Assembly (NCBI GenBank): GCA_003142595.1
Contig: PLMU01000007.1
Location: forward strand, 312,417 to 376,416
Source of the DNA: Phycisphaerales bacterium
Lineage (GTDB): Bacteria > Planctomycetota > Phycisphaerae > Sedimentisphaerales > UBA12454
Length of the DNA stretch: 64,000 bases
Reading direction: 5' to 3'
Made by a program: the position numbers and the translations under genes
The notes under the pieces: model-generated
Told to the model about the DNA's origin: nothing
The model's input: the letters and a program-made list of their open reading frames with translations, nothing else
The model's database searches: none
In this document: piece by piece, positions 1-64,000 of the stretch
How the letters are laid out: each line of letters starts with the position of its first letter
How positions within the stretch are numbered: the stretch's first letter is position 1

Positions 1-400
1 TGAGTTCCTCAAGGTCTATTTGGCCATACTTATCAACGCCAAGTTCAACAAGGCTGTAACCAAGCGATTGCATTTCTCTGCATGTAGTAAGAACCGCAGG
101 ATGTTCGACTCTGGTAGTAATAATTTTTTTCTTTTCAGGCGTCGCGGCAAGAACGCCTTTTATCGCGGCATTATCGCTTTCCGTTCCGCAGCTCGTAAAA
201 ACAATTTCAGAACTGTCGCAGCCCAGAAGTTTGGCGATTGCCTCTCTGCTGCGGCTGATATATTTTTCGACCTGGCCGCCAAAGGTGTGCATACTCGATG
301 GATTGCCGTAAAGGTCTGTCAAAAACGGCTTCATAGCCTCAAAAACTTCCGGGGCAACTTTCGTTGTGGCATTGTTATCGAAATATATTACTTTTGACAT
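1..400 (-). CDS. nifS: Cysteine desulfurase NifS, C-terminal part off the left edge
   Basis: PLP enzyme that takes sulfur from cysteine for Fe-S cluster assembly. Reading the minus strand from ATG at 400 gives an N-terminus beginning MSKVIYFDNNATTK, with YGNPSSMH and a TSCGTESDN segment, all typical of class V aminotransferases of the NifS/IscS group. The frame stays open to base 1, so only about 133 residues are visible; the PLP lysine and the catalytic cysteine loop lie outside. It follows nifU by 5 nt and is the last visible gene of the operon that starts at the Rrf2 gene. Confidence 0.93.
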   Translation of the reverse strand, partial: MSKVIYFDNNATTKVAPEVFEAMKPFLTDLYGNPSSMHTFGGQVEKYISRSREAIAKLLGCDSSEIVFTSCGTESDNAAIKGVLAATPEKKKIITTRVEHPAVLTTCREMQSLGYSLVELGVDKYGQIDLEEL

Positions 401-405
401 TTTTC

Positions 406-1248
406 TTACTCGCTTTGTTCTTCAACAATAATATCGTCACTGACAAACTCGTGCAATCTCGCTTCTACGACGTCTTTCAATGTAAATTCAGCCGTCGCAC
501 ACCGCGAACACATTCCGCGAAACGCGATGATAACTTTGCTGCCTTCGACATCGATAAGATCGATATCACCGCCGTCGGCTTTCAGCAGCGGCCTGATTTG
601 TTCACTTATTGTCCGCTGGATTAACTGAATCTTCTGCAGATTGGTGAGTTTTTTCGGTTTAGCTTCAGTCGCTGCGCCTTTTTCTTTTTTGCCACGAATT
701 TTATCTATAATCATCTGGATTTCGCCTCGGCAGGAACCGCAGCCGCCGCCTGCCTTGCAGAAATTCGTAACCTGCTCGACAGCATTAAGGTCATTTTCGA
801 TAATTACCTTTTCAATTTCCTTGTCCGTTACGCCAAAACAGGTGCAGACGATTTTGCCTTCGGTAATTTTCCCGGCCTTCCCGCCGCGATAATTAGCTAT
901 CGCCGCCTGCAAAGCTTCCATTCCCATAACCGAACAATGCATTTTCTGCTCCGGCAGGCCGCCGAGTTTGTCAACAATGTCCTTGTTGGTTATCTTCGAG
1001 GCTTCTTCAAGTGTAAGACCTTTTACCATTTCCGTCATTACCGAGGATGAAGCGATTGCGCTTGCGCAGCCGAAAGTTTTAAACTTCACGTCAGCTATCC
1101 GGCCGTCTTTGCCGAGTTTGAAAGTCAGCTTCAGCATATCGCCGCAGGCAAGAGAGCCTTCTTCTCCGACGCCGTCGGGATTTTCAATCTCCCCGGCATT
1201 TACCGGATGAAGGAAATATTCTATAACTTTTTTATTATAATCCCACAT
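406..1248 (-). CDS. nifU: Fe-S cluster scaffold NifU (three-domain form)
   Basis: Scaffold on which NifS-derived sulfur and iron are assembled. The 280 residues hold an IscU-like domain (about 1-125) with the three cysteines in ACGDML, FGCAS and MHCSV, a central BFD-like [2Fe-2S] domain (about 133-185) with CTCFG and GGGCGSC, and a C-terminal Nfu domain (about 205-275) with the CSRC pair. This is the full NifU layout rather than a short IscU. AAGGA lies 8 nt before the ATG at 1248. It sits between metY and nifS. No nitrogenase genes are seen here, so general Fe-S assembly is the likely role. Confidence 0.95.
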   Translation of the reverse strand: MWDYNKKVIEYFLHPVNAGEIENPDGVGEEGSLACGDMLKLTFKLGKDGRIADVKFKTFGCASAIASSSVMTEMVKGLTLEEASKITNKDIVDKLGGLPEQKMHCSVMGMEALQAAIANYRGGKAGKITEGKIVCTCFGVTDKEIEKVIIENDLNAVEQVTNFCKAGGGCGSCRGEIQMIIDKIRGKKEKGAATEAKPKKLTNLQKIQLIQRTISEQIRPLLKADGGDIDLIDVEGSKVIIAFRGMCSRCATAEFTLKDVVEARLHEFVSDDIIVEEQSE

Positions 1249-1259
1249 ATTTTTAGTCC

Positions 1260-2552
<1,293 letters not shown>

Positions 2553-3470
2553 TTATCCCTTCGGTAAAACCGCCACCATTCTATCAAGTGCTTTTCTCGC
2601 CTTTTCGGCGACATCGTATGGCACTTTTATAACATATTCATTATCTTCGAGCGAAAATAAAACTTTTTCGAGCGTAATCTTTTTCATATTCGGACAAATG
2701 AACTTGGCCGACGCCGGATAAAAAGTTTTTTCCGGGTTCTGTTTTTTCAGCGTATATAAAATACCAATTTCAGTCGCTATAATAAATTCTTTTTTATCGC
2801 TGCTTTTGACAAATTTCAACATCTGCCCGGTGCTCAAAAGCTCATCGGCACAGTCCCTGACAGGCCTTGGGCATTCCGGATGAGCCAGAGTTACCGCCGC
2901 CGGATGAGCAGCCTGTATTTTTTTGACATCTTCGGCCGTGGCTAAAACGTGCGTCGGGCAATATCCCGGCCAAAGAACCATATCTCTGCCCGTTTTCTGT
3001 TGGACAAATTCGCCCAGGTTCTTGTCCGGCACAAAAATAATTTTCTTTGTCGCGTCTATCGAATTTACGACATTGACCGCATTTGAGCTTGTGCAGCAAT
3101 AATCACTTAGCGATTTGACGTCCGCTGAGCTGTTTACATAGCAGACAACAATCGCGCCGGGATATTTTTCTTTCAGTTCCGCAAGCTGTTCGGCGGTAAT
3201 CATGTCGGCCATCGGGCAACCAGCGGTCTTATCCGGAATCAACACAGTTTTGTTCGGCGAAAGAATCGACGCGGTTTCTGCCATAAACAAAACGCCGCAA
3301 AAAACTATAACATCCGCAGATATACTTGCAGCCTTACGGCTCAATTCAAGCGAGTCGCCGGTAAAATCGGCGATATCCTGAATCTCCGCGGATTGATAGT
3401 TGTGCGCGAGGATTACTGCGTTTTTTTCTTTCTTAAGATTATTTATTTTTTCAATGATGCTCTGAGCCAT
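2553..3470 (-). CDS. nadA: Quinolinate synthase NadA
   Basis: [4Fe-4S] enzyme that condenses iminoaspartate with dihydroxyacetone phosphate to quinolinate in NAD synthesis. The three cluster cysteines are visible in FCGVLFM, CPTHV and CPNMKK, and the LAHNYQ and DFTGDSLE motifs are intact. The frame opens further upstream, to 3503, but that would overlap epsC; the start at 3470 (MAQSIIEK) lies just past the epsC stop and fits the family length at 305 residues. No nadB or nadC is nearby. Its place between sulfur genes may reflect its need for an Fe-S cluster. Confidence 0.93.
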   Translation of the reverse strand: MAQSIIEKINNLKKEKNAVILAHNYQSAEIQDIADFTGDSLELSRKAASISADVIVFCGVLFMAETASILSPNKTVLIPDKTAGCPMADMITAEQLAELKEKYPGAIVVCYVNSSADVKSLSDYCCTSSNAVNVVNSIDATKKIIFVPDKNLGEFVQQKTGRDMVLWPGYCPTHVLATAEDVKKIQAAHPAAVTLAHPECPRPVRDCADELLSTGQMLKFVKSSDKKEFIIATEIGILYTLKKQNPEKTFYPASAKFICPNMKKITLEKVLFSLEDNEYVIKVPYDVAEKARKALDRMVAVLPKG

Positions 3471-3471
3471 C

Positions 3472-4371
3472 TTATTTTTTCGTTTTCTTCTGGATATAAA
3501 CAAGTTCAGGCCTTGACATCGAGACTATAACGCCCGGCGGCACAGAATCTTTAATCCAGACGTTTCCGCTGATTATCGAGCCTTTGCCGATAGTTATATC
3601 GCCGAGAATCGTCGCGGCAGCATAAATCGTAACGTCGTCTTCTATGGTCGGATGTCTTTTAACGCCTCGCAGGCTCTGCCCTTTTGCCGGAGCCAGAGCG
3701 CCAAGCGTTACGCCCTGATATATTTTTACGTTATTGCCTATAATCGAAGTTTCACCGATTACGATTCCTGTGCCGTGGTCGATGAAAAATCGCTCGCCTA
3801 TTTGGGCACCGGGATTTATATCGATTCCGGTTCTATGATGAGCATGTTCGCTCATAATTCGCGGAATCAACGGCACATTTTTCAAATAAAGCTCATGCGC
3901 AATCCTGTGAACCGCGATTGCCTTCAATCCCGGGTAGCTCAGAACGATTTCTTCGTAACTGCTCGCCGCAGGGTCGCCGTCAAAGGCAGCCTGTATATCC
4001 GTCTTAAGTATTCTTCGAATCTTAGGCAACTGCTCTAAAAGATAGTTCGTAACTTCCTGCGACATATTATGGCAGCCGGTGCAATCGGCTTTCTTCAGCC
4101 TGCACTGATGAAGAAACGCCCTTTCAATCTGCTCGTTCAGCTGGCTTTGCACCTGAGAGAGAATATCGCCCACCACAAAACCGATGTTCGAGCTGGTAAC
4201 GTCCCGTGCGCCGGTATAACCCGGAAAAACAACTTCCATAAGCAAATCGAGAATCTCAAGTATCCGGTCGCGCAGCGGCAGATTCGTCGTGTCGATTAAA
4301 TTTATGCCCGACTCGTCCTGATAAGTTTCGACAATTGCCTTGACATAATTCTTAATATTATTGTTTTCCAT
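3472..4371 (-). CDS. epsC: Serine O-acetyltransferase, EpsC type
   Basis: Makes O-acetylserine, the substrate of the cysK gene just upstream. The C-terminal half (about residues 170-285) is a left-handed beta-helix of hexapeptide repeats with HHRTGIDINPGAQIG, FIDHGTGIVIGE and the GVTLGA segment, as in bacterial serine acetyltransferases. The N-terminal half is long and carries a cysteine group, DCTGCHNM, typical of EpsC rather than enteric CysE. The start is placed at ATG 4371 (MENNNIKNY), which has AAAGG 8 nt before it; an upstream in-frame ATG at 4428 would overlap cysK. About 299 residues. Confidence 0.93.
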   Translation of the reverse strand: MENNNIKNYVKAIVETYQDESGINLIDTTNLPLRDRILEILDLLMEVVFPGYTGARDVTSSNIGFVVGDILSQVQSQLNEQIERAFLHQCRLKKADCTGCHNMSQEVTNYLLEQLPKIRRILKTDIQAAFDGDPAASSYEEIVLSYPGLKAIAVHRIAHELYLKNVPLIPRIMSEHAHHRTGIDINPGAQIGERFFIDHGTGIVIGETSIIGNNVKIYQGVTLGALAPAKGQSLRGVKRHPTIEDDVTIYAAATILGDITIGKGSIISGNVWIKDSVPPGVIVSMSRPELVYIQKKTKK

Positions 4372-4382
4372 ATTCGAGCCTT

Positions 4383-5303
4383 TTACTGAAATAGTTCCGT
4401 TGAAATATATCTCTCGCCGGTATCGCAAATAATCGTTACGATAACTTTTCCTTTATTTTCTTTTCGCTTTGCGACCTGCACAGCGGCAAAAACATTCGCC
4501 CCTGAGCTTATGCCGGCAAGTATTCCTTCTTTTACGGCAAGCTTTTTAGCGGTCTCTATCGCGTCTTCATTTTTAACGCAGATAATTTCATCCAGAATCG
4601 CAGTATCAAGAACCTTCGGAACGAAACCTGCTCCAATGCCCTGAATTTTGTGCGAGCCGGGTTTGCCGCCCGAAAGCACAGGCGAATCGGCCGGCTCAAC
4701 TGCTATCACTTTAACCGCCGGCTTATATTTCTTCAGAACCTGTCCGCAGCCGGTAATTGTACCACCTGTTCCGACACCGGCAACAAATATATCTACCTTG
4801 CCCTCCGTATCTTTCCATATTTCCTCGGCCGTTGTTTTGCGGTGTATCTCCGGATTGGCCGGATTTTCAAACTGCTCAAGGATTATCATATTCCCGCCGT
4901 TGCTGACCATCCTGTGAGCATGAGCAACTGCGCCCTTCATTCCTTCGGCCGCAGGCGTTAGGACTAATTCAGCACCGAATATTTTAAACAGTTTTCTTCT
5001 TTCGATGCTCATCGACTCCGGCATAACCAATGTGAGTTTGTAACCCTTTACGGCACAGACGAAAGCAAGACCAATTCCGGTATTTCCGCTGGTCGGCTCA
5101 ACAATGGTTGTATGCTTGTTAAGCTTACCCTGCTTCTCGGCTGCTTCAATCATCGCAATGCCTATTCTGTCCTTGACACTGCCGCACGGATTGAAATATT
5201 CGAGTTTCACTAATACTTCAGCGTCTTCGACATCGAATCTGTTCAGGCGAACCAGTGGCGTCCGTCCAATTGTTTCTACAATGTTATTGTAAATTTTACT
5301 CAT
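4383..5303 (-). CDS. cysK: Cysteine synthase (O-acetylserine sulfhydrylase)
   Basis: PLP enzyme that makes cysteine from O-acetylserine and sulfide. The PLP lysine is in GSVKDRIG, the asparagine loop is [11 protein letters not shown], and the phosphate-binding [10 protein letters not shown] is intact. Two start codons lie six bases apart (5309 and 5303); GGAG at 5311-5314 is 7 nt from the second, so MSKIYNN at 5303 is preferred, giving 306 residues. It is the first structural gene after the Rrf2 regulator and is followed 11 nt later by epsC, so the two can form the cysteine synthase pair. Confidence 0.95.
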
Positions 5304-5339
5304 AAACATTCTCCTGTTACTTGCAGTGCTTTACGAGCA

Positions 5340-5777
5340 TCAAATCTGATAACTCATAGTTTGTTTGCTTTTTTCCGCCATTTCCACAAGGTCGAGCAGC
5401 GTCTTGTTTTCAAGCACACCTAATATCGCTTCATCCATCTCCACCCACAGCTTTCTTGTTACACAATCGGCCGAGTTCGGACAGACACTTGCATCCTCGA
5501 CGCATTCGGTGGTTAGAACCGGTCCTTCGAGTGTCCGGAAAACTTGACTCAGTTTTATTTCTTCCGGCGGTGCCGCCAGAACATAGCCGCCATGCGGCCC
5601 ACGGATGCTCCTGACCAGGCCGGCTGTTTTTAGAATCGCAACAAGCTGCTCGAGATATTTGTTGGATATCTTCTGCCGCTCAGCTATTACCTTTATCTGC
5701 AACGGACCTGTATTATTGGCAATCGCAAGCTCAAGCAAAGCCCGCATACCATATCTTGTTCTTGTTGAAAGTTTCAT
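5340..5777 (-). CDS. Rrf2-family regulator, IscR-like, with three cysteines
   Basis: Winged-helix transcription factor of 145 residues, beginning MKLSTRTRYGMRALLELA, with the recognition segment ISNKYLEQL and the wing RSIRGPHGGY. Three cysteines in the pattern C-x6-C-x5-C (ECVEDASVCPNSADC, about residues 92-106) match the place where IscR holds its [2Fe-2S] cluster, so Fe-S or redox sensing is likely. It heads the cysK-epsC-nadA-metY-nifU-nifS operon and probably controls it and itself. CymR, the cysteine regulator of the same family, lacks such cysteines, which favours an IscR-type signal despite the cysteine genes. GGAG precedes the ATG. Confidence 0.93.
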   Translation of the reverse strand: MKLSTRTRYGMRALLELAIANNTGPLQIKVIAERQKISNKYLEQLVAILKTAGLVRSIRGPHGGYVLAAPPEEIKLSQVFRTLEGPVLTTECVEDASVCPNSADCVTRKLWVEMDEAILGVLENKTLLDLVEMAEKSKQTMSYQI

Positions 5778-5812
5778 GACTTTCTCCTTAATTCCTGGGG
5801 TTTTAGTAGTCT

Positions 5813-5841
5813 ATTCTATTATATATTACGATATATGTCAA
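5813..5841 (-). promoter_or_regulatory. Promoter of the Rrf2-cys-nif operon
   Basis: On the minus strand TTGACA (5841-5836) is followed after 17 nt by TAGAAT (5818-5813), close to the sigma-70 consensus. It lies 36 nt before the Rrf2 start. The AT-rich spacer and flanks (alternating ATATAT) are a likely place for the regulator to bind, but no clear Rrf2 box was identified. Confidence 0.75.
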
Positions 5842-5911
5842 TAAAAGTGCATAAAAAAATAAAAGTATATAAAATTAATCCACAATACTCAAATGCTGTT
5901 TTTTTAACTGC

Positions 5912-5940
5912 TTGACATAATTTTATGTCTGCAATAGAAT
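5912..5940 (+). promoter_or_regulatory. Promoter for the barrel protein/exonuclease III operon, with a palindrome
   Basis: TTGACA (5912-5917), 17 nt, TAGAAT (5935-5940). The same two hexamers and spacing are used on the other strand 70 nt away. A palindrome, GACATAA-N2-TTATGTC (5914-5929), overlaps the -35 box and could be an operator. Confidence 0.72.
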
Positions 5941-5976
5941 TAAATCGCTTTTATAGGACAAAAAGAGGTTCGACCT

Positions 5977-7032
5977 ATGCCAAAAGATTCGCCCGGAAAA
6001 GCAGATAATGGTCTGCCAAAACCATCCATAGAACATCTTAAACGTTTAACAGATGATACAGGCCTTTTTCAGCACGCCAGGTTCATTGTCCCCGACCGCC
6101 TGAACGGCTACACCACCGACGACAACGCCAGAGCCCTTATCGTTATGGCTAAATATTACAAGCAATTTTCCGACCCCCAGGCTTTGAGGCTTTTTGAGAT
6201 TTATTTAGCTTTTCTATGCCATGCTTTAAAACCCGATGGCACAGTTCATAATTTTATGGATTACAACAGGAACTGGAGGACAGGCGATACTGAACACGAT
6301 GCAATCGGCAGAACTCTGTGGGCTTTCGGCTCGGCAATCGCATCGCCGCCATCCCCTGTTTATCTTTCAGTAACCAAACAGCTTTTCGAAGAGGCGGCAA
6401 AACATATACCAATCCTTTCGCCAAGAGGGATGTCTTATGCGATTCTCGGATTGGTTGAATATCTTGGTGCATTCCCGCAGGAAGACGATTTAAAAAGACA
6501 GCTTGCCGATGTATCCGAGAAACTGGCAAATCTTCACCGCCGTTACGCTACTAAAAATTGGGACTGGTTTGAGAATATCCTCTCCTATGATAACGCGATA
6601 TTGCCCGCTGCCCTCTTCGCGGCAGGTATAGCACTGGAAGAAAAAAAATATCTCGATATTGCCGAAAGAGCCTGTAAATTTCTGCTTGCCAATACTTATA
6701 ATGGAAAACATTTCAGTTTTGTCGGCTCGGATAACTGGTATTTGAAAGGCAAAGAACGCTCGAAGTTCGACCAGCAGCCAATTGAAGTTGCCGGAACTGT
6801 TTTAATGTTAAGAAACGCTTACCTGGCAACAAAGAATCAAGAATATCTCAAGCTTGAGCGAAAGGCATTCGATTGGTTCCTCGGCGAAAACGACCTGCAC
6901 CTGCCGATGTATGATTCTCAAACCAAAGGCTGCTGCGACGGCCTGGGCCCGGACAACATTAATACTAACCAGGGAGCAGAAAGCATCGTTAGTTTCCTGT
7001 TGGCTCTGTTGAATATATCTGAACCAGTATGA
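5977..7032 (+). CDS. (alpha/alpha)6-barrel, six-hairpin glycosidase-like protein
   Basis: A 351-residue soluble protein with no signal peptide. Repeated helical hairpins and motifs such as YTTDDNARALI (about residue 46), NFMDYNR, EHDAIGRTLWA and the C-terminal GLGPDNINTNQGAES resemble the helical barrel domain that in some bacteria is fused behind a GT4 glycosyltransferase and sits near GH130 phosphorylases. Here it stands alone, without the GT4 part. A role in oligosaccharide turnover is inferred; the substrate cannot be told. Its stop overlaps the start of the exonuclease III gene by 4 nt (ATGA), so the two are translationally coupled. Confidence 0.6.
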   Translation: MPKDSPGKADNGLPKPSIEHLKRLTDDTGLFQHARFIVPDRLNGYTTDDNARALIVMAKYYKQFSDPQALRLFEIYLAFLCHALKPDGTVHNFMDYNRNWRTGDTEHDAIGRTLWAFGSAIASPPSPVYLSVTKQLFEEAAKHIPILSPRGMSYAILGLVEYLGAFPQEDDLKRQLADVSEKLANLHRRYATKNWDWFENILSYDNAILPAALFAAGIALEEKKYLDIAERACKFLLANTYNGKHFSFVGSDNWYLKGKERSKFDQQPIEVAGTVLMLRNAYLATKNQEYLKLERKAFDWFLGENDLHLPMYDSQTKGCCDGLGPDNINTNQGAESIVSFLLALLNISEPV

Positions 7033-7802
7033 AAGTCGCAACTTTTAACGCTAATTCGATAAGGGCCCGGACAGAGATAATCGTAAACTGGCTGGCGGAA
7101 AACAAACCTGATATTCTCTGCCTCCAGGAGACAAAGGTTCAGGACAAAGACTTTTCCGCCAATGCTTTTGCAAAAACCGGCTATGAATTTGTCTTCAAAG
7201 GCGAAAAAAGCTACAACGGTGTTGCAGTCTTCAGCAAACATAAGATTACTAATGTCGAATTCGGCCTCGACACTCCGCCCCAGGACCAGGCCCGAATGAT
7301 AACCGCCCGCACAGCCGGAATTACAATCGTTAATACCTATATTCCGCAGGGCTTCGAGATGGAATCCGAGAAATATCAATATAAACTCAACTGGCTCAAA
7401 AGACTGCTTGACTATTTTAATAAACATTTCAAGCCGACTGAGAAATTGTTATGGACAGGCGATTTAAACATCGCTTTTGAGGCAAAGGATGTTTACGACC
7501 CTGCCGCTCTTGATGGAACGGTCTGTTTTAATCGCGGACTTTCACAAACTTTAAAAAAGTTTATGGAATGGGGATTTGTTGACCTTTTCAGAAAGCACTG
7601 CGACGAGCCGGGCCAGTTTACTTTCTGGGATTATCGTGAGCCCAACGGCCTTAAAAGAAATCGCGGCTGGCGGCTGGATTATATAATGGGAACAGAACCG
7701 ATAGCGAAAAAATGCACGAATTGTTACATCGATAAGAAACCCCGCGAACTTGAAAAGCCCAGCGACCACACATTTCTTGTCGCTGAATTTAAGAGCCTTT
7801 AG
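7029..7802 (+). CDS. xth: Exodeoxyribonuclease III
   Basis: Mg-dependent AP endonuclease and 3'-5' exonuclease of base-excision repair. The 257 residues carry the family motifs in order: FNANSIRAR, LCLQETK (metal-binding Glu), NTYIPQG, WTGDLNIA, RLDYIMG and the final SDHTFLVAEF with the catalytic Asp-His. Length is normal for the ExoA/XthA group. It starts inside the stop of the preceding barrel gene, so both are on one mRNA. Its 3' end overlaps a small gene on the other strand by 4 nt. Confidence 0.95.
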   Translation: MKVATFNANSIRARTEIIVNWLAENKPDILCLQETKVQDKDFSANAFAKTGYEFVFKGEKSYNGVAVFSKHKITNVEFGLDTPPQDQARMITARTAGITIVNTYIPQGFEMESEKYQYKLNWLKRLLDYFNKHFKPTEKLLWTGDLNIAFEAKDVYDPAALDGTVCFNRGLSQTLKKFMEWGFVDLFRKHCDEPGQFTFWDYREPNGLKRNRGWRLDYIMGTEPIAKKCTNCYIDKKPRELEKPSDHTFLVAEFKSL

Positions 7803-7972
7803 TCTGAATCTTTTTGCTTTCTTCGGTCTTTGCCTTTTCTGCGATCTGAGCCGGGATAGTCATAGGAAAATTTTCTGCGGTCGAAACCGCTGCGTTTTTC
7901 TCCGCTGCCTTTTTGATTATTCTGCCCAGAAGATTCTTTGGATAATTGAACTTTTTTTACATTATCGGACAT
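7799..7972 (-). CDS. Small basic protein with DRR repeats
   Basis: A 57-residue reading frame on the minus strand (ATG 7972, TAA 7799-7801). The C-terminal half repeats an Asp-Arg-Arg motif: GFDRRKF, GSDRRKG, KDRRKQK, with the start MSDNVKKVQLS. GGAG lies 7 nt before the ATG, a good ribosome-binding site. The regular F/S/K-DRR-K spacing argues against chance. Function unknown; the strongly basic tail suggests nucleic acid binding. It overlaps the last codons of the exonuclease III gene on the opposite strand. Confidence 0.65.
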   Translation of the reverse strand: MSDNVKKVQLSKESSGQNNQKGSGEKRSGFDRRKFSYDYPGSDRRKGKDRRKQKDSD

Positions 7973-8053
7973 AAAAATCTCCGTTAATTATGTAAAATTT
8001 CGCAAAAAGTCACAAAAATCAATAGAAAGCGCAAAAAATACATATTTATTTCG

Positions 8054-8836
8054 TCAAAATTTAAAATTTCTATGAGTTTTTATTCTTTTTTTCCTAAAAT
8101 TTCTGCCCGCAGGCATTTCAGCCCGATTTTCCTTTTTCAAATATTCAATCTCACTGGCCGTCAGAGGCCTGTAATCGCCAATAGCAAGATGATGCAGAGA
8201 AATATTGCCAATGTGCGTTCTCTTAATCGCCATTACTTTGTAATCTAACCTTGCCATAATTCTCTGAATCTGCCTGTTAAGACTCTGGCGAATTTTAACC
8301 TCAATCACCGACTCCTTCTCAGATGATTTTAAAACCTTTAACTTCGCAGGCGCAGTTCTGCCTTCCGAAAACCACATACCTTTTTTAAACTTCTCAATAA
8401 TTTCCGCTGTTATCCTGCCCCTGATTTCCACTAAATAAGTCTTTTCAAGACAATAGCGCGGATGCGTTAAACGGTCAGCAAGGGCCGAATCGTTAGTTAA
8501 TACTATCGCGCCGGTAGTATCGGCATCGAGCCGGCCGGCACAAAAAATCCGCTGGTCGGTATCAATAAAATCAATCGCTTTTCTCCTGCCTTGCGGGTCA
8601 TCGTTTGTGCAGATAACGCCTTTGGGCTTATTGAAAAGATAATAAACCTTTTTGACTGAATGTATCTTTCTGCCTTCAACAATAATAACGTCTTTATCAA
8701 TATCCGCAAAGGCCGGCAGTGTATCCATAATTTTCCCATTGACTCTTACCAGTCCCTGAAGGATAAGCTGCTCGCAATTTCTACGCGAATCGACACCCGC
8801 CGCGGCAAGTATTTTGTGTAATCGTTCTGTAGCCAT
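8054..8836 (-). CDS. rRNA pseudouridine synthase, RsuA/RluB family
   Basis: Isomerises uridine in rRNA. An S4 RNA-binding domain fills residues 1-60 (LHKILAAAGVDSRRNCEQLI) and is followed by the synthase domain with the catalytic aspartate in GRLDADTTGAIVLTND near residue 103, and KTYLVEIRG and RQIQRIM later. The order matches RluB/RluE/RsuA; the site modified (likely 23S rRNA 2605 if RluB) cannot be proven from sequence. The C-terminus is Arg/Lys rich. Single gene with no clear operon partners. Confidence 0.9.
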   Translation of the reverse strand: MATERLHKILAAAGVDSRRNCEQLILQGLVRVNGKIMDTLPAFADIDKDVIIVEGRKIHSVKKVYYLFNKPKGVICTNDDPQGRRKAIDFIDTDQRIFCAGRLDADTTGAIVLTNDSALADRLTHPRYCLEKTYLVEIRGRITAEIIEKFKKGMWFSEGRTAPAKLKVLKSSEKESVIEVKIRQSLNRQIQRIMARLDYKVMAIKRTHIGNISLHHLAIGDYRPLTASEIEYLKKENRAEMPAGRNFRKKRIKTHRNFKF

Positions 8837-8923
8837 ATCAAATCCTTATAAAAACTGACATAACTATACAGGCTCAAAGATACTTATGCTACGAGAAGTT
8901 TGTGAATTTAGGCAAGATTTTAG

Positions 8924-8952
8924 TTGACTTGAGGGGTGGTTTTGCCGATAAT
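8924..8952 (+). promoter_or_regulatory. Promoter for the membrane BRCT-like protein gene
   Basis: TTGACT (8924-8929), 17 nt, GATAAT (8947-8952), 67 nt before the ATG at 9020. AGGAG precedes that ATG by 7 nt. Confidence 0.6.
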
Positions 8953-9019
8953 TAAGAGGCTGTTTTAGTGCATAAGTATCGAAATTAACTGATTTAACAT
9001 CAATTTCAGGAGATTTTAA

Positions 9020-10681
9020 ATGGCAGTGGCTCGTCAGGAACAGAGCAATGTAATGCTTTATACGGTTATAACTTTCGTCGGTCTTTTTATTGTCGCCGCG
9101 GTTCTGGCGGTTCTTTTTTATATAAAATCCGAAGACTGGCGAAACCAATTCCTCACATCTCAGCAAAATCAGGAAGAATTCGCCACGTCATCTGAGGTCC
9201 AAAACGTCGGCACACTTATCGGCCAAAAAGAACGCAAGGCAAGCCGAACACGCCAATTGCTCGGATACATAAACAAAATATACAAGATGGACACCGGCAG
9301 CGAGTCTGGCGAAACAAGCGCAGAAGCAAAGCTCGGCGAGCTGGATGCAAAATATAAAGATATCGTCGCAAGCCTTGAGAGGGGTTTTGTTCCGCCACCG
9401 GCAGCAGCAGAGGCTAACGCGCCAGTCGTAACGGATGCAAATGCGCCGGCACAGGCCGCTGTAACGGATATCAATAAGCCAGTAACAGCCGCTGTAACGA
9501 ATCCGGTAATGGCCGCTGCTGTAACAGATATTAACAGCACGCCGGGCCTGTTCAGGATTGTTGAAATATATAACAATAAGCTCAGACAGATGGACGAGAC
9601 TACCAATCAGTTAAATACGCAGATTGCGAATCTCAACAGCAAACTGGAAACAATCCAAAAAGGCGCTGCGGAAAGAGAAAGCTCACTGCTGACCCAGGTT
9701 CGTTCAGTGCAGCAGGACGCCAACAGCGTTCAGGAGAGCTATAATCAGCTTCGCGACCTGATGGACAAGAAAAGCAACGAGCAGGTCCAGGCGATTACGC
9801 AGCAGCGAGACCAGTCAGTCGAGGAAAAAAATAAATCCAAACAGGAATTGCTCGATGCAATGAACAAACTTTCCGTCACACAAAACAGATTACAGGAAAC
9901 GCTAAGCAAACTGGACGTATCAAAGTCCCGGCCAAAAGAAGACATCGCGGCATATAAGCCTGACGGGCATATAATTTCAATCGATACATTGTCAAATGTG
10001 GCCTTCATAGATATCGGAATCCAGGACAAGGTATATCCGGGCCTGACTTTTTCCGTATATAACAAAAATGCCCCTATCCCGACAGACGGAAACAGCGGGA
10101 ACAAAATAGAAGTCCTCAACGTGGACAAAAATACTTCAATGGCCAGAATTAATAAAATGAGCAAAAAGAACCCCATCTCGGAAGGCGATATAATTGTCAA
10201 TCTAATCTGGGACAGCAAGGCGACAAACAGATTTGTCGTCGCGGGCGATTTTGATTTTAACGGCGACGGTGAAATCGACCCGGACGGCGCAGCGAAAATC
10301 GAACAATTGATTCAAAACTGGGGCGGCAAAGCTGAAGATACAGTAACGACCAACACGGACTTTGTAATACTCGGCGCTCAACCCCAAGTAAAGAAAAAAC
10401 CGACACTCGATGAAACAGAAGTCGACCCGATGGCTACCGAAAAATACGATGCCTCGGTCAAGGCGTCAGAAAAATATCTGGAAGTCAAAAATCAGGCTAA
10501 AGACCTTTACATTCCAATATTTAACCTGAAAAGATTTCTGAACTTCATCGGGTATGAATCCTTAGCCTCAGGGCCAAAGACACAGCAGGCACAGACGCAA
10601 ACAAAGCCAGCGGCCCAGCCAAAGCCGCAAGCACAAACACCGACGCCGGCAACAAAGCCAAAGGCAAAAGCAAAACCGTAA
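9020..10681 (+). CDS. Membrane-anchored coiled-coil protein with a BRCT-like domain
   Basis: Unrecognised 553-residue protein. One membrane segment lies near residues 12-35 (MLYTVITFVGLFIVAAVLAV). An Ala/Pro/Thr-rich linker with repeated VTDAN/VTDIN units spans about 120-175, then a long coiled coil (about 185-320). At about 404-455 the pattern FVVAGDF, LIQNWGGK, TNTDFVILG, QP fits a BRCT fold, with an acidic DFNGDGEIDPDG stretch like an EF-hand loop inserted after its first strand. The tail (about 510-553) is Gln/Pro/Lys low complexity. It is convergent with nnrE. A structural or tethering role is only inference. Confidence 0.7.
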   Translation: MAVARQEQSNVMLYTVITFVGLFIVAAVLAVLFYIKSEDWRNQFLTSQQNQEEFATSSEVQNVGTLIGQKERKASRTRQLLGYINKIYKMDTGSESGETSAEAKLGELDAKYKDIVASLERGFVPPPAAAEANAPVVTDANAPAQAAVTDINKPVTAAVTNPVMAAAVTDINSTPGLFRIVEIYNNKLRQMDETTNQLNTQIANLNSKLETIQKGAAERESSLLTQVRSVQQDANSVQESYNQLRDLMDKKSNEQVQAITQQRDQSVEEKNKSKQELLDAMNKLSVTQNRLQETLSKLDVSKSRPKEDIAAYKPDGHIISIDTLSNVAFIDIGIQDKVYPGLTFSVYNKNAPIPTDGNSGNKIEVLNVDKNTSMARINKMSKKNPISEGDIIVNLIWDSKATNRFVVAGDFDFNGDGEIDPDGAAKIEQLIQNWGGKAEDTVTTNTDFVILGAQPQVKKKPTLDETEVDPMATEKYDASVKASEKYLEVKNQAKDLYIPIFNLKRFLNFIGYESLASGPKTQQAQTQTKPAAQPKPQAQTPTPATKPKAKAKP

Positions 10682-10683
10682 AT

Positions 10684-11463
10684 TTATCTTTGCTGTTCAG
10701 GTTCGATGCCGATAGAGGCGATATAAACCTGGCCTGTGAACTGGGCGGAGCGCGGATTTAAAAATCCCTTTTTTGCCGCGGCAAATGTAACTGTCGATAT
10801 CGCTTTTATCGCAGCACCTAAAGATTCGCCGGTATCGCAGTCAAGTCCCGAAGGAATATCCACCGCCACAATCGGTTTGTTGAGTGAATTAATCGCGTTG
10901 ATAAACCTGACAAAATCATTCCGAAGCACGCCTGTCAGGCCGGTGCCGAAAATCGCATCCACAATCAAATCGCTGTCACCGGCAAAAGTTTCGACTTCTT
11001 TTTCGATATTCGCAGATGCAATATCTAATTCTGTAATTTTAATTTCCATTTTGTTTTTGACAATTTTATAATTAACCTCGGCGTCGTCTTTAATCTTTGA
11101 GACCGGTCCGCAAAGAGCGATGGCAACATCAACGCCGGCATTTTTTAAATGGCGAACGATTACGAATCCGTCGCCGCCATTATTGCCTGGGCCGCAGAAA
11201 ACACAGACCTTTGAGCCGATGCGTTTTTCCAGCTGCGCTAAGACAATTTCCGCACAGCCGCTGCCGGCGTTCTCCATCAGCACAACACCGGGTACGGAGG
11301 CTGTATTTATCGCCCAGGTGTCGAAATCGCGAACCTGCTGACGAGTCAAAATCAAATCTTTGCGTCTGTCAAACTCCCTTATCATGCCACTGATTATACT
11401 CCCGCTGGACAAAGCGTCAATAAACTGATTTATTGTTGAATATTTGAAGTTTAACGTTACCAT
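10684..11463 (-). CDS. nnrE: NAD(P)H-hydrate epimerase (YjeF N-terminal domain)
   Basis: Interconverts the R and S forms of damaged NAD(P)HX, preparing it for the dehydratase encoded at 18716-19582. The Rossmann-type domain shows ENAGSGCAEIV, the FCGPGNNGGDGFVIVRHL signature, DAIFGTGL and VAVDIPSGLDCDTG. Only the epimerase half is present, about 230-259 residues; in many bacteria it is fused to the dehydratase. The start is uncertain: ATG 11463 overlaps the region of the surE start on the other strand, and ATG 11385 (MIREFDRR) fits the family better. Confidence 0.92.
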   Translation of the reverse strand: MVTLNFKYSTINQFIDALSSGSIISGMIREFDRRKDLILTRQQVRDFDTWAINTASVPGVVLMENAGSGCAEIVLAQLEKRIGSKVCVFCGPGNNGGDGFVIVRHLKNAGVDVAIALCGPVSKIKDDAEVNYKIVKNKMEIKITELDIASANIEKEVETFAGDSDLIVDAIFGTGLTGVLRNDFVRFINAINSLNKPIVAVDIPSGLDCDTGESLGAAIKAISTVTFAAAKKGFLNPRSAQFTGQVYIASIGIEPEQQR

Positions 11464-11470
11464 ACCGGAT

Positions 11471-12214
11471 ATGAATATTCTTTTAACAAATGATGACGGG
11501 ATTTTAGCACCGGGAATAGCAGCGGCCTATAAAGAGCTGTGCAAACTCGGCGATGTAACCGTTGTCGCACCTTCCGATAGGATGAGCGGCGCAGGTCACA
11601 GCATAACGGTATTCGAGCCGCTGCTTTGCGAGAAAATAAACGTAGAAGGCCAGTTCAGCGGATACAGTGTCAGCGGTTCACCGGCAGACTGCGTTAAACT
11701 GGCCGTTATGGAAATTTGCCCTAAAAAGCCCGACCTTGTCGTCAGCGGCATAAACCACGGAGCAAATGTCGGCATTAACGTTTATTATTCCGGCACAGTG
11801 GCGGCAGCGATAGAGGCGGCGTTTTTTAAAATTCCGGCTGTCGCGCTGAGCGCCGTCCGCGAAGAACAGACGGATTTTGAAAATGCCGCAAAACATTGTG
11901 TCAAAGTCATAAATAAACTTCTGCCGGCAGGTATCGAGGGCGTGATAAATATTAATATCCCGGCTCTTTCAAGCGGCCAGCCGAAAGGCGTAAAGGTCGT
12001 GCCGCAGTCAACGATGGGTTTCGATGAGCATTTTGTTAAAGAGAAAAATGATAAAGGTCAAATACTTTATCAGCTTTCGGGCGGATATCATCGCGATAAA
12101 GACCTGCCCAGCGATACCCTGGCGATTAATGAGGGATTTATAACCGTTACCTCGCTCGGCTTCGATATGACAGATTATAATGGAATGAAAATACTTAATA
12201 AGATTAAGTGGTAA
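11471..12214 (+). CDS. surE: 5'/3'-nucleotidase SurE
   Basis: Metal-dependent phosphatase of nucleoside monophosphates. The start MNILLTNDDGILAPGI carries the paired metal aspartates, followed by APSDRMSGAGHSIT, GSPADCVKLA and SGINHGANVG. The frame is open from 11444, but MNILLTNDDG at 11471 matches the family N-terminus exactly, giving 247 residues. It is divergent from nnrE with overlapping 5' regions, and is followed 15 nt later by an ACT-domain gene. Confidence 0.94.
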   Translation: MNILLTNDDGILAPGIAAAYKELCKLGDVTVVAPSDRMSGAGHSITVFEPLLCEKINVEGQFSGYSVSGSPADCVKLAVMEICPKKPDLVVSGINHGANVGINVYYSGTVAAAIEAAFFKIPAVALSAVREEQTDFENAAKHCVKVINKLLPAGIEGVININIPALSSGQPKGVKVVPQSTMGFDEHFVKEKNDKGQILYQLSGGYHRDKDLPSDTLAINEGFITVTSLGFDMTDYNGMKILNKIKW

Positions 12215-12229
12215 TTTAAGGAATAAACA

Positions 12230-12520
12230 ATGGCCGCGAAAAAACAATCTCAGATTTGCATAGTAACCGTTACCGGCAAAGACAGAGTAGGCATCATCGC
12301 TAAACTTGCCAACGCAATGGCAAAGGCAAACATTAATATTGTCGACGTTAATCAGAAGATTATGGAAAACTATTTTGTTATGACAATGGCCGTCGATATC
12401 GCAAAAGCGGCTATCAGCATTCCTCAGATTCATAAGAGACTGGACAAAATCGGTCAGGAAATGAAACTGAAAATTACCTTTCAGGATGAAAAGATTTTCA
12501 AGATGATGCACCGTATCTAA
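12230..12520 (+). CDS. ACT domain protein (UPF0237/glycine cleavage repressor-like)
   Basis: Single ACT domain of 96 residues with the usual opening ICIVTVTGKDRVGIIAKLA and the ligand-loop segment NINIVDVNQKI. UPF0237 proteins of this size bind small ligands, probably amino acids, and have no catalytic part. AAGGA lies 7 nt before the ATG. It is in line with surE upstream and may be co-transcribed. The ligand is unknown. Confidence 0.88.
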   Translation: MAAKKQSQICIVTVTGKDRVGIIAKLANAMAKANINIVDVNQKIMENYFVMTMAVDIAKAAISIPQIHKRLDKIGQEMKLKITFQDEKIFKMMHRI

Positions 12521-12615
12521 TCTTCTTGCAAAACAGACACCGGAGATGTAAAGTATGCTCAAAACAGCTCTTTGGATAAGAAATATTTTCTTAATATATT
12601 GTCAAAAATAGACTT

Positions 12616-12689
12616 GCGTCCGTAGCTCAACTGGATAGAGTGCCGGCCTACGAAGCCAGAGGTTGCAGGTTCGATTCCTGCCGGACGCA
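12616..12689 (+). tRNA. tRNA-Arg (anticodon ACG)
   Basis: A 74-nt cloverleaf: 7-bp acceptor GCGTCCG/CGGACGC with discriminator A, D-stem GCTC/GAGT, anticodon stem CCGGC/GCCAG with loop CTACGAA, and T-arm GCAGG-TTCGATT-CCTGC. The anticodon ACG reads CGN arginine codons after A34 is changed to inosine. CCA is not encoded. Confidence 0.96.
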
Positions 12690-12732
12690 TTCAGTTGTTT
12701 TAATAATAGAATATTCTTATAAAGAAAAAACT

Positions 12733-13734
12733 ATGGAAACAAATAAAGATTTTTCATCGCAGATTATCGAAAAAGCCGCAACACTTTTCAAGCATATCGT
12801 CCTGCCGGAAGGCTGCGATGAGCGAACAATAGAAGCGGCAAAAAAAATCGCCGACCTTAAAATGGCAAGGCTCACAATTCTCGGCGATGAAAAACAAATC
12901 GGCGATGCTCTTAAAAAGATTGGGGCAAAAACAAACGACATCAATATCATAAATAATCAAACCAGCAGCAAACTAAAAGACTACGCAGAACAATTTTATC
13001 AGCTTCGCAAAAATAAAGGCGTTACTCCTGAATCAGCTCTTAAAACCATACAAGCTATGGTCTATTTCGGCACAATGATGGTAAAGAACAGCGAAGTTGA
13101 CGGCCTTGTTTCCGGAGCGACACACTCGACCGCCGATACAGTCCGCCCCGCTTTGCAAATCATAAAAGCAGCCAAAGGCATCGAAACTGTTTCAAGTATG
13201 TTCTTTATGACAAATAGCAAAATGACAATTCTGTTCGCAGACTCCGGCCTTAACGAAGACCCTGATGCCGAGCAGCTTGCAGACATCGTCCTTGCGACGG
13301 CAAGAACCGCAAAACAGTTCGGCATTGTGCCGAAAATCGCGATGCTTTCATATTCCACAAAAGGCTCGGCCAAAGGCATAGGGCCGGATAAAGTCATTAA
13401 AGCAACCGAACTTGCCAAAGAGAAACTTTCCAAAGAATTTGCCGGTGAATATTTAATAGACGGCGAATTGCAATTTGATTCCGCATTTGTGCCGAAGATC
13501 GCTGTGAAAAAGTGTCCCGACAGCCCGTTAAAAGGCCAGGCCAATGTATTTATCTTCCCGGATTTGGGAGCTGGAAATATCTGCTACAAAATGGCCGAAA
13601 GACTGGCAGGCCTGAACGCCTACGGCCCAATTTTGCAGGGCCTCGCAAAGCCGGTAAATGATTTATCACGCGGCTGTAACAGCGATGACATTGTTGCTGC
13701 GGTGGCAATAACGGCAATACAAGCCGCAGGCTAA
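12733..13734 (+). CDS. pta: Phosphate acetyltransferase
   Basis: Converts acetyl-CoA and phosphate to acetyl phosphate, the first step of acetate formation and ATP gain. The 333 residues are the short single-domain form and show VLPEGCDERTI, SGATHSTADTVRPALQ, ADSGLNEDPDAEQLA, SYSTKGSAKG and the final FPDLGAGNICYK. The frame is open from 12640, but that would start inside tRNA-Arg; METNKDFSS at 12733 is the sensible start. No acetate kinase gene is adjacent. The next gene begins directly after its stop codon. Confidence 0.95.
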   Translation: METNKDFSSQIIEKAATLFKHIVLPEGCDERTIEAAKKIADLKMARLTILGDEKQIGDALKKIGAKTNDINIINNQTSSKLKDYAEQFYQLRKNKGVTPESALKTIQAMVYFGTMMVKNSEVDGLVSGATHSTADTVRPALQIIKAAKGIETVSSMFFMTNSKMTILFADSGLNEDPDAEQLADIVLATARTAKQFGIVPKIAMLSYSTKGSAKGIGPDKVIKATELAKEKLSKEFAGEYLIDGELQFDSAFVPKIAVKKCPDSPLKGQANVFIFPDLGAGNICYKMAERLAGLNAYGPILQGLAKPVNDLSRGCNSDDIVAAVAITAIQAAG

Positions 13735-14103
13735 ATGGAAATCCATGGCAAAACTCGATTTGTCATCCATAAGCATACCAAAGGAAGCGAAACTCACTGG
13801 GATTTAATGATTGAATGGGGAGAGAAGCTCAAAACCTGGCGATTGGAAAACCCGCCTGAAAAATTAGCATCTGAAAAAATAAAAGCCACACTTATTTTCG
13901 ACCACGATAAAAAATTCCTAACTTATCAAGGCCCTGTCAATAACGGTAAGGGTAATGTTGAAATTGTCGATGAAGGAACTTGCATAATCGAATCTGCCGC
14001 TGAAAAGGAATTGAAGATAAATTTCAATGGCAGAAAATTAAAAAATAATTTCAGACTTGTTCAACAAGAAAATAATTGGTTCTTTGAGCCAATAATCACT
14101 TAG
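13735..14103 (+). CDS. Stand-alone LigD-type 3'-phosphoesterase domain protein
   Basis: A 122-residue protein matching the N-terminal phosphoesterase domain of DNA ligase D. The hallmark is RFVIHKHTKGSETHWDLMIE, with the two histidines and the aspartate used for metal binding, then TWRLENPP where LigD has W-x-VPKGP. In the LigD enzyme this domain trims 3' ends at double-strand breaks. Here it is a single domain with no ligase or polymerase part and no ku gene in the window. Its ATG follows the pta stop with no gap, so it is translated from the pta mRNA. Confidence 0.85.
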   Translation: MEIHGKTRFVIHKHTKGSETHWDLMIEWGEKLKTWRLENPPEKLASEKIKATLIFDHDKKFLTYQGPVNNGKGNVEIVDEGTCIIESAAEKELKINFNGRKLKNNFRLVQQENNWFFEPIIT

Positions 14104-15574
14104 TTTTCAAATACTCATTAATCGCCGCAGCGGCGGTGCGGCCCTGACCCATAGCTAAAATAACTGTCGCGGCGCCTAAAACAATATCTCCGCCGGCGTA
14201 AACACCATCGAGAGATGTTTTGCAGTTGTCATCGACAACAATATTTCCCCATTTATTCAAATTCAACCCCGGCGTTGTCTGGCCGATGAGCGGATTTGCA
14301 CCGTTGCCGATGGCGACAACCACCGTATCGACATCAATCGTAAATTCAGAACCTTCTATCGGAACAGGTCTGCGCCTGCCGGATGAATCCGGCTCGCCAA
14401 GCTCGTATTTTAAACATTCAATCGCTTTTACAATGCCGTCAGCATTGCCGATAATCTGTTTTGGATTTCGCAAGAGATGAAATTCGATGCCTTCTTCTTT
14501 TGCGTGATGGACTTCCTCGACACGAGCAGGCATTTCCTTTTCGCTGCGTCTATATATTAGATAAACCTTTTCGGCACCGAGCCTGACAGCCGTTCTGGCA
14601 GAGTCCATAGCGACGTTTCCGCCGCCGATAACCGCGACTTTTTTCGACATCGCGATAGGAGTATCGGCTCCTTTGCCGAAATCATAAGCCCGCATAAGAT
14701 TCGCACGGGTCAGGTATTCATTAGCGCTGTAAACGCCGACAAGGTGTTCGCCCTGGATATTCATAAACATTGGCAAACCTGCGCCAACGCCGATATAAAC
14801 GGCCGAAAAGCCATCTTCTTCCATTAGCTGTTTTATGGTTTTTGTTCTGCCGACAACGAAATTGCGGATGATTTTAACGCCCATTTTTTCAAGGCCGTCG
14901 ATTTCTTCCTGCACAATCGCTTTTGGCAGACGAAATTCCGGAATGCCGTAAACCATAACGCCGCCGGGCTTGTGAAACGCTTCGAATAAAGTCACATCAT
15001 GGCCTGCCCTGCGAACATCGGTAGCAACGACGATTCCGCCGGGTCCTGAGCCTATCACGGCAACTTTTTTGCCTGTCGTTGCCGCAACTGCAGGCGATGA
15101 CTGATTTTTTTGTTTTCTGCCCCAGTCGGAGACGAATCTTTCGAGCCTTCCGATTGAGACAGACATATCGACATTCTTAAATTTTTTGCCAACGGTGCAG
15201 GGAAGCTGGCACTGCACTTCCTGCGGACAAACTCTGCCGCAAACTGCGGGCAGAAGTGAATTTTCCCTGATGATATCGAGAGATTTCTGGAAATTTCCCT
15301 CGGCAATTTCACCGACGAAATCTCTTATCTGTATTCTTACAGGACAGCCCGCTACGCAGGGAGCATTTTTGCACTGTAAACATCGCAGAGCCTCAAGACG
15401 TGCCTGTGTTTCGGTGTATCCTGTTGCAACTTCATCAACATTGGAACGTCTTGTCGTAGAGTCCTGCTGCGGCATCGGCTGAGTCGGAATATCATATCTG
15501 TCGGCGGGTTTTAATGTGCCGTCTTTGTGTTTTTTCAATAGTTCGTTAAGTAATTGCTGCTCGTTCAATTCCAT
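14096..15574 (-). CDS. nfnB: NADPH-dependent ferredoxin:NAD bifurcating oxidoreductase, large subunit NfnB (GltD-like)
   Basis: Large subunit of an electron-bifurcating transhydrogenase that couples NADPH oxidation to NAD and ferredoxin reduction. The 492 residues show the two [4Fe-4S] cysteine groups near the N-terminus (CLQCKNAPCVAGCP and CGRVCPQEVQCQLPC), a first dinucleotide fold IGSGPGGIVVA, GIPEFRLPK, and a second fold IGGGNVAMDSAR. By sequence alone it resembles the glutamate synthase small chain, and would often be named so. The adjacent PyrK-like nfnA gene, 3 nt upstream, and the absence of gltB indicate the Nfn complex. Confidence 0.88.
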   Translation of the reverse strand: MELNEQQLLNELLKKHKDGTLKPADRYDIPTQPMPQQDSTTRRSNVDEVATGYTETQARLEALRCLQCKNAPCVAGCPVRIQIRDFVGEIAEGNFQKSLDIIRENSLLPAVCGRVCPQEVQCQLPCTVGKKFKNVDMSVSIGRLERFVSDWGRKQKNQSSPAVAATTGKKVAVIGSGPGGIVVATDVRRAGHDVTLFEAFHKPGGVMVYGIPEFRLPKAIVQEEIDGLEKMGVKIIRNFVVGRTKTIKQLMEEDGFSAVYIGVGAGLPMFMNIQGEHLVGVYSANEYLTRANLMRAYDFGKGADTPIAMSKKVAVIGGGNVAMDSARTAVRLGAEKVYLIYRRSEKEMPARVEEVHHAKEEGIEFHLLRNPKQIIGNADGIVKAIECLKYELGEPDSSGRRRPVPIEGSEFTIDVDTVVVAIGNGANPLIGQTTPGLNLNKWGNIVVDDNCKTSLDGVYAGGDIVLGAATVILAMGQGRTAAAAINEYLKTK

Positions 15575-15577
15575 CCC

Positions 15578-16432
15578 CTATTTATCAAGGCCGATTTTGC
15601 ATTTATGTTTCTTGTATTCTTCCATCGCCTGGGCTTCCTGTTTTTTATAAGCCTGCATACGTTTCATCATTAAATCGAAATTAACTAAATGTCCGTCGAA
15701 TTCCGGTCCGTCAACGCATACAAATTTTGTCTGTCCGCCGACATCGACCCTGCATCCGCCGCACATTCCCGTTCCGTCAATCATAATCGTATTAAGTGAA
15801 ACAACGGTCGGAACATCGTATTTTTTAGTAGTCGCACAGCAGAACTTCATCATAATCGCCGGCCCTATCGCGACAGCAAGATTTGGTCTTGGCGTTCTTT
15901 GACAGATTTCTTCGAGCGGTTGCGTAACCAGCGCCTTTTTGCCGTAAGAGCCGTCATCGGTAACAACAATCAATTCATCGCTTATAGCTTTAAAATCGTC
16001 TTCGAGGATTAAAAGCTCTTTTGTCCTTGCGCCGAGGATGCTGACGACTTTATTGCCTGCTTTTTTCATTGCAGTCGCAATCGGCAAAAGCGGCGCACTG
16101 CCGATTCCACCGCCGACACAAACAACCGTCCCGAATTTTTCGACGTGGGTAGGTTTACCGAGCGGTCCAAGGATATTTTCCACTTTGTCGCCGACGTTCA
16201 AATTGCCAAGTTCGGCGGTGCTTTTTCCGACTGCCTGCCAGATAAGGCGGATTGTTCCTTTTTTCGCGTCGCTGCCGGCTATGGTCAGGGGGATTCTTTC
16301 ACTGTATCCGCCGAACAAACAGACAATTACAAACTGTCCCGGCTTTGCGGCCGCAGCTATCAGCGGCGCCTCGATATCAGCCATATAGACATTAGGGCAT
16401 AACTGATTTTTTGATAATATGTTATGAGCCAA
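15578..16432 (-). CDS. nfnA: NfnA, FAD/[2Fe-2S] small subunit of the bifurcating transhydrogenase
   Basis: PyrK-type flavoprotein that pairs with NfnB and handles NAD. Motifs are KPGQFVIVCLFGGYSERIPLTI (FAD site), VGGGIGSAPLLPIA (NAD site) and a C-terminal cysteine cluster DGTGMCGGCRVDVGG for [2Fe-2S]. The frame is open to an ATG at 16510, but the family starts near ILSKNQLCPNV; a TTG at 16432 with AAGG 8 nt before it fits best, giving about 284 residues. Annotated elsewhere as dihydroorotate or sulfide dehydrogenase; neither pyrD nor sulfide genes are nearby. Confidence 0.87.
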   Translation of the reverse strand: MAHNILSKNQLCPNVYMADIEAPLIAAAAKPGQFVIVCLFGGYSERIPLTIAGSDAKKGTIRLIWQAVGKSTAELGNLNVGDKVENILGPLGKPTHVEKFGTVVCVGGGIGSAPLLPIATAMKKAGNKVVSILGARTKELLILEDDFKAISDELIVVTDDGSYGKKALVTQPLEEICQRTPRPNLAVAIGPAIMMKFCCATTKKYDVPTVVSLNTIMIDGTGMCGGCRVDVGGQTKFVCVDGPEFDGHLVNFDLMMKRMQAYKKQEAQAMEEYKKHKCKIGLDK

Positions 16433-16603
16433 TTTTATCGCCTTAAACTGTAATAAAACAGAAGCGGAATTATGGCAGATTTTCAACAACTGGTCAAGTG
16501 AATATACCACTTTTTTGGCAAATTGGTCATTTTTGGCGCAAAAATAGCGTTTTTCGGCTGTTTTGCATATTTTTTAACTAATAAAATTCCTGCAAAAAAT
16601 TGC

Positions 16604-16632
16604 TTGCTGAATAGAAGTCTTTGCTGTATAGT
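16604..16632 (+). promoter_or_regulatory. Promoter upstream of the HU gene
   Basis: TTGCTG (16604-16609), 17 nt, TATAGT (16627-16632). This would leave a leader of about 120 nt before the HU start at 16760, with no recognised structure. Confidence 0.5.
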
Positions 16633-16759
16633 GATTTGCGGTCTTTGAAACAAATGTTTTTTTCAACCTTTAATGATAAAAATTTAATAAGGATTTGGTT
16701 AGAGCTATTAAAGCTTTTTAAAAATATTTTAGAAACTCTCTGATGATACGAGGTAAACT

Positions 16760-17068
16760 ATGACAACCATTACGAAGAAAGAATTAATCGACCGGATTGC
16801 CGAACAGACTCAGGCCAAAAGAGTTGTGGTCAAGCGCGTTGTTCAGTTGTTTCTCGACGAGATTATCGCCGAGTTAATCAAGAGCAACCGCCTTGAATTC
16901 CGCGATTTCGGAGTCTTTGAAGTCAGGACTCGCGAGGCCAGGGTGGCTCAGAATCCCAAGACGCTTGAAAGAGTGGATGTTCCCTCCAAGCGGACTGTGA
17001 AATTCAAGATGGGCCGGCTGATGAAGGAAAAACTCGGCAGTAAAATCCAGTCGGCTGCCGGAGAGTAG
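16760..17068 (+). CDS. HU/IHF-family DNA-binding protein
   Basis: Small dimeric nucleoid protein that bends DNA. The 102 residues begin MTTITKKELIDRIAEQTQ, with EFRDFGVFEVRTREAR and the beta-arm segment RVAQNPKT, as in HU and IHF. The arm carries a proline in place of the usual R-NP pattern context (QNPKT), so intercalation is likely kept. A GAGG sequence is just before the ATG. It is followed by the cold-shock gene on the same strand. Confidence 0.93.
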   Translation: MTTITKKELIDRIAEQTQAKRVVVKRVVQLFLDEIIAELIKSNRLEFRDFGVFEVRTREARVAQNPKTLERVDVPSKRTVKFKMGRLMKEKLGSKIQSAAGE

Positions 17069-17164
17069 AAACTCTGAAAATATTCCTGCGGAATTTAAAG
17101 GCATATACAGGCTGGGGTTGCATATCGGCCTGATATGACCGCAGATAGCGTAAGGAGTATATCG

Positions 17165-17377
17165 ATGGCAGAAGGAGTTATAAAATGGTTCGACCCAAAG
17201 AAGGGTTATGGTTTTATAGACGGCAATGGACAGCCTGATATTTTTATTCATCATACGAATTTTAAAACCAAAGGCCTTAGAATCCTCAACCAGGGCGATA
17301 AAATAAGCTTTGAAATCGTTCAGGGCGAAAAAGGCCCAAGGGCCGATGCGGTGGAGCTTGTGGAAGTTGTAAAATAA
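17165..17377 (+). CDS. Cold-shock domain protein
   Basis: 70-residue single-strand nucleic-acid-binding OB fold. Both RNP motifs are visible in altered form: KGYGFIDG (RNP1) and DIFIHHTNF (RNP2), after the standard GVIKWFDPKK start. AAGGAG lies 7 nt before the ATG at 17165 and selects this start over one 30 nt upstream. Likely an RNA chaperone; cold induction is not shown. The 97-nt gap after HU could form a leader for autoregulation, but no specific structure was identified. Confidence 0.93.
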   Translation: MAEGVIKWFDPKKGYGFIDGNGQPDIFIHHTNFKTKGLRILNQGDKISFEIVQGEKGPRADAVELVEVVK

Positions 17378-17454
17378 GCAGCCGCCGCCCGTAATTTTTT
17401 TGTAGAAGCTCCGGTTTCTGGTATTTAGCACCTGAAAAGAGTGGGCAGGAGGAA

Positions 17455-18090
17455 ATGGCGTTAATTGAAACTCAATCTGGTTTGAGTTGTAACGTACTTG
17501 TCCTTAATAAGTACTATATGCCTTTGCGCATCATAGATGTCAAAAGAGCGCTATGTATGCTGTGCAGGGAACTTGCCGAAGTCATATCCTACGAACAGGG
17601 CCAGTATTACAATTACGATTTTGAAAGCTGGCGGGATGTCAGCCAGATAAAAAGGTCTTTCGAGCCTGGCGAACACGACTGGATTTCAACAGTCAATTAT
17701 CATATAGCTGTGCCCCGAATAGTCAGATTGTTATTCTATGACCGTTTGCCGAGAAATGAAGTCAAATTCAACCGGCGCAACATTTTCGCCCGCGACGCCA
17801 ATCGATGTCAATACTGCGGAAAAAAATTCCCCACTAATGAACTATCTCTCGACCATGTCATTCCGAAAAGCAGCGGCGGAACCGCATCCTGGGAAAATCT
17901 CGTTTGTGCCTGCACTGATTGCAACGCCAGAAAAGGAGGCAGGACGCCCAGGCAGGCCGGAATGACCCTTGTCAAACTGCCGGTAAAACCAAAACGCAAT
18001 CCGACCGTTCATCTTCATTTGAGCAGCCAAAAATATCATAGCTGGAAACAATTCCTCGACCACGCATACTGGTCTGTCGAACTGACATAA
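17455..18090 (+). CDS. HNH endonuclease, conserved stand-alone form
   Basis: 211 residues. The C-terminal half (about 120-165) is an HNH/zinc unit: [38 protein letters not shown]. The N-terminal half, beginning around [21 protein letters not shown], is a conserved region found with this HNH type in planctomycetes and cyanobacteria. It is not a mobile or intron gene by context: it lies after HU and the cold-shock gene, with a strong AGGAGG before the ATG. A housekeeping nuclease role in DNA repair is possible but not shown. Confidence 0.85.
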
Positions 18091-18118
18091 AAATATTCTT
18101 CCATAAAAAAGGAGTTTT

Positions 18119-18736
18119 ATGAAAACGCTTCTTTATATAAAAGCTTCGCCCAGAGATGACAGAAGTCATTCTCATGCAACGGCCAAAGCCTTTCTGTCCG
18201 CTTATCAGCAGAAAAATCCTCAGGATAAGATTATTACTATCGATTTGTTTAAGGAATCTTTGCCTGAATTCGACAATTTCGCGGCGGAATCCAAATACGC
18301 TATTATGCACGGCAGAGAAAAAACCGCTGAACAGGTGAAAAAATGGTCGCAGATTGAAAAAGTAATTGAAAAGTTCAAATCCGCTGATAAATATCTCATT
18401 TCGACCCCGATGTGGAACTTCGGCATACCCTACAAACTTAAACAGTATATCGATATTATAGTTCAGCCGAGTTATACATTTACAGTTACCGACAGCGGCT
18501 ACAAAGGTCTTGCGGGCGGAAAACCGATATGCGTAATTCATGCTCGCGGCGGTAATTACGATGACAATTCACCGATGGACTTCCAGAAAAAATATATTGA
18601 TTTTATTTTGGGCTTTATCGGTTTTACGGATATTAAAACAGTAGTTTGCCAGCCTACGCTGGTTGATGAGGAAACCGTTAAAAAGGCACAACAGGCGGCT
18701 ATAAATAATGCAAAGTCAATGGCTGCCGCATTTTAA
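18119..18736 (+). CDS. azoR: FMN-dependent NADH-azoreductase (quinone reductase) AzoR
   Basis: Flavodoxin-fold reductase of quinones and azo compounds. The 205 residues start with LLYIKASPRDDRSHSHATA (FMN phosphate loop), then PMWNFGIPYKLKQYID, a strong AzoR signature, and HARGGNY. GGAG lies just upstream of the ATG. The last 21 nt overlap the 3' end of nnrD on the other strand. A role in quinone stress is likely from the family. Confidence 0.93.
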   Translation: MKTLLYIKASPRDDRSHSHATAKAFLSAYQQKNPQDKIITIDLFKESLPEFDNFAAESKYAIMHGREKTAEQVKKWSQIEKVIEKFKSADKYLISTPMWNFGIPYKLKQYIDIIVQPSYTFTVTDSGYKGLAGGKPICVIHARGGNYDDNSPMDFQKKYIDFILGFIGFTDIKTVVCQPTLVDEETVKKAQQAAINNAKSMAAAF

Positions 18737-19582
18737 CAATGCCTTTGGCAGATAATCAATGACATCCGTCGCGATTAAACTAACCTGACCTTTTTCCTGT
18801 GCCGCCAAATCACCCGCCAGTCCGTGAACGTAAACTCCCAATACAGCGGCATCAAAATTATTGAATCCCTGTCCGCATAATGACGTGATTATTCCAGTAA
18901 GCACATCGCCTGTGCCCGCTGTCGCCATTCCGGGATTGCCGGTAGTGTTGACATAAATTTTTTTCGCATCGGTAACCACTGTGCCCTGCCCTTTTAATAC
19001 GACAACAGCTTTGGACTCAGAGGCAAATTCAGAGGCGATAGTTTCCCTGTTGAGCGGCATCTTTTTTCGCAGCAATCCCGACCATAGTCTTCCCATTTCC
19101 CCGGGATGCGGTGTAAGAATCACATTCGCTTTGCATATATCGGGCCAATTTCCCAAAGTCGCAAGATTATTCAGTCCGTCTGCGTCAATAACAAGTCTTA
19201 TCCCATCCAGACGCAGCAGATTTTCAAGAATCGTTTTTACTCCGCTGGAAACTCCGAGGCCCGGCCCAAAAGCCGTAATATCATTTTCCTCAACAGCTTC
19301 TAAAACCGCATCTACCGCCTTTACACTGATTTTCCCTGATGAATCCTCGGCAAGCGGAATCGTCGTATAGCAAGGCTCAATCGCCGCGACAATCGGCAGA
19401 ATACTTTGCGGCACAGCAAGTCTTACAAGGCCGCTGCCGCTTCGCAGCGCGCTTTTCGCCGCAATTGCCGCTGCGCCGCTGAATCCGATACTGCCGGCGA
19501 TGATGCAGATTTTTCCGAACTCGCCCTTGTGGGAATCGAGTTTGCGAACCGTCATTTTGGGTATTGTCGTTATTTTTTGCAT
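18716..19582 (-). CDS. nnrD: ADP/ATP-dependent NAD(P)H-hydrate dehydratase
   Basis: Repairs hydrated NAD(P)H, partner of the epimerase at 10684-11463. The ribokinase-like fold shows GEFGKICIIAGSIGFSGAAAIAA, DADGLNNLA, LTPHPGEMGRL, KGQGTVVTD and the GNPGMATAGTGDVLTG active-site loop. The frame opens at 19600, but GGAG lies 6 nt before ATG 19582 (MQKITTIPKM), which is preferred; about 288 residues. The two repair activities, often one fused protein, are split here by about 7 kb. Confidence 0.93.
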   Translation of the reverse strand: MQKITTIPKMTVRKLDSHKGEFGKICIIAGSIGFSGAAAIAAKSALRSGSGLVRLAVPQSILPIVAAIEPCYTTIPLAEDSSGKISVKAVDAVLEAVEENDITAFGPGLGVSSGVKTILENLLRLDGIRLVIDADGLNNLATLGNWPDICKANVILTPHPGEMGRLWSGLLRKKMPLNRETIASEFASESKAVVVLKGQGTVVTDAKKIYVNTTGNPGMATAGTGDVLTGIITSLCGQGFNNFDAAVLGVYVHGLAGDLAAQEKGQVSLIATDVIDYLPKALLKCGSH

Positions 19583-19691
19583 ATAAAACTCCTTTTCCAA
19601 AGTATATTACAGATAATAAAAGTTATGGTCAATAAAAGATTTGACAGGTATATTGCAGGATTTACAATTCTTGAGATAGAAAGGCTTGACT

Positions 19692-21209
19692 ATGAAACGA
19701 ATTATTGTAATCGCCGCTCTTCTTATTCTATGCAATTCACTTTTTGCACAAACTACTTCTCTTTTTCCGGCAGATAAAGCCAAGCAGGTAAATCCAGACA
19801 CGCATCTGGTCCTGGCTTTCCCCAGCGAGCCAACCTTAGGTAAATCAGGACAGATTCGTATTATAGACGGGGCAGACGACCGGCTGGTTGACGTTTTGGA
19901 TATGAACATCCCGCCCGGCCCGACAACCGGCAACAAGACCCCGGCGGCGCCTCCTTACACTACGGTTCCTTACGAATACGTCCCCGGCCATTTTACTAAT
20001 GCCAACACTAAGCCGGGAACTCCATCCGGCGGTGCAGTTGCCACGCCGAACACCTATCAGCTTACGATAATCGGAGGCTTCACTGATGCGTTTCATTTTT
20101 ACCCCGTGATTGTCCATAACAACGTGGCAACAATATACCCCCACAATAATCTTCTGGAATACAATAAAACTTATTACGTACAAATCGACCCCGGAGTACT
20201 GACCCTAAAAGATAACAGCTTTTCTGGAATCACAGGGAAAACAGGATGGACGTTCACAACTAAAAAAACGCCACCTCCAGTGAATTCCCAGCGGCTCGTA
20301 GTCAGCGCGGATGGCAGCGGCGATTTCAGCACCGTGCAGGGAGCGGTCGATTTCATCCCAGATAAAAATCCCAAGCGAGTAACTATATTCATCAAAAATG
20401 GCACGTATGAGGAGATCGTTTATTTCCGCAACAAGACGAACATCACATTCCTCGGCCAGAATCGGGACAAAGTCATTGTGTGTTACGCCAATAATGAAGT
20501 CTTTAATCCGCATCCATCGAACGTAGCCACTAACGAAATGCCGGGGACATTTCCTTCCCGTCGTGCTGCGTTCATGGGAGATAATTCACAAGGGATTCAC
20601 CTGATCAACATGACTATCAAAACCACAGCGAAAGGTCAGGCCGAAGGACTGCTTCTAATGGGCGAGCAAAATATCGTCAGCAATGTTAATATTGAAGGTT
20701 CAGGCGATGCCTTACAGGTGAACGGATCGGTTTACCTGACCAACTGCCAAATTACAGGCGACGGAGATATAATTCTCGGCCGCGGGCCGGCGTTCTTCAA
20801 CCATTGCGAGCTTATTTCACATGGCGGGACCTATATGTGGATACGCAACACATCCGCTAACCACGGCAATGTCTTTCTAAATTGCAGGTTTCAAACTATA
20901 GCGGGTAAAGAGACTGAAATTGCCCGTGCGCCCACCAATCACGGCAAGGATTACCCATACTGCGAAGCGGTATTGATAAATTGCGCGCTTGCGGGCATCA
21001 GCCCCGTTGGGTGGGGTCCGGTAGGCGGCGACACATCGAATGTTCATTATTGGGAATACAACAGCACGAATATCAGCGATGGCAAACCAGTTGATGTAAG
21101 CCAACGCAGTCCCATTTCCAGACAACTGACTAAAGAGAAAGACGCCGAAACAATCGTCAACTACAGCAATCCCGCTTATGTGCTTGGCGGCTGGAAGCCG
21201 AAATTTTAA
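19692..21209 (+). CDS. Secreted pectinesterase-family protein (CE8)
   Basis: Pectin methylesterase-like, likely exported. A signal peptide (MKRIIVIAALLILCNSLFAQ) is followed by an Ig-like N-terminal region (about 20-195) and a right-handed beta-helix from about 200 with SADGSGDFSTVQGAVDFI. Catalytic aspartates are expected in GSGDALQVNG and GDGDIILGRG, aligning with the QD and VDFIFG motifs of the family. ATG 19692 has AAAGG 7 nt upstream; a TTG six bases earlier is less likely. It is a lone carbohydrate enzyme here, and its stop overlaps tsaD by 4 nt. Confidence 0.85.
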   Translation: MKRIIVIAALLILCNSLFAQTTSLFPADKAKQVNPDTHLVLAFPSEPTLGKSGQIRIIDGADDRLVDVLDMNIPPGPTTGNKTPAAPPYTTVPYEYVPGHFTNANTKPGTPSGGAVATPNTYQLTIIGGFTDAFHFYPVIVHNNVATIYPHNNLLEYNKTYYVQIDPGVLTLKDNSFSGITGKTGWTFTTKKTPPPVNSQRLVVSADGSGDFSTVQGAVDFIPDKNPKRVTIFIKNGTYEEIVYFRNKTNITFLGQNRDKVIVCYANNEVFNPHPSNVATNEMPGTFPSRRAAFMGDNSQGIHLINMTIKTTAKGQAEGLLLMGEQNIVSNVNIEGSGDALQVNGSVYLTNCQITGDGDIILGRGPAFFNHCELISHGGTYMWIRNTSANHGNVFLNCRFQTIAGKETEIARAPTNHGKDYPYCEAVLINCALAGISPVGWGPVGGDTSNVHYWEYNSTNISDGKPVDVSQRSPISRQLTKEKDAETIVNYSNPAYVLGGWKPKF

Positions 21210-22240
21210 TCGTCAGAGCCGGCTTTGGCTTCGAGCGACATATCGGCAAAAAGGCCTGCTTTGTATTTATGATACGCAAGTGAGGCAATCATTACGGCGT
21301 TGTCCGTACAATATTTTTTAGGCGCGACAAGCAAAACTCTACCTGTGTCTTTTGCCATTTTTTCAAGTTCGTTTCGCAAATGATTATTTGCCGCGACGCC
21401 TCCGCCGAGCAGAATTGTTTTCGCCCCTATTTTATCCGCAGCCATTTGCATTTTTCTGACAAGAACATCTATTACAGCCGCCTGGAACGAAGCGGCGATA
21501 TCGGCAATTTCCCTCTGGCTCATTTTACCTACGCGATTTCCCCCTTTCATATCCTTGCCGCAGCAATGATAAAGAACCGCGGTCTTTAAACCGCTGAACG
21601 AAAAATCGAGTGAATCTTTGGCGAGCATTGTCCTGGGAAAATTAATCGCATCGGGATTGCCGTTTTTGGCGGCTTTTTCAATACTCGGTCCACCCGGATA
21701 AGGAAGATTAAGAATTGACGCCACTTTGTCAAACGCCTCGCCTGCCGCATCGTCGATTGTCGAGCCCAACAGCCGAAGTTCAAGTGCGCTTTCACAGTCA
21801 TAAAGGCTCGTATGTCCGCCGGAAACAACCAGCGCAATCGCAGGAAGATGCAAATCTTTCGTATCCATCATCGCAGACTGAAGATGAGCGTGAATATGGT
21901 TAATGGCAATTAAAGGTTTTTCCAAGACAAGCGCAAGCGTCTTTGCTGCCGTTAATCCGATGATTAGTGCAACGGTAAGGCCCGGCTGATTGGCAACTGC
22001 CACCGCGTCAATATCGCTTTTGTCGATATGCGATTGTTCGATTGCCTGTTCGATAATCGGATAAATCTTCTCAATATGTGCTCTTGACGCAATTTCGGGC
22101 ACAACGCCGCCGTATTTCTGATGAATTTCGATTTGCGAGGAGACGACATTCGAGAGCACTTCCGAGCCGTTGCGAACCACCGCCGCGGCAGTTTCATCGC
22201 AGCTTGTTTCTATCCCGAGGATATTTATATCCGTTTTCAT
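21206..22240 (-). CDS. tsaD: tRNA N6-threonylcarbamoyladenosine transferase TsaD
   Basis: Universal enzyme that moves the threonylcarbamoyl group onto A37 of ANN-reading tRNAs, with TsaB and TsaE. The 344 residues contain GIETSCDETAAAVV at the start, the metal-binding NHIHAHLQS histidines near residue 116, VSGGHTSLY, and GGGVAANNHLR near residue 270. Length and motifs are standard. No tsaB or tsaE is adjacent. Confidence 0.95.
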   Translation of the reverse strand: MKTDINILGIETSCDETAAAVVRNGSEVLSNVVSSQIEIHQKYGGVVPEIASRAHIEKIYPIIEQAIEQSHIDKSDIDAVAVANQPGLTVALIIGLTAAKTLALVLEKPLIAINHIHAHLQSAMMDTKDLHLPAIALVVSGGHTSLYDCESALELRLLGSTIDDAAGEAFDKVASILNLPYPGGPSIEKAAKNGNPDAINFPRTMLAKDSLDFSFSGLKTAVLYHCCGKDMKGGNRVGKMSQREIADIAASFQAAVIDVLVRKMQMAADKIGAKTILLGGGVAANNHLRNELEKMAKDTGRVLLVAPKKYCTDNAVMIASLAYHKYKAGLFADMSLEAKAGSDD

Positions 22241-22290
22241 TTGGCGGAAATGATAATATAAATATGAGAATAAGTCAATTCAGACAGTTT

Positions 22291-23241
22291 TTATTGTTTC
22301 CGGCCTGTTTTGACAAGTATAAATATCTGTCGAAAAATACTTTTAATGATTCTTGCAGATGAAAACCTGAGCGGCGTCAGTTCCGCAGGGGCAAGCACAA
22401 TACGCTCGCCGACCGCAAAAGAGTCGCCAACAACCTGGATATTCTGTTTATCCGTGCAGCCAAAACCTAATATTTCAGCGGTTTTAATTATAGGCAACTG
22501 GCCGGGAGAAATCCCGATTAAATCGCAGCATATAACTTCCGCCGCGATTGGGTCAACAGACGCAACCAGCCAGCCGAGTTTTTTTGGATTGCCTCTTATC
22601 GGCCCCGGCCCTTCCATCGCGACAATCGCGTCGATAATCGTTATCACGGGATTGAGCAATTTATAAATATCTATCAGCATCGTGCAAAAATCGTCGAATG
22701 TCGCTCCTTTTTTGTAATGCCAGATTGCCTTTGCCTTGCCGCTCACGCAGCCGAACATATTTTTTACCGCGATTGTCGCCACAAGCTGCTGATGAGTTTT
22801 AAGTTTTGGCAGATTTATTATTTTATCTGCGTCAAGAGCGATAGAGCTTATTCCGATTTTCGCCCCTGAATGTTCAAGCACCCGATTCACAGGTCTGCCG
22901 AGCTGTCTTATCCGCACGCCCAGTTTGTTCAAAGGTTCGACAATGCCCAGCGACTCGGCGCAGGCTCTCGTATTTGACCACGCCGGCGAATCTCCAACAA
23001 ATGGTTTTGCACCAAAGTCGAGTAGAATTTTCGCAAGTTCTATAATTACTGCCGGGTCGGTTTGTGCCGCGCATTGGCTCGGCCGGGGTGCTATCATATT
23101 AGGTTTTATTAATACACTGTCGCCCTTGCTTATGAATGACTCTATCCCCCCATGAAGCTCAAAATGCCTTAATATCGCAGACCTCACGGCCTGGCCATCA
23201 TAATTGGGACATCTTACCAGCGATACTTTTGCTTTATTCAT
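22291..23241 (-). CDS. DUF362 domain protein
   Basis: About 316 residues of the DUF362 family, whose members often occur with ferredoxin-like domains and whose activity is not established. Typical segments are DSVLIKPNM, GAKPFVGDSPAW, INLPKLKTHQQLVATIAVKNMFG and the DPIAAEVICCDLIG region. No ferredoxin CxxC clusters are present here, so it is the short form. The start is taken at 23241 (MNKAKVSLVRC); an upstream ATG at 23292 adds 17 unconserved residues. Confidence 0.85.
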   Translation of the reverse strand: MNKAKVSLVRCPNYDGQAVRSAILRHFELHGGIESFISKGDSVLIKPNMIAPRPSQCAAQTDPAVIIELAKILLDFGAKPFVGDSPAWSNTRACAESLGIVEPLNKLGVRIRQLGRPVNRVLEHSGAKIGISSIALDADKIINLPKLKTHQQLVATIAVKNMFGCVSGKAKAIWHYKKGATFDDFCTMLIDIYKLLNPVITIIDAIVAMEGPGPIRGNPKKLGWLVASVDPIAAEVICCDLIGISPGQLPIIKTAEILGFGCTDKQNIQVVGDSFAVGERIVLAPAELTPLRFSSARIIKSIFRQIFILVKTGRKQ

Positions 23242-23324
23242 ATTAGATACTTTATACAATTTTTGTAATTGTTCAAGAAAATCAAAGTGCAAAACCGTTA
23301 ATTACAGTGTAAAATTATAGAATT

Positions 23325-24419
23325 ATGAAAGAGCTTTTGAAAAATCTGATTAGGGCAAAATCCACATTGGACACCGGCGAAATCAAATGCGCCAATGTAT
23401 TGGCTGATTTTTTCCGCTCGGCTGGAATAAAGCCGAATGTCGAGGTTTGGAACAAAACCCGCGCAAATATCACCGTCAGAATTAAGTCCACAGGCAAAAA
23501 ACCCGCACTGTTATTCGTCAGCCATCTTGACGTTGTCCCGGCTCAGCAGGCAGGTGCTTTCGAGCCTATTGAGCGCGGCGGCAAAATCTTCGGCAGAGGC
23601 GCCTGTGATATGAAAGGCGGCATCACATCGGTGGCAGTCGCGATGGCGGAAATCTTGCATTCCAAAGTCAAACTTCAGGGTGATGTAATCTTTACCGCTA
23701 CGGCAGGAGAAGAAACAGATAGCGCCGGCGTCAAAAAATTTCTCAAATCCCAAAAGACCTGGCCCAAGTTTGCCGGAATAATCGTCCCTGAGCCGACTAA
23801 TTTCGACCTTGTTTACGCTCATCGCGGACTTTTATGGCTCCAAATTATTACAAAAGGCAAATCCGCTCACAGTTCAATGCCGCAGCTTGGAATCAACGCC
23901 ATTGACTCGATGAAAATGTTTCTAAACAAACTTGAGAATTTTAAAATCCCCGGCGTTAATAAATTGCTCGGCAAAGCATCTATCAGCGTAAATAAAATCA
24001 TCGGCGGCTCGGCGGCAAATATCGTTCCGGATTTATGCTCTGTCCAGATTGATATCCGCACTATACCCGGCCAGAAAACAAGCTGGATTGTCGGCGAAAT
24101 TAACAAAATTCTTGCCCGGCTCTCGAAACAAAATCCTCGCTTCCAGGCGGACTTAAAAGTTCTCCGCGATTCAGGCTCCCTGCAGACCGACGAGAAATGT
24201 GAATTCGTAAAACGCTCAAAACAAATCTTAAATAAACACCTTACGGCCGTGCCTTTCACAACCGATGCACCGTATTTAACCGTATTTAAATCGCCGATAG
24301 TTATTTTCGGGCCGGGAAAACCGCAATTATGCCACAAGCCGGGCGAATACATCGATATTAAAGATTTGAAAAAAGCGGTGGAGCTTTACAAAAAAATTAT
24401 TTTGCACTTTTTGGGCTGA
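23325..24419 (+). CDS. M20-family metallopeptidase/deacylase (ArgE/DapE type)
   Basis: Zinc-dependent amidohydrolase of 364 residues. Metal ligands are seen in FVSHLDVVP, GRGACDMKGG (bridging Asp), AGEETDSAG (general base and ligand Glu) and VPEPTNFD, with the final His in LCHKPGEYID. The central dimerisation domain starts near SAHSSMPQLGINAID. The substrate is not clear: acetylornithine deacetylase, succinyl-diaminopimelate desuccinylase and plain peptidases all share this layout. ArgE would fit poorly with the separate argB-argD-argF cluster 25 kb away only if argJ is used. Confidence 0.85.
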   Translation: MKELLKNLIRAKSTLDTGEIKCANVLADFFRSAGIKPNVEVWNKTRANITVRIKSTGKKPALLFVSHLDVVPAQQAGAFEPIERGGKIFGRGACDMKGGITSVAVAMAEILHSKVKLQGDVIFTATAGEETDSAGVKKFLKSQKTWPKFAGIIVPEPTNFDLVYAHRGLLWLQIITKGKSAHSSMPQLGINAIDSMKMFLNKLENFKIPGVNKLLGKASISVNKIIGGSAANIVPDLCSVQIDIRTIPGQKTSWIVGEINKILARLSKQNPRFQADLKVLRDSGSLQTDEKCEFVKRSKQILNKHLTAVPFTTDAPYLTVFKSPIVIFGPGKPQLCHKPGEYIDIKDLKKAVELYKKIILHFLG

Positions 24420-24424
24420 TTCGT

Positions 24425-25831
24425 TTACGCGATTGTCTGGCTCAGTTGCGCCAGAATATCCTGGGCATTTGCGACCTTATTGCCGTTGGGACTCTGCCAG
24501 TTCACAGATGAATTATTCTTGAGATGTTCCTCTATTTTCCTGCACGCAAGGATTACCGTTGCGTGATTTTTATTGCCCATCAGTCTGCCGATTTCAGGAA
24601 AAGACATATCGGTATACTTCCTGGCAAGATACATACTGAAAGACCGCGCTAAACTTACAGTCCTGTCCTTTTTGGATGAATGAACATCTGCCGGCGTGAT
24701 GCCGAAATATGTTGTTACCGTCGCCTCGATATCGGAAATATGGACTATCGGGTCCGTCCTGGAAATATGCTCTGCAAGAACCTGTCTTGCCATCTCCGGC
24801 GAAATCTTCTCATTGCACAGCGACGAATATGCGATAAGTTTCAGTATCGCACCTTCCAGCTCTCTTATATTCGAGCGGATATTCTCGGCGATATAGACAA
24901 CAACCTTGTCCGGCAGCTCCTTATTCATCGCGGCGGCCTTTTGGCTGATTATTTTGCACCGCGTCTTGACATCCGGCGGCTCAATCTTGACCACCATTCC
25001 CGATACAAACCTGTTTACAAGGCTCTCGCAGAGCTGGCCGATTAATTTCGGATGGGCGTCCGAGGCCAGCACTACTTTTTTACCCGCAAGATTTATCGTA
25101 TTAAAAGTATGCAGGAATTCCTCCTGCGTTGAAGGCTTGCTGGCCAGGAAGTGTATATCGTCAATAGCCAACAAATCCGTTTGCCGGTATCGCCTCCGGA
25201 AAGCCTCCAGCTTTTTGGTCTTCAAGGCCAGCACAAACTGATTGGTAAAATCCTCCGCTGATACATAAAGCCAATTGGCAGTCGGTTTGGTCCGGCTCAT
25301 CGTGTTGCATATCCCTTGCATCAGATGAGTCTTGCCCAAACCATATCCTCCGTGAATAAACAGCGGATTGAAAGGACTTACCTCATCAGATATCATACTC
25401 ATCGACGCGTTGTAGGCTAATTGATTCGACGGCCCTACAATAAATGATTCCAGCGTCATTTTCAGCGGCCGTTCACCGGCTCGCTCGTCACGAAATCTGC
25501 TTCGCGTCGTTTTATTCTGAGCCTGCTGAACAAGCTGCGCCTGTCCGTCAAGTTGCGTCTTCCTTTGATTGCCTGCAAGCTGCGGCTCTATATTAAACGC
25601 GATTTTTTTTGCAGAACCCGTTACTGATTCGACAGCGGCCGCTATGTCAGACAAAAAATGACTCTCAATCCAGCTTCCGACGAATGGATTGGGAACGCCA
25701 ATCTTCAGATAGTCATCAGCTACCGTGAACCTGGTTGAATTTCTAAACCAGACACGATATTTCTGCTGTCCTATCTTTTCAGCCAGATGCTGATTGATCG
25801 CAACTATTTCATCCGTGATTGTTGTCTGCAT
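24425..25831 (-). CDS. dnaA: Chromosomal replication initiator DnaA
   Basis: 468 residues in the four-domain order. Domain I lies at 1-85. A short Gln/Arg linker follows at about 95-125. The AAA+ core has Walker A GGYGLGKTH and Walker B LLAIDDIHFLA. The C-terminal DNA-binding helix-turn-helix reads ARSFSMYLARKYTDMSFPEIGRLMG, then NKNHATVILACRKI. The key histidine, alanine and threonine of the DnaA-box reader are kept. dnaN, recF and gyrB do not follow it. The 287 nt upstream hold DnaA-box-like sites. Confidence 0.96.
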   Translation of the reverse strand: MQTTITDEIVAINQHLAEKIGQQKYRVWFRNSTRFTVADDYLKIGVPNPFVGSWIESHFLSDIAAAVESVTGSAKKIAFNIEPQLAGNQRKTQLDGQAQLVQQAQNKTTRSRFRDERAGERPLKMTLESFIVGPSNQLAYNASMSMISDEVSPFNPLFIHGGYGLGKTHLMQGICNTMSRTKPTANWLYVSAEDFTNQFVLALKTKKLEAFRRRYRQTDLLAIDDIHFLASKPSTQEEFLHTFNTINLAGKKVVLASDAHPKLIGQLCESLVNRFVSGMVVKIEPPDVKTRCKIISQKAAAMNKELPDKVVVYIAENIRSNIRELEGAILKLIAYSSLCNEKISPEMARQVLAEHISRTDPIVHISDIEATVTTYFGITPADVHSSKKDRTVSLARSFSMYLARKYTDMSFPEIGRLMGNKNHATVILACRKIEEHLKNNSSVNWQSPNGNKVANAQDILAQLSQTIA

Positions 25832-26118
25832 ATAAACTTCAGTTTACTTCTTAAGTTTTTTCGTCTTGCTGTCCGATAAATTAAAGAACGAGTTTGAATA
25901 TACTTCTTTACTATTAGGAAATCAATGCAGTTCTGCCAAAATTCTTTTCCACAGCTACAGAATTATTAAATACATAACGTTGTGAGATAAAAAAAATTAT
26001 TTTGAACAGGTTTTGCACAGCCAAAAATGATTTTGTGGAAAAAATGTGGATAGTTAAAAAAATAAATTTTCAAAAATCTAAAATTTAAATTGTAAAAACA
26101 CGTCCGATAGTTTAATTT
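25832..26118. other. Candidate chromosomal origin between dnaA and rsmB
   Basis: A very AT-rich 287-nt gap without a gene. Sites close to the DnaA box TTATCCACA are TTTTCCACA (25945-25953), TGTGGAAAA (26034-26042) and TGTGGATAG (26045-26053, one mismatch), the last two separated by only 2 nt. Long A/T runs lie between and after them. Position next to dnaA supports an origin, but the dnaA promoter with autoregulatory boxes is an equal possibility; no GC-skew test could be run. Confidence 0.45.
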
Positions 26119-27486
26119 TTACGTTTTTACTAATACTGCAGTATATCCGCCGTCAAAATCCCAAGTTCCGGCACAAGGTAAAATTAATTTCTCCTGTTCG
26201 AGCACAAATCCTCTTTTTTTACTGATAAAATTTTTCACAATTTCGCTGTTTTCCTGGTTCAATATACTGCAGGTGCTGTAACAGATTTTACCGCCCTTCT
26301 TTACAAGCGGACCGGCGAATTCGAGCAGTTCAATTTGTATTTTGACAATCTCCTCAATGCGTTTTTTATCCAACCTGAGTCTTACTTCAGGTCTTTTCGC
26401 CAGCACACCTGTATTTGAACAGGGCACATCGAGCAACACCGCATCTGCTTCAGCTCGGCCCGCCTCTTTGAGAAAATCCTCGTAAGTTAATATTTTTACC
26501 GATGTTATGCCAAGCCTTCGAACGTTTTCGCCAATCCTGCCAAGCCTTGAATTGTCTATATCGGTAGCGATTATAACCCCTTTATCGCCAATTACTTCTG
26601 CGATTTGCGTAGTCTTTGTGCCAGGCGCCGCACAGATATCAAATATTTTCCAGCCCAGCTGAGGATTCAACACCTTCGCAACTAACGATGATGTCAAGTC
26701 TTGTATCGTAAATAAACCTGCTTTGAAACTTTCAAGCCCTGCGATATTGCCCGACTTGTTTATCCTGACCATTTTGTATTCTTTCGCAAGTTCGCAATCG
26801 ACTTCCTGGCTTTTCAGAGTTTCAAAAAGTTTTTTTGCATTTATTTTAAGCTTATTGGGTCTTGCGTAAACTGATGGTCTACGATTAGACGCGAAACAAA
26901 TATTTTTCGTCTGTTCAAAACTAAATTGACTGAGCCATTGTTCTACGAGCCACAAAGGCAGTGAAAATGCACTGCTAAGATATTCTGCTTTTTGTTTATC
27001 TGCATCCGGCAGAATAGCAATATAAAATTCGCACCCGACCGCCGGGCTCAGCGGCAGCGTTTTTCGCAAATCCGCTTTGCTCAAATCCGCTGTTTTGTTT
27101 TTTATCGAAGCGCACGCTTTTCTCAATACTGCGTTTGCAAACCCCGCTCCTTTTTTGGAACCGATTGCCTTTGCAAGGTTTACCGCTTCGTTGACAATCG
27201 CGTAATCTGCCTGACTTGTAAAAATAAGTTCATAGACTGCGATTCTGATGCAATTAAGAAGTTTCTCAGGAATATTTTTTAACGGCTTAACCGAAACCAG
27301 CGAGATGAGGTTATCGATAAATACTGAATTTCTTATTATGCCGAATGCGATATCGACCAGGCTCGCGCGGTTTTGAGTTTGTTCGCCGAATTTTTCGACA
27401 AGCTCGGCGCAGTTATGTTCTGCCGCGTTAAAATTACTTAAAACCTCCCATGCCGCCCGCCGCGGACTCAATTGTGTTAATTTCAT
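26119..27486 (-). CDS. rsmB: 16S rRNA m5C967 methyltransferase RsmB (Sun)
   Basis: 455 residues: an N-terminal NusB-like RNA-binding domain (about 1-140) and a SAM-dependent methyltransferase. The catalytic motifs are DICAAPGTKTTQIAE (SAM), LLDVPCSNTGVLAKRPEVR (PCxxTG motif IV) and CYSTCSI (motif VI nucleophile). It overlaps fmt by 4 nt and closes the lptB-def-fmt-rsmB operon, the common def-fmt-rsmB order of bacteria. Confidence 0.95.
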   Translation of the reverse strand: MKLTQLSPRRAAWEVLSNFNAAEHNCAELVEKFGEQTQNRASLVDIAFGIIRNSVFIDNLISLVSVKPLKNIPEKLLNCIRIAVYELIFTSQADYAIVNEAVNLAKAIGSKKGAGFANAVLRKACASIKNKTADLSKADLRKTLPLSPAVGCEFYIAILPDADKQKAEYLSSAFSLPLWLVEQWLSQFSFEQTKNICFASNRRPSVYARPNKLKINAKKLFETLKSQEVDCELAKEYKMVRINKSGNIAGLESFKAGLFTIQDLTSSLVAKVLNPQLGWKIFDICAAPGTKTTQIAEVIGDKGVIIATDIDNSRLGRIGENVRRLGITSVKILTYEDFLKEAGRAEADAVLLDVPCSNTGVLAKRPEVRLRLDKKRIEEIVKIQIELLEFAGPLVKKGGKICYSTCSILNQENSEIVKNFISKKRGFVLEQEKLILPCAGTWDFDGGYTAVLVKT

Positions 27487-28442
27487 CGCTCGCTTTCCTC
27501 AAGAGGCACAAAGAAATCCCCTTCACCGCCTGCCCTGCCGTTCAAAAATGATTTAAAATTCATAAGTTTTCCCCCGTGCGGTTTTAATTCCAGAATTTCC
27601 AAACTGCCCGTCCCGCAGTCAATATTAAGATTAGCATCAATCAGCCCTGCCGGCCGGCCTTTGCAGGATTCATCTGCGACTTTTGTCTTTACCAGCGTAA
27701 CAGGAAATTTTTTGCCGCTTTTTGCCGAAACAAAACACGCTGCCGCTCCCGGCCATGGCCAAAGACCTCTTACCTTATTATGAATTGTTTTTGCCGGCTG
27801 ACTGAAATCTATAACACCATCTGATTTTTTCAGTTTCGGAGCAGCCGTCGCTTTTGAATTATCCTGTTTCGCATAAACCGCGGTTCCCGCTTCTATTTTA
27901 TCAATCGTTTCTATCAGCACTGGCGCCGCCAGTTTGCCAAGTTCATTATGAACGATATCGAATGAATCGTCATCTGTGATTTTCATTTTCCCCTGTGCCA
28001 GTATTTCGCCCGCGTCCATTTTTTGCGCCAATGTAATAATACTTATTCCGGTTTCAGTTTCTCCGTTGATAATCGCCCAGTTAATCGGCGCCGCTCCCCG
28101 GTATTTCGGCAGTAGCGAGCCGTGAACGTTTATCGCACCTTTGGCAGGGATATTTATGATTTCAGCGGAAATTTTCTGGCCGAACGCGATAACGACAATC
28201 AAGTCAGGAGCGAATTTTTTAGCGATTTCCATTCCCTTGTCGCAATTTACATCCTCGATAGTTGTAAATGGTATATTATTTTTAATTGCCCATTGTTCAA
28301 CATCGTTTGCGCGTATTTTCCTTCCTCTGCCTGCCTGTTTTTCGGGATGAGTTATAATATGTACAAGCTGATGCTTAGATGCCTTTAAGGCATTTAACGA
28401 ATCAATTCCAAACCGACCGCAGCCGCAATAGACTATTCTCAT
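27483..28442 (-). CDS. fmt: Methionyl-tRNA formyltransferase
   Basis: Formylates initiator methionyl-tRNA using 10-formyl-tetrahydrofolate. The 319 residues have the catalytic Asn-His-Asp set in GAINVHGSLLPKYRGAAPI and MDAGEIL, plus GQKISAEIINIP. The C-terminal OB-fold domain starts near residue 205. It overlaps both def (28439-28442) and rsmB by 4 nt, so the three are translationally coupled. Confidence 0.96.
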   Translation of the reverse strand: MRIVYCGCGRFGIDSLNALKASKHQLVHIITHPEKQAGRGRKIRANDVEQWAIKNNIPFTTIEDVNCDKGMEIAKKFAPDLIVVIAFGQKISAEIINIPAKGAINVHGSLLPKYRGAAPINWAIINGETETGISIITLAQKMDAGEILAQGKMKITDDDSFDIVHNELGKLAAPVLIETIDKIEAGTAVYAKQDNSKATAAPKLKKSDGVIDFSQPAKTIHNKVRGLWPWPGAAACFVSAKSGKKFPVTLVKTKVADESCKGRPAGLIDANLNIDCGTGSLEILELKPHGGKLMNFKSFLNGRAGGEGDFFVPLEESER

Positions 28443-28963
28443 TTGTTCTGATTCTCATAATCTTCGCGAAGTTGTTTGAGCTTCCTGCGTGCAGCAATTT
28501 TCGCAACCGTTGAGAGCTTATCTGCTATAAGTGTACCGTCAAGATGGTCGCATTCGTGCTGAAAAATCCTCACAAGAAGTCCCTGGCCCTCTTCGGTAAA
28601 TTCCTTGCCGTCAAGTCCCTGGGCTTTTATCGAACATTCGGAATACCTATGTACATTGCCCCAAATTCCCGGCAGAGACAAACAGCCTTCTTCGTTTGTT
28701 ACAAGTGTCCCCGATGGCGTAATAACAGGATTAATATAAACTTTCGCGTTTTCTTTCGTGCCGTCCGGCGACGCGACAAAAATTCTCAAACCCACTCCCG
28801 CCTGCGGCCCGGCCAATCCCACGCCTTTATTCTCAACCATTATATCCTTCATTTTATCGGCAAGAGCGCGGAGGCTATCGTCAAACTCCTCCACTGGTTT
28901 TGCTTTTTGAGCAAGCACAGGCGCCGGGTATCTGGTTATACAGCATTTTTCAACCTCAATCAT
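28439..28963 (-). CDS. def: Peptide deformylase
   Basis: Removes the formyl group from nascent proteins. The three family motifs are intact: GVGLAGPQAGV, EEGCLSLPG (metal Cys) and QHECDHLDG (two metal His and catalytic Glu). The 174 residues are normal for type I enzymes. Its start codon overlaps the end of lptB by one base and its stop overlaps fmt. Confidence 0.97.
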   Translation of the reverse strand: MIEVEKCCITRYPAPVLAQKAKPVEEFDDSLRALADKMKDIMVENKGVGLAGPQAGVGLRIFVASPDGTKENAKVYINPVITPSGTLVTNEEGCLSLPGIWGNVHRYSECSIKAQGLDGKEFTEEGQGLLVRIFQHECDHLDGTLIADKLSTVAKIAARRKLKQLREDYENQNK

Positions 28964-29718
28964 TACCCGCTCCTGTCGGCCGTATCGTCAAATTCATCGC
29001 CTTTGAATGTATGGCCAAGATAACTTTTGCGAACAAGCTCATTTTTTACTATCTCAGCCGGGCTGCCCTCGGCTATTACTCTGCCGTGGTCAATTATGTA
29101 TGCCTTATCGGAAACTTCAAGTGTCCTTTCGACGTTATGGTCCGTAATAAGAATACTTACTCCCGATGCAACTAATCTGTGAATTTCAGTCTGAAGTTCT
29201 TCGACCGCAATCGGGTCAACGCCGCTGAACGGCTCATCGAGCAAAATCAATGACGGATTTGTAACCATCGCCCGTGCAATTTCAAGTTTCCTTCGTTCGC
29301 CGCCCGAAAGAAATCTCGCCTGGCTGTCGGCAACTTCGTCAAGAGCAAAACGTTCGATAAGCTCATTGGCTTTTCGATTCCGCTCCGTTGCCGTCAGCGA
29401 CATCGTCTCAAGAATAGCGAGCAGATTATCTTTTACGCTAAGCCGCTGAAATACGCTCGGCTCCTGCGATAGATAACCCATTCCCAAACGGGCACGTTTA
29501 TACATCGGCAGATTTGTTATATCAGAACCTTCGAATACTACCGCCCCGCCGTTTGGCGAAATCATTCCCATAACCATTCTGAATGTGGTTGTCTTTCCCG
29601 CTCCGTTTCTGCCCAGAAGTCCGATTATGCTTCGCTGTTCAACAGTTATCGAAACATCATTTACGACTGTTCTGCCGGAATATTTCTTTACCAGACTATG
29701 CGTTTCAAGAAGAATCAT
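28963..29718 (-). CDS. lptB: LPS export ABC transporter ATPase LptB
   Basis: ATPase of the Lpt complex, which pulls LPS out of the inner membrane with LptF and LptG (genes at 38524 and 40119). The 251 residues show Walker A GRNGAGKTTT, the LptB-like YLSQEPSVFQRLSV after the Q-loop, signature LSGGERRKLEIAR, Walker B LILLDEPFSGVDP and the H-loop ITDHNV. GGAG precedes the ATG. It heads an operon with def, fmt and rsmB, so envelope and translation genes are joined. Confidence 0.94.
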   Translation of the reverse strand: MILLETHSLVKKYSGRTVVNDVSITVEQRSIIGLLGRNGAGKTTTFRMVMGMISPNGGAVVFEGSDITNLPMYKRARLGMGYLSQEPSVFQRLSVKDNLLAILETMSLTATERNRKANELIERFALDEVADSQARFLSGGERRKLEIARAMVTNPSLILLDEPFSGVDPIAVEELQTEIHRLVASGVSILITDHNVERTLEVSDKAYIIDHGRVIAEGSPAEIVKNELVRKSYLGHTFKGDEFDDTADRSG

Positions 29719-30002
29719 ATCTGCTCCAATTATTTAAGCTGCTATTATAACAGCACTTTCAAAACCTGAAAACATCATTTTTGGATAATCAGGCCGCCAA
29801 ATGCCCGCAAAGACTATATTGGCTGCTTGGCTATTTAGGATTTAATATACTCTTTATTTTCAGAATAGTCCAGATGAAAGGTTTTTGCATTTAAAGGGAG
29901 AAAAGCCCGCCGCGAAGGAAAACGCTCGGCTCATATTATTGATTCGACAAAGTTAAGGATAAAATAAGGTCATAGATAGTGAAAAAAACATGAAATTAAT
30001 TG

Positions 30003-30031
30003 TTGACAGGATTTTTTAAAAGCGTTAGCAT
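30003..30031 (+). promoter_or_regulatory. Promoter-like site for a short RNA
   Basis: TTGACA (30003-30008), 17 nt, TAGCAT (30026-30031), in the 380-nt gap between lptB and the TPR gene. A hairpin with a T-run follows on the same strand within 70 nt. The rest of the gap (29719-30002) shows no gene. Confidence 0.45.
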
Positions 30032-30037
30032 CATCTT

Positions 30038-30100
30038 GTGTTATTAAGAAGGTTGCTTTAAAGGCAAAACTTTTTTGTCATCCACAAAGCAACCTTTTTT
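30038..30100 (+). ncRNA. Candidate small RNA ending in a terminator
   Basis: About 63 nt between a consensus-like promoter and an 11-bp perfect stem, AAGGTTGCTTT (30049-30059) with AAAGCAACCTT (30086-30096), loop 26 nt, followed by a T-run to 30100. No reading frame with a ribosome-binding site is present. The T-run lies only on the plus strand, so it does not end the TPR gene, which runs the other way and whose stop codon overlaps it. Confidence 0.4.
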
Positions 30101-31448
30101 ATTTCCTGAAATTCCTCATCCTCTGAAACAGCAGTTTTGTTTTTGCAACTGCCTTAACTATTTTCAGTCCCAATCCGGCCTTTCCTGATTTTATTGTCGT
30201 CAGCACTTCGAGAGCCTTTTGAGGCATCCCCATATCAAGGTAAACCAGCGACACCCCTTTGACCAGCTCAGAATCTGCCGCGCTCAGCTCAATCGCATAA
30301 TCAAGAAACTGTGCCGCGTCTTCCTGTTCACCTCGCACAGCGAGCACTTTAGCCAGATACAGATAATTTAACGCGCTCGTCGGCTCAAGCTCCGATACTC
30401 TTAAAAAACAATGCGTCGCATAGTCTGCCTGTCCCAGCTCCATCATCATTATACCTATCGCCTGCAAAATCTCCGGCTGGCTTATATCTAATTCGAGCTC
30501 AGCCCCAAGCAGTGAAAACGCTTCACCTTTCTCTTTTCGTTCTATCGCCATCTGGGCAAGGCGAAATCTGGGTCCTACAGTATTTCTGTCTATCTTTAAC
30601 GCCTCAAGATATAGTTTTGCGGCTTCTCTTTTTCTGCCGGCGCTTAATTCTATTTCGCCAAGATAAAATACTGCCGGTGCGCAATCCGGCTCGATTTCCA
30701 GTATTCTGCGGAATTTCTCGCCTGCCGAAACCGTATCTCCGCAACCGAGAAGAAATAGCCCGAAATCAAAAATAACTTCTTTATCGCCCGGATTTTTTTT
30801 AAGCTCCTCGATAAAATGTCGCCACGCCATTTGCTTTTCGCCCAGGTTCCAGTAGCCTCGCGCGATGTGGTAATTAATTTGCGGATGGTTCGGCTCGAAG
30901 CCGGCTGTCTTTTCCCAGCACCAGATGGCTTTTTTAAAATTGCCCTGGATAAAAAATGAATTGCCTATATTGTAAAAACACAGCGGACAATTTTCGTTTA
31001 TCTGCTGGGCAAGATAAAACATATGCTCGGCCATTTCATAATTGCCCATCTCGGTATAGGTAATTATCCTGTTGCAGTAGCCCGGCTCGAATTCAGGGTC
31101 GATTATTTCTATTTGTTCGAATACAGACAACGCCAAATCGTATTGACCTGTGCGGGTATAATCGACCGCAAGACAGTTCAGCGTCTCGATATCTTCAGGA
31201 CTAAGCTCCAGCGCAAGTTTATATTCCTCTATCGCCTGCTCGTATCTATCCATCGCGTCAAGCGTTAATGCTTTATTGAAATGCCATCTGTCATTGGATG
31301 GATTGATATCGATTGCCTCGTTCATCGCAGATAGAGCCTCATTCATTTTCCCCTCTTCGTAAAGTTCATAAGCCTTTACAGCCTTCTGCTCTGCCTGGTC
31401 CCAGGAGTTAAATTCCTCGTTCTGCTCGAATCCGTTGTCAAAATTCAT
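30099..31448 (-). CDS. Tetratricopeptide repeat protein
   Basis: About 449 residues made almost wholly of TPR helical pairs, for instance WHFNKALTLDAMDRYEQAIEEYKLALELSPED and several similar 34-residue units from residue 20 to 420. There is no signal peptide or membrane segment, so a cytoplasmic scaffold is likely. The start is taken at 31448 (MNFDNGFEQ) because AGGG lies 7 nt upstream; an ATG at 31481 is less likely. Partners are unknown. Its end overlaps the opposite-strand terminator at 30049-30100. Confidence 0.88.
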   Translation of the reverse strand: MNFDNGFEQNEEFNSWDQAEQKAVKAYELYEEGKMNEALSAMNEAIDINPSNDRWHFNKALTLDAMDRYEQAIEEYKLALELSPEDIETLNCLAVDYTRTGQYDLALSVFEQIEIIDPEFEPGYCNRIITYTEMGNYEMAEHMFYLAQQINENCPLCFYNIGNSFFIQGNFKKAIWCWEKTAGFEPNHPQINYHIARGYWNLGEKQMAWRHFIEELKKNPGDKEVIFDFGLFLLGCGDTVSAGEKFRRILEIEPDCAPAVFYLGEIELSAGRKREAAKLYLEALKIDRNTVGPRFRLAQMAIERKEKGEAFSLLGAELELDISQPEILQAIGIMMMELGQADYATHCFLRVSELEPTSALNYLYLAKVLAVRGEQEDAAQFLDYAIELSAADSELVKGVSLVYLDMGMPQKALEVLTTIKSGKAGLGLKIVKAVAKTKLLFQRMRNFRK

Positions 31449-31605
31449 ATAATATCCCTGCAATTCAATAGTTACCCACAATTCAAATCGGCAGAAAAAA
31501 GGATGCGGTTAATCATAAATAAGGCTTTTTTAAAATCTAAATAAAGCAGACAAAACCCCGCCAAAATACTCATAACACATTACTAAATAACAACTTATAT
31601 AAATT

Positions 31606-31635
31606 CTAAATCTTAAATCTTAAATTTTAAATCTT
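31606..31635. repeat. Short degenerate heptamer repeat
   Basis: Four copies of a TAAATCT-like unit (CTAAATCTTAAATCTTAAAT and a variant) in the gap upstream of ribH. The same type of unit occurs at 60840-60875. Confidence 0.5.
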
Positions 31636-31720
31636 GGAATGTGCCTTTTTGTGGAAAATTATTGGTTTTGGTCTTATAATGCCTTTGATATTTTTAAAAT
31701 TGCATAAGGAGTATTAGGTT

Positions 31721-32185
31721 ATGATAAAACAGATACAGGGAAAGCTTACCGTAGGTAAGGCTAAATTTGCCATAGTTATCAGCCGCTTCAACGAGTTTAT
31801 TTCCTCGAAGCTTCTTTCAGGCGCTATCGATGCTCTGCAGAGACACGGCGCCGAAGAAGGGCAGATTACAGTTGTCTGGGTTCCAGGCTCGATTGAAATC
31901 ACGCCCGTTGCGAAAAAACTCGCTGCAGGCGGAAAATGCGATGCGGTAATCTGTCTCGGCGTGGTTATTCGCGGCCACACGAATCATTATGAATATGTTT
32001 GTCAGCAGGTTAGCCGCGGCATCAGCCAGATTAACTATGATACCGGCGTTCCGACAATTTTTGGTATCCTTACCTGTGATACCATTGAGCAGGCAATTGA
32101 ACGTGCAGGCACCAAGTCTGGCAATGCAGGCGCTACAGCCGCTGCCAGCGCGATAGAAATGGTCAACGTGCTCTCTCAAATATAA
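31721..32185 (+). CDS. ribH: 6,7-dimethyl-8-ribityllumazine synthase
   Basis: Penultimate step of riboflavin synthesis. The 154 residues show [37 protein letters not shown] (catalytic His) and [19 protein letters not shown] at 31675-31680 is a likely -10 box. No FMN riboswitch was seen upstream, and the other rib genes are elsewhere. nusB follows after 17 nt, a pairing common in bacteria. Confidence 0.96.
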
Positions 32186-32202
32186 TCAGAAACCGGATTA
32201 GT

Positions 32203-32643
32203 ATGCCTTCAACCGACAGAAGAACCAGGGCAAGAGAGCTTGTTATGCAGGCTATCTGCCAGATGGATGTTCAGGGCGCCTCCGTCCTGGAGATGCTCGC
32301 CGTTTTCTTTTCTGAGAATACCGATGACGGCGCTACTCGGCAGCTTGCGGAAAAATGGTCGAAGGGCGTTTGGGATTCCCTCGCCGAGTGCGACAAACTT
32401 ATTACTACCGCAGCGGCCAAATGGGAGCTTTCAAGATTAAATCAGGTCGACAGAAGTATTCTCAGGCTCGGGGCATACCAGTTAAAATACTGTCCAGACA
32501 TCCCGGCTAAAGTTGTGATTAATGAGGCGATAGAGCTTGCCAAAAAATACAGCGCTGAGTCGTCGCCGGCATTTGTTAATGGTGTAATGGATGCAATCTA
32601 TAAAAAATTAAAAACGGATTCAGACAGCAAATGCGAAAAATAG
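32203..32643 (+). CDS. nusB: Transcription antitermination factor NusB
   Basis: All-helical protein of rRNA antitermination, partner of NusE (S10) at boxA. The 146 residues start DRRTRARELVMQAICQMDVQG and end with KVVINEAIELAKKYSAESSPAFVNGVMDAI, the NusB signature. It overlaps the parA start by 13 nt. Confidence 0.95.
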   Translation: MPSTDRRTRARELVMQAICQMDVQGASVLEMLAVFFSENTDDGATRQLAEKWSKGVWDSLAECDKLITTAAAKWELSRLNQVDRSILRLGAYQLKYCPDIPAKVVINEAIELAKKYSAESSPAFVNGVMDAIYKKLKTDSDSKCEK

Positions 32644-33437
32644 TTTTACTCAACCAGAAAGGCGGCGTAGGAAAGACAACCTCAGTCGTCAACATCGCTG
32701 CCGCTCTGGCGCAAAAGGGGGCAAAAGTCGTCGCTGCCGATTTTGACCCGCAGGCCCATCTTACAATACATCTCGGCATCGAGCCCGACAAAATCGAGTT
32801 CGGCACATACAAGGTCCTGACCGGCTCTGCTGATTTTGACCAGGCTCTTATCGAAGCAAGGCCCAACCTCTTTCTGCTCGGTTCCAATATTCACCTTGTC
32901 GGAGCGGAAAGCGAACTTGTCAGCGTCGTCGGCAGAGAAATCATATTTCGCGAAGCTATCGCAAAATCAAAACTTAATTTCGACTATCTGATTATCGATT
33001 GCCCTCCCTCGCTGGGTCTTTTAACTTTAAACGCTCTTGCCGCTGCGGAAGAAGTTATTATCCCGCTCCAGCCGCATTTTCTCGCACTCCAGGGTCTGGG
33101 AAAACTGCTCCAGACCATTACGCTTGTCAGCAAAAGAATTAATCCGTCTCTCAAGGTAAGCGGAATACTTCTCTGTATGTTCGACAGCAGAACTTCGCTT
33201 TCGGAAGAGATTAAAAGCGATATCGATAAATTCCTCGACAGCGCACGCACTAATCAGTGTCCCTGGAGTAACGCCAAAATTATTCCTTCCTTTGTGCGAA
33301 GAAATATCAAACTCGCCGAAGCCCCGAGCTACGGTAAAACCATTTTCGAATACGAACCGGACTGTCACGGCGCCGAAGACTACAATAAAATCGCTGAATA
33401 CCTGGGTAATGGGGCGGTTTTAAACACCAGTTTATGA
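32631..33437 (+). CDS. ParA/Soj-family ATPase
   Basis: Deviant Walker ATPase of 268 residues: MRKIVLLNQKGGVGKTTSVVNIAAALA with the signature lysine, AADFDPQAHLTIHLG, YLIIDCPPSLGLLTLNAL and a later FVRRNIKLAEAPSYGKTIFEYEP, which is strongly Soj-like. Chromosome segregation is the usual role, but no parB or parS-like neighbour is seen, so positioning of another cargo is possible. Its start lies inside the end of nusB. The gap after it holds the first 108-bp inverted-end element. Confidence 0.9.
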   Translation: MRKIVLLNQKGGVGKTTSVVNIAAALAQKGAKVVAADFDPQAHLTIHLGIEPDKIEFGTYKVLTGSADFDQALIEARPNLFLLGSNIHLVGAESELVSVVGREIIFREAIAKSKLNFDYLIIDCPPSLGLLTLNALAAAEEVIIPLQPHFLALQGLGKLLQTITLVSKRINPSLKVSGILLCMFDSRTSLSEEIKSDIDKFLDSARTNQCPWSNAKIIPSFVRRNIKLAEAPSYGKTIFEYEPDCHGAEDYNKIAEYLGNGAVLNTSL

Positions 33438-33438
33438 G

Positions 33439-33547
33439 TCCCGCACCTTCTAAATATTCAATGAATTCTCAGTGTCTTTTATATAGTTTAAAGTTTAACT
33501 GCATTACATCCCATTTAATAAATATAGAATATAAAGAAGGTGCGGGA
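33439..33547 (+). repeat. Inverted-end element 1, covering the rsmE start
   Basis: 109 bp with perfect 13-bp inverted ends: TCCCGCACCTTCT (33439-33451) and AGAAGGTGCGGGA (33535-33547). The last base is the A of the rsmE ATG, and the AAGG in the right end is the rsmE Shine-Dalgarno. The first 22 bases are identical to those of element 2 (36430-36537), read towards its own gene. It fills the whole gap between parA and rsmE. Confidence 0.85.
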
Positions 33548-34272
33548 TGAGAACGACAAGATTCTTTTGCGATAATATAAATCCCGATACTGCCGCCGTC
33601 ATTTCCGATGCGCAGTTTCGTCACCTCACAAAAGTTCTCAGGCTCAGCATCGGCGATTCTGTCGAATTATTCGATGGCAACGGCACTATCGCGCAGGCCG
33701 TTATTGGCAAAATCGAAAAAAATATTGCCAGTTTGACTATTAAAGATATTAAAAGTTATCCAAAACCTCAAAAAAACAGAATCATAATAGCGTCCAGTAT
33801 TGCCAAAGGCGAGCGATTTGAGATGCTTGTGGCAAAATGCACCGAATTAGGCGTTGACCGGATTGTTCCTGTCATTTTCGAAAGAACTGTTAAGCAATCG
33901 ATTCAGCAGCAGCGGCTCGATACAATCGCTCTCGAATCGGCAAAACAGTGCCAAAGGTTATTTCTGCCTGTAATTGACAAACCCGCGGATTTCAAAAATG
34001 TAATAGAAAAACTGAAAATTGATTATCCTGACGCTAAAATTATTTTCGGTTCTTTAACATCTGATACTAAATCAATTACAATTTTTAGTCCTGCCGAAAA
34101 TGACGTAATCGCCTTTGTCGGTCCTGAAGGCGGCCTGACGGAAGCCGAAGAGAATATGCTGAAAAAAATTAACGCGCAATCCGTCAGACTAACTGATACG
34201 ATATTGAGAGTTGAAACAGCGGCTATTGCTTTTGCTGCTGTCCTGACCGCAAAAAGGATTTTGATAAAATAA
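33547..34272 (+). CDS. rsmE: 16S rRNA m3U1498 methyltransferase RsmE
   Basis: SPOUT methyltransferase of 241 residues. The N-terminal PUA-like part (FRHLTKVLRLSIGDSVELFDG-type region) is followed by AKGERFEMLVAKCTELGVDRIVP, the FVGPEGGLTEAEE SAM-knot motif and LTDTILRVETAAIAF. Its ribosome-binding site and the A of its ATG lie in the right end of the inverted-end element, so its translation may be controlled by RNA pairing. The next gene starts one base after its stop. Confidence 0.94.
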   Translation: MRTTRFFCDNINPDTAAVISDAQFRHLTKVLRLSIGDSVELFDGNGTIAQAVIGKIEKNIASLTIKDIKSYPKPQKNRIIIASSIAKGERFEMLVAKCTELGVDRIVPVIFERTVKQSIQQQRLDTIALESAKQCQRLFLPVIDKPADFKNVIEKLKIDYPDAKIIFGSLTSDTKSITIFSPAENDVIAFVGPEGGLTEAEENMLKKINAQSVRLTDTILRVETAAIAFAAVLTAKRILIK

Positions 34273-34273
34273 T

Positions 34274-35884
34274 ATGATTGAAACTAATAATTCAAAGATT
34301 TTTTTGGTTATCGCGGTGATGGTTTATGCTGTCGTTGTTGCCTTTTGGGCGCTTTCTGATGGTCCGCTGGACAATCACGAGTGCCTCGTATCCGTAACCG
34401 CAAGAGAAATGCTCCAAACCGGCGACTGGATTTTGCCCAAATACAACGGCCAGGTGCGATTGCAAAAAACTCCGCTCAGCTACTGGCTTGTCGCCTCTAT
34501 TGCCAAAATTACCGGCACTGTCGATGAGTTTTCAACCCGTCTGCCAAGCGCTGCAACCGCCGTTTTTTCTGCCGCGGTTATTTTGTTTTTCACCGCCAAA
34601 TGGTTCCAGTTTCCCATTGCGATTCTCTCAACTGCCGTTTGGATTTCAACTCTGGGGTTTATCAGATATTCGCACAATGGCAGGCCTGAAATGCTGCTTT
34701 GTTCGATGGTTACTATTTCTATGATGAGTTTTTACACTGCGATGGAGTCAAAATCTCGTCGCCGGCAGGTTCTATATATGCTTGTCTTCTGGCTCAGCTT
34801 CTCCCTGGGTATGCTCGCGAAAGGTCCTGTTCCGCTGGCTCTTGTCGCACCGCCGATTTTCCTTTATTTCGTCGTTTCCAAAAAATGGGACAAAGTAAAA
34901 CTCACCCTGCCGATAATCGGCACGATTTTATTTCTTCTGATTTTTCTACCCTGGCTGTTTATGATTGCCTCCAAAACCACCGGCAGCATGGCCTTCTGGA
35001 AAAGAGAATTCATTGACCGCTTCACCGGCGATTACGCTTCAGGCCAAAAACCGTTCTGGTTTTATCTGATGATTATCTTTCTGTTTACCGCTCCTTTTTC
35101 CGCTTTTGTGCTTCACACGGTTATAGAGCCTTTCCGTTCCATCTGGGACAAAAAAAAGCCGGTTATGGGGTATCTGTGGTTATGGTTAGTTATACAGCTT
35201 GTGGTTATGAGCATCTCCGGCGGAAAACGCCAGCACTACATCCTGCCGGCAATTCCTGCTTTCTCAATTTTAGCCGCTATTTGTCTGCACGATATGATAT
35301 TTGAGAATAGAGTTTTCAATCTTAAATACGTTAAATTGTTTTTTACCGGCCATTTAATCGCTTTTGCCGCCGGAACGATTGCACTTATATATTGGACGTT
35401 CACAAAACAAAAATCTTTTATCTGGCCTGCGATTCATATCTTTTTGATGTTTTGTATTATTACCGCCCTTGTGGTTGTTTTGTTTGTCCAAAAGCGCAAA
35501 ATCGCCGCGACTGTTCTGCTTTTCGCCGGCTATTGCGCAATTATAATGATGTTCTTTACTTATTTCTTTGTCCCGATGGATTACAACAATCCTTCTAGAA
35601 TTTTTTCGCTAAAAATCGGCAAAATCGTCGCCCCAAATGAAAAACTTGTCGCTTACAACGGCGCCTCTGCTCGCACAATTCATTACACGGGCAGAATCAT
35701 TCCTAAAATCACCGATATTGCCGAGATTTACAAAAAATATGAAGATGGCCAGTATATTATCGCTACCGGTGACGACTACAAAAAATTAATTGCAGATGGC
35801 AGGTATAATTCAATTTTTTATCAGCAGGAAGCCGAACGTAGCGGCCAAAAACACATCGAAGGAGCCCTCTTCCACAAAAATTAA
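34274..35884 (+). CDS. ArnT-like membrane glycosyltransferase (GT39/GT83)
   Basis: Polytopic enzyme of 536 residues that moves a sugar from a polyprenyl phosphate donor to an acceptor on the outer side of the inner membrane. The PMT_2 region shows DGPLDNHECLVSVTAREMLQ and NGQVRLQKTPLSYWL, where the acidic residue after the first helix and the KxPL motif match ArnT and related enzymes. Ten or more membrane helices and a C-terminal soluble part (about 460-536) follow. With the GT2 (36546) and the YdjC deacetylase (37520) it makes a lipid A decoration set. Confidence 0.88.
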   Translation: MIETNNSKIFLVIAVMVYAVVVAFWALSDGPLDNHECLVSVTAREMLQTGDWILPKYNGQVRLQKTPLSYWLVASIAKITGTVDEFSTRLPSAATAVFSAAVILFFTAKWFQFPIAILSTAVWISTLGFIRYSHNGRPEMLLCSMVTISMMSFYTAMESKSRRRQVLYMLVFWLSFSLGMLAKGPVPLALVAPPIFLYFVVSKKWDKVKLTLPIIGTILFLLIFLPWLFMIASKTTGSMAFWKREFIDRFTGDYASGQKPFWFYLMIIFLFTAPFSAFVLHTVIEPFRSIWDKKKPVMGYLWLWLVIQLVVMSISGGKRQHYILPAIPAFSILAAICLHDMIFENRVFNLKYVKLFFTGHLIAFAAGTIALIYWTFTKQKSFIWPAIHIFLMFCIITALVVVLFVQKRKIAATVLLFAGYCAIIMMFFTYFFVPMDYNNPSRIFSLKIGKIVAPNEKLVAYNGASARTIHYTGRIIPKITDIAEIYKKYEDGQYIIATGDDYKKLIADGRYNSIFYQQEAERSGQKHIEGALFHKN

Positions 35885-35890
35885 GTTCGC

Positions 35891-36430
35891 CTAATGCGCA
35901 AGAGATTTCACGAAATCCATCTCCTGCTCCGTTAGCGGCTGACCTTTTATCTGCTTGATTCTCTCTATTGCCTGCTCCAGATTAAATCCGCCCGATTTCA
36001 GCATCCATATCGCCGCAAGATATGAAACCCTCTCTTTTCCGCTACCGTCGTGCAAAAGTATCGGCAGATTGATGCGTTCGCTCATTATTTCCAGAAATTG
36101 TCGGGATGTTTCCGTATCGGGAATGCCAACATCTCTTGACATGGGAAGTTCTATATATTTTGCGCCGTTGCTTTTCATCCACGATATCTCTTCATTGTGC
36201 CAGTTTTGGTCCTGATGTTCGTCGGCGCTGCGAAGATTGACAAATGTGGCAATATGATATTTGTATAAAAGGCGGGTATAATCCATTCCTCGCGGCTGAC
36301 CGCTCGTATAAAGCACACCCGGCTCTATTACATGAAAATTCTTTATACTGAAATGTCTCACAAGCCCCGTTATAGATAGAACTATTACTATCAGCCACAG
36401 CCATACAAAAATTGGACTTTTCTTTTTCAT
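35891..36430 (-). CDS. Membrane-anchored dual-specificity phosphatase-like protein, catalytic Cys replaced by Asp
   Basis: 179 residues: one membrane helix (about 6-25) and a dual-specificity phosphatase fold with TSGQPRGMDYTRLL, ATFVNLRS and a P-loop reading LLHDGSGKERVS. The normal loop is HCxxGxxR; here it is HDGSGKER, so the nucleophilic cysteine is aspartate while His, Gly and Arg are kept. The codon is GAC, not a near miss of reading frame. It could be a binding pseudophosphatase or use another mechanism. The start at 36430, inside the inverted-end element, has AAGG 6 nt before it. Confidence 0.83.
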   Translation of the reverse strand: MKKKSPIFVWLWLIVIVLSITGLVRHFSIKNFHVIEPGVLYTSGQPRGMDYTRLLYKYHIATFVNLRSADEHQDQNWHNEEISWMKSNGAKYIELPMSRDVGIPDTETSRQFLEIMSERINLPILLHDGSGKERVSYLAAIWMLKSGGFNLEQAIERIKQIKGQPLTEQEMDFVKSLAH

Positions 36431-36537
36431 CCCGCACCTTCTTTTTATTCGTTTTTCTTGAAATCTTTCATAATCACACAACCGCTTCACTTCTTAATAA
36501 AATCCGAATAATTCCTGAATATTTAGAAGGTGCGGGA
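36430..36537 (-). repeat. Inverted-end element 2, covering the phosphatase-like gene start
   Basis: 108 bp with the same 13-bp inverted ends as element 1 (36430-36442 and 36525-36537). Read in the direction of the phosphatase-like gene it begins with 22 bases identical to element 1, diverges in the middle and ends with the Shine-Dalgarno and the A of the ATG at 36430. It fills the gap between the GT2 and the phosphatase-like gene. Confidence 0.85.
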
Positions 36538-36545
36538 TTCATTGT

Positions 36546-37523
36546 TTACCTGCTTTGTTTCCTGAAAATTTTCCTGACCGCGTAAATTTTTCTATCGGTC
36601 GCCTCAAAATAAACTCTGCTTATCATCTCGCCCAGTAATCCTGTCGAAATAAAAATCATACCCATAAGCAAAAGACTAATCCCCGCCGCTGTCAGCGGCC
36701 CGTGCGCCATAAATATTGGAACATTAAAATACAGCTTATCGAAAAGTACATAAGCTAAAATCAGACACGCCGCCACAATACAGTAAAACGCCGCCTTGCC
36801 GAAAAAATGCAGCGGCCGCGTAATATATCCCAGCAAAAATCGCAGCGTTATCAAATCGAACGCCACCCTGAACGTCCGCGATATCCCGTAATTGCTCTTG
36901 CCAGCCTGCCTTTCAATATTCTTGATTGGTATTTCGATAATTTTCGCCCCGCTGGACGAAACAAGCGCCGGTATAAATCGATGCATCTCGCCGTATAGCC
37001 GCAAATCCTGAATTATCTGCCGCTTGTATGCCTTAAACGTCGTGCCGAAATCATGAATATCCACCCCACTGATTTTTGACGCCAGCCAGTTCGCCGCCCT
37101 GCTCGGAATCTTTCGCATAATCAGGTTATCGACCCGCTTCTCGCGCCATCCGCTGACAACATCATACCCCTCTTCAATCTTTTCCAGAAACGCCGGTATC
37201 TCCTCCGGCAAATGCTGCAAATCTCCGTCCATACTGACTATCACTTCGCCACGCGAGCAATCGAATCCCGCCGCAAGCGCAGGCGTCTGCCCGAAATTCC
37301 TCCGAAGCCCAACTACCACAACATGCTCATCCTTCTCGGCAATTTCTTTCAGCTTTTCGAGCGTCGAGTCTGCGCTTCCGTCTTCGACAAGCACAAGCTC
37401 ATAGCTTCCGCCAAGTTGCTTCATTACCCGCGTCAGCCGTTGATAAAGCTCATCGACTACCGACTCTTCGTTATACAGCGGCACAACAACCGAATATTTC
37501 ACGCTTGCTTCACTCATTTTCAT
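36546..37523 (-). CDS. Polyprenyl-phosphate glycosyltransferase, GT2 (ArnC/FlmF2-like)
   Basis: 325 residues: a cytosolic GT2 domain with VVPLYNEESVVDELY, VLVEDGSADST, NFGQTPALAAGFD, SMDGDLQHLPEEIP (metal DxD-like) and VSGWREKRVDN, then two membrane helices near 235-310. This is the DPM1/ArnC layout, which loads a sugar onto undecaprenyl phosphate. The ATG at 37523 overlaps the stop of the deacetylase gene by 4 nt, so the two products are made together. The sugar is not known; HexNAc is suggested by the deacetylase. Confidence 0.9.
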   Translation of the reverse strand: MKMSEASVKYSVVVPLYNEESVVDELYQRLTRVMKQLGGSYELVLVEDGSADSTLEKLKEIAEKDEHVVVVGLRRNFGQTPALAAGFDCSRGEVIVSMDGDLQHLPEEIPAFLEKIEEGYDVVSGWREKRVDNLIMRKIPSRAANWLASKISGVDIHDFGTTFKAYKRQIIQDLRLYGEMHRFIPALVSSSGAKIIEIPIKNIERQAGKSNYGISRTFRVAFDLITLRFLLGYITRPLHFFGKAAFYCIVAACLILAYVLFDKLYFNVPIFMAHGPLTAAGISLLLMGMIFISTGLLGEMISRVYFEATDRKIYAVRKIFRKQSR

Positions 37524-38368
37524 TTCCCGTCAATATTTCCGTAATGCACAAGCTCAATTCCCGCTTCGCCAAGAATCTTTTTCGTCCCCGCATCGCAAAG
37601 CCATTTCAGCTCAGCTTCCCGCTCCTTAACAAGCCGCGTATGCGTTAGCCCATTCGGATATCCCGGATGCGTCATTACCTCCGCCACACCTTCGAACTGC
37701 GTCTTGCCGATTTCCGCCCAGAATTTATCGTCAATCCGCCCCGTATGAAGTACACCGAAGAATATATCGTTTTTTATAAAACGGCTGTCAATCTTCTGAC
37801 AGTTCAGCGTCAAATATCGCAGCAGCATCGCCCGCATCTTATCGCCAAATCCTCCTACCCGCGGCCAATCCCCATACCCGACTGTCGCCGGCTCCCACGG
37901 CCAACGAATCGCCCGAATCCCAAACCGCTCGGCCAGCGAACATACTATCCTATATATGGGCCCAAAGCAATGGAAGTGTTTATGCGAATCCAGATGCGTC
38001 GGCACAATCCCTTTATCGATAATCGACTCAATCTGCGCCGCAAGTTCGATTTCCAGTGCCTTGAGCACTTTTTTATCCACAAGGCTTTTCATCGCAAGTG
38101 TATATGCCGAATATTTGAATTCCCCATCTTCGCCGACAAGCACCCCGCCTGACGAAAGAGGCCTGCCTTCCGTCGCATTCAGATGAACGCCCATACCCAG
38201 GCTCGGCGTTTTTCTCGCAATCGCTATCGCCTCATCCACCGCCGGCATATTAGCCATAATCGTTGTGCTGGTCAGCACCCCGCGGGTATGCGCTTCGTAA
38301 ACAGCCCTGTTCACGCCTTCACAAAGCCCGAAATCGTCCGCATTTATAATCATCTTCCTTGTCGTCAT
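37520..38368 (-). CDS. YdjC/ChbG-family carbohydrate deacetylase (NaxD/HpnK-like)
   Basis: About 282 residues of the YdjC family of metal-dependent deacetylases. Active-site motifs are INADDFGLCEGVNRAV (two Asp), GVHLNATEGRP (His) and HLDSHKHFHCFG (two metal His), with HPGYPN near the end. Members remove acetyl groups from GlcNAc units or, as NaxD, from an undecaprenyl-linked GalNAc. The coupled GT2 gene supports the last role. Two starts are possible, 38368 (MTTRKMI) and 38353 (MIINADD), neither with a strong ribosome-binding site. Confidence 0.88.
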   Translation of the reverse strand: MTTRKMIINADDFGLCEGVNRAVYEAHTRGVLTSTTIMANMPAVDEAIAIARKTPSLGMGVHLNATEGRPLSSGGVLVGEDGEFKYSAYTLAMKSLVDKKVLKALEIELAAQIESIIDKGIVPTHLDSHKHFHCFGPIYRIVCSLAERFGIRAIRWPWEPATVGYGDWPRVGGFGDKMRAMLLRYLTLNCQKIDSRFIKNDIFFGVLHTGRIDDKFWAEIGKTQFEGVAEVMTHPGYPNGLTHTRLVKEREAELKWLCDAGTKKILGEAGIELVHYGNIDGK

Positions 38369-38523
38369 AAGGGGATAAAGTTTACGTCCCAAACGTCTTA
38401 AGGTCAAATGAAATGAATTGGCCCCAATTCCTCGTTCAATTTGTCACGTTATTTAAAAAAGAAGGTGTGGGACTATTTTTGTTGCAAAAACCACCAATTT
38501 GACGAAAATGACTACAGAAAATT

Positions 38524-40116
38524 ATGGTTTTTATCCTACACAGATACATATTCAAGGAATTGCTCAAGGTTTTCGTCCTAACGTCATTGGCATTAGGCGT
38601 TATCATGAGTCTGGGCAGTCTCTTACGGCCAATTCAGGAATTCGGCGTAGGTCCGAATCAGGTCTTTGATTTGCTTTCCTATTTTATGCCCATTACCTTT
38701 ACATTTGTTTTGCCGGTCGCTGCTCTTTTCGCCACTTCTCTTGTTTACGGCCGTTTCGCCGCCGACAACGAATTTGACGCCTGCAAAGCAAGCGGCATAA
38801 GTCCAGCGATGCTTTTTTATCCCGGCCTTGTGCTTGCGATTATAATTTCCATAGCCAATCTGATATTAAGTTTTCACGTCGTGCCGGTTTACGTTCAAAA
38901 AGCTGAAATGGCGATGAAGGCCGACGCCAAGCAGATTTTGTTTCGCAATATCCAGCGGCAGGGCTACTATTGTCTGCCCGGCGGGAGTTTCAGAATTTAC
39001 GCCGACGCAACAGACGTCAAAAATTCCGGCCTGCTGGGCGTGGTAATTATCAACTCCGCCGGAGGACAGGAGAAAAAACTAATTACCGCTGAATCGGCAA
39101 CGGTTAATTTCGACAGCACAGCAAAAACAAACGAAGTAAAGGTTTTCGCAAGGAACGCATTTCAGTTTGACGAGCACGGCGGAGTATTCTTCAAAGCAAT
39201 TTCCGTCCTCGGCGAATTTGCATCGCCTATGGGCGACAGTGTAGCATTCCGTAAAATCGATCAGATAAACGCCATTAAGGCTTCACCTATAACTTATTAT
39301 CCTATCGCTGTTTGTGCATGGAACGCCTATGAGCAGTTGACGCTCGAACTGCTGGCTCAGGATATCAATAGCGTAATAATATCAAAAAGCGATAATCTTT
39401 ATCAGCTCAGCAACGATGAGTCTCAGATACGTTTCAGGGGCGAAAAATCTGTGCTTACCGGACAGGGCGCAATCGAACTGCTCGGAAAGGTTCAATTGTT
39501 CGAATACGACAGGAAGAGCGGCGAACTTACAAGAAGTTACCACGGCGAAAAACTGACGCTTCAACTTTCAACTGAAACTCAAACCAGGCCCAGCAATAAA
39601 ATCCTGCTTACTTTTCCAAATGCAGTCTGGCTTGACCGCGGTATGGAATATATTAAATCTCGCTATTCTGCAAAAGACTTATGCCTGCCGGATTCCGTCA
39701 CCGCAAAACTGGGAGACGATATTATCGACACTGCCAAAAATCACAGTTACCTCGCTGCGCCGTCATTAAGGCTCAAAGGGCTTATTAATGAACTGAAACG
39801 AAAAATCCATGTGACGCTTATGGATATCAAGGCCGAAATTCACTCAAGACTCGTCTTTGGCATAGGCTGTATAACCCTGATAATAATCGGCATCGAACTC
39901 GGCATTAAATTCAGAGGCGGTCATTTACTGACAGCTTTTGGCGTCAGCTCTATTCCTGCTGCCGCTTTACTTGTTATTATTATGACCGGAAAAAATATTA
40001 CAAGAAACCATTCTGTACATTTAGGCGCAGACCTCGGCGTGTCATTCATGTGGGCAGGATTGCTGCTTCTGACAATTTTCGCTGTCTCGCTTTACAGAAA
40101 AATGCTGAAAAATTAA
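38524..40116 (+). CDS. lptF: LPS export permease LptF, long form
   Basis: Inner-membrane subunit of the LptB2FG extractor. Three helices at the N-terminus (to about 110), a periplasmic region (about 125-440) and three at the C-terminus are visible; family motifs are RYIFKELLKVFVLT and LPVAALFATSLVYGRF with the conserved short loop DNEFDACKASGIS. At 530 residues it is about 150 longer than usual, the excess being in the periplasmic part. A third partial copy of the inverted-end sequence (AGAAGGTGTGGGA, 38457-38469) lies in its leader. Confidence 0.9.
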   Translation: MVFILHRYIFKELLKVFVLTSLALGVIMSLGSLLRPIQEFGVGPNQVFDLLSYFMPITFTFVLPVAALFATSLVYGRFAADNEFDACKASGISPAMLFYPGLVLAIIISIANLILSFHVVPVYVQKAEMAMKADAKQILFRNIQRQGYYCLPGGSFRIYADATDVKNSGLLGVVIINSAGGQEKKLITAESATVNFDSTAKTNEVKVFARNAFQFDEHGGVFFKAISVLGEFASPMGDSVAFRKIDQINAIKASPITYYPIAVCAWNAYEQLTLELLAQDINSVIISKSDNLYQLSNDESQIRFRGEKSVLTGQGAIELLGKVQLFEYDRKSGELTRSYHGEKLTLQLSTETQTRPSNKILLTFPNAVWLDRGMEYIKSRYSAKDLCLPDSVTAKLGDDIIDTAKNHSYLAAPSLRLKGLINELKRKIHVTLMDIKAEIHSRLVFGIGCITLIIIGIELGIKFRGGHLLTAFGVSSIPAAALLVIIMTGKNITRNHSVHLGADLGVSFMWAGLLLLTIFAVSLYRKMLKN

Positions 40117-40118
40117 AT

Positions 40119-41222
40119 ATGAAGATACTTGATAAATACGTAGCGAAAAACTTTCTTACAGGATATCTGATAGCATTCCTTGTGCTGATGGGGCTGCGCA
40201 TAATGACAGACTTGTTTGTCAATATTGACGAATTTTATGAAAATGCACAGCTTACAGCAGGCCAGATTATGGCAAACATCATCTTATATTACGGCAGAAG
40301 CAGCTTGCTGTATTTTCGCGACTTCGCGGGAATGATTACCGTAGTGGCGGCAGTGTTTTCGCTGGGCAAAATGACCCGAAGCAATGAGTTGGTGGCAATT
40401 ATGGCATCAGGTGTAAGTCTCAAGCGGGTGATAGCACCAATCCTGTTATTATCTCTGGCGTTTACAGGCCTGCACGTAATCGACCAGGAGCTTTTAATCC
40501 CTCCCATAGCCGATAAGCTCGTCCGTTCACAGGATGCCGTCATCGAAACGCTCACTTATAATATGTGGTTCATCAGCGACAGTAACGGCAGCCTGTTTTG
40601 CTCGCCGACGTTCAGAGTGAAGGATTCTGTAATAATAAACCCGACGATAATAACGCGAAAGATGAAAGATAATCGGGTGCTTTGGGACGTCACCGGCATT
40701 ATCAAGGCCGACTCGGCCTCTTATGACTATGACAGCAAATCATGGATTCTCAAAAACGGTACGTATCTGACGGTCTCGAAGGAAATTTCGGACAAACCTT
40801 ATCAGCCGATAAAAGCCTGCCGCAGCGACCTTACTCCGAAGGATATTCCGGTAAGGCGAAATTCGTCTAACATGGATTTGCTCAGCTCTTACGACCTTAT
40901 CAAACTTGCCAAACAGAGCCCGAAAGACCTCGCCCGGCTCTACGCTCAGAAAAATTTCAGGCTGACAGACCCGATAATTAATTTTATTATGCTGATGATT
41001 TCGTTGCCGATACTCGTCTGCAGAGACCCGAAAAGTCTTAAATCCGCCGTCTTTATAAGTTTTGGCCTGACTGGGGCGTGCTATGTTTTGACTTTCGTAA
41101 GCAAAATTTTTGCTCCGGAAATAATGATTGCAGGCAGGGTTATGCCGGAATTGTGGGCCTGGATGCCGATTTTCATCTTTGTGCCGATAGCCGTTAACGA
41201 ATTGGATTCGCTGAAAACATAA
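40119..41222 (+). CDS. lptG: LPS export permease LptG
   Basis: Second permease subunit of the Lpt extractor, 367 residues. The N-terminus MKILDKYVAKNFLTGYLIAFLVL and the cytosolic loop SRSNELVAIMASGVSLKRV-like segment (here KMTRSNELVAIMASGVS) are typical, with a periplasmic domain (about 150-290) and three final helices. The start at 40119 is 2 nt after the lptF stop; an upstream start would lie within lptF. Confidence 0.92.
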   Translation: MKILDKYVAKNFLTGYLIAFLVLMGLRIMTDLFVNIDEFYENAQLTAGQIMANIILYYGRSSLLYFRDFAGMITVVAAVFSLGKMTRSNELVAIMASGVSLKRVIAPILLLSLAFTGLHVIDQELLIPPIADKLVRSQDAVIETLTYNMWFISDSNGSLFCSPTFRVKDSVIINPTIITRKMKDNRVLWDVTGIIKADSASYDYDSKSWILKNGTYLTVSKEISDKPYQPIKACRSDLTPKDIPVRRNSSNMDLLSSYDLIKLAKQSPKDLARLYAQKNFRLTDPIINFIMLMISLPILVCRDPKSLKSAVFISFGLTGACYVLTFVSKIFAPEIMIAGRVMPELWAWMPIFIFVPIAVNELDSLKT

Positions 41223-41320
41223 AGGCTGTTCAGCGGTAAAATTTGACTTTTAAAATTCATCTCTTTTGCATATACTTGTCGATACAAATTAAGATTATTG
41301 TATTTTAGTGAGTATAAAAT

Positions 41321-42517
41321 ATGGAAGAATTCAAAATAGAACCGGCAGAACGTATAAAAAGGTTGCCGCCGTATTTATTCGGCAGACTCAATGCGCTTAA
41401 ACTTGCCAAACGCCAGCAGCAGATTGACATTATCGACCTGGGTATGGGAAATCCATCCGACCCGACTCCGCAGGTTATTGTCGATAAGCTTTGCGAAGCC
41501 GCACGCGACCCGCGCAACCAGCGTTACAGCGCAAGCAGAGGCATCTTCAATCTCAGAAGAGAAGTGGCGATAAAATACGCCAAAAAATATAACGTCGAGC
41601 TCGACCCAAATACAGAGGTCCTGGCCTGCATTGGAAGCAAGGAAGGTTTCAGTCATATGTGCCTTGCGATGCTCGGCCCCGGCGATACCGCTATCGTCGC
41701 GGACCCGGCGTTTCCAATTCATATTTACGCTGTCAATTTGGCCGGCGCAAATGTCGTTACAGTTCCGCTTGGCAATACTCTGGATTCTTTAAAAAATATC
41801 CACGAGACCTGCGAAAAGCTTTATCCGCGTCCGAAAGTAATGATTTTAAACTTTCCGCATAATCCAACTGCAATGACAATCGACATACCGGGTTATTTTG
41901 AGACCGTTGTCGATATCGCCAGAAAACTTAATATCGCTGTCATTCACGACTTTGCTTACGGCGATACCTGTTTTGACGGATACAAGGCGCCGAGTTTTCT
42001 TTCCGCAAAGGGAGCCAAGGACGTCGGCGTTGAATTTTCCACGATGAGTAAGGCTTTCAATATGGCAGGCTGGCGCATCGGCTTTGCCGCAGGAAACAAG
42101 CAGATGATTGAGGCCCTCGCCACAATAAAAGGCTATTACGATTACGGCATTTTCCAGGCCATTCAGATTGCGAGCATTGTCGCGATGCGTCAGTGCGAAA
42201 AAGACACCGATGAACAGAACCAAAAATATCAGTTCCGCAGGGATGTCGTTTGCGAGTGTCTCAGCCGTCTCGGCTGGCAGGTCGAAAAACCTCGTGCCTC
42301 GATGTTCGTCTGGGCAAGAGTGCCTGACGACCAGTTAAAAGGTAAGGGAACTATCGATTTCGCGATGGATTTGGTTGAAAACGCCAATGTCGTCATCTCG
42401 CCCGGCAGAGCCTTCGGCGAAAACGGCGAAGGTTATATGCGAATCGCGCTTGTCGAAAACGAAAATCGTCTCCGCCAGGCTTTTCGCAACATCAAAAAAT
42501 ACGTCCAAAAAGGTTAA
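41321..42517 (+). CDS. PLP aminotransferase, AlaC-like
   Basis: Class I/II aminotransferase of 398 residues, closest in motif pattern to glutamate-pyruvate aminotransferase AlaC: RIKRLPPYLFGRLNALK, IDLGMGNPSDPTP, RYSASRGIFNLRRE, IGSKEGFSHM and the PLP lysine in STMSKAFNMAGWRIGF. Related LL-diaminopimelate aminotransferases share several of these, so that substrate cannot be excluded. A strong terminator follows at 42530. Confidence 0.87.
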   Translation: MEEFKIEPAERIKRLPPYLFGRLNALKLAKRQQQIDIIDLGMGNPSDPTPQVIVDKLCEAARDPRNQRYSASRGIFNLRREVAIKYAKKYNVELDPNTEVLACIGSKEGFSHMCLAMLGPGDTAIVADPAFPIHIYAVNLAGANVVTVPLGNTLDSLKNIHETCEKLYPRPKVMILNFPHNPTAMTIDIPGYFETVVDIARKLNIAVIHDFAYGDTCFDGYKAPSFLSAKGAKDVGVEFSTMSKAFNMAGWRIGFAAGNKQMIEALATIKGYYDYGIFQAIQIASIVAMRQCEKDTDEQNQKYQFRRDVVCECLSRLGWQVEKPRASMFVWARVPDDQLKGKGTIDFAMDLVENANVVISPGRAFGENGEGYMRIALVENENRLRQAFRNIKKYVQKG

Positions 42518-42529
42518 AATATTAATTGA

Positions 42530-42554
42530 CCCCGCCAAAATGGCGGGGTTTTTT
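42530..42554 (+). terminator. Rho-independent terminator after the aminotransferase
   Basis: Stem CCCCGCC (42530-42536) with GGCGGGG (42542-42548), loop AAAAT, followed by six T (42549-42554). Confidence 0.95.
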
Positions 42555-42733
42555 ATTGGTTATTTAATCACGATTTTCACTCACTCGTTTCCGCTTTTTA
42601 CCTCTAATATTGCCGTTGATGCCAACTGTATTTTTATTTGTTTAAAAAATTTTTGTGCTTTTTTATATCTGACTGCAAAAACCCCATTTTTACCGGACAA
42701 ACGCAGATTCTATGTTAAAATGGGTAAAATCAC

Positions 42734-42762
42734 TTGACTTTTCATATTTATTATGTTCTAAT
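42734..42762 (+). promoter_or_regulatory. Promoter of the PEP-CTERM pair
   Basis: TTGACT (42734-42739), 17 nt, TCTAAT (42757-42762). It would give a leader of about 205 nt (42770-42975) before the first PEP-CTERM gene. The leader was searched for known riboswitch consensus segments and none was recognised; 42555-42733 shows no gene. Confidence 0.6.
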
Positions 42763-42975
42763 AGTCATAGATATATTTCACACTAAGTTGGGGTAGGAGT
42801 AGGCTTTTGTATAAGCTTCGTTGATGAGCCGCTGTTGGTATTGTTACACATTTTATTGACTTAGCTGCAGCCTTTTTTCTCATTACTCTGCGGCAAAGGT
42901 CTTTTGGGGAAATCTAAAACTTCAATGCGGAGATACTGCGCATATTGTCAGGCGTTTTAAATCGGAACAACGATT

Positions 42976-43617
42976 ATGAAAACTATAAAAGGAAATATTA
43001 CCATTTTTCTCGCTTGTGCGCTCACATGTGCATTTGTTTTTGCCGTAAGCGCCAAAGCTTCTCTCTGCAACGACACGAATGCAATGACAGGTTTTACAGG
43101 CACAACATCTTTCGATATTACGGTGTCAAATGTCAGTTTGAACGCTGATGTCGAATATGCAGTTTATGCTCCCGGCATATATCCCGGCAAAGACCTTACC
43201 GGCGACAGTGAATACATTTACGCATATCAGATTCTCAGCCGATCTCATACTAATGTCGCGATTGATTTTTTCTCAGTGGGAATCTCCAGCGGCGTGGTAA
43301 TCGACAATATTTACACCGATAATACATACGGGTCCGGCGTTGATCCTCTATTGTCCAATATTTTTGCACAAAGTGCCTGGTTCATATTTGCAGATCAGAG
43401 CCTGAACAAAAGAGAATGTTCCAATGTTCTGATTTTCACTTCCGTCCATTCGCCGACAATGGGATTTGGAACCATTAGCGGCGGCGGAGCCAGCGAGATG
43501 GCAGCGCTGCCGACACCCTCAACGTCACCCATACCCGAGCCGGCTACTATCGCTCTGCTTTTGCTGGCGATTCTTATATTTACATTTAATCGCAGGAAAA
43601 CATCCGCAATCAAATGA
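42976..43617 (+). CDS. PEP-CTERM sorting domain protein
   Basis: Exported protein of 213 residues: signal peptide MKTIKGNITIFLACALTCAFVFAVSAKA, an unrecognised beta-rich body, a Pro/Ser/Thr linker (PTPSTSPIPEP) and the C-terminal PEP-CTERM signal, a PEP motif, a hydrophobic helix and RRK. Such tails are cut by exosortase, joining the protein to the surface or exopolysaccharide. The body has a NMTG-type region without a known domain. It overlaps the next gene, another PEP-CTERM protein, by 4 nt. Confidence 0.88.
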   Translation: MKTIKGNITIFLACALTCAFVFAVSAKASLCNDTNAMTGFTGTTSFDITVSNVSLNADVEYAVYAPGIYPGKDLTGDSEYIYAYQILSRSHTNVAIDFFSVGISSGVVIDNIYTDNTYGSGVDPLLSNIFAQSAWFIFADQSLNKRECSNVLIFTSVHSPTMGFGTISGGGASEMAALPTPSTSPIPEPATIALLLLAILIFTFNRRKTSAIK

Positions 43618-44147
43618 AATCCTGGCATCTTATAATCTGTTTTATCCTCGCATTAAGCCTTAAAACATTGGCAAACAGCAATTACGCTGTATTTGTGCAG
43701 GAAAGTCCCGCCGGAGCCGGCGATATCAAACCCGGCATCGGTGTCCATAACTTCGGTATCAATGAAACTGTTACATTGACTACCGTTGCGAATTCAGGAT
43801 GGAAATTTGTTTATTGGCTTGGCGATGTAAGCGACCCGACGTCAAACCGCACAATGATGTCTGTTGACGGGCCAAAGATAATTATAGCGGTTTTTCAGAG
43901 AGATGGATATGCTATGCCCGGCGACAACGGTTCGGCGCCCGCAAGTCGAGGCGAGCAAAAATTAACAGGACGTAGTGATTATTACGACTCAAGTCTTGAA
44001 GAAGCCACTACGTCTCCTTCGGATCCTCATTATTATCCGCCAACCACACCGGTTGAGCCTGTTCCTGAACCGCAGACTTTGGTCTTGCTGATAACTGGTA
44101 TTTATTTCTGGCGTAATAAACTTTTAATGAAAAGGCAATTTTCTTAA
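43614..44147 (+). CDS. PEP-CTERM protein with an InlB B-repeat-like domain
   Basis: 177 residues: signal peptide (MKSWHLIICFILALSLKTLA), one beta domain (about 22-98) with GWKFVYWLGDVSDPTSNRTM and IIIAVF, a pattern seen in divergent InlB B-repeats, then a Ser/Thr/Pro linker and a terminal PVPEPQTLVLLITGIYFW with basic end, which fits PEP-CTERM. It starts within the stop of the upstream gene (ATGA), so the pair is coupled. The order of two short PEP-CTERM genes suggests one surface unit. Confidence 0.82.
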   Translation: MKSWHLIICFILALSLKTLANSNYAVFVQESPAGAGDIKPGIGVHNFGINETVTLTTVANSGWKFVYWLGDVSDPTSNRTMMSVDGPKIIIAVFQRDGYAMPGDNGSAPASRGEQKLTGRSDYYDSSLEEATTSPSDPHYYPPTTPVEPVPEPQTLVLLITGIYFWRNKLLMKRQFS

Positions 44148-44241
44148 TTTTTTATGACATCTGCATAAAAGGACCCGTCCCCGGAATCTTTAATGCGGAC
44201 TCATTTTGGAAGCACTTAAGTGCTCGGAGAAGGAAGAAGTA

Positions 44242-44277
44242 GGGCCGGCAGTTTAACCGCTGCTGGCCCATTTTTTT
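44242..44277 (+). terminator. Terminator after the PEP-CTERM pair
   Basis: Stem GGGCCGGCAG (44242-44251) with CTGCTGGCCC (44260-44269), one G-T pair, loop 8 nt, then A and seven T (44271-44277). It lies between the convergent PEP-CTERM and groES genes. Confidence 0.92.
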
Positions 44278-44293
44278 GCGCCTTAAAAGTTTT

Positions 44294-44623
44294 TCACGAC
44301 CTTCTAAACACCGCCACGATATTTTCCACTTCGACGACGAACAGTCTATTGTCGCCTTCGAAATCGACTGGTATTGCACCTTTAGGATTGAACAGAACTT
44401 TGTCGTATTGTTTAAGAGGGATTTCCGGCATACTGTCAACTTCTGCCGAGACTGCTACGACTCTGCCGGTGATGGTTGGTATTTCGATATTATCGGGGAG
44501 CTTGATACCGCCTTTTGTTTCTTTTTTATCTTCATCTTTGCGGATAAGGACTCTTTTGCCGATAGGTTCGACTGTTTCTATGGGCTTACGTTCGGAGTTA
44601 TTTGTATCTTTTTCAGGTATCAT
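44294..44623 (-). CDS. GroES-family co-chaperonin, diverged
   Basis: 109 residues of the Cpn10 fold: IETVEPIGKRVLIRKDE, the mobile loop ETKGGIKLPDN, and NPKGAIPVDFEGDNRLFVVEVENIVAVF. The mobile loop has IKL in place of the usual IVL/IVI, and the N-terminus is extended by about 15 residues with Glu, Asn and Lys. No groEL gene is adjacent, so it may be a second, specialised GroES. Single gene, convergent with the PEP-CTERM pair. Confidence 0.88.
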   Translation of the reverse strand: MIPEKDTNNSERKPIETVEPIGKRVLIRKDEDKKETKGGIKLPDNIEIPTITGRVVAVSAEVDSMPEIPLKQYDKVLFNPKGAIPVDFEGDNRLFVVEVENIVAVFRRS

Positions 44624-44893
44624 AATAGTTCAAAAATTTAGCATATCCTTTATCTATAATTCTTTTATTAACAGGTTTTTTGTGAATAAAGTCTAATTAT
44701 ATAGTTTATATCGCAGAAAAACGCCATCAAAAAGTTAAAATGCGTTGTTGTCGTAACTTCTTTTTGCACAATAAGATACAATTTTAATAAAACTTTACTC
44801 ATCTCTAAATTCCCCCTTTTAACAGCAAATTTCCTTTAAAATCAAAAAATTGTATTATTGCTTTTAATTTATTGGTAAATTTTTAATGAAACA

Positions 44894-44923
44894 TTGAACA
44901 AACTGCCGATTATTAAATATATA
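44894..44923 (+). promoter_or_regulatory. Promoter-like site in the groES-topA gap
   Basis: TTGAAC (44894-44899), 18 nt, TATATA (44918-44923), on the plus strand ahead of a pyrimidine tract and terminator hairpin. AT-rich surroundings make chance possible. Confidence 0.35.
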
Positions 44924-44929
44924 TAAAAG

Positions 44930-45013
44930 TGAATATGTAAAACTGTAATCTTCTTCTTCCTCCTCCTGCGAGCAGTGGCGTTTCTTCACCGGGCGCAACT
45001 GCTCGTTTTTTTT
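44930..45013 (+). ncRNA. Candidate small RNA with anti-Shine-Dalgarno tract
   Basis: An 84-nt interval in the 400-nt gap between groES and topA. It holds the unpaired pyrimidine run CTTCTTCTTCCTCCTCCT (44950-44967), directly followed by a terminator-like hairpin CGAGCAGT (44969-44976) with ACTGCTCG (44998-45005) and eight T. CCTCCTCC is complementary to Shine-Dalgarno sequences. There is no plus-strand gene for this terminator to serve: both neighbours read the other way. No reading frame with a ribosome-binding site is present. Confidence 0.45.
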
Positions 45014-45023
45014 ATTCCATTTT

Positions 45024-47555
45024 TTAATCGCTTTTGGCAGATTCGATTTCTTTTTTCTTTCCGGCGGATTCGACTTTGCTTTTCTTTACTTTTGCCGGGG
45101 ATTTATCGTCCTGCTTTTCTGAGGATTTATCTGATTTTTCCGGAGATTCGTCCTCCTGCTTAACAGAGGATTTTGCTAATTTCGCAGAACCTTTTTTGAC
45201 CCTGCCAAGCAGTTCATCGGCTTTTTCAAAACTCTTCGGAGGCCAAATACCTTTGGCCTGAAGATCCTTCAATTCATCCATTTTCTTGAAACTTACTATT
45301 GTCCTGCACCGTGGAAATTTATTACAGCCCAGGAAAGGACCCTTTTTGCTCTGTCTGATAACAAGCTCGCCCTTTTCACATTTATAACATTTTATGCCCG
45401 TCGGCTCTGCCGGCGGCTTAGGCGGAAGAATATTGCCAGCCTTGTCAATACGCATAGTCGTCTTGCAATTCGGATAATCCGAGCAGCCCAAAAACTCACC
45501 GAACCTGCTCCGCTTTTTCACCATAGGCTTGCCGCACTTTGTACATTTAAATTCGGTTACTTCATCTACCATCATTTTTCCGCTTCTGTCGCAGGGGCCG
45601 GAAAATTTACAATCCGGATAAGTCGAACAACTTAAAAATTTGCCGTTCCTGCCAAACCTGTAAACCAGCGGCTTGCCGCATTTCGGGCAGGTATATTCGC
45701 TCGGAGTAGTCTCGGCCTTTGCGTGCTCCATCTCCTTGCCGGCAATTTCAAGGTCCTTTTTGAACGGACCATAAAATTCGCTTAGAACCTTGACCCAGTC
45801 AAGATGCTGCTCTTCAATCTTGTCGAGCTGCTCCTCCATATGCCGTGTAAAAGCCATATCCATAATTTTGGGGAAAAATTCGCTGAGCTTGTCGGTAACA
45901 ACTTCGCCAACATCGGTAGTATGAAACTGCCTGTCTAACTGCTCAACATATCCTCTGTCCTGGATAGTGCTGATAATCGAGGCGTAAGTGCTCGGCCTGC
46001 CGATTCCTTCTTTTTCAAGAGCCTTTACAAGAGACGCCTCATTGAAACGAGCCGGCGGCTTTGTGAAATGCTGGTCGGCCTTTATATCGATAGCCGCGAC
46101 TTTATCGTTCTGATTCAATTGCGGCAATTGCTGCTCTGCTGAACCTGTCTGCCAAATCTTTGTAAAGCCATCGAAGACAAGCACCCTGCCCTGCGCCTTA
46201 TAGCAGCATTTGCCCACGGCTGTATCGGCTGCAATTTCGAGCGTTGTCGTATTCCACTGGGCAGCGGACATCTGCGAAGAGACAAACCTGCGCCAAATAA
46301 GGTCGTAAAGTTTATACAACTCATCGCTGAGCAAATCCCTTATCTGCCCGGGAACAATATCAACATCTGTCGGCCTGATTGCTTCGTGAGCCTGCTGCGC
46401 GTTTTTGCCTGAGGCATAATAATTCGGTTTTTCAGGTAAATACTTTTCGCCGATGTTGCCGGCAATATATCTTCTTGAATCGTTAATCGCTTCCGGCGCA
46501 AGATGCGTGCTGTCGGTTCGCATATATGTAATCAAACCCAGCGAACCCATCGAGCCCAGGTCGATACCTTCATATAACTGCTGCGCGACCCGCATCGTTC
46601 GCTTTGTCGCAAAGCCGAGCCGGTTGGCCGCCGATTGCTGAAGCGTCGATGTAATAAATGGAGGAGCAGGCCGTGAAGTTGAACTTTTAACCTGAATATT
46701 GCTGATAATAAACTGGGCATCTTTAAGAGCCTGATAAATCTTTTGTGACTCCTGCTGGTTGTCTGCAGAAAAAGTTTTGCCGTTAACTGTAGAAAGCTCT
46801 GCCATAAACGCACTGCGGGCGGCAAGCCAATCGTTTTGCTGAGCAATCGTCGGGCCTTTGTCTTTTTCATCTTTGGTCTGTATCAACTGCTGCCATTGTT
46901 TTGAGTATTCCGATTGTTTGTCAATCTTATTGGTGAAAATGGCAGGTATGAGCCAGTATTCGACGGGCTTAAACGCGCGTATTTCTCTTTCGCGATCGAC
47001 AACCATTTTAACCGCGACCGACTGAACGCGACCGGCCGAGAGTCCCATTGCGACTTTTTTCCAAAGCAGCGGACTGATTTTATAACCGACAATCCGGTCG
47101 AGGATTCTTCTTGCCTGCTGAGCCATCACCTTGTCCATATCGATTTTGCCGGGATTTGCGAAAGCCTGCTCGATTGCTTTTTTTGTTATTTCGTTAAAAA
47201 TCACACGATATGTGTCATCGTCCGGCACACCAAGCACCTCTGACAGATGCCAGGCAATCGCCTCGCCCTCTCTATCAAGGTCTGTCGCCAGATATAATTT
47301 TTTGCAGTTCTTCGCCTCGGCCTTTAAAGTGCCGACGAGTTTTCTTCTGCCGGCCGTAATTTCATAAGTCGGCTCGAAATTATTTTCAATATCGACGCTC
47401 AAACCTTTGGATGGCAGATCCCTGACGTGCCCCATCGATGCATAGACTTTGAAATCATCGCCGAGATATTTGTTGATGGTCTTGGCCTTGGCGGGGGATT
47501 CTACAATAACAAGATTTTTTCCTGACGAATTTTTAGAACGGGTCTTTTTTGCCAT
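45024..47555 (-). CDS. topA: DNA topoisomerase I with three zinc-ribbon repeats
   Basis: Relaxes negative supercoils. The 843 residues from ATG 47555 (MAKKTRSK) show the TOPRIM domain (LVIVESPAKAKTI, ATDLDREGEAIAWHL), the active-site tyrosine in LGLITYMRTDS and three C-terminal zinc ribbons (YTCPKCGKPL, FKCTKCGKPM, IKCYKCEKGE). The last 90 residues are a Lys/Ser/Glu/Asp-rich tail. An ATG at 47594 would add 13 residues and lacks a ribosome-binding site. Confidence 0.95.
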   Translation of the reverse strand: MAKKTRSKNSSGKNLVIVESPAKAKTINKYLGDDFKVYASMGHVRDLPSKGLSVDIENNFEPTYEITAGRRKLVGTLKAEAKNCKKLYLATDLDREGEAIAWHLSEVLGVPDDDTYRVIFNEITKKAIEQAFANPGKIDMDKVMAQQARRILDRIVGYKISPLLWKKVAMGLSAGRVQSVAVKMVVDREREIRAFKPVEYWLIPAIFTNKIDKQSEYSKQWQQLIQTKDEKDKGPTIAQQNDWLAARSAFMAELSTVNGKTFSADNQQESQKIYQALKDAQFIISNIQVKSSTSRPAPPFITSTLQQSAANRLGFATKRTMRVAQQLYEGIDLGSMGSLGLITYMRTDSTHLAPEAINDSRRYIAGNIGEKYLPEKPNYYASGKNAQQAHEAIRPTDVDIVPGQIRDLLSDELYKLYDLIWRRFVSSQMSAAQWNTTTLEIAADTAVGKCCYKAQGRVLVFDGFTKIWQTGSAEQQLPQLNQNDKVAAIDIKADQHFTKPPARFNEASLVKALEKEGIGRPSTYASIISTIQDRGYVEQLDRQFHTTDVGEVVTDKLSEFFPKIMDMAFTRHMEEQLDKIEEQHLDWVKVLSEFYGPFKKDLEIAGKEMEHAKAETTPSEYTCPKCGKPLVYRFGRNGKFLSCSTYPDCKFSGPCDRSGKMMVDEVTEFKCTKCGKPMVKKRSRFGEFLGCSDYPNCKTTMRIDKAGNILPPKPPAEPTGIKCYKCEKGELVIRQSKKGPFLGCNKFPRCRTIVSFKKMDELKDLQAKGIWPPKSFEKADELLGRVKKGSAKLAKSSVKQEDESPEKSDKSSEKQDDKSPAKVKKSKVESAGKKKEIESAKSD

Positions 47556-47715
47556 AAGATAAGGACAAATACATACCAAAACCGATATTGTCAAGGAAAA
47601 ACGATTTTTTATACCGGACGTTGCCCCAGACAGACAATTTATTACCCTATTTTTGAACGCAACTTACGCCGCGAACGTAGTATACATAGATAGGATATAG
47701 TTAGGAGGGTTAAAA

Positions 47716-47931
47716 ATGAATATTAGAAACGACATAAGACTAATAGACCATAAAATACATCTGTGGGAACATAACTTAGCATTGTCATCTGAAAGACTTA
47801 TGCATCAGGAGGCATTTTGGCCGATTGCCGTTGTGGCAATAATACTTTTAGGGCTGATTTTGTTAAGCCATTTTGCCGGGAACACAGTACCGCCGAGGAT
47901 GTATCCGGGCCCATTTGGTCCGATGTATTAA
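47716..47931 (+). CDS. Small single-span membrane protein
   Basis: 71 residues, not recognised. A charged N-terminal part (MNIRNDIRLIDHKIHLWEHN) is followed by one membrane helix (FWPIAVVAIILLGLILLSHF, about 44-63) and a Pro/Gly-rich tail ending GPFGPMY. GGAGG lies 7 nt before the ATG, a strong site that supports translation. It stands between topA and rdgB and has no obvious operon partner. Confidence 0.7.
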   Translation: MNIRNDIRLIDHKIHLWEHNLALSSERLMHQEAFWPIAVVAIILLGLILLSHFAGNTVPPRMYPGPFGPMY

Positions 47932-47936
47932 ACCGA

Positions 47937-48554
47937 TTAATGCTTATAGTTTTTTATAAGCGTTTGAAAAATGGGGGCAAATGATCGAATGGCATTTCCG
48001 CGATGAGAAATGCCATTTTTTTCTTCAGTCCCCAATTGCGCAACTGTCTTATTTAAAGCCGGCACAAAAAAAACCGGGTCATATCCAAAACCATTGCTGC
48101 CAGCTTCTTTATCAGCGATTATTCCTTCAAGTTTTCCTTCTGTTTCAATCAAGACTTTTTCAGGACTTGCTAAACACAGACAGCAGACAAATCTGGCTGT
48201 TCTTTTTTCTTTTGGAACATTCTTGAGCAGGTCTAAAAGCTTTGCCATATTTTTATGGTCGAGAAGTTTCCTGTCCTTCTCCTTTTCCCCGCTAAAGCGC
48301 GCCGATTTTACTCCGGGCTGTCCGCCAATCGCATCGACAACTAAACCGGAATCATCAGCTAAAGTCCAAAGGCCTGTTTGTTTTGTGTAGCCGAGAGCTT
48401 TTTTGCGTGCGTTCTCGGCAAAAGTTTTGCCGTCCTCTTCTACTTCTTTTATGTTGGGAAATTCAGCAAGACTTTGCCATTCAATATCGAAATCCAGCAT
48501 TTCTGATATTTCTTTCAGTTTGCCCGGATTTGTTGTCGCTACCAGAATTTTCAT
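47937..48554 (-). CDS. rdgB: XTP/dITP diphosphatase (RdgB/HAM1)
   Basis: Removes non-canonical purine triphosphates. The 205 residues begin KILVATTNPGKLKEISEML, with ADDSGLVVDAIGGQPGVKSARFSGE and GFGYDPVFF, all HAM1 signatures. Its start overlaps the stop of argF by 4 nt, so it is translated at the end of the arginine operon. Confidence 0.95.
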   Translation of the reverse strand: MKILVATTNPGKLKEISEMLDFDIEWQSLAEFPNIKEVEEDGKTFAENARKKALGYTKQTGLWTLADDSGLVVDAIGGQPGVKSARFSGEKEKDRKLLDHKNMAKLLDLLKNVPKEKRTARFVCCLCLASPEKVLIETEGKLEGIIADKEAGSNGFGYDPVFFVPALNKTVAQLGTEEKNGISHRGNAIRSFAPIFQTLIKNYKH

Positions 48555-49458
48555 TGGCTCAGGAGTTTTTTCAATAATGCCCGCTGGAAGTGCAGACGGT
48601 TTTCGGCCTCATCAAAAACGATTGAATTTGCCGATTCCATAGCCTCCTCGGTTATTTCGTAGCCGCGATAAGCAGGCAGACAATGCATTATTTTTGCCTT
48701 TGGCGCCTCGCTAAGCAATTTTGAATCGACGGCAAAGCCCTGAAAATCTGCGACCCTCTTTGTCTTTTCGTCTTCCTGGCCCATACTTACCCAGGTATCG
48801 GTGTAAATCACATCAGCGCCTTTTACGGCATCGTGAGGATTATTAATCTGAGTTGTTGTGCCGGCGGCTATCTTGTTTGTGCCGTCAATCGATTCTTTGT
48901 CGAGCTGGTAACCTTTCGGCGAAGCAATCACAATTTTCATACCTAACTTTGCGCAGCCATAGGCCAGCGAACGCGCAACATTATTGCCGTCGCCGATATA
49001 AGCGATTTTAATTCCTGCCAGTTTTCCAAAATGTTCGCGAATCGTCATAATATCCGCCATCGCCTGGCACGGATGTGACCAGTCGGTCAGCGCGTTTATC
49101 ACGGGAATCTCGGCGAATTTCGCAAGCTCAATAACCGTTTCGTGTGCGAATGTTCGTGCCATAATACCATTGGCGTAACGGTCCAGAACACGGGCCATAT
49201 CTTTTATCGGCTCACGTTTGCCGATGCCGCCGATATCTTCAGGTTTGACATAAATAGGATGTCCGCCGAGCTGTGCCATCGCAATCTGAAAGCTCATCCG
49301 CGTCCGCAGAGATGGCTTTTCAAAAAGCATAACCAGACTCTTGCCGACAAGACAAAGGTCGCGGTTGCCCTTCTTGTAGTATTTTTTGAGCTTGTCGCTC
49401 AAATCGAGCAATTCGAGAAGCTCATCGGCCGTGCAGCTGCTTACAGATAAGAAATCTT

Positions 49459-49462
<4 letters not shown>
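48551..49462 (-). CDS. argF: Ornithine carbamoyltransferase
   Basis: Makes citrulline from ornithine and carbamoyl phosphate. The 303 residues carry FEKPSLRTRMSF (carbamoyl-phosphate loop), DRYANGIMAR, HPCQAMADI, GDGNNVARSL and MHCLPAYRGYEI (HCLP motif). It overlaps argD by 4 nt and rdgB by 4 nt. Confidence 0.96.
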
Positions 49463-50643
<1,181 letters not shown>

Positions 50644-50662
50644 TTTTTATTCTTCTTTATCC

Positions 50663-51538
50663 TTATTTAATTATCTGTGTTCCAATACCTTCTTCGGTAT
50701 ATATTTCCAGCAGCAGAGAGTGGCGGATTCTTCCGTCGATTATATGAGCCTTCTTTGCACCGCCATCGAGGGCGATAAGGCAGGCCTCGACTTTCGGCAG
50801 CATACCTTCGGTTATAATGCCCGATTCAATCATCTGCTTTATTTCCGTTTCGGTCGCGCTTGATATATTGCTTTCCGGGTCGTTCACATCCTTGAGGATG
50901 CCGTTAGTATCGCTTACCGAGACAAATTTTTCCGCATCAACAGCCGCGGCAACTCTGCCCGCTGCGGTGTCGGCATTGACGTTGAGCTTTCCGCCGCCCC
51001 GGTCGATTGCGACAGGTGCGATTACCGGAATCGTTTCGCTTGCGCAGAGGTTCTTCAGCAATTGACTGTTTACGTTCTTGACTTCGCCGACAAGGCCGAG
51101 GTCGATTTTTCTGCCCTGCGAATCGGTCATCCGCAGCGGCTCAGCGAAAAGAACGCAGCTGCTTAACGAATGCAGTCCCATCGCTTCGCACCCCAGCTGC
51201 TTTATCGTCTCGCAGATGGAGGCGTTTATATCGTGTATCAGGACGTGCTCTACGATAGCCATAGTCCGCTCGTCGGTATATCGTCTTCCGTTGACCCACT
51301 GCGGCTCAAGGCCTGACTCGTTCATAGCCTTTGTTATAGCCTTGCCTCCGCCGTGGACCAGAACAGGTCTAATGCCGACGGTAGCCATAAAGACTACGTC
51401 AGCCAGGAGCTTCTTCTGATACTCAGGCTCGTCAATAACGCTTCCGCCGAGCTTGACGACAACAATTTTGCCGCGAAACTGACGGATATACTCCATCGCG
51501 TCAACCAGTGCCTTTGCCTTTTCAATCGCCTTTTTCAA
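50663..51538 (-). CDS. argB: Acetylglutamate kinase
   Basis: Second step of arginine synthesis. The 291 residues include VVVKLGGSVID (ATP loop), VLVHGGGKAIT, VNGRRYTDE, NVNADTAAGRVAAA and GMLPKVEACLIAL. The N-terminal helix before the kinase fold is the arginine-sensitive type. The start is a TTG at 51538 with GGAG 7 nt upstream. First gene of the argB-argD-argF-rdgB operon. Confidence 0.95.
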   Translation of the reverse strand: MKKAIEKAKALVDAMEYIRQFRGKIVVVKLGGSVIDEPEYQKKLLADVVFMATVGIRPVLVHGGGKAITKAMNESGLEPQWVNGRRYTDERTMAIVEHVLIHDINASICETIKQLGCEAMGLHSLSSCVLFAEPLRMTDSQGRKIDLGLVGEVKNVNSQLLKNLCASETIPVIAPVAIDRGGGKLNVNADTAAGRVAAAVDAEKFVSVSDTNGILKDVNDPESNISSATETEIKQMIESGIITEGMLPKVEACLIALDGGAKKAHIIDGRIRHSLLLEIYTEEGIGTQIIK

Positions 51539-51653
51539 CTTGTTTCTCCGTAAAATTACCTATTCTGGAAACGAGTAATTATATATATTTTAATCCGAGG
51601 GGGTCAAGAAAGATTTGCCTTTTTATCGGTCTTTTTACTTAAAATGCTCCGAA

Positions 51654-51725
51654 AGCCAACGATCGGATTCGAACCGATAACCCCCGGTTTACAAAACCGG
51701 AGCTCCACCGTTGAGCTACGTTGGC
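51654..51725 (-). tRNA. tRNA-Thr (anticodon UGU)
   Basis: A 72-nt cloverleaf read on the minus strand: acceptor GCCAACG/CGTTGGC with discriminator T, D-stem GCTC/GAGC, anticodon stem CCGGT/ACCGG with loop TTTGTAA (anticodon TGT) and T-arm ATCGG-TTCGAAT-CCGAT. CCA is not encoded. Confidence 0.96.
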
Positions 51726-51791
51726 GATAAGAAAGAATTAGTTTACAGAATATCCCTGTATTTTTCAAGTAAAAATACGCCGGGGAGTCTA

Positions 51792-53189
51792 TCAAAATTC
51801 AAATACGTCGCCGGGTGAAGGAATATGGACGTTTTGCATGCCCGCTTCGCGCAGCTTTGTACTGAAAAACTCAAGGGCGTTCTGTTCGCCGTGGACGCAG
51901 AAAGCGTGCTCAATGTGCGAGGCTCCGCACTTATCGAAATAGTCGAGCATCTCGAATTCGTCAGCATGGGCGCTCAAAGCGGCGATTTCCTCAACGCCGG
52001 CCCTGAGCGGCTGGACAGTACCGAAAATTTTGACCAGCTTCTGGTGCTCGGCAATCCGACGGCCAAGAGTATTTTCAGCCATATAGCCGACAACCAAAAT
52101 GATATTCCTGGGGTCTTCGATATTGTTCCTGAGGTGATGAAGTATCCTGCCGGCTTCGCACATTCCCGACGCTGAAATAATAATCATCGGGCCGGACATA
52201 TCGTTCAATGTCCGGGACTCCTCGACACTTTCGGTATATCGCAGCTTTTCAAAGTCGAAAGGCTCGTGGCCGTCAATCAAAAACTCCAGCGCGGCCGCGT
52301 CCCAGCACTCCTTATGCTTTCTATAAACTTCGGTTGCTGCGCTGGACAGGGGCGAATCGACAAAAATCGGAAGCGTGCGAAGCTGGCCTTCGCTGTGCAG
52401 TTTATTGAGCAGATAAACAATATATTGCGTTCTGCCAATGCTAAAGGCGGGGATAATCAGCTTGCCTCTGGTTTGGAAAATTTTATCGACAACTGCCTTG
52501 AGAGCGGCCTTGGCATCCGCGGCGGGCGGGTGCTTGCGGTCGCCATAAGTGCTTTCGGTAATTAAATAATCAATATCCTTTATAACGACAGGGTCTTGCA
52601 AAATAGGAATGTCTCGTCTGCCGATGTCGCCGGTGAAGACAATCTTTTTTGCGCCAGTGCCGTTTTCTTTGTAATTTATCTCCACAAACGCCGAGCCTAA
52701 AATATGGCCTGCGTCGTGGAAGCAAACCTCGACATTATCAAAAATTTTAAACGGTTTCGAATACGGAATCGGCACAAGATGCTTTGACGCAATATCGGCG
52801 TCCTCAACTGTATAAAGCGGCTCGAAAGGAGCTTTGCCCTGACTGATGCGCTTTTTATTGATATATTCAACATCGTGAACCTGGATGCGGGCGCAATCCT
52901 GAAACATTACGTCGCACAGGTCGGCGGTCGCTTCGGTGCAGAAGATTTTGCCTTTGTAGCCTCTTTTAACGAGCGTCGGAATATTGCCGCTGTGGTCCAT
53001 ATGGGCGTGCGAAAGCAGCATTACGTCGATTTTGGCCGGGTCAAACTGGAAATTGCGGTTCTTTTCGAACGCTTCTTTTCTTCTGCCCTGAAACAACCCG
53101 CAGTCGAGCAGAATGTTTTTACCGTTGATTGTAACTATGTGAGCCGAGCCGGTTACTTCCCGTGCAGCCCCGTGAAATGTAATTTTCAT
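51792..53189 (-). CDS. Beta-CASP metallo-beta-lactamase RNase (CPSF/YsH1-like)
   Basis: 465 residues. The MBL core has LLSHAHMDHSGNIP (zinc HxHxDH), FHDAGHILGSA and FTGDIGRRD; the beta-CASP part has ITESTYGDRKH, PAFSIGRTQ, SASGMCEAGR and the C-terminal LSAHADEFEML with the last His at CVHGEQN. These are the features of archaeal aCPSF and bacterial RNA nucleases with the RMMBL domain. Endonuclease or 5'-3' exonuclease action on RNA is expected from the family. Single gene, beside tRNA-Thr. Confidence 0.9.
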   Translation of the reverse strand: MKITFHGAAREVTGSAHIVTINGKNILLDCGLFQGRRKEAFEKNRNFQFDPAKIDVMLLSHAHMDHSGNIPTLVKRGYKGKIFCTEATADLCDVMFQDCARIQVHDVEYINKKRISQGKAPFEPLYTVEDADIASKHLVPIPYSKPFKIFDNVEVCFHDAGHILGSAFVEINYKENGTGAKKIVFTGDIGRRDIPILQDPVVIKDIDYLITESTYGDRKHPPAADAKAALKAVVDKIFQTRGKLIIPAFSIGRTQYIVYLLNKLHSEGQLRTLPIFVDSPLSSAATEVYRKHKECWDAAALEFLIDGHEPFDFEKLRYTESVEESRTLNDMSGPMIIISASGMCEAGRILHHLRNNIEDPRNIILVVGYMAENTLGRRIAEHQKLVKIFGTVQPLRAGVEEIAALSAHADEFEMLDYFDKCGASHIEHAFCVHGEQNALEFFSTKLREAGMQNVHIPSPGDVFEF

Positions 53190-53341
53190 TAATTATCCTT
53201 AAAGCAGATATATGATTATTATAGCAAAAAGGAAGTAAAGAAGCAAGGAGAGAAAAAACACGTCCTTCGGTTACGGTTACGCTGCTCGTTAAGTCTTTCG
53301 TTTTACGGGTTATGTGACTGCTTAGCCCCCATAAATTCTGT

Positions 53342-53369
53342 TTGATAAAGCAATTTTTAAGGGTATAAT
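53342..53369 (+). promoter_or_regulatory. Promoter of the DUF4041/GIY-YIG gene
   Basis: TTGATA (53342-53347), 16 nt, TATAAT (53364-53369), 31 nt before the ATG at 53400, which has AGGAGG 6 nt upstream. Confidence 0.78.
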
Positions 53370-53399
53370 CTACTATGATTTTAAAATAGGAGGACGAGT

Positions 53400-55100
53400 A
53401 TGGCAATACCACTGGTTATTTTGTTGGTCGTAATACTTGCAGTTGTAATATTTCTGCTTTTCTTGCTTTCTTCATCTCAAAAACAAATCTCATCTCTCGA
53501 TGCCGAATTATCTAATCAAAAAACAAAATACCAAGAAGATATTCAAAAATGTGCAAAATATATTTCAGACCTAAAAGCAAAGATTCAAAGTCTTGCTAAA
53601 TGGGCAACGGTTGCAGATGCTGATGCAAAAGCACAAGAAATAATTCAAACAGCTAAAAATATTTTGGATAAGGCAAACTCCTACGCACAACAATTAACAG
53701 CAACTTCACAGCAACAGGTTGATACGCTTTTAACAACGGCTAAAAATGATGCAGATCTTATTATGTTGGAAGCAAAGCAGCAAGTTAAGGTAATAAAAGC
53801 TGAAGCTCAACTGACTCAGGATTCCGTTACTACTCAGGCAAAACAGATTATTGATGCGGCCAATGCCAAAGCAAAAGAAATCGCAGGTGGTGCTTATGAA
53901 ATAATGAAAAATGCCACGCTTTATGAACATACAGCCAAGGCAATGAAAAATATTATCAGAGGATATGGTGATCAATATGTTATTCCTACACATAGTTTAT
54001 TAGACGATTTAGCTGAAGATTTCGGTCATGTTCAGGCCGGTCAAGAGTTGAAAACGGCAAGAGAACATACAAAGGCGATGATTCGAAATAACACAGCAGC
54101 TACATGTGAATATGTAGAAATGAGCCGCCGTGATACGGCCACTAATTTTGTTATCGATGCGTTCAATGGAAAGGTCGATTCTATTCTCTCCAGAGTTAAA
54201 CATGATAATATTGGGACATTAGAACAAGAAATTCGCGATGCTTTTGCAGTTGTTAATTACAATGGAAAAGCGTTTAGGGATGCGAGGATTACCGAGGAAT
54301 ATCTTAATGCGAGGATTAATGAATTGAAGTGGGCAACTATTGCACAAGAACTTAAATTACAGGAACGTGAAGAACAAAGACGCATTAAAGAACAGATGCG
54401 TGAAGAGGAAAAGGCTCGTCGAGAATATGAACAAGCTATGCTTGATGCAGCAAAAGAACAAGAAATGTTGCGAAAGGCAATGGATAAAGCTCAACAACAG
54501 ATCGAACAAGCCACTTCTGAACAAAAGGTACAATATGAAAAGCAACTTCAAGAACTTTCAGAAAAGCTTAAGGAGGCGGAAGAACGAAATCAGCGTGCTT
54601 TATCTATGGCCCAACAAACAAAACGAGGTCATGTCTATATTATTTCGAATATAGGTTCGTTCGGGGAAGATGTATATAAAATCGGGTTGACGCGTAGATT
54701 GGAGCCACAGGATAGAGTAGATGAACTCGGAGATTCAAGTGTACCTTTTGAATTTGATGTTCATGCACTGATTTTTAGTGAAGATGCTCCAGCATTAGAA
54801 CACCAGTTGCATAGACATTTTGTAATGATGCAAATGAACAAAGTAAATCATCGTAAGGAATTTTTCAGAGTTGATCTTAAACACATTCGTGAAGAAGTTG
54901 AAAAATTTGGCCTTACCGTGAAATGGACTATGATGGCGGAAGCGAAAGAATATCATGAAAGTCTTTCCATTGAAAAGGCCATTAAAGAGACTCCGGCTTT
55001 GCGTGAATCATGGCTCAAACGACAACTTGAACTTGAGCCTATTGGTAGCGAGATTCCAGATGAAGACATATTAACTTCAGATGTACCTACTACAACTTAA
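53400..55100 (+). CDS. DUF4041 protein with C-terminal GIY-YIG (T5orf172) domain
   Basis: 566 residues. One N-terminal membrane helix (about 3-24) and a coiled coil (about 28-180) lead to the DUF4041 region (about 195-310, with AFNGKVDSILSRVKHDN and NYNGKAFRDARITEEYLNARI), then a charged coiled coil (about 315-400) and a T5orf172-type GIY-YIG nuclease domain (about 405-500: RGHVYIISNIGSFGEDVYKIG, LEHQLHRHF, REFF-like KEFFRV). Codon use is richer in A/T than neighbours, which suggests transfer. DUF4041/T5orf172 proteins are common on phages and mobile DNA; a defence role is inference. Confidence 0.85.
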   Translation: MAIPLVILLVVILAVVIFLLFLLSSSQKQISSLDAELSNQKTKYQEDIQKCAKYISDLKAKIQSLAKWATVADADAKAQEIIQTAKNILDKANSYAQQLTATSQQQVDTLLTTAKNDADLIMLEAKQQVKVIKAEAQLTQDSVTTQAKQIIDAANAKAKEIAGGAYEIMKNATLYEHTAKAMKNIIRGYGDQYVIPTHSLLDDLAEDFGHVQAGQELKTAREHTKAMIRNNTAATCEYVEMSRRDTATNFVIDAFNGKVDSILSRVKHDNIGTLEQEIRDAFAVVNYNGKAFRDARITEEYLNARINELKWATIAQELKLQEREEQRRIKEQMREEEKARREYEQAMLDAAKEQEMLRKAMDKAQQQIEQATSEQKVQYEKQLQELSEKLKEAEERNQRALSMAQQTKRGHVYIISNIGSFGEDVYKIGLTRRLEPQDRVDELGDSSVPFEFDVHALIFSEDAPALEHQLHRHFVMMQMNKVNHRKEFFRVDLKHIREEVEKFGLTVKWTMMAEAKEYHESLSIEKAIKETPALRESWLKRQLELEPIGSEIPDEDILTSDVPTTT

Positions 55101-55156
55101 AAATGGAAGAATTAAAGGGGATAGAAAAAAATGAATCTGATGGAATGGTTTTAGGT

Positions 55157-55191
55157 AAAATTAAAAAAACGAACCCTGTTTTTTTAATTTT
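55157..55191. terminator. Two-way terminator between the DUF4041 and MFS genes
   Basis: A perfect 14-bp stem, AAAATTAAAAAAAC (55157-55170) with GTTTTTTTAATTTT (55178-55191), loop GAACCCT. It has T-runs in both directions and overlaps the last codons of the MFS gene. Confidence 0.7.
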
Positions 55192-56362
55192 TAGCAAAGT
55201 GTTTTTGCGAGCTGACAAACAGGGGTAGTGAGGCGGCCTGGGAAACAACTGAAAAAACGATAAGAGCCGGAATAGAAAAATCATAAAGAACGCCCATCAG
55301 AGCACTTCCCAAAAACCAGCAAATACCGTAGCCTGCGTTAAAGATGCCGTAGCCTGTGCCGCGTTTGACTGTTGGGACAAAATCGGCTACCGCGGCCCTT
55401 ATAATAGATTCCTGTGCGCCCATGCCGACAGACCAGAGCATAATCCCGACGATAATCCATATCGGCGAAAGCGAAAAAGCGAAAATCGCAAAGAGAGACG
55501 AAATCACCACCGCTGTCGCCAGCGAAAGCAGTTTCTTTTTGTCATATAATTTGCCAAAGAAAAGAGCCGCCAGGCCGTCAACACCCATAGCGATTGCGTA
55601 AAGAAGCGGAATCCATTTGTCGGCGAAAATATTGTGCTGTTTTATATGAAACGCAATCAGCGGATAATCGGCAAAACCGGCGGCGACAAGGCCAACGGCA
55701 GCGAGATAAAGCCAGAACGCTTTGGGAAGTTTGACATCCTGTTTGTTATCCTCTGGAGCCTTTTCGAGTTTTTGCGGATGCGGATAAATATTTCGAGCAA
55801 TCAAAAGCACTGTAATCGCCAAACAAGCCGGTATGGCCAAAACCGCAAAGGCATAACGATACGAGCCGTTAATCGCCAGGACAATCATAACAATCAGTGG
55901 GCCGGTCATTGCGCCGATTTGGTCCATCGCCTCGTGAATCCCAAATCCCCATCCCCTGCCGACTGTCGCAGTCGCGTGCGAAAGCATCACATCGCGGGCA
56001 GGTGTTCGAATCGATTTGCCGATTCTCTCGGTTATCATCAGTGCGACCGCCAGCGGCCAATGATGCGTCAGCGCCAGCAGCGGAACCGCCAGAAGATTTA
56101 CCACATATCCGACAATGGTAATAAGCCAGTATCGCCGTGTTTTATCGCTCAATAGGCCCGAAAAATACCTCAGCCCGTATCCCAGCAATTCGCCCAGCCC
56201 TGCCGTTATTCCTACAACTGCCCCTGTTGCGCCGAGGGTGGAAAGATAAGGCCCGGCCAGACTTCTCGCCGATTCATAAGTCATATCCGCAAGAAGGCTG
56301 ACAACCCCAAGCAGCAAAATAAATCTCATTGCCGATTTTCGATTATTATCTATCTGAGCCAT
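55184..56362 (-). CDS. MFS transporter
   Basis: About 392 residues with 11-12 predicted membrane helices and no large loops apart from the central one (about 185-210). The motif between helices 2 and 3, GLLSDKTRRY, is the MFS loop. DMTYESARSLAGPYL near the N-terminus is also seen in a subgroup of bacterial MFS proteins without known substrate. The gap to the antiporter gene upstream is only 50 nt with no clear promoter, so it is probably under the same fluoride riboswitch. An ATG at 56398 is possible. Confidence 0.83.
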   Translation of the reverse strand: MAQIDNNRKSAMRFILLLGVVSLLADMTYESARSLAGPYLSTLGATGAVVGITAGLGELLGYGLRYFSGLLSDKTRRYWLITIVGYVVNLLAVPLLALTHHWPLAVALMITERIGKSIRTPARDVMLSHATATVGRGWGFGIHEAMDQIGAMTGPLIVMIVLAINGSYRYAFAVLAIPACLAITVLLIARNIYPHPQKLEKAPEDNKQDVKLPKAFWLYLAAVGLVAAGFADYPLIAFHIKQHNIFADKWIPLLYAIAMGVDGLAALFFGKLYDKKKLLSLATAVVISSLFAIFAFSLSPIWIIVGIMLWSVGMGAQESIIRAAVADFVPTVKRGTGYGIFNAGYGICWFLGSALMGVLYDFSIPALIVFSVVSQAASLPLFVSSQKHFAKN

Positions 56363-56412
56363 ACAAGTATAAATAAACGATAACTGCAATATTTTCAAGA
56401 CTAATCAATGTG

Positions 56413-57570
56413 TTAACTGCCGTTTTCCAACTCGACAAGGTCTTCTTCTTCGACAGGCATAAACCATTTTTGCGCAATGAATGTGGGTATAACGGCGCTG
56501 GCTATGACTACTCCTACAAGGATTGAATACTGCGTCTGATTAATGATGCCGGCCGTCAAGCCGAATACGCTCGAAATCGTTCCAAATGTAAGACCGGTAC
56601 TCATAAGAAGCGTTGTGTAGATACTGCCGCGCGGAATGTATTTTTTCGCGAGGAAATAAACGCCGATAAATTTTGCTGCAATCTTGAGAATAAAAAGAAT
56701 CAAAAACAGGCCGAATGCCGCAATAATCATCGGGACCGAAACTTTCAATCCGCCGACAATGAAAAATATCGGCGTAATAAACGCATAGGCAACGGTTCGC
56801 AGACGGTTCCTGACAACTTTTGTTTCGCTTGTCTCCTTGAAATGGCCTGACATCAGCAAACCCAAGAAAAACGCCGGCAAAACAGCGTGGCCGTCGCCAA
56901 GTTTGGCGAAATACATAAACAGCAATAGCAGTACGAAAATATATTTTATCTCAGGCTCGATGACTTTGTTTTTTAAGGTGCGGCTGTGAAAAACAAGATG
57001 AGAAAATTTTGTCGCAAATATTATGACGATAACGGAGACGACAAGAAAAACGGCGGTGTAGATAGTAGGTTTGGCGAAAAGAATACTCAAGGCAATAGCG
57101 GTACCCATATCTGTAATGAAAGTGGCGGCCATAAGAAGTTTGCCGATTTCAGTTTTCGACAGGCCTGTTTCCACCAGCACTGAATAAACAACCGCAAGTG
57201 AAGTTGTCGAAAGAGCAGTGCCTGCGATAAGCGATGCCTGCAATGTCCAATGCGCTACATAAAAAGTATAAAGAAAAACTATTGCGAAAGGAAACAGAAA
57301 TGAGCAAGTGCCGATAAGGAAGCTTTCCTTGAATTTTTCCTTCATAAGATGAGTGTCGATTTCGGATCCCGCCAGAAAAGTAAGAACTATGCCGCCGAAA
57401 CCTGCAATGTATAACATCCAATCTTCTGCCTTGAGGCCGAAATAAGCGGCAGCCGCGCCGATAAGAATTTCTATGATGGCGACAGAAAGCCCTGCCTTTA
57501 GGGAGATAATACTCGATAGAAATACCAATAAGCCGACGATTAATGGAACGGCATCAACTTTAATATCCAT
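56413..57570 (-). CDS. CPA2-type cation:proton antiporter under a fluoride riboswitch
   Basis: 385 residues with about 12 membrane helices, of the KefB/NhaS3-like CPA2 family. Visible segments are LAGSEIDTHLMKEKF, ALSTTSLAVVYSVL and FITDMGTAIALSIL, the last holding the aspartate (ITDMGT) at the usual ion site. There is no C-terminal TrkA domain. The leader contains a fluoride aptamer and terminator, so export of ions or protons during fluoride stress is likely; a direct fluoride carrier is not shown. AAGGA precedes the ATG. Confidence 0.88.
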   Translation of the reverse strand: MDIKVDAVPLIVGLLVFLSSIISLKAGLSVAIIEILIGAAAAYFGLKAEDWMLYIAGFGGIVLTFLAGSEIDTHLMKEKFKESFLIGTCSFLFPFAIVFLYTFYVAHWTLQASLIAGTALSTTSLAVVYSVLVETGLSKTEIGKLLMAATFITDMGTAIALSILFAKPTIYTAVFLVVSVIVIIFATKFSHLVFHSRTLKNKVIEPEIKYIFVLLLLFMYFAKLGDGHAVLPAFFLGLLMSGHFKETSETKVVRNRLRTVAYAFITPIFFIVGGLKVSVPMIIAAFGLFLILFILKIAAKFIGVYFLAKKYIPRGSIYTTLLMSTGLTFGTISSVFGLTAGIINQTQYSILVGVVIASAVIPTFIAQKWFMPVEEEDLVELENGS

Positions 57571-57593
57571 AATCCTGTCCTTTCAAAATAAAA

Positions 57594-57618
57594 ACCCCTA
57601 TCACTTTTATGATAGAGG
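57594..57618 (-). terminator. Second hairpin of the antiporter leader
   Basis: Minus-strand stem CCTCTATCA with TGATAGGGG (one G-T pair), loop TAAAAG, followed by TTTTTATTTT, ending just before the Shine-Dalgarno. It directly follows the riboswitch terminator, so the leader holds two terminator-like stems in a row. Confidence 0.6.
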
Positions 57619-57621
57619 CAT

Positions 57622-57652
57622 AAAAAAACCTCTACCTTTGCCGGTAGAGGTT
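57622..57652 (-). terminator. Riboswitch terminator (expression platform)
   Basis: Minus-strand perfect 10-bp stem AACCTCTACC (57652-57643) with GGTAGAGGTT (57636-57627), loop GGCAAA, then TTTTT. Its 5' arm is the 3' end of the fluoride aptamer, so aptamer folding and terminator folding exclude each other. Confidence 0.92.
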
Positions 57653-57697
57653 ATCATCCTTTTTATAGGCGGTTTATTAGGCGAACCTCATCGCCCT
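57641..57697 (-). promoter_or_regulatory. Fluoride riboswitch (crcB motif)
   Basis: The minus strand reads AGGGCGATGAGGTTCGCC, then TAATAAACCGCC, a short A-rich hairpin, and GATGATAACCTCTACC. These match the crcB aptamer core in order and spacing; the known Thermotoga petrophila aptamer has GGGCGAUGAGG, CGCC, AAACUGCC, CUGAUG and CCUCUAC at the same places. GAGG near the 5' end can pair with CCTC near the 3' end as in the known pseudoknot. The CCTCTACC end also forms the 5' arm of the following terminator, so fluoride binding should allow read-through into the antiporter and MFS genes. Confidence 0.93.
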
Positions 57698-57835
57698 ACA
57701 ATCTTCAATTCTAAAGATAAGATATAACGAAATAGTCGTATTTTCAATCTAAAAATAATAAAATTTACATATCAAGCGGCAGTATTATTCATATATGGGC
57801 CGCCAAAGGCAATGGTACCCAGCTTAAGGAACAAC

Positions 57836-58606
57836 TCAGAACGTAATCTGAATCGCCAAATAACCGATAAGAAGATTTGGCCCTTTGATGTCCTGTCCAA
57901 CCGAGAAGAGCAGATGATAGTTTTCTGTAAAATCATAAGTGCCGCCGAAATTCACGCCGGTCCGGCTATCGCCGTTTTCCTCGCTTGGTGTGGCATGAAA
58001 AATTTCTCCGCCGAGCGCGAGTTTTTCCGTAATCTGCCGTTGCAGCACCCAGCCGGTGAACCAATAGTTTTTGTTGCCCTCACCAGGGTTAAGCCAGTAG
58101 CCTCCGCCGCCATAACTCTTCCACTTGCCCCAGCTTTTTTGTCCCCACAAGGGCAAAAATACTTGCGGTTTCCCGTTGCCAAGGCCCTGGTCTTTATTGC
58201 CGGTAGGCATTTCGATAAGGGGAAAAACACCTATTTGCGGCATCTTATCAGTCTCGTGAATGAATCGCCACTTGACACCCAACTCTGTATCGCCATAGCC
58301 GTAATGCCTTTTATCTCCGCGAGGATTGTCATACTCAAAGGGAGTTATTACATGTAACTGTAGGTCTGGTAATGCCCCGTAATTGATTTCGATATGCGGC
58401 GCCGTGACGTTTGTGCCTTTGCGGGTCACAGCAGTTTGGGTGGCAGTGTAAAATTCCCAGTGGTGCAGCTCTACCGGTTCAGGATCATCTGTCAAAAAAG
58501 GAGGGCCTGCCGGTGCTATATTGGTAGTTTGTGCAAAAAAAATCAATAATAATGCAATGAAACAAATTCGCAACTGCAGTAATTTTCCGCACCAGCCCAT
58601 TGTCAT
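57836..58606 (-). CDS. Predicted outer-membrane beta-barrel protein (transporter-like, phenol MetA family pattern)
   Basis: About 256 residues with a signal peptide (LRICFIALLLIFFAQTT) and alternating beta strands rich in aromatic residues. FLTDDPEPVELHHWEFYTAT at the mature start, GYGDTELGVKWRFIHE and FGGTYDFTENYHLLFSVGQDI are features of a family often named MetA-pathway phenol transporter, of uncertain function. The end is YLAIQITF, a typical barrel last strand with C-terminal Phe. The start is taken at 58606 or 58600. The fluoride leader of the antiporter lies beyond its stop. Confidence 0.75.
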   Translation of the reverse strand: MTMGWCGKLLQLRICFIALLLIFFAQTTNIAPAGPPFLTDDPEPVELHHWEFYTATQTAVTRKGTNVTAPHIEINYGALPDLQLHVITPFEYDNPRGDKRHYGYGDTELGVKWRFIHETDKMPQIGVFPLIEMPTGNKDQGLGNGKPQVFLPLWGQKSWGKWKSYGGGGYWLNPGEGNKNYWFTGWVLQRQITEKLALGGEIFHATPSEENGDSRTGVNFGGTYDFTENYHLLFSVGQDIKGPNLLIGYLAIQITF

Positions 58607-58720
58607 ATTACCCCGCTTTTCGCAAGTCCTATTTATACCTTCGCTGCGGTCTTGCATTAAACTACCTCATTGCCGATTTTTTATTATCTTCTATTTATTC
58701 AGTATAAACAATATAACATC

Positions 58721-59764
58721 TCATATAAAGTATTTCTTCTTTATCCAAAGGCTCACATTCACAAGACTAATTAACGCCGGCACTTCAACCAGCGGCCCGA
58801 TAACGGCAGCGAATGCCTGACCGGAGTTAATGCCGAAAACCGCAACCGCTACCGCGATAGCCAATTCGAAATTATTGCTGGCCGCGGTGAAAGACAGCGT
58901 AGCCGATTTGGCATAATTTGCGCCGGCTTTTGCGCTGATATAAAACGTAATAAAAAACATCACTACAAAATAAATCAGCAGCGGAACCGCTATCCGCAGC
59001 ACATCCATCGGCAGCGAAACTATAAATTCGCCTTTAAGGCTGAACATCACAATGATTGTAAAAAGAAGAGCGATCAATGTAATGGGGCTGATTTTAGGGA
59101 TGAATTTATTTTGATACCAGTCTTTGCCTTTAAGATTAATAAGACTAAATCGCGTTATTACTCCTGCGATAAACGGGACGCCGAGATAGACAAAAACGCT
59201 TTTGGCGATTTGAACGATGCTGACATTTACGACAGTCCCCTTCAGGCCGACCATCGGCGGCAGAACCGTAATGAAAACATACGCGTAAACCGAAAAGAAA
59301 AGAACCTGAAAAATAGAATTAAACGCGACAAGTCCCGCGGCATATTCGCTGTCGCCGCCCGCAAGTTCATTCCATACGATAACCATCGCGATGCACCGGG
59401 CAAGGCCGATTAGAATAAGACCAATCATATATTCCGGATAGCCTCGCAGAAATATAATCGCCAGCAAAAACATCAGAACCGGCCCGATGAGCCAGTTCTG
59501 TATCAGAGACAGGCCCAGAATTTTATAATTTTTAAATACTTCGCCAAGCTCTTCATACTTCACCTTGGCCAACGGCGGATACATCATCAGAATTAAACCT
59601 ATCGCGATTGGAATATTCGTTGTGTCATATTGAAATGCGTTCCAGAATTTTACTATCGGCGGATAAAGATACCCTGCCCCGACGCCGATGAACATCGCCA
59701 AAAAAATCCACAGCGTCAGAAATCTGTCGAGAAACGATAAACGTTTTGTTATGCCTGTCGTCAT
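58721..59764 (-). CDS. Arsenite efflux transporter Acr3
   Basis: 347 residues with ten membrane helices of the ACR3 family. The conserved cysteine is in [21 protein letters not shown]-like segment (here [20 protein letters not shown]), with [17 protein letters not shown] before and [20 protein letters not shown] late in the protein. Acr3 exports arsenite using the proton gradient. No arsR or arsC is next to it in the window. Confidence 0.92.
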
Positions 59765-59781
59765 TGCAATATCCTTAATTT

Positions 59782-60693
59782 TTAATTTTTATTTACGTGT
59801 TCTTGTGCCTTTATTGCCAGTCCTGCTCCTGCAATGAGCAGCAACCCGAAAAACCATTGCGGCCCGTTGAGATGTTCGTTAAACATAGCCTGTGAAACCA
59901 GCAAAACAAGAAACGGCTGAGCCAGAACAACAAGTGTCGGAATAGATGAACCAATTCTCTTTATCGCAGAGTAAAAAGTTACGTGCGCCGCGGATATGCT
60001 TGTCAAAGAACTTAAAATCAGCAAAAACCATATATTTCCTGAAAAGTTTACGCATTGCATAGGTTTTCCAAACCAAAATGCCAAAATGCCCAGTCCTATC
60101 GTCGAATAAATCGATACAATCGTAAAACTTGTTACTGAATCCTCATTTTTCAGCAGTGCCTTTATCGAAATAGTATAAAACGCCCAGCTAATCGCAAAGC
60201 CCAATGTCAAAACTATTCCTATAATAGACGCCTTCGTCGAAAAATCCTGTTTGAAAACCATAACGCCGGCAAGTCCGATTATCACGATAATAAATGAAGC
60301 CCAGAAAGCCCAGCTTTTTACCAGTGGCCTCTCGTCTGCGAAGAAAATTAATGATATTGCTACAGTCCACAGGATTGACGACTTGGATAGCAGCGTAACA
60401 AACGCGGGATTGATATAATAAAATGCAGCGCCCCAGCAGCATTGCACCACGACGTTGATTACTGCTATTATCAGTGCCTTTCGCCAAAGTTCTTTTGAAT
60501 AGAAATCTTTTTTTTGCGAAAGAAAAATAAACGGAAGCATTGTTAAGACAGCAACCACATATCGCAGAAAATTCTGTGTCCAGAAGTCCATATCGGGCGC
60601 GATATATTTTATGATTAACGGCCCCGGCACCCCGCAAAGCAGCGACAGCACGGCAAACGCCGTCCCAGCAAAATTTAATTTCTTATTTTTCAT
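59782..60693 (-). CDS. EamA/DMT-family transporter
   Basis: About 303 residues with ten predicted helices in two EamA halves (about 1-140 and 150-300), for example [21 protein letters not shown] and [31 protein letters not shown]. The substrate is unknown; amino acids or metabolites are usual. It lies 17 nt before the acr3 gene in the same direction. The start is uncertain among ATG at 60738, 60726 and 60693; GGGG lies 7 nt before the last. Confidence 0.83.
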
Positions 60694-60759
60694 ATTTGCC
60701 CCATTATTATCATTATTTTCGCCCATAATGCCAATCAAAATTCACAACTTCGGAGCGAT

Positions 60760-60905
60760 TCATCATTGGACGTTGGACGTTCGATGTTGGGTGTTGGACG
60801 TTAAAATTGTTTTGAACATTTGAATTTTGGTAATTTGAATTTGTTTAGGATTTAGATATTAGGATTTAGGATTTATTCCCTTTGTGCCTTTGTGTCTTAG
60901 TGGCT
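60760..60905. repeat. Mosaic of short degenerate repeats
   Basis: Between the EamA and HNH-AP2 genes four repeat types lie end to end. They are TTGGACGTT-like units (60765-60801), ATTTGAATTTTGGTAATTTGAATTTG-type pieces (60818-60843), TTAGGATTTAGATATTAGG-type units (60846-60875) and a CCTTTGTGCCTTTGTGTCTTAGTGGC-type tail (60878-60903). No gene or promoter was seen. Confidence 0.7.
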
Positions 60906-60912
60906 ATAACCA

Positions 60913-61491
60913 TTAAAAATTCAATACTGCGAATCTTCCTCTAAATAGTTTCGCCGCCTCATCGTATGCCTTTGCCGCCTCTATTTCACTGTCAAAATAG
61001 CCCAAATGTTCTTTTGCCCCGTTACGCCTGATACTGGCCCGCCATTTTTTGCGATGTTCGCACCATCGCACGCCGGTATATTTTGAGCTTCCGCCGACCT
61101 TTTCTTTTTTGCGGTTCCAGCTATTCTGCTCCGGCGTTACGCATTGCAGGTTTTCCCTCCGGTTATCCAGCCCGTTATGATTTATATGATCGACATATTT
61201 ATCCCTCGCAGGCCGCATAATCTGCCGGTGCATTTTTATCGTCGTTCTTTTGTAATTTTCATTATAGCCCGGCCGAACAGCGTAAAAAGTATGCCCCCCG
61301 TTTACTGCGTACCATTTATATTTGTTTAGTTCCTCGAAATCTTCCGGCTCGACTATAGCATATTGATTTTGCGTCAGTTTTATTTTGCGGTACGGATGCC
61401 CGCATTTCAATTTTCGCCAGCGCAGCAAAAACCACACGCCAATAAGCGCAACGACATCCTGATAATAATATGTGAAATATGATTTCTGCAT
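60913..61491 (-). CDS. HNH endonuclease with C-terminal AP2 domain
   Basis: About 192 residues. The HNH_3 part (about 85-140) shows MHRQIMRP, YVDHINHNGLDNRRENLQ and VTPEQNSWNR; the AP2 DNA-binding part (about 142-192) is SSKYTGVRWCEHRKKW, RASIRRNGAKEHLGYFDS and AAKAYDEAAKLF. This pair is typical of homing endonucleases of phage and free-standing mobile genes. The start is weak: 61491 (MQKSYFTYY) has no clear ribosome-binding site and a frame extension runs to 61533 inside the hairpin array. It may be in part decayed. Confidence 0.82.
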   Translation of the reverse strand: MQKSYFTYYYQDVVALIGVWFLLRWRKLKCGHPYRKIKLTQNQYAIVEPEDFEELNKYKWYAVNGGHTFYAVRPGYNENYKRTTIKMHRQIMRPARDKYVDHINHNGLDNRRENLQCVTPEQNSWNRKKEKVGGSSKYTGVRWCEHRKKWRASIRRNGAKEHLGYFDSEIEAAKAYDEAAKLFRGRFAVLNF

Positions 61492-61521
61492 GGGGAATGA
61501 ATTGTCGAAGCGAAGCGGAGA

Positions 61522-61762
61522 CCCCCGCCCCAATGAAGTTCTCCGATTTAATTTTCTTTTCCGCAGAAAAGGAAATTGCGGGGGTAAATTTGTTTAGCCC
61601 CCACTTTCAGTGGGGGTCCGTGGTTAGCCCCCGGACCTGCCTGCCCTGTGAGATGCCGCAGCTATCTCATCGGGGTGCCGGGGGTTCGTTAAATGTTTAG
61701 CCCCCAGACGTGTCTGGGGGTTGCTTTTAATAATCCGAAAGCCCCCAAGTTCATCTTGGGGG
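61522..61762. repeat. Array of five C5/G5 hairpins
   Basis: Five inverted repeats in 241 nt, each starting CCCCC and ending GGGGG: 61522-61584 (long loop), 61598-61616 (8-bp stem), 61628-61684 (with a nested TGAGAT/ATCTCA hairpin), 61701-61720 (9-bp stem) and 61742-61762 (8-bp stem). Three are preceded by TTAG. No T-runs follow, so they are not simple terminators. Confidence 0.85.
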
Positions 61763-61801
61763 TTCACCGTATACAAAATACAGTTCTCTACCCTTATGCA
61801 G

Positions 61802-61909
61802 AACTTGCGCGCTTTTGCAAAAAAATGACCAATAATTTTTTGTCCACAATTCGCAACTTGTTGTAGTCAAACGAGATAAATTTTTTTATTTTTTTGAAGC
61901 GCGCAAGTT
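61802..61909. repeat. 108-bp interval with 13-bp inverted ends
   Basis: AACTTGCGCGCTT (61802-61814) and AAGCGCGCAAGTT (61897-61909) are perfect inverted repeats, a rare GC-rich pair in an AT-rich gap. The interior has no reading frame. No flanking duplication was found. The ends differ from those of the elements at 33439 and 36430. Confidence 0.75.
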
Positions 61910-61970
61910 TTTACATGCGCTTTTTGTAAAAAATATCCTCTAAATCATACCCCCTATACCCTAATTTTCC

Positions 61971-62024
61971 CTTTGTTTTTTAGCTTTTTAAGGATATAAT
62001 TTATCCCAATAATAAAAAACAAAG
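61971..62024. promoter_or_regulatory. Nested palindromes over the promoter of the wHTH-HNH gene
   Basis: A 12-bp inverted repeat, CTTTGTTTTTTA (61971-61982) with TAAAAAACAAAG (62013-62024), encloses a second one, GGATA-N5-TATCC (61992-62006). TATAAT (61995-62000) is in its middle, with TTGTTT (61973-61978) 16 nt before as a -35 box. The start codon is at 62092. Confidence 0.7.
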
Positions 62025-62091
62025 AAACATAACAAGTAATTTAGAATATTGAAACTAGCAAATACTTATTTAGTAGTCAGAGAATCAAGCA

Positions 62092-62742
62092 ATGACGGAG
62101 AATTGGAAAAAGATTTATCAAGATATAGAAGACTTGCTCTTTCCACAGTATAAAATTGATGTCCAAGAGCGAGCATTGTACTACTATCTTCTTCGCCAAA
62201 CTCGTCTTCATGACGTCGAATCAACAACTATACCAATTCCCCAAATGGCTTCTGCGTTGGATTTTTCAAATTATACAGCGCGTGGAAGAATCCGATCGCT
62301 TAATAATAAAGGTTGCATAAAAATAGAGCAGACTAGAAAAGGTTATATAGTCAAGGTCTTGTTGCCTGAAGAATTGGGTTTAGAAGTTCCGCAAAAAACC
62401 ATCATTGAAGTTGATATTGAAACATTAGATTTTTTTACAAGCCGTAAGTACGTTACCCAGTTGATCAAAAGAGAGCAAGGACGCTGTTTTTACTGTTTGA
62501 AAGAAATTTCAACTGACACTTGCGAACTCGACCACGTTATTCCACAAGTGAATGACGGTAATAATTCTTATAAAAATATTGTGGCAGCCTGCCACAAATG
62601 TAATACCAGGAAACAAGGACAAACTACAGAAAACTTTTTGAGATCTTTGTATCGCCAAGATTTGCTTTCTGATGTTGAGTTTGAAGATAGATTAAAAGCC
62701 TTAGAGGCATTACGAAGTGGTAAACTGGTTCCTGAAATTTAA
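62092..62742 (+). CDS. Winged-helix/HNH endonuclease protein
   Basis: 216 residues. The N-terminal part (about 20-100) looks like a winged helix: ERALYYYLLRQTRLHD, IPIPQMASALDFSNYTARG (helix-turn-helix), LNNKGCIKIEQTRKG (wing). The C-terminal part (about 130-190) is an HNH zinc unit, GRCFYCLKEI, CELDHVIPQVNDGNNSY and CHKCNTRKQG. Codons are A/T-rich compared with the housekeeping genes. Function unknown; the palindromic promoter suggests that it binds its own operator. An 18-bp tandem duplication follows its stop. Confidence 0.8.
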   Translation: MTENWKKIYQDIEDLLFPQYKIDVQERALYYYLLRQTRLHDVESTTIPIPQMASALDFSNYTARGRIRSLNNKGCIKIEQTRKGYIVKVLLPEELGLEVPQKTIIEVDIETLDFFTSRKYVTQLIKREQGRCFYCLKEISTDTCELDHVIPQVNDGNNSYKNIVAACHKCNTRKQGQTTENFLRSLYRQDLLSDVEFEDRLKALEALRSGKLVPEI

Positions 62743-62752
62743 ACGACCTTTA

Positions 62753-62800
62753 GGAATAATAGGGGACGTTGGAATAATAGGGGACGTTTACCTATTTTTT
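62753..62800 (+). repeat. 18-bp tandem duplication with a terminator-like end
   Basis: GGAATAATAGGGGACGTT occurs twice in a row (62753-62770 and 62771-62788). The second copy runs into TACCTATTTTTTT, so AATAGG...CCTATT forms a 6-bp stem before a T-run, which can end the HNH gene. Confidence 0.75.
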
Positions 62801-62838
62801 TAATCTTAATATGTCATTTTGCACTTTGATTTTTGAGA

Positions 62839-63162
62839 TTATTTTTTATCGTCTGAGTCTGATACTTCCAATTTAATCATAAACATACACCATAGCATTA
62901 ATAATGATATTATCAGAAATATTATGTTTATTAAATCTTTTGTAGCTTCTATTTTTGAAACCAGTAAACTAATAAAAAGAAGACAGCCGCTAATGCACCC
63001 TATATTTATCATTCTCCAAGGCCACTTTGACCAGATAAGAAGTTTTCCGCAATTAGGACAAGGCGAGGATTTTCTAAAACCAGTCCAACTAGTAAACTTG
63101 AATCTTTGTCTCCAACTTATTCGTTTGCCGCAAGAAGGACAATAATATTTTGATATCGTCAT
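62839..63162 (-). CDS. Zinc-ribbon membrane protein
   Basis: 107 residues. A CPSCGKR and a CPNCGKL pair (residues 8-11 and 35-38) form a rubredoxin-like zinc ribbon. Two membrane helices follow (about 52-70 and 78-95), then an acidic end SDSDDKK. Not recognised further; small zinc-ribbon membrane proteins of this type are widespread and without known function. No ribosome-binding site of note. Confidence 0.7.
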   Translation of the reverse strand: MTISKYYCPSCGKRISWRQRFKFTSWTGFRKSSPCPNCGKLLIWSKWPWRMINIGCISGCLLFISLLVSKIEATKDLINIIFLIISLLMLWCMFMIKLEVSDSDDKK

Positions 63163-63216
63163 AATTTCACCTATTTTTAGCCTAATACATACAACAATAT
63201 AATAGCAGCAATTCTT

Positions 63217-64000
63217 TTACCGTATTTTGTATTCTTCTTTATTTATTGTTATTTCTTTCTCAAACACTTTTGAACTTTCAAATTCAAATTTTTTCTCCAC
63301 TTCCACAACAACGCTGCCGCCGTTTATCCTGACTGAAATTTCTTTCTCCGGCTCTCTTTTATGCAGGATATTGGCAAGTGTAATCGCCTTTTCAATCCCA
63401 TCTCCCCTGCCGTAATTGGCCACCTCGTCCGGCTGCGCCAGTCTCTTGCCGTCATATATCGATTCATTCGGCATATCTTTCAGCCATTGATAAGTCTGCT
63501 CAATACTTTTATCTTTGGCCATTTCGATAGAGACCGGGCTTCGCTCAATTGCCGATTTTACAAAAGGCTTCCAGTCGCAGCTTTCCATATCGCGGTATGC
63601 GTAAAATGCAAGGTCTGCGACAATATTTGTGCCTCTTATGCTTTTCAGGTAATCGATTATCTGCTCTCTGGACATATCTGCCGAGATTTTTATCGGCTGA
63701 CTTGGAATATAATTCTTCTCTCCGGCCTGCCCGGATGTAGGCAGTTTCGGTTCAATATGTATAAAGTCGATAAGCTCGCTTACAAACTTTTTTGCATCAG
63801 GCATAAATTTTGCGAAAACTTCCGTAATATCCGCCCTGCCCTGTTCGGTTCTGATATCCGGCTTTTTCTTTCTCATAAATTCTTCGAACTGGTCGCAGCG
63901 GATTCTATTCGGGGAAGGCACGGTTGAAAATTCGCCGTCAAAAACCTCGTCGAGCAGTTGTTTATGCGAGCAGTCGCTAACTTTCAGCGGACTTAGATGT
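63217..64000 (-). CDS. Unrecognised protein, N-terminus off the right edge
   Basis: The frame is open from base 64000 to a stop at 63217, about 260 residues visible. A GTG at 63921 could be read as a start, but the frame continues upstream without a stop (HLSPLKVSDCSHKQLLDEV), so the gene is cut by the window edge. No signal or membrane segment is visible. The part QWLKDMPNESIYDGKRLAQPDEVANYGRGDGIEKAITLANIL resembles in outline the core of transglutaminase-like folds but lacks the cysteine. The end is a charged beta-rich stretch. Function unknown. Confidence 0.7.
   Translation of the reverse strand, partial: HLSPLKVSDCSHKQLLDEVFDGEFSTVPSPNRIRCDQFEEFMRKKKPDIRTEQGRADITEVFAKFMPDAKKFVSELIDFIHIEPKLPTSGQAGEKNYIPSQPIKISADMSREQIIDYLKSIRGTNIVADLAFYAYRDMESCDWKPFVKSAIERSPVSIEMAKDKSIEQTYQWLKDMPNESIYDGKRLAQPDEVANYGRGDGIEKAITLANILHKREPEKEISVRINGGSVVVEVEKKFEFESSKVFEKEITINKEEYKIR

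Follow-up and report, generated by a model that had tools for sequence, protein, structure and literature searches.

Two serial terminators and a possible strand relay at a fluoride riboswitch ahead of CPA2 antiporter and MFS transporter genes

Fluoride (crcB) riboswitches of the RF01734 class have been described with an intrinsic terminator that overlaps the aptamer (PMC2864571, PMC13273304, PMC11077080), and the terminators reported for them are single (PMC2864571, PMC13273304). Antiporters are among their known targets, as shown for riboswitch-linked Na+/H+ antiporters (PMC11139923) and, in C. difficile, for a CLC protein together with an NhaP-type antiporter (PMC11477304). The locus analysed here has in common with the published RF01734 riboswitches (PMC2864571, PMC13273304, PMC11077080) the aptamer, the position of a pseudoknot strand within the 5' arm of the terminator (T1) and the on-switch logic, but differs from them by a second terminator (T2), with a 5' arm that the 3' arm of T1 can capture. 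Tandem terminators with a possible antiterminator also exist in the rimP leader (PMC2965389), which has no fluoride aptamer and is unrelated in sequence. No two-terminator fluoride riboswitch is described in the freely accessible papers searched, and both the double-stop design and the presence of a second transporter gene look new. We read the locus as a fluoride-induced transcriptional riboswitch that would govern a fluoride-tolerance operon of two genes (CPA2 and MFS), with a relay between T1 and T2, and we assign to this sequence-based reading a probability of roughly one half.

Coordinates are those of the window, i.e. the whole stretch of 64 000 nucleotides that was analysed, and the operon lies on its minus strand; the genome under study is labelled G000. 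Positions 57704-57638 (-) match RF01734 over its full length, all 64 model positions included (cmscan, 44.6 bits, E 4.2e-9, gathering score 34), and this is the only copy detected in the 2.28 Mb of G000. The original prediction, which had claimed a fluoride aptamer and asked for a search with RF01734, is thereby borne out; its span (57594-57697) covers most of the aptamer as well as T1 and T2, and omits 7 nt at the 5' end of the former. The pseudoknot between the P1 loop and the 3' strand that characterizes RF01734 is present in a variant form, GAGGU (57689-57685) with ACCTC (57651-57647), whereas most other loci display GGAGU/ACTCC, so that the two strands co-vary in a compensatory manner. 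Upstream, a consensus scan retrieved a sigma-70-like promoter candidate, TTGAAA-17-TATCTT (57719-57747, -; 9/12 matches), which is weak and has others nearby.

T1 (57627-57652, -), identified by the terminator scan and the leader fold, consists of a 10-bp stem, AACCTCTACC-GGCAAA-GGTAGAGGTT, followed by a T tract. Its 5' arm (segment 1, 57652-57643) is shared with the aptamer and includes the pseudoknot strand ACCTC, and hence the aptamer and T1 are mutually exclusive; its 3' arm constitutes segment 2 (57636-57627). The 3' pseudoknot strand overlapping an intrinsic terminator is the arrangement of the transcriptional type of RF01734, and corresponds to the on-switch layout initially proposed. 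The second terminator proposed at the same time was also recovered: T2 (57594-57619, -; terminator scan) directly follows T1 and is composed of 11 pairs, GCCTCTATCAT-AAAA-GTGATAGGGGT, and a T tract, its two arms being segments 3 (57619-57609) and 4 (57604-57594). A pattern scan detected two terminators in the leader versus 0.3 expected in shuffled sequences, and the fold of the 120-nt leader (-44.7 kcal/mol, z -5.8) was equalled by none of 200 shuffles. A chance origin of the RF01734 match or of T2 is ruled out by the cmscan score, the terminator scan and these leader-fold shuffles. The complementarity linking T1 to T2 was absent from the original prediction: the 3' arm of T1 (57636-57628) can pair with the 5' arm of T2 (57619-57611) to give a proposed anti-T2 hairpin (57611-57636, -), deduced from pairing, of 9 pairs and -13.7 kcal/mol.

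A relay can be proposed from these pairings. When fluoride is absent, the 5' arm of T1 would pair with its 3' arm and RNA polymerase would halt at T1, any polymerase leaking past T1 being halted at T2. When fluoride is present, the pseudoknot would keep ACCUC and T1 would be unable to form; the freed 3' arm of T1 could then capture the emerging 5' arm of T2, and T2 would be blocked too. The four successive segments would thus pair as 1:2 (T1), 2:3 (anti-T2) or 3:4 (T2), with fluoride gating segment 1. Attenuators of the trp type rely on the alternative pairings 1:2, 2:3 and 3:4. Both systems comprise four consecutive segments of which neighbours are mutually exclusive; here, however, 1:2 is itself a terminator, and it is an aptamer rather than a ribosome that would gate segment 1. 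The pairing potential for 2:3 that such a trp-type logic would require is present in G000 and in the T1+T2 loci described below. If real, such a relay would allow two serial terminators to be controlled by one small aptamer and leakage to be reduced in this way, which would be of use in sensor design.

When the G000 leader was folded stepwise without fluoride, T1 formed first and then T2, while holding the aptamer gave the anti-T2 hairpin (2:3) at nt 90-108, ahead of the complete 3' arm of T2. At full length, T2 is preferred by about 4 kcal/mol even with the aptamer held; the relay must therefore be kinetic, and its operation would depend on kinetic control. The same preference is what would be expected if T1 alone were the fluoride switch and T2 an independent, constitutive backup that cuts either leakage or maximum output, the T1-T2 complementarity being a by-product of terminator duplication. 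This alternative, to which the frequency of single-T1 fluoride switches in the order of G000 also lends weight, is a serious one that we nonetheless find rather doubtful: a constitutive terminator placed downstream of an on-switch would waste output, and the comparison of loci gives further arguments on both sides.

This comparison was based on 119 fluoride riboswitches of the planctomycete phylum, with T1 and T2 called under strict energy limits. T1 followed by T2 was found in 36 of them, 33 from family f50 and three from the order of G000 (G000, G451 and G433), and an Omnitrophota locus (L189) represents a 37th case. As hydrazine synthase is encoded by 14 of the 23 riboswitch-bearing f50 genomes searched, these 14 can be considered anammox bacteria, and the T1+T2 loci (37 among those examined) originate mostly from such bacteria. 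Across the 36 planctomycete loci, the hairpin joining the T1 3' arm to the T2 5' arm reaches -12.5 to -20.5 kcal/mol, versus far weaker energies on average (means about -3.5 to -7) when these T1 3' arms are combined with arms taken from 142 unrelated terminators of the same loci; for G000, a single one of the 142 control terminators pairs as well as the T2 5' arm.

If T2 were a mere copy of T1, the 2:3 and 1:4 pairings should decay alike. Contrary to this expectation of plain duplication, 2:3 is the stronger pairing in 32 of the 37 loci, with a mean of -15.0 versus -9.4 kcal/mol for 1:4 (Wilcoxon p 8e-7, a value that is too strong because the 33 f50 loci are mutually related and thus non-independent). 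The five loci in which 1:4 exceeds 2:3, and which are consistent with a passive backup, correspond to four related f50 loci (G088, G195, G239 and G275), all with T1 3' arms of the TTTGG/TCTGG type, and to one G399 locus. At L189, the T2 5' arm is fully complementary to the T1 3' arm, yet is mismatched with its own T2 3' arm, which again argues against the backup. On balance, we give the relay a modest preference over a passive backup terminator. The double terminator was also evaluated as a typical trait of CPA2 riboswitches, and this idea was rejected, as T2 was found in only 2 of the 59 checked; one of the two, L238, was unconvincing as a further independent relay, since 18 of the 142 control terminators pair equally well.

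T2 ends approximately 24 nt upstream of the CPA2 ATG, near AAAGGA, a location that could suggest that this stable hairpin, just upstream of the Shine-Dalgarno sequence, acts on translation or mRNA stability instead of termination. This seems very improbable: the Shine-Dalgarno sequence lies outside the T2 stem, T2 possesses a T tract and was scored by the scan as an intrinsic terminator, and T tracts 3' of T2 are retained in nearly all of the 37 loci.

The first gene of the operon (56413-57570, -) starts with ATG and encodes a CPA2 monovalent cation:proton antiporter of 385 aa, in which PF00999 matches residues 14-364, i.e. the whole transmembrane part (E 2.5e-37, 129.1 bits). Its best NCBIfam match is the CPA2 model TIGR00932, with 96.7 bits for a cut-off of 238.3, and this divergent protein was consequently filed as CPA2-like (PF00999, NapA-like), outside TIGR00932. 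NapA is the nearest PDB entry both by sequence (E 1e-20) and by fold (TM 0.67-0.76, for a predicted model with a pLDDT of 77), so the protein can be described as NapA-like by sequence and predicted fold. The ion-site helix of NapA contains an Asp-Asp pair. The protein of the window resembles NapA (4bwz, 5bz2) in fold and sequence profile, but displays Thr-Asp (T153-D154) in this helix; D154 of the TM5-like ion-site motif is invariant in nine relatives and is preceded by T or N.

The antiporter had been presented in the original prediction as an unusual target, a view that does not hold, since antiporter targets are already published. Relative to those known cases (PMC11139923, PMC11477304), which likewise place an antiporter under a fluoride riboswitch, the window differs by the CPA2 (NapA-like) subfamily, mostly found without CrcB, and by the adjacent MFS gene. 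This subfamily stands behind a fluoride riboswitch in 14 of the 15 planctomycete genomes that have it, the 15th copy being cut at a contig start. Among the best 80 relatives drawn from named bacterial and archaeal genomes, 58 have RF01734 at gathering score upstream on the same strand. On these genomic associations, the subfamily appears almost dedicated to fluoride. The riboswitch can be more distant, as in L259 (about 2.2 kb upstream of CPA2) or in G248, where the CPA2 part belongs to a longer open frame located approximately 1.7 kb downstream of the nearest riboswitch. An acquisition of CPA2 from anammox bacteria, considered because of the 76% identity to G248, is weakened by higher identities within the order of G000 (G466, 80%; G451, 79%) and at the Omnitrophota locus L189 (84%).

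Two further loci deserve mention here. The G248 frame (L045, about 5000-8700, -) spans 665 aa, in which 280 N-terminal residues of other origin precede the CPA2 domain, and the two genes that follow it resemble, by eye, formate/nitrite transporters. In G468, the three fluoride aptamers of locus L107 lie in a 2.6-kb stretch, and two are followed by short pieces similar to the CPA2 C-terminus (WFMPVEEEDIV and WFMSVEEEDIV) that look like remnants of lost CPA2 copies.

CrcB is encoded by 236 of the 392 genomes of the phylum (60%), but by only one of the 14 riboswitch-CPA2 genomes, which come from 14 families, versus 235 of the 378 others (Fisher p 4e-5, shared ancestry being ignored). Ten of these 14 have neither CrcB nor an above-cut-off CLC, the absences being based on draft genomes. 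Neither CrcB/Fluc (PF02537) nor CLC (PF00654) gave a match in the draft genome of G000, and its genus siblings, G420 and G412, carry a riboswitch-crcB arrangement. Given this rarity of CrcB in riboswitch-CPA2 genomes and the situation in G000 and its siblings, CPA2 seems to replace CrcB behind the riboswitch, and would either export fluoride or rebuild ion and pH gradients perturbed by fluoride. Thus, the ion or proton handling initially suggested as the fluoride response is retained as one option but not as the sole one: as CPA2 occupies the place of the siblings' crcB in a genome without CrcB and CLC, it may replace the exporter itself.

Independently of the RNA mechanism, CPA2 might only restore pH and cation balance, as proposed for antiporters in general, with fluoride leaving through some other, so far unrecognised pathway, for which the MFS protein is a candidate. 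The chances of this scenario appear to us evenly balanced: the NapA-like fold and sequence, as well as the published view of antiporters under fluoride stress (PMC11139923), are in its favour, whereas the location of CPA2 at the place of crcB behind the riboswitch and its near exclusivity with CrcB speak against it. At the other extreme, riboswitch-linked CPA2 proteins could form a third class of fluoride exporters, independent of CrcB/Fluc and CLC-F and replacing them in many bacteria and archaea, with a two-terminator strand relay here through which one fluoride aptamer would open both terminators; we judge this combined proposal unlikely. In any case, the tie of this CPA2 subfamily to the riboswitch and its exclusion from most CrcB genomes make the role of riboswitch-linked antiporters directly testable. 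As a separate observation, none of the 23 riboswitch-bearing f50 genomes has CrcB, and many of them harbour several fluoride riboswitches.

The second gene (55184-56362, -) encodes an MFS transporter (PF07690 MFS_1, E 6.1e-33), with a probable ATG at 56362 in a frame open from TTG 56398, leaving 50 nt from the CPA2 stop (56413). Orthologs of this protein occur in riboswitch-crcB-DUF190-MFS operons within the order of G000, the closest found being that of G420 (about 85% identity), followed by those of G450 (72%), G428 (72%) and G261 (58%), in which the gene order is identical or a close variant; in G000, CPA2 occupies the crcB-DUF190 place ahead of MFS. Outside the phylum, 44-60% identical orthologs have a member of this CPA2 subfamily nearby; they come from Bacteroidetes (L255), Zixibacteria (L195, with enolase), Desulfomonile (L259, together with Usp and a dynamin-like GTPase), another deltaproteobacterium (L258), Desulfovirgula (L268) and the Chloroflexi-type L249 and L220. 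This double association, with riboswitch-crcB-DUF190 on one side and riboswitch-CPA2 on the other, supports the earlier suggestion of an MFS member in the fluoride regulon, in which this protein may be an accessory. A PDB sequence search with the MFS protein gave no match, and NorA and OxlT are the structures most similar to its predicted model (pLDDT 90), neither being a decisive match or pointing to a clear substrate. A fluoride riboswitch with this MFS was not found in the freely accessible papers searched.

Dynamin-like GTPases of approximately 600 aa were observed directly 3' of fluoride riboswitches, in anammox bacteria as well as in others, namely in L045 (G248, behind 2901692-2901754), L259:950-2818, L268:4825-6600 and the G374 and G433 loci (L042, L110); PF00350 was confirmed in those of G248 and L259. 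No paper combining a fluoride riboswitch with dynamin was retrieved from the freely accessible literature searched, and the MFS and dynamin-like genes would both be additions to the list of fluoride-response genes.

Fluoride is listed among the riboswitch classes never found in tandem in a 2022 survey (PMC9481103, Table 3). Tandem fluoride aptamers, 62 nt apart, are visible at L045:9463-9649 (-), i.e. G248:C1:2899462-2899648, with 50.5 and 33.9 bits, the weaker being marginally below the gathering score, and three other f50 genomes (G392, G398 and G399) display two aptamers separated by a few hundred nt. Lastly, an ACR3 arsenite efflux gene (58721-59764, -; TIGR00832, 458 bits) lies upstream of the riboswitch operon in the window, on the same strand.
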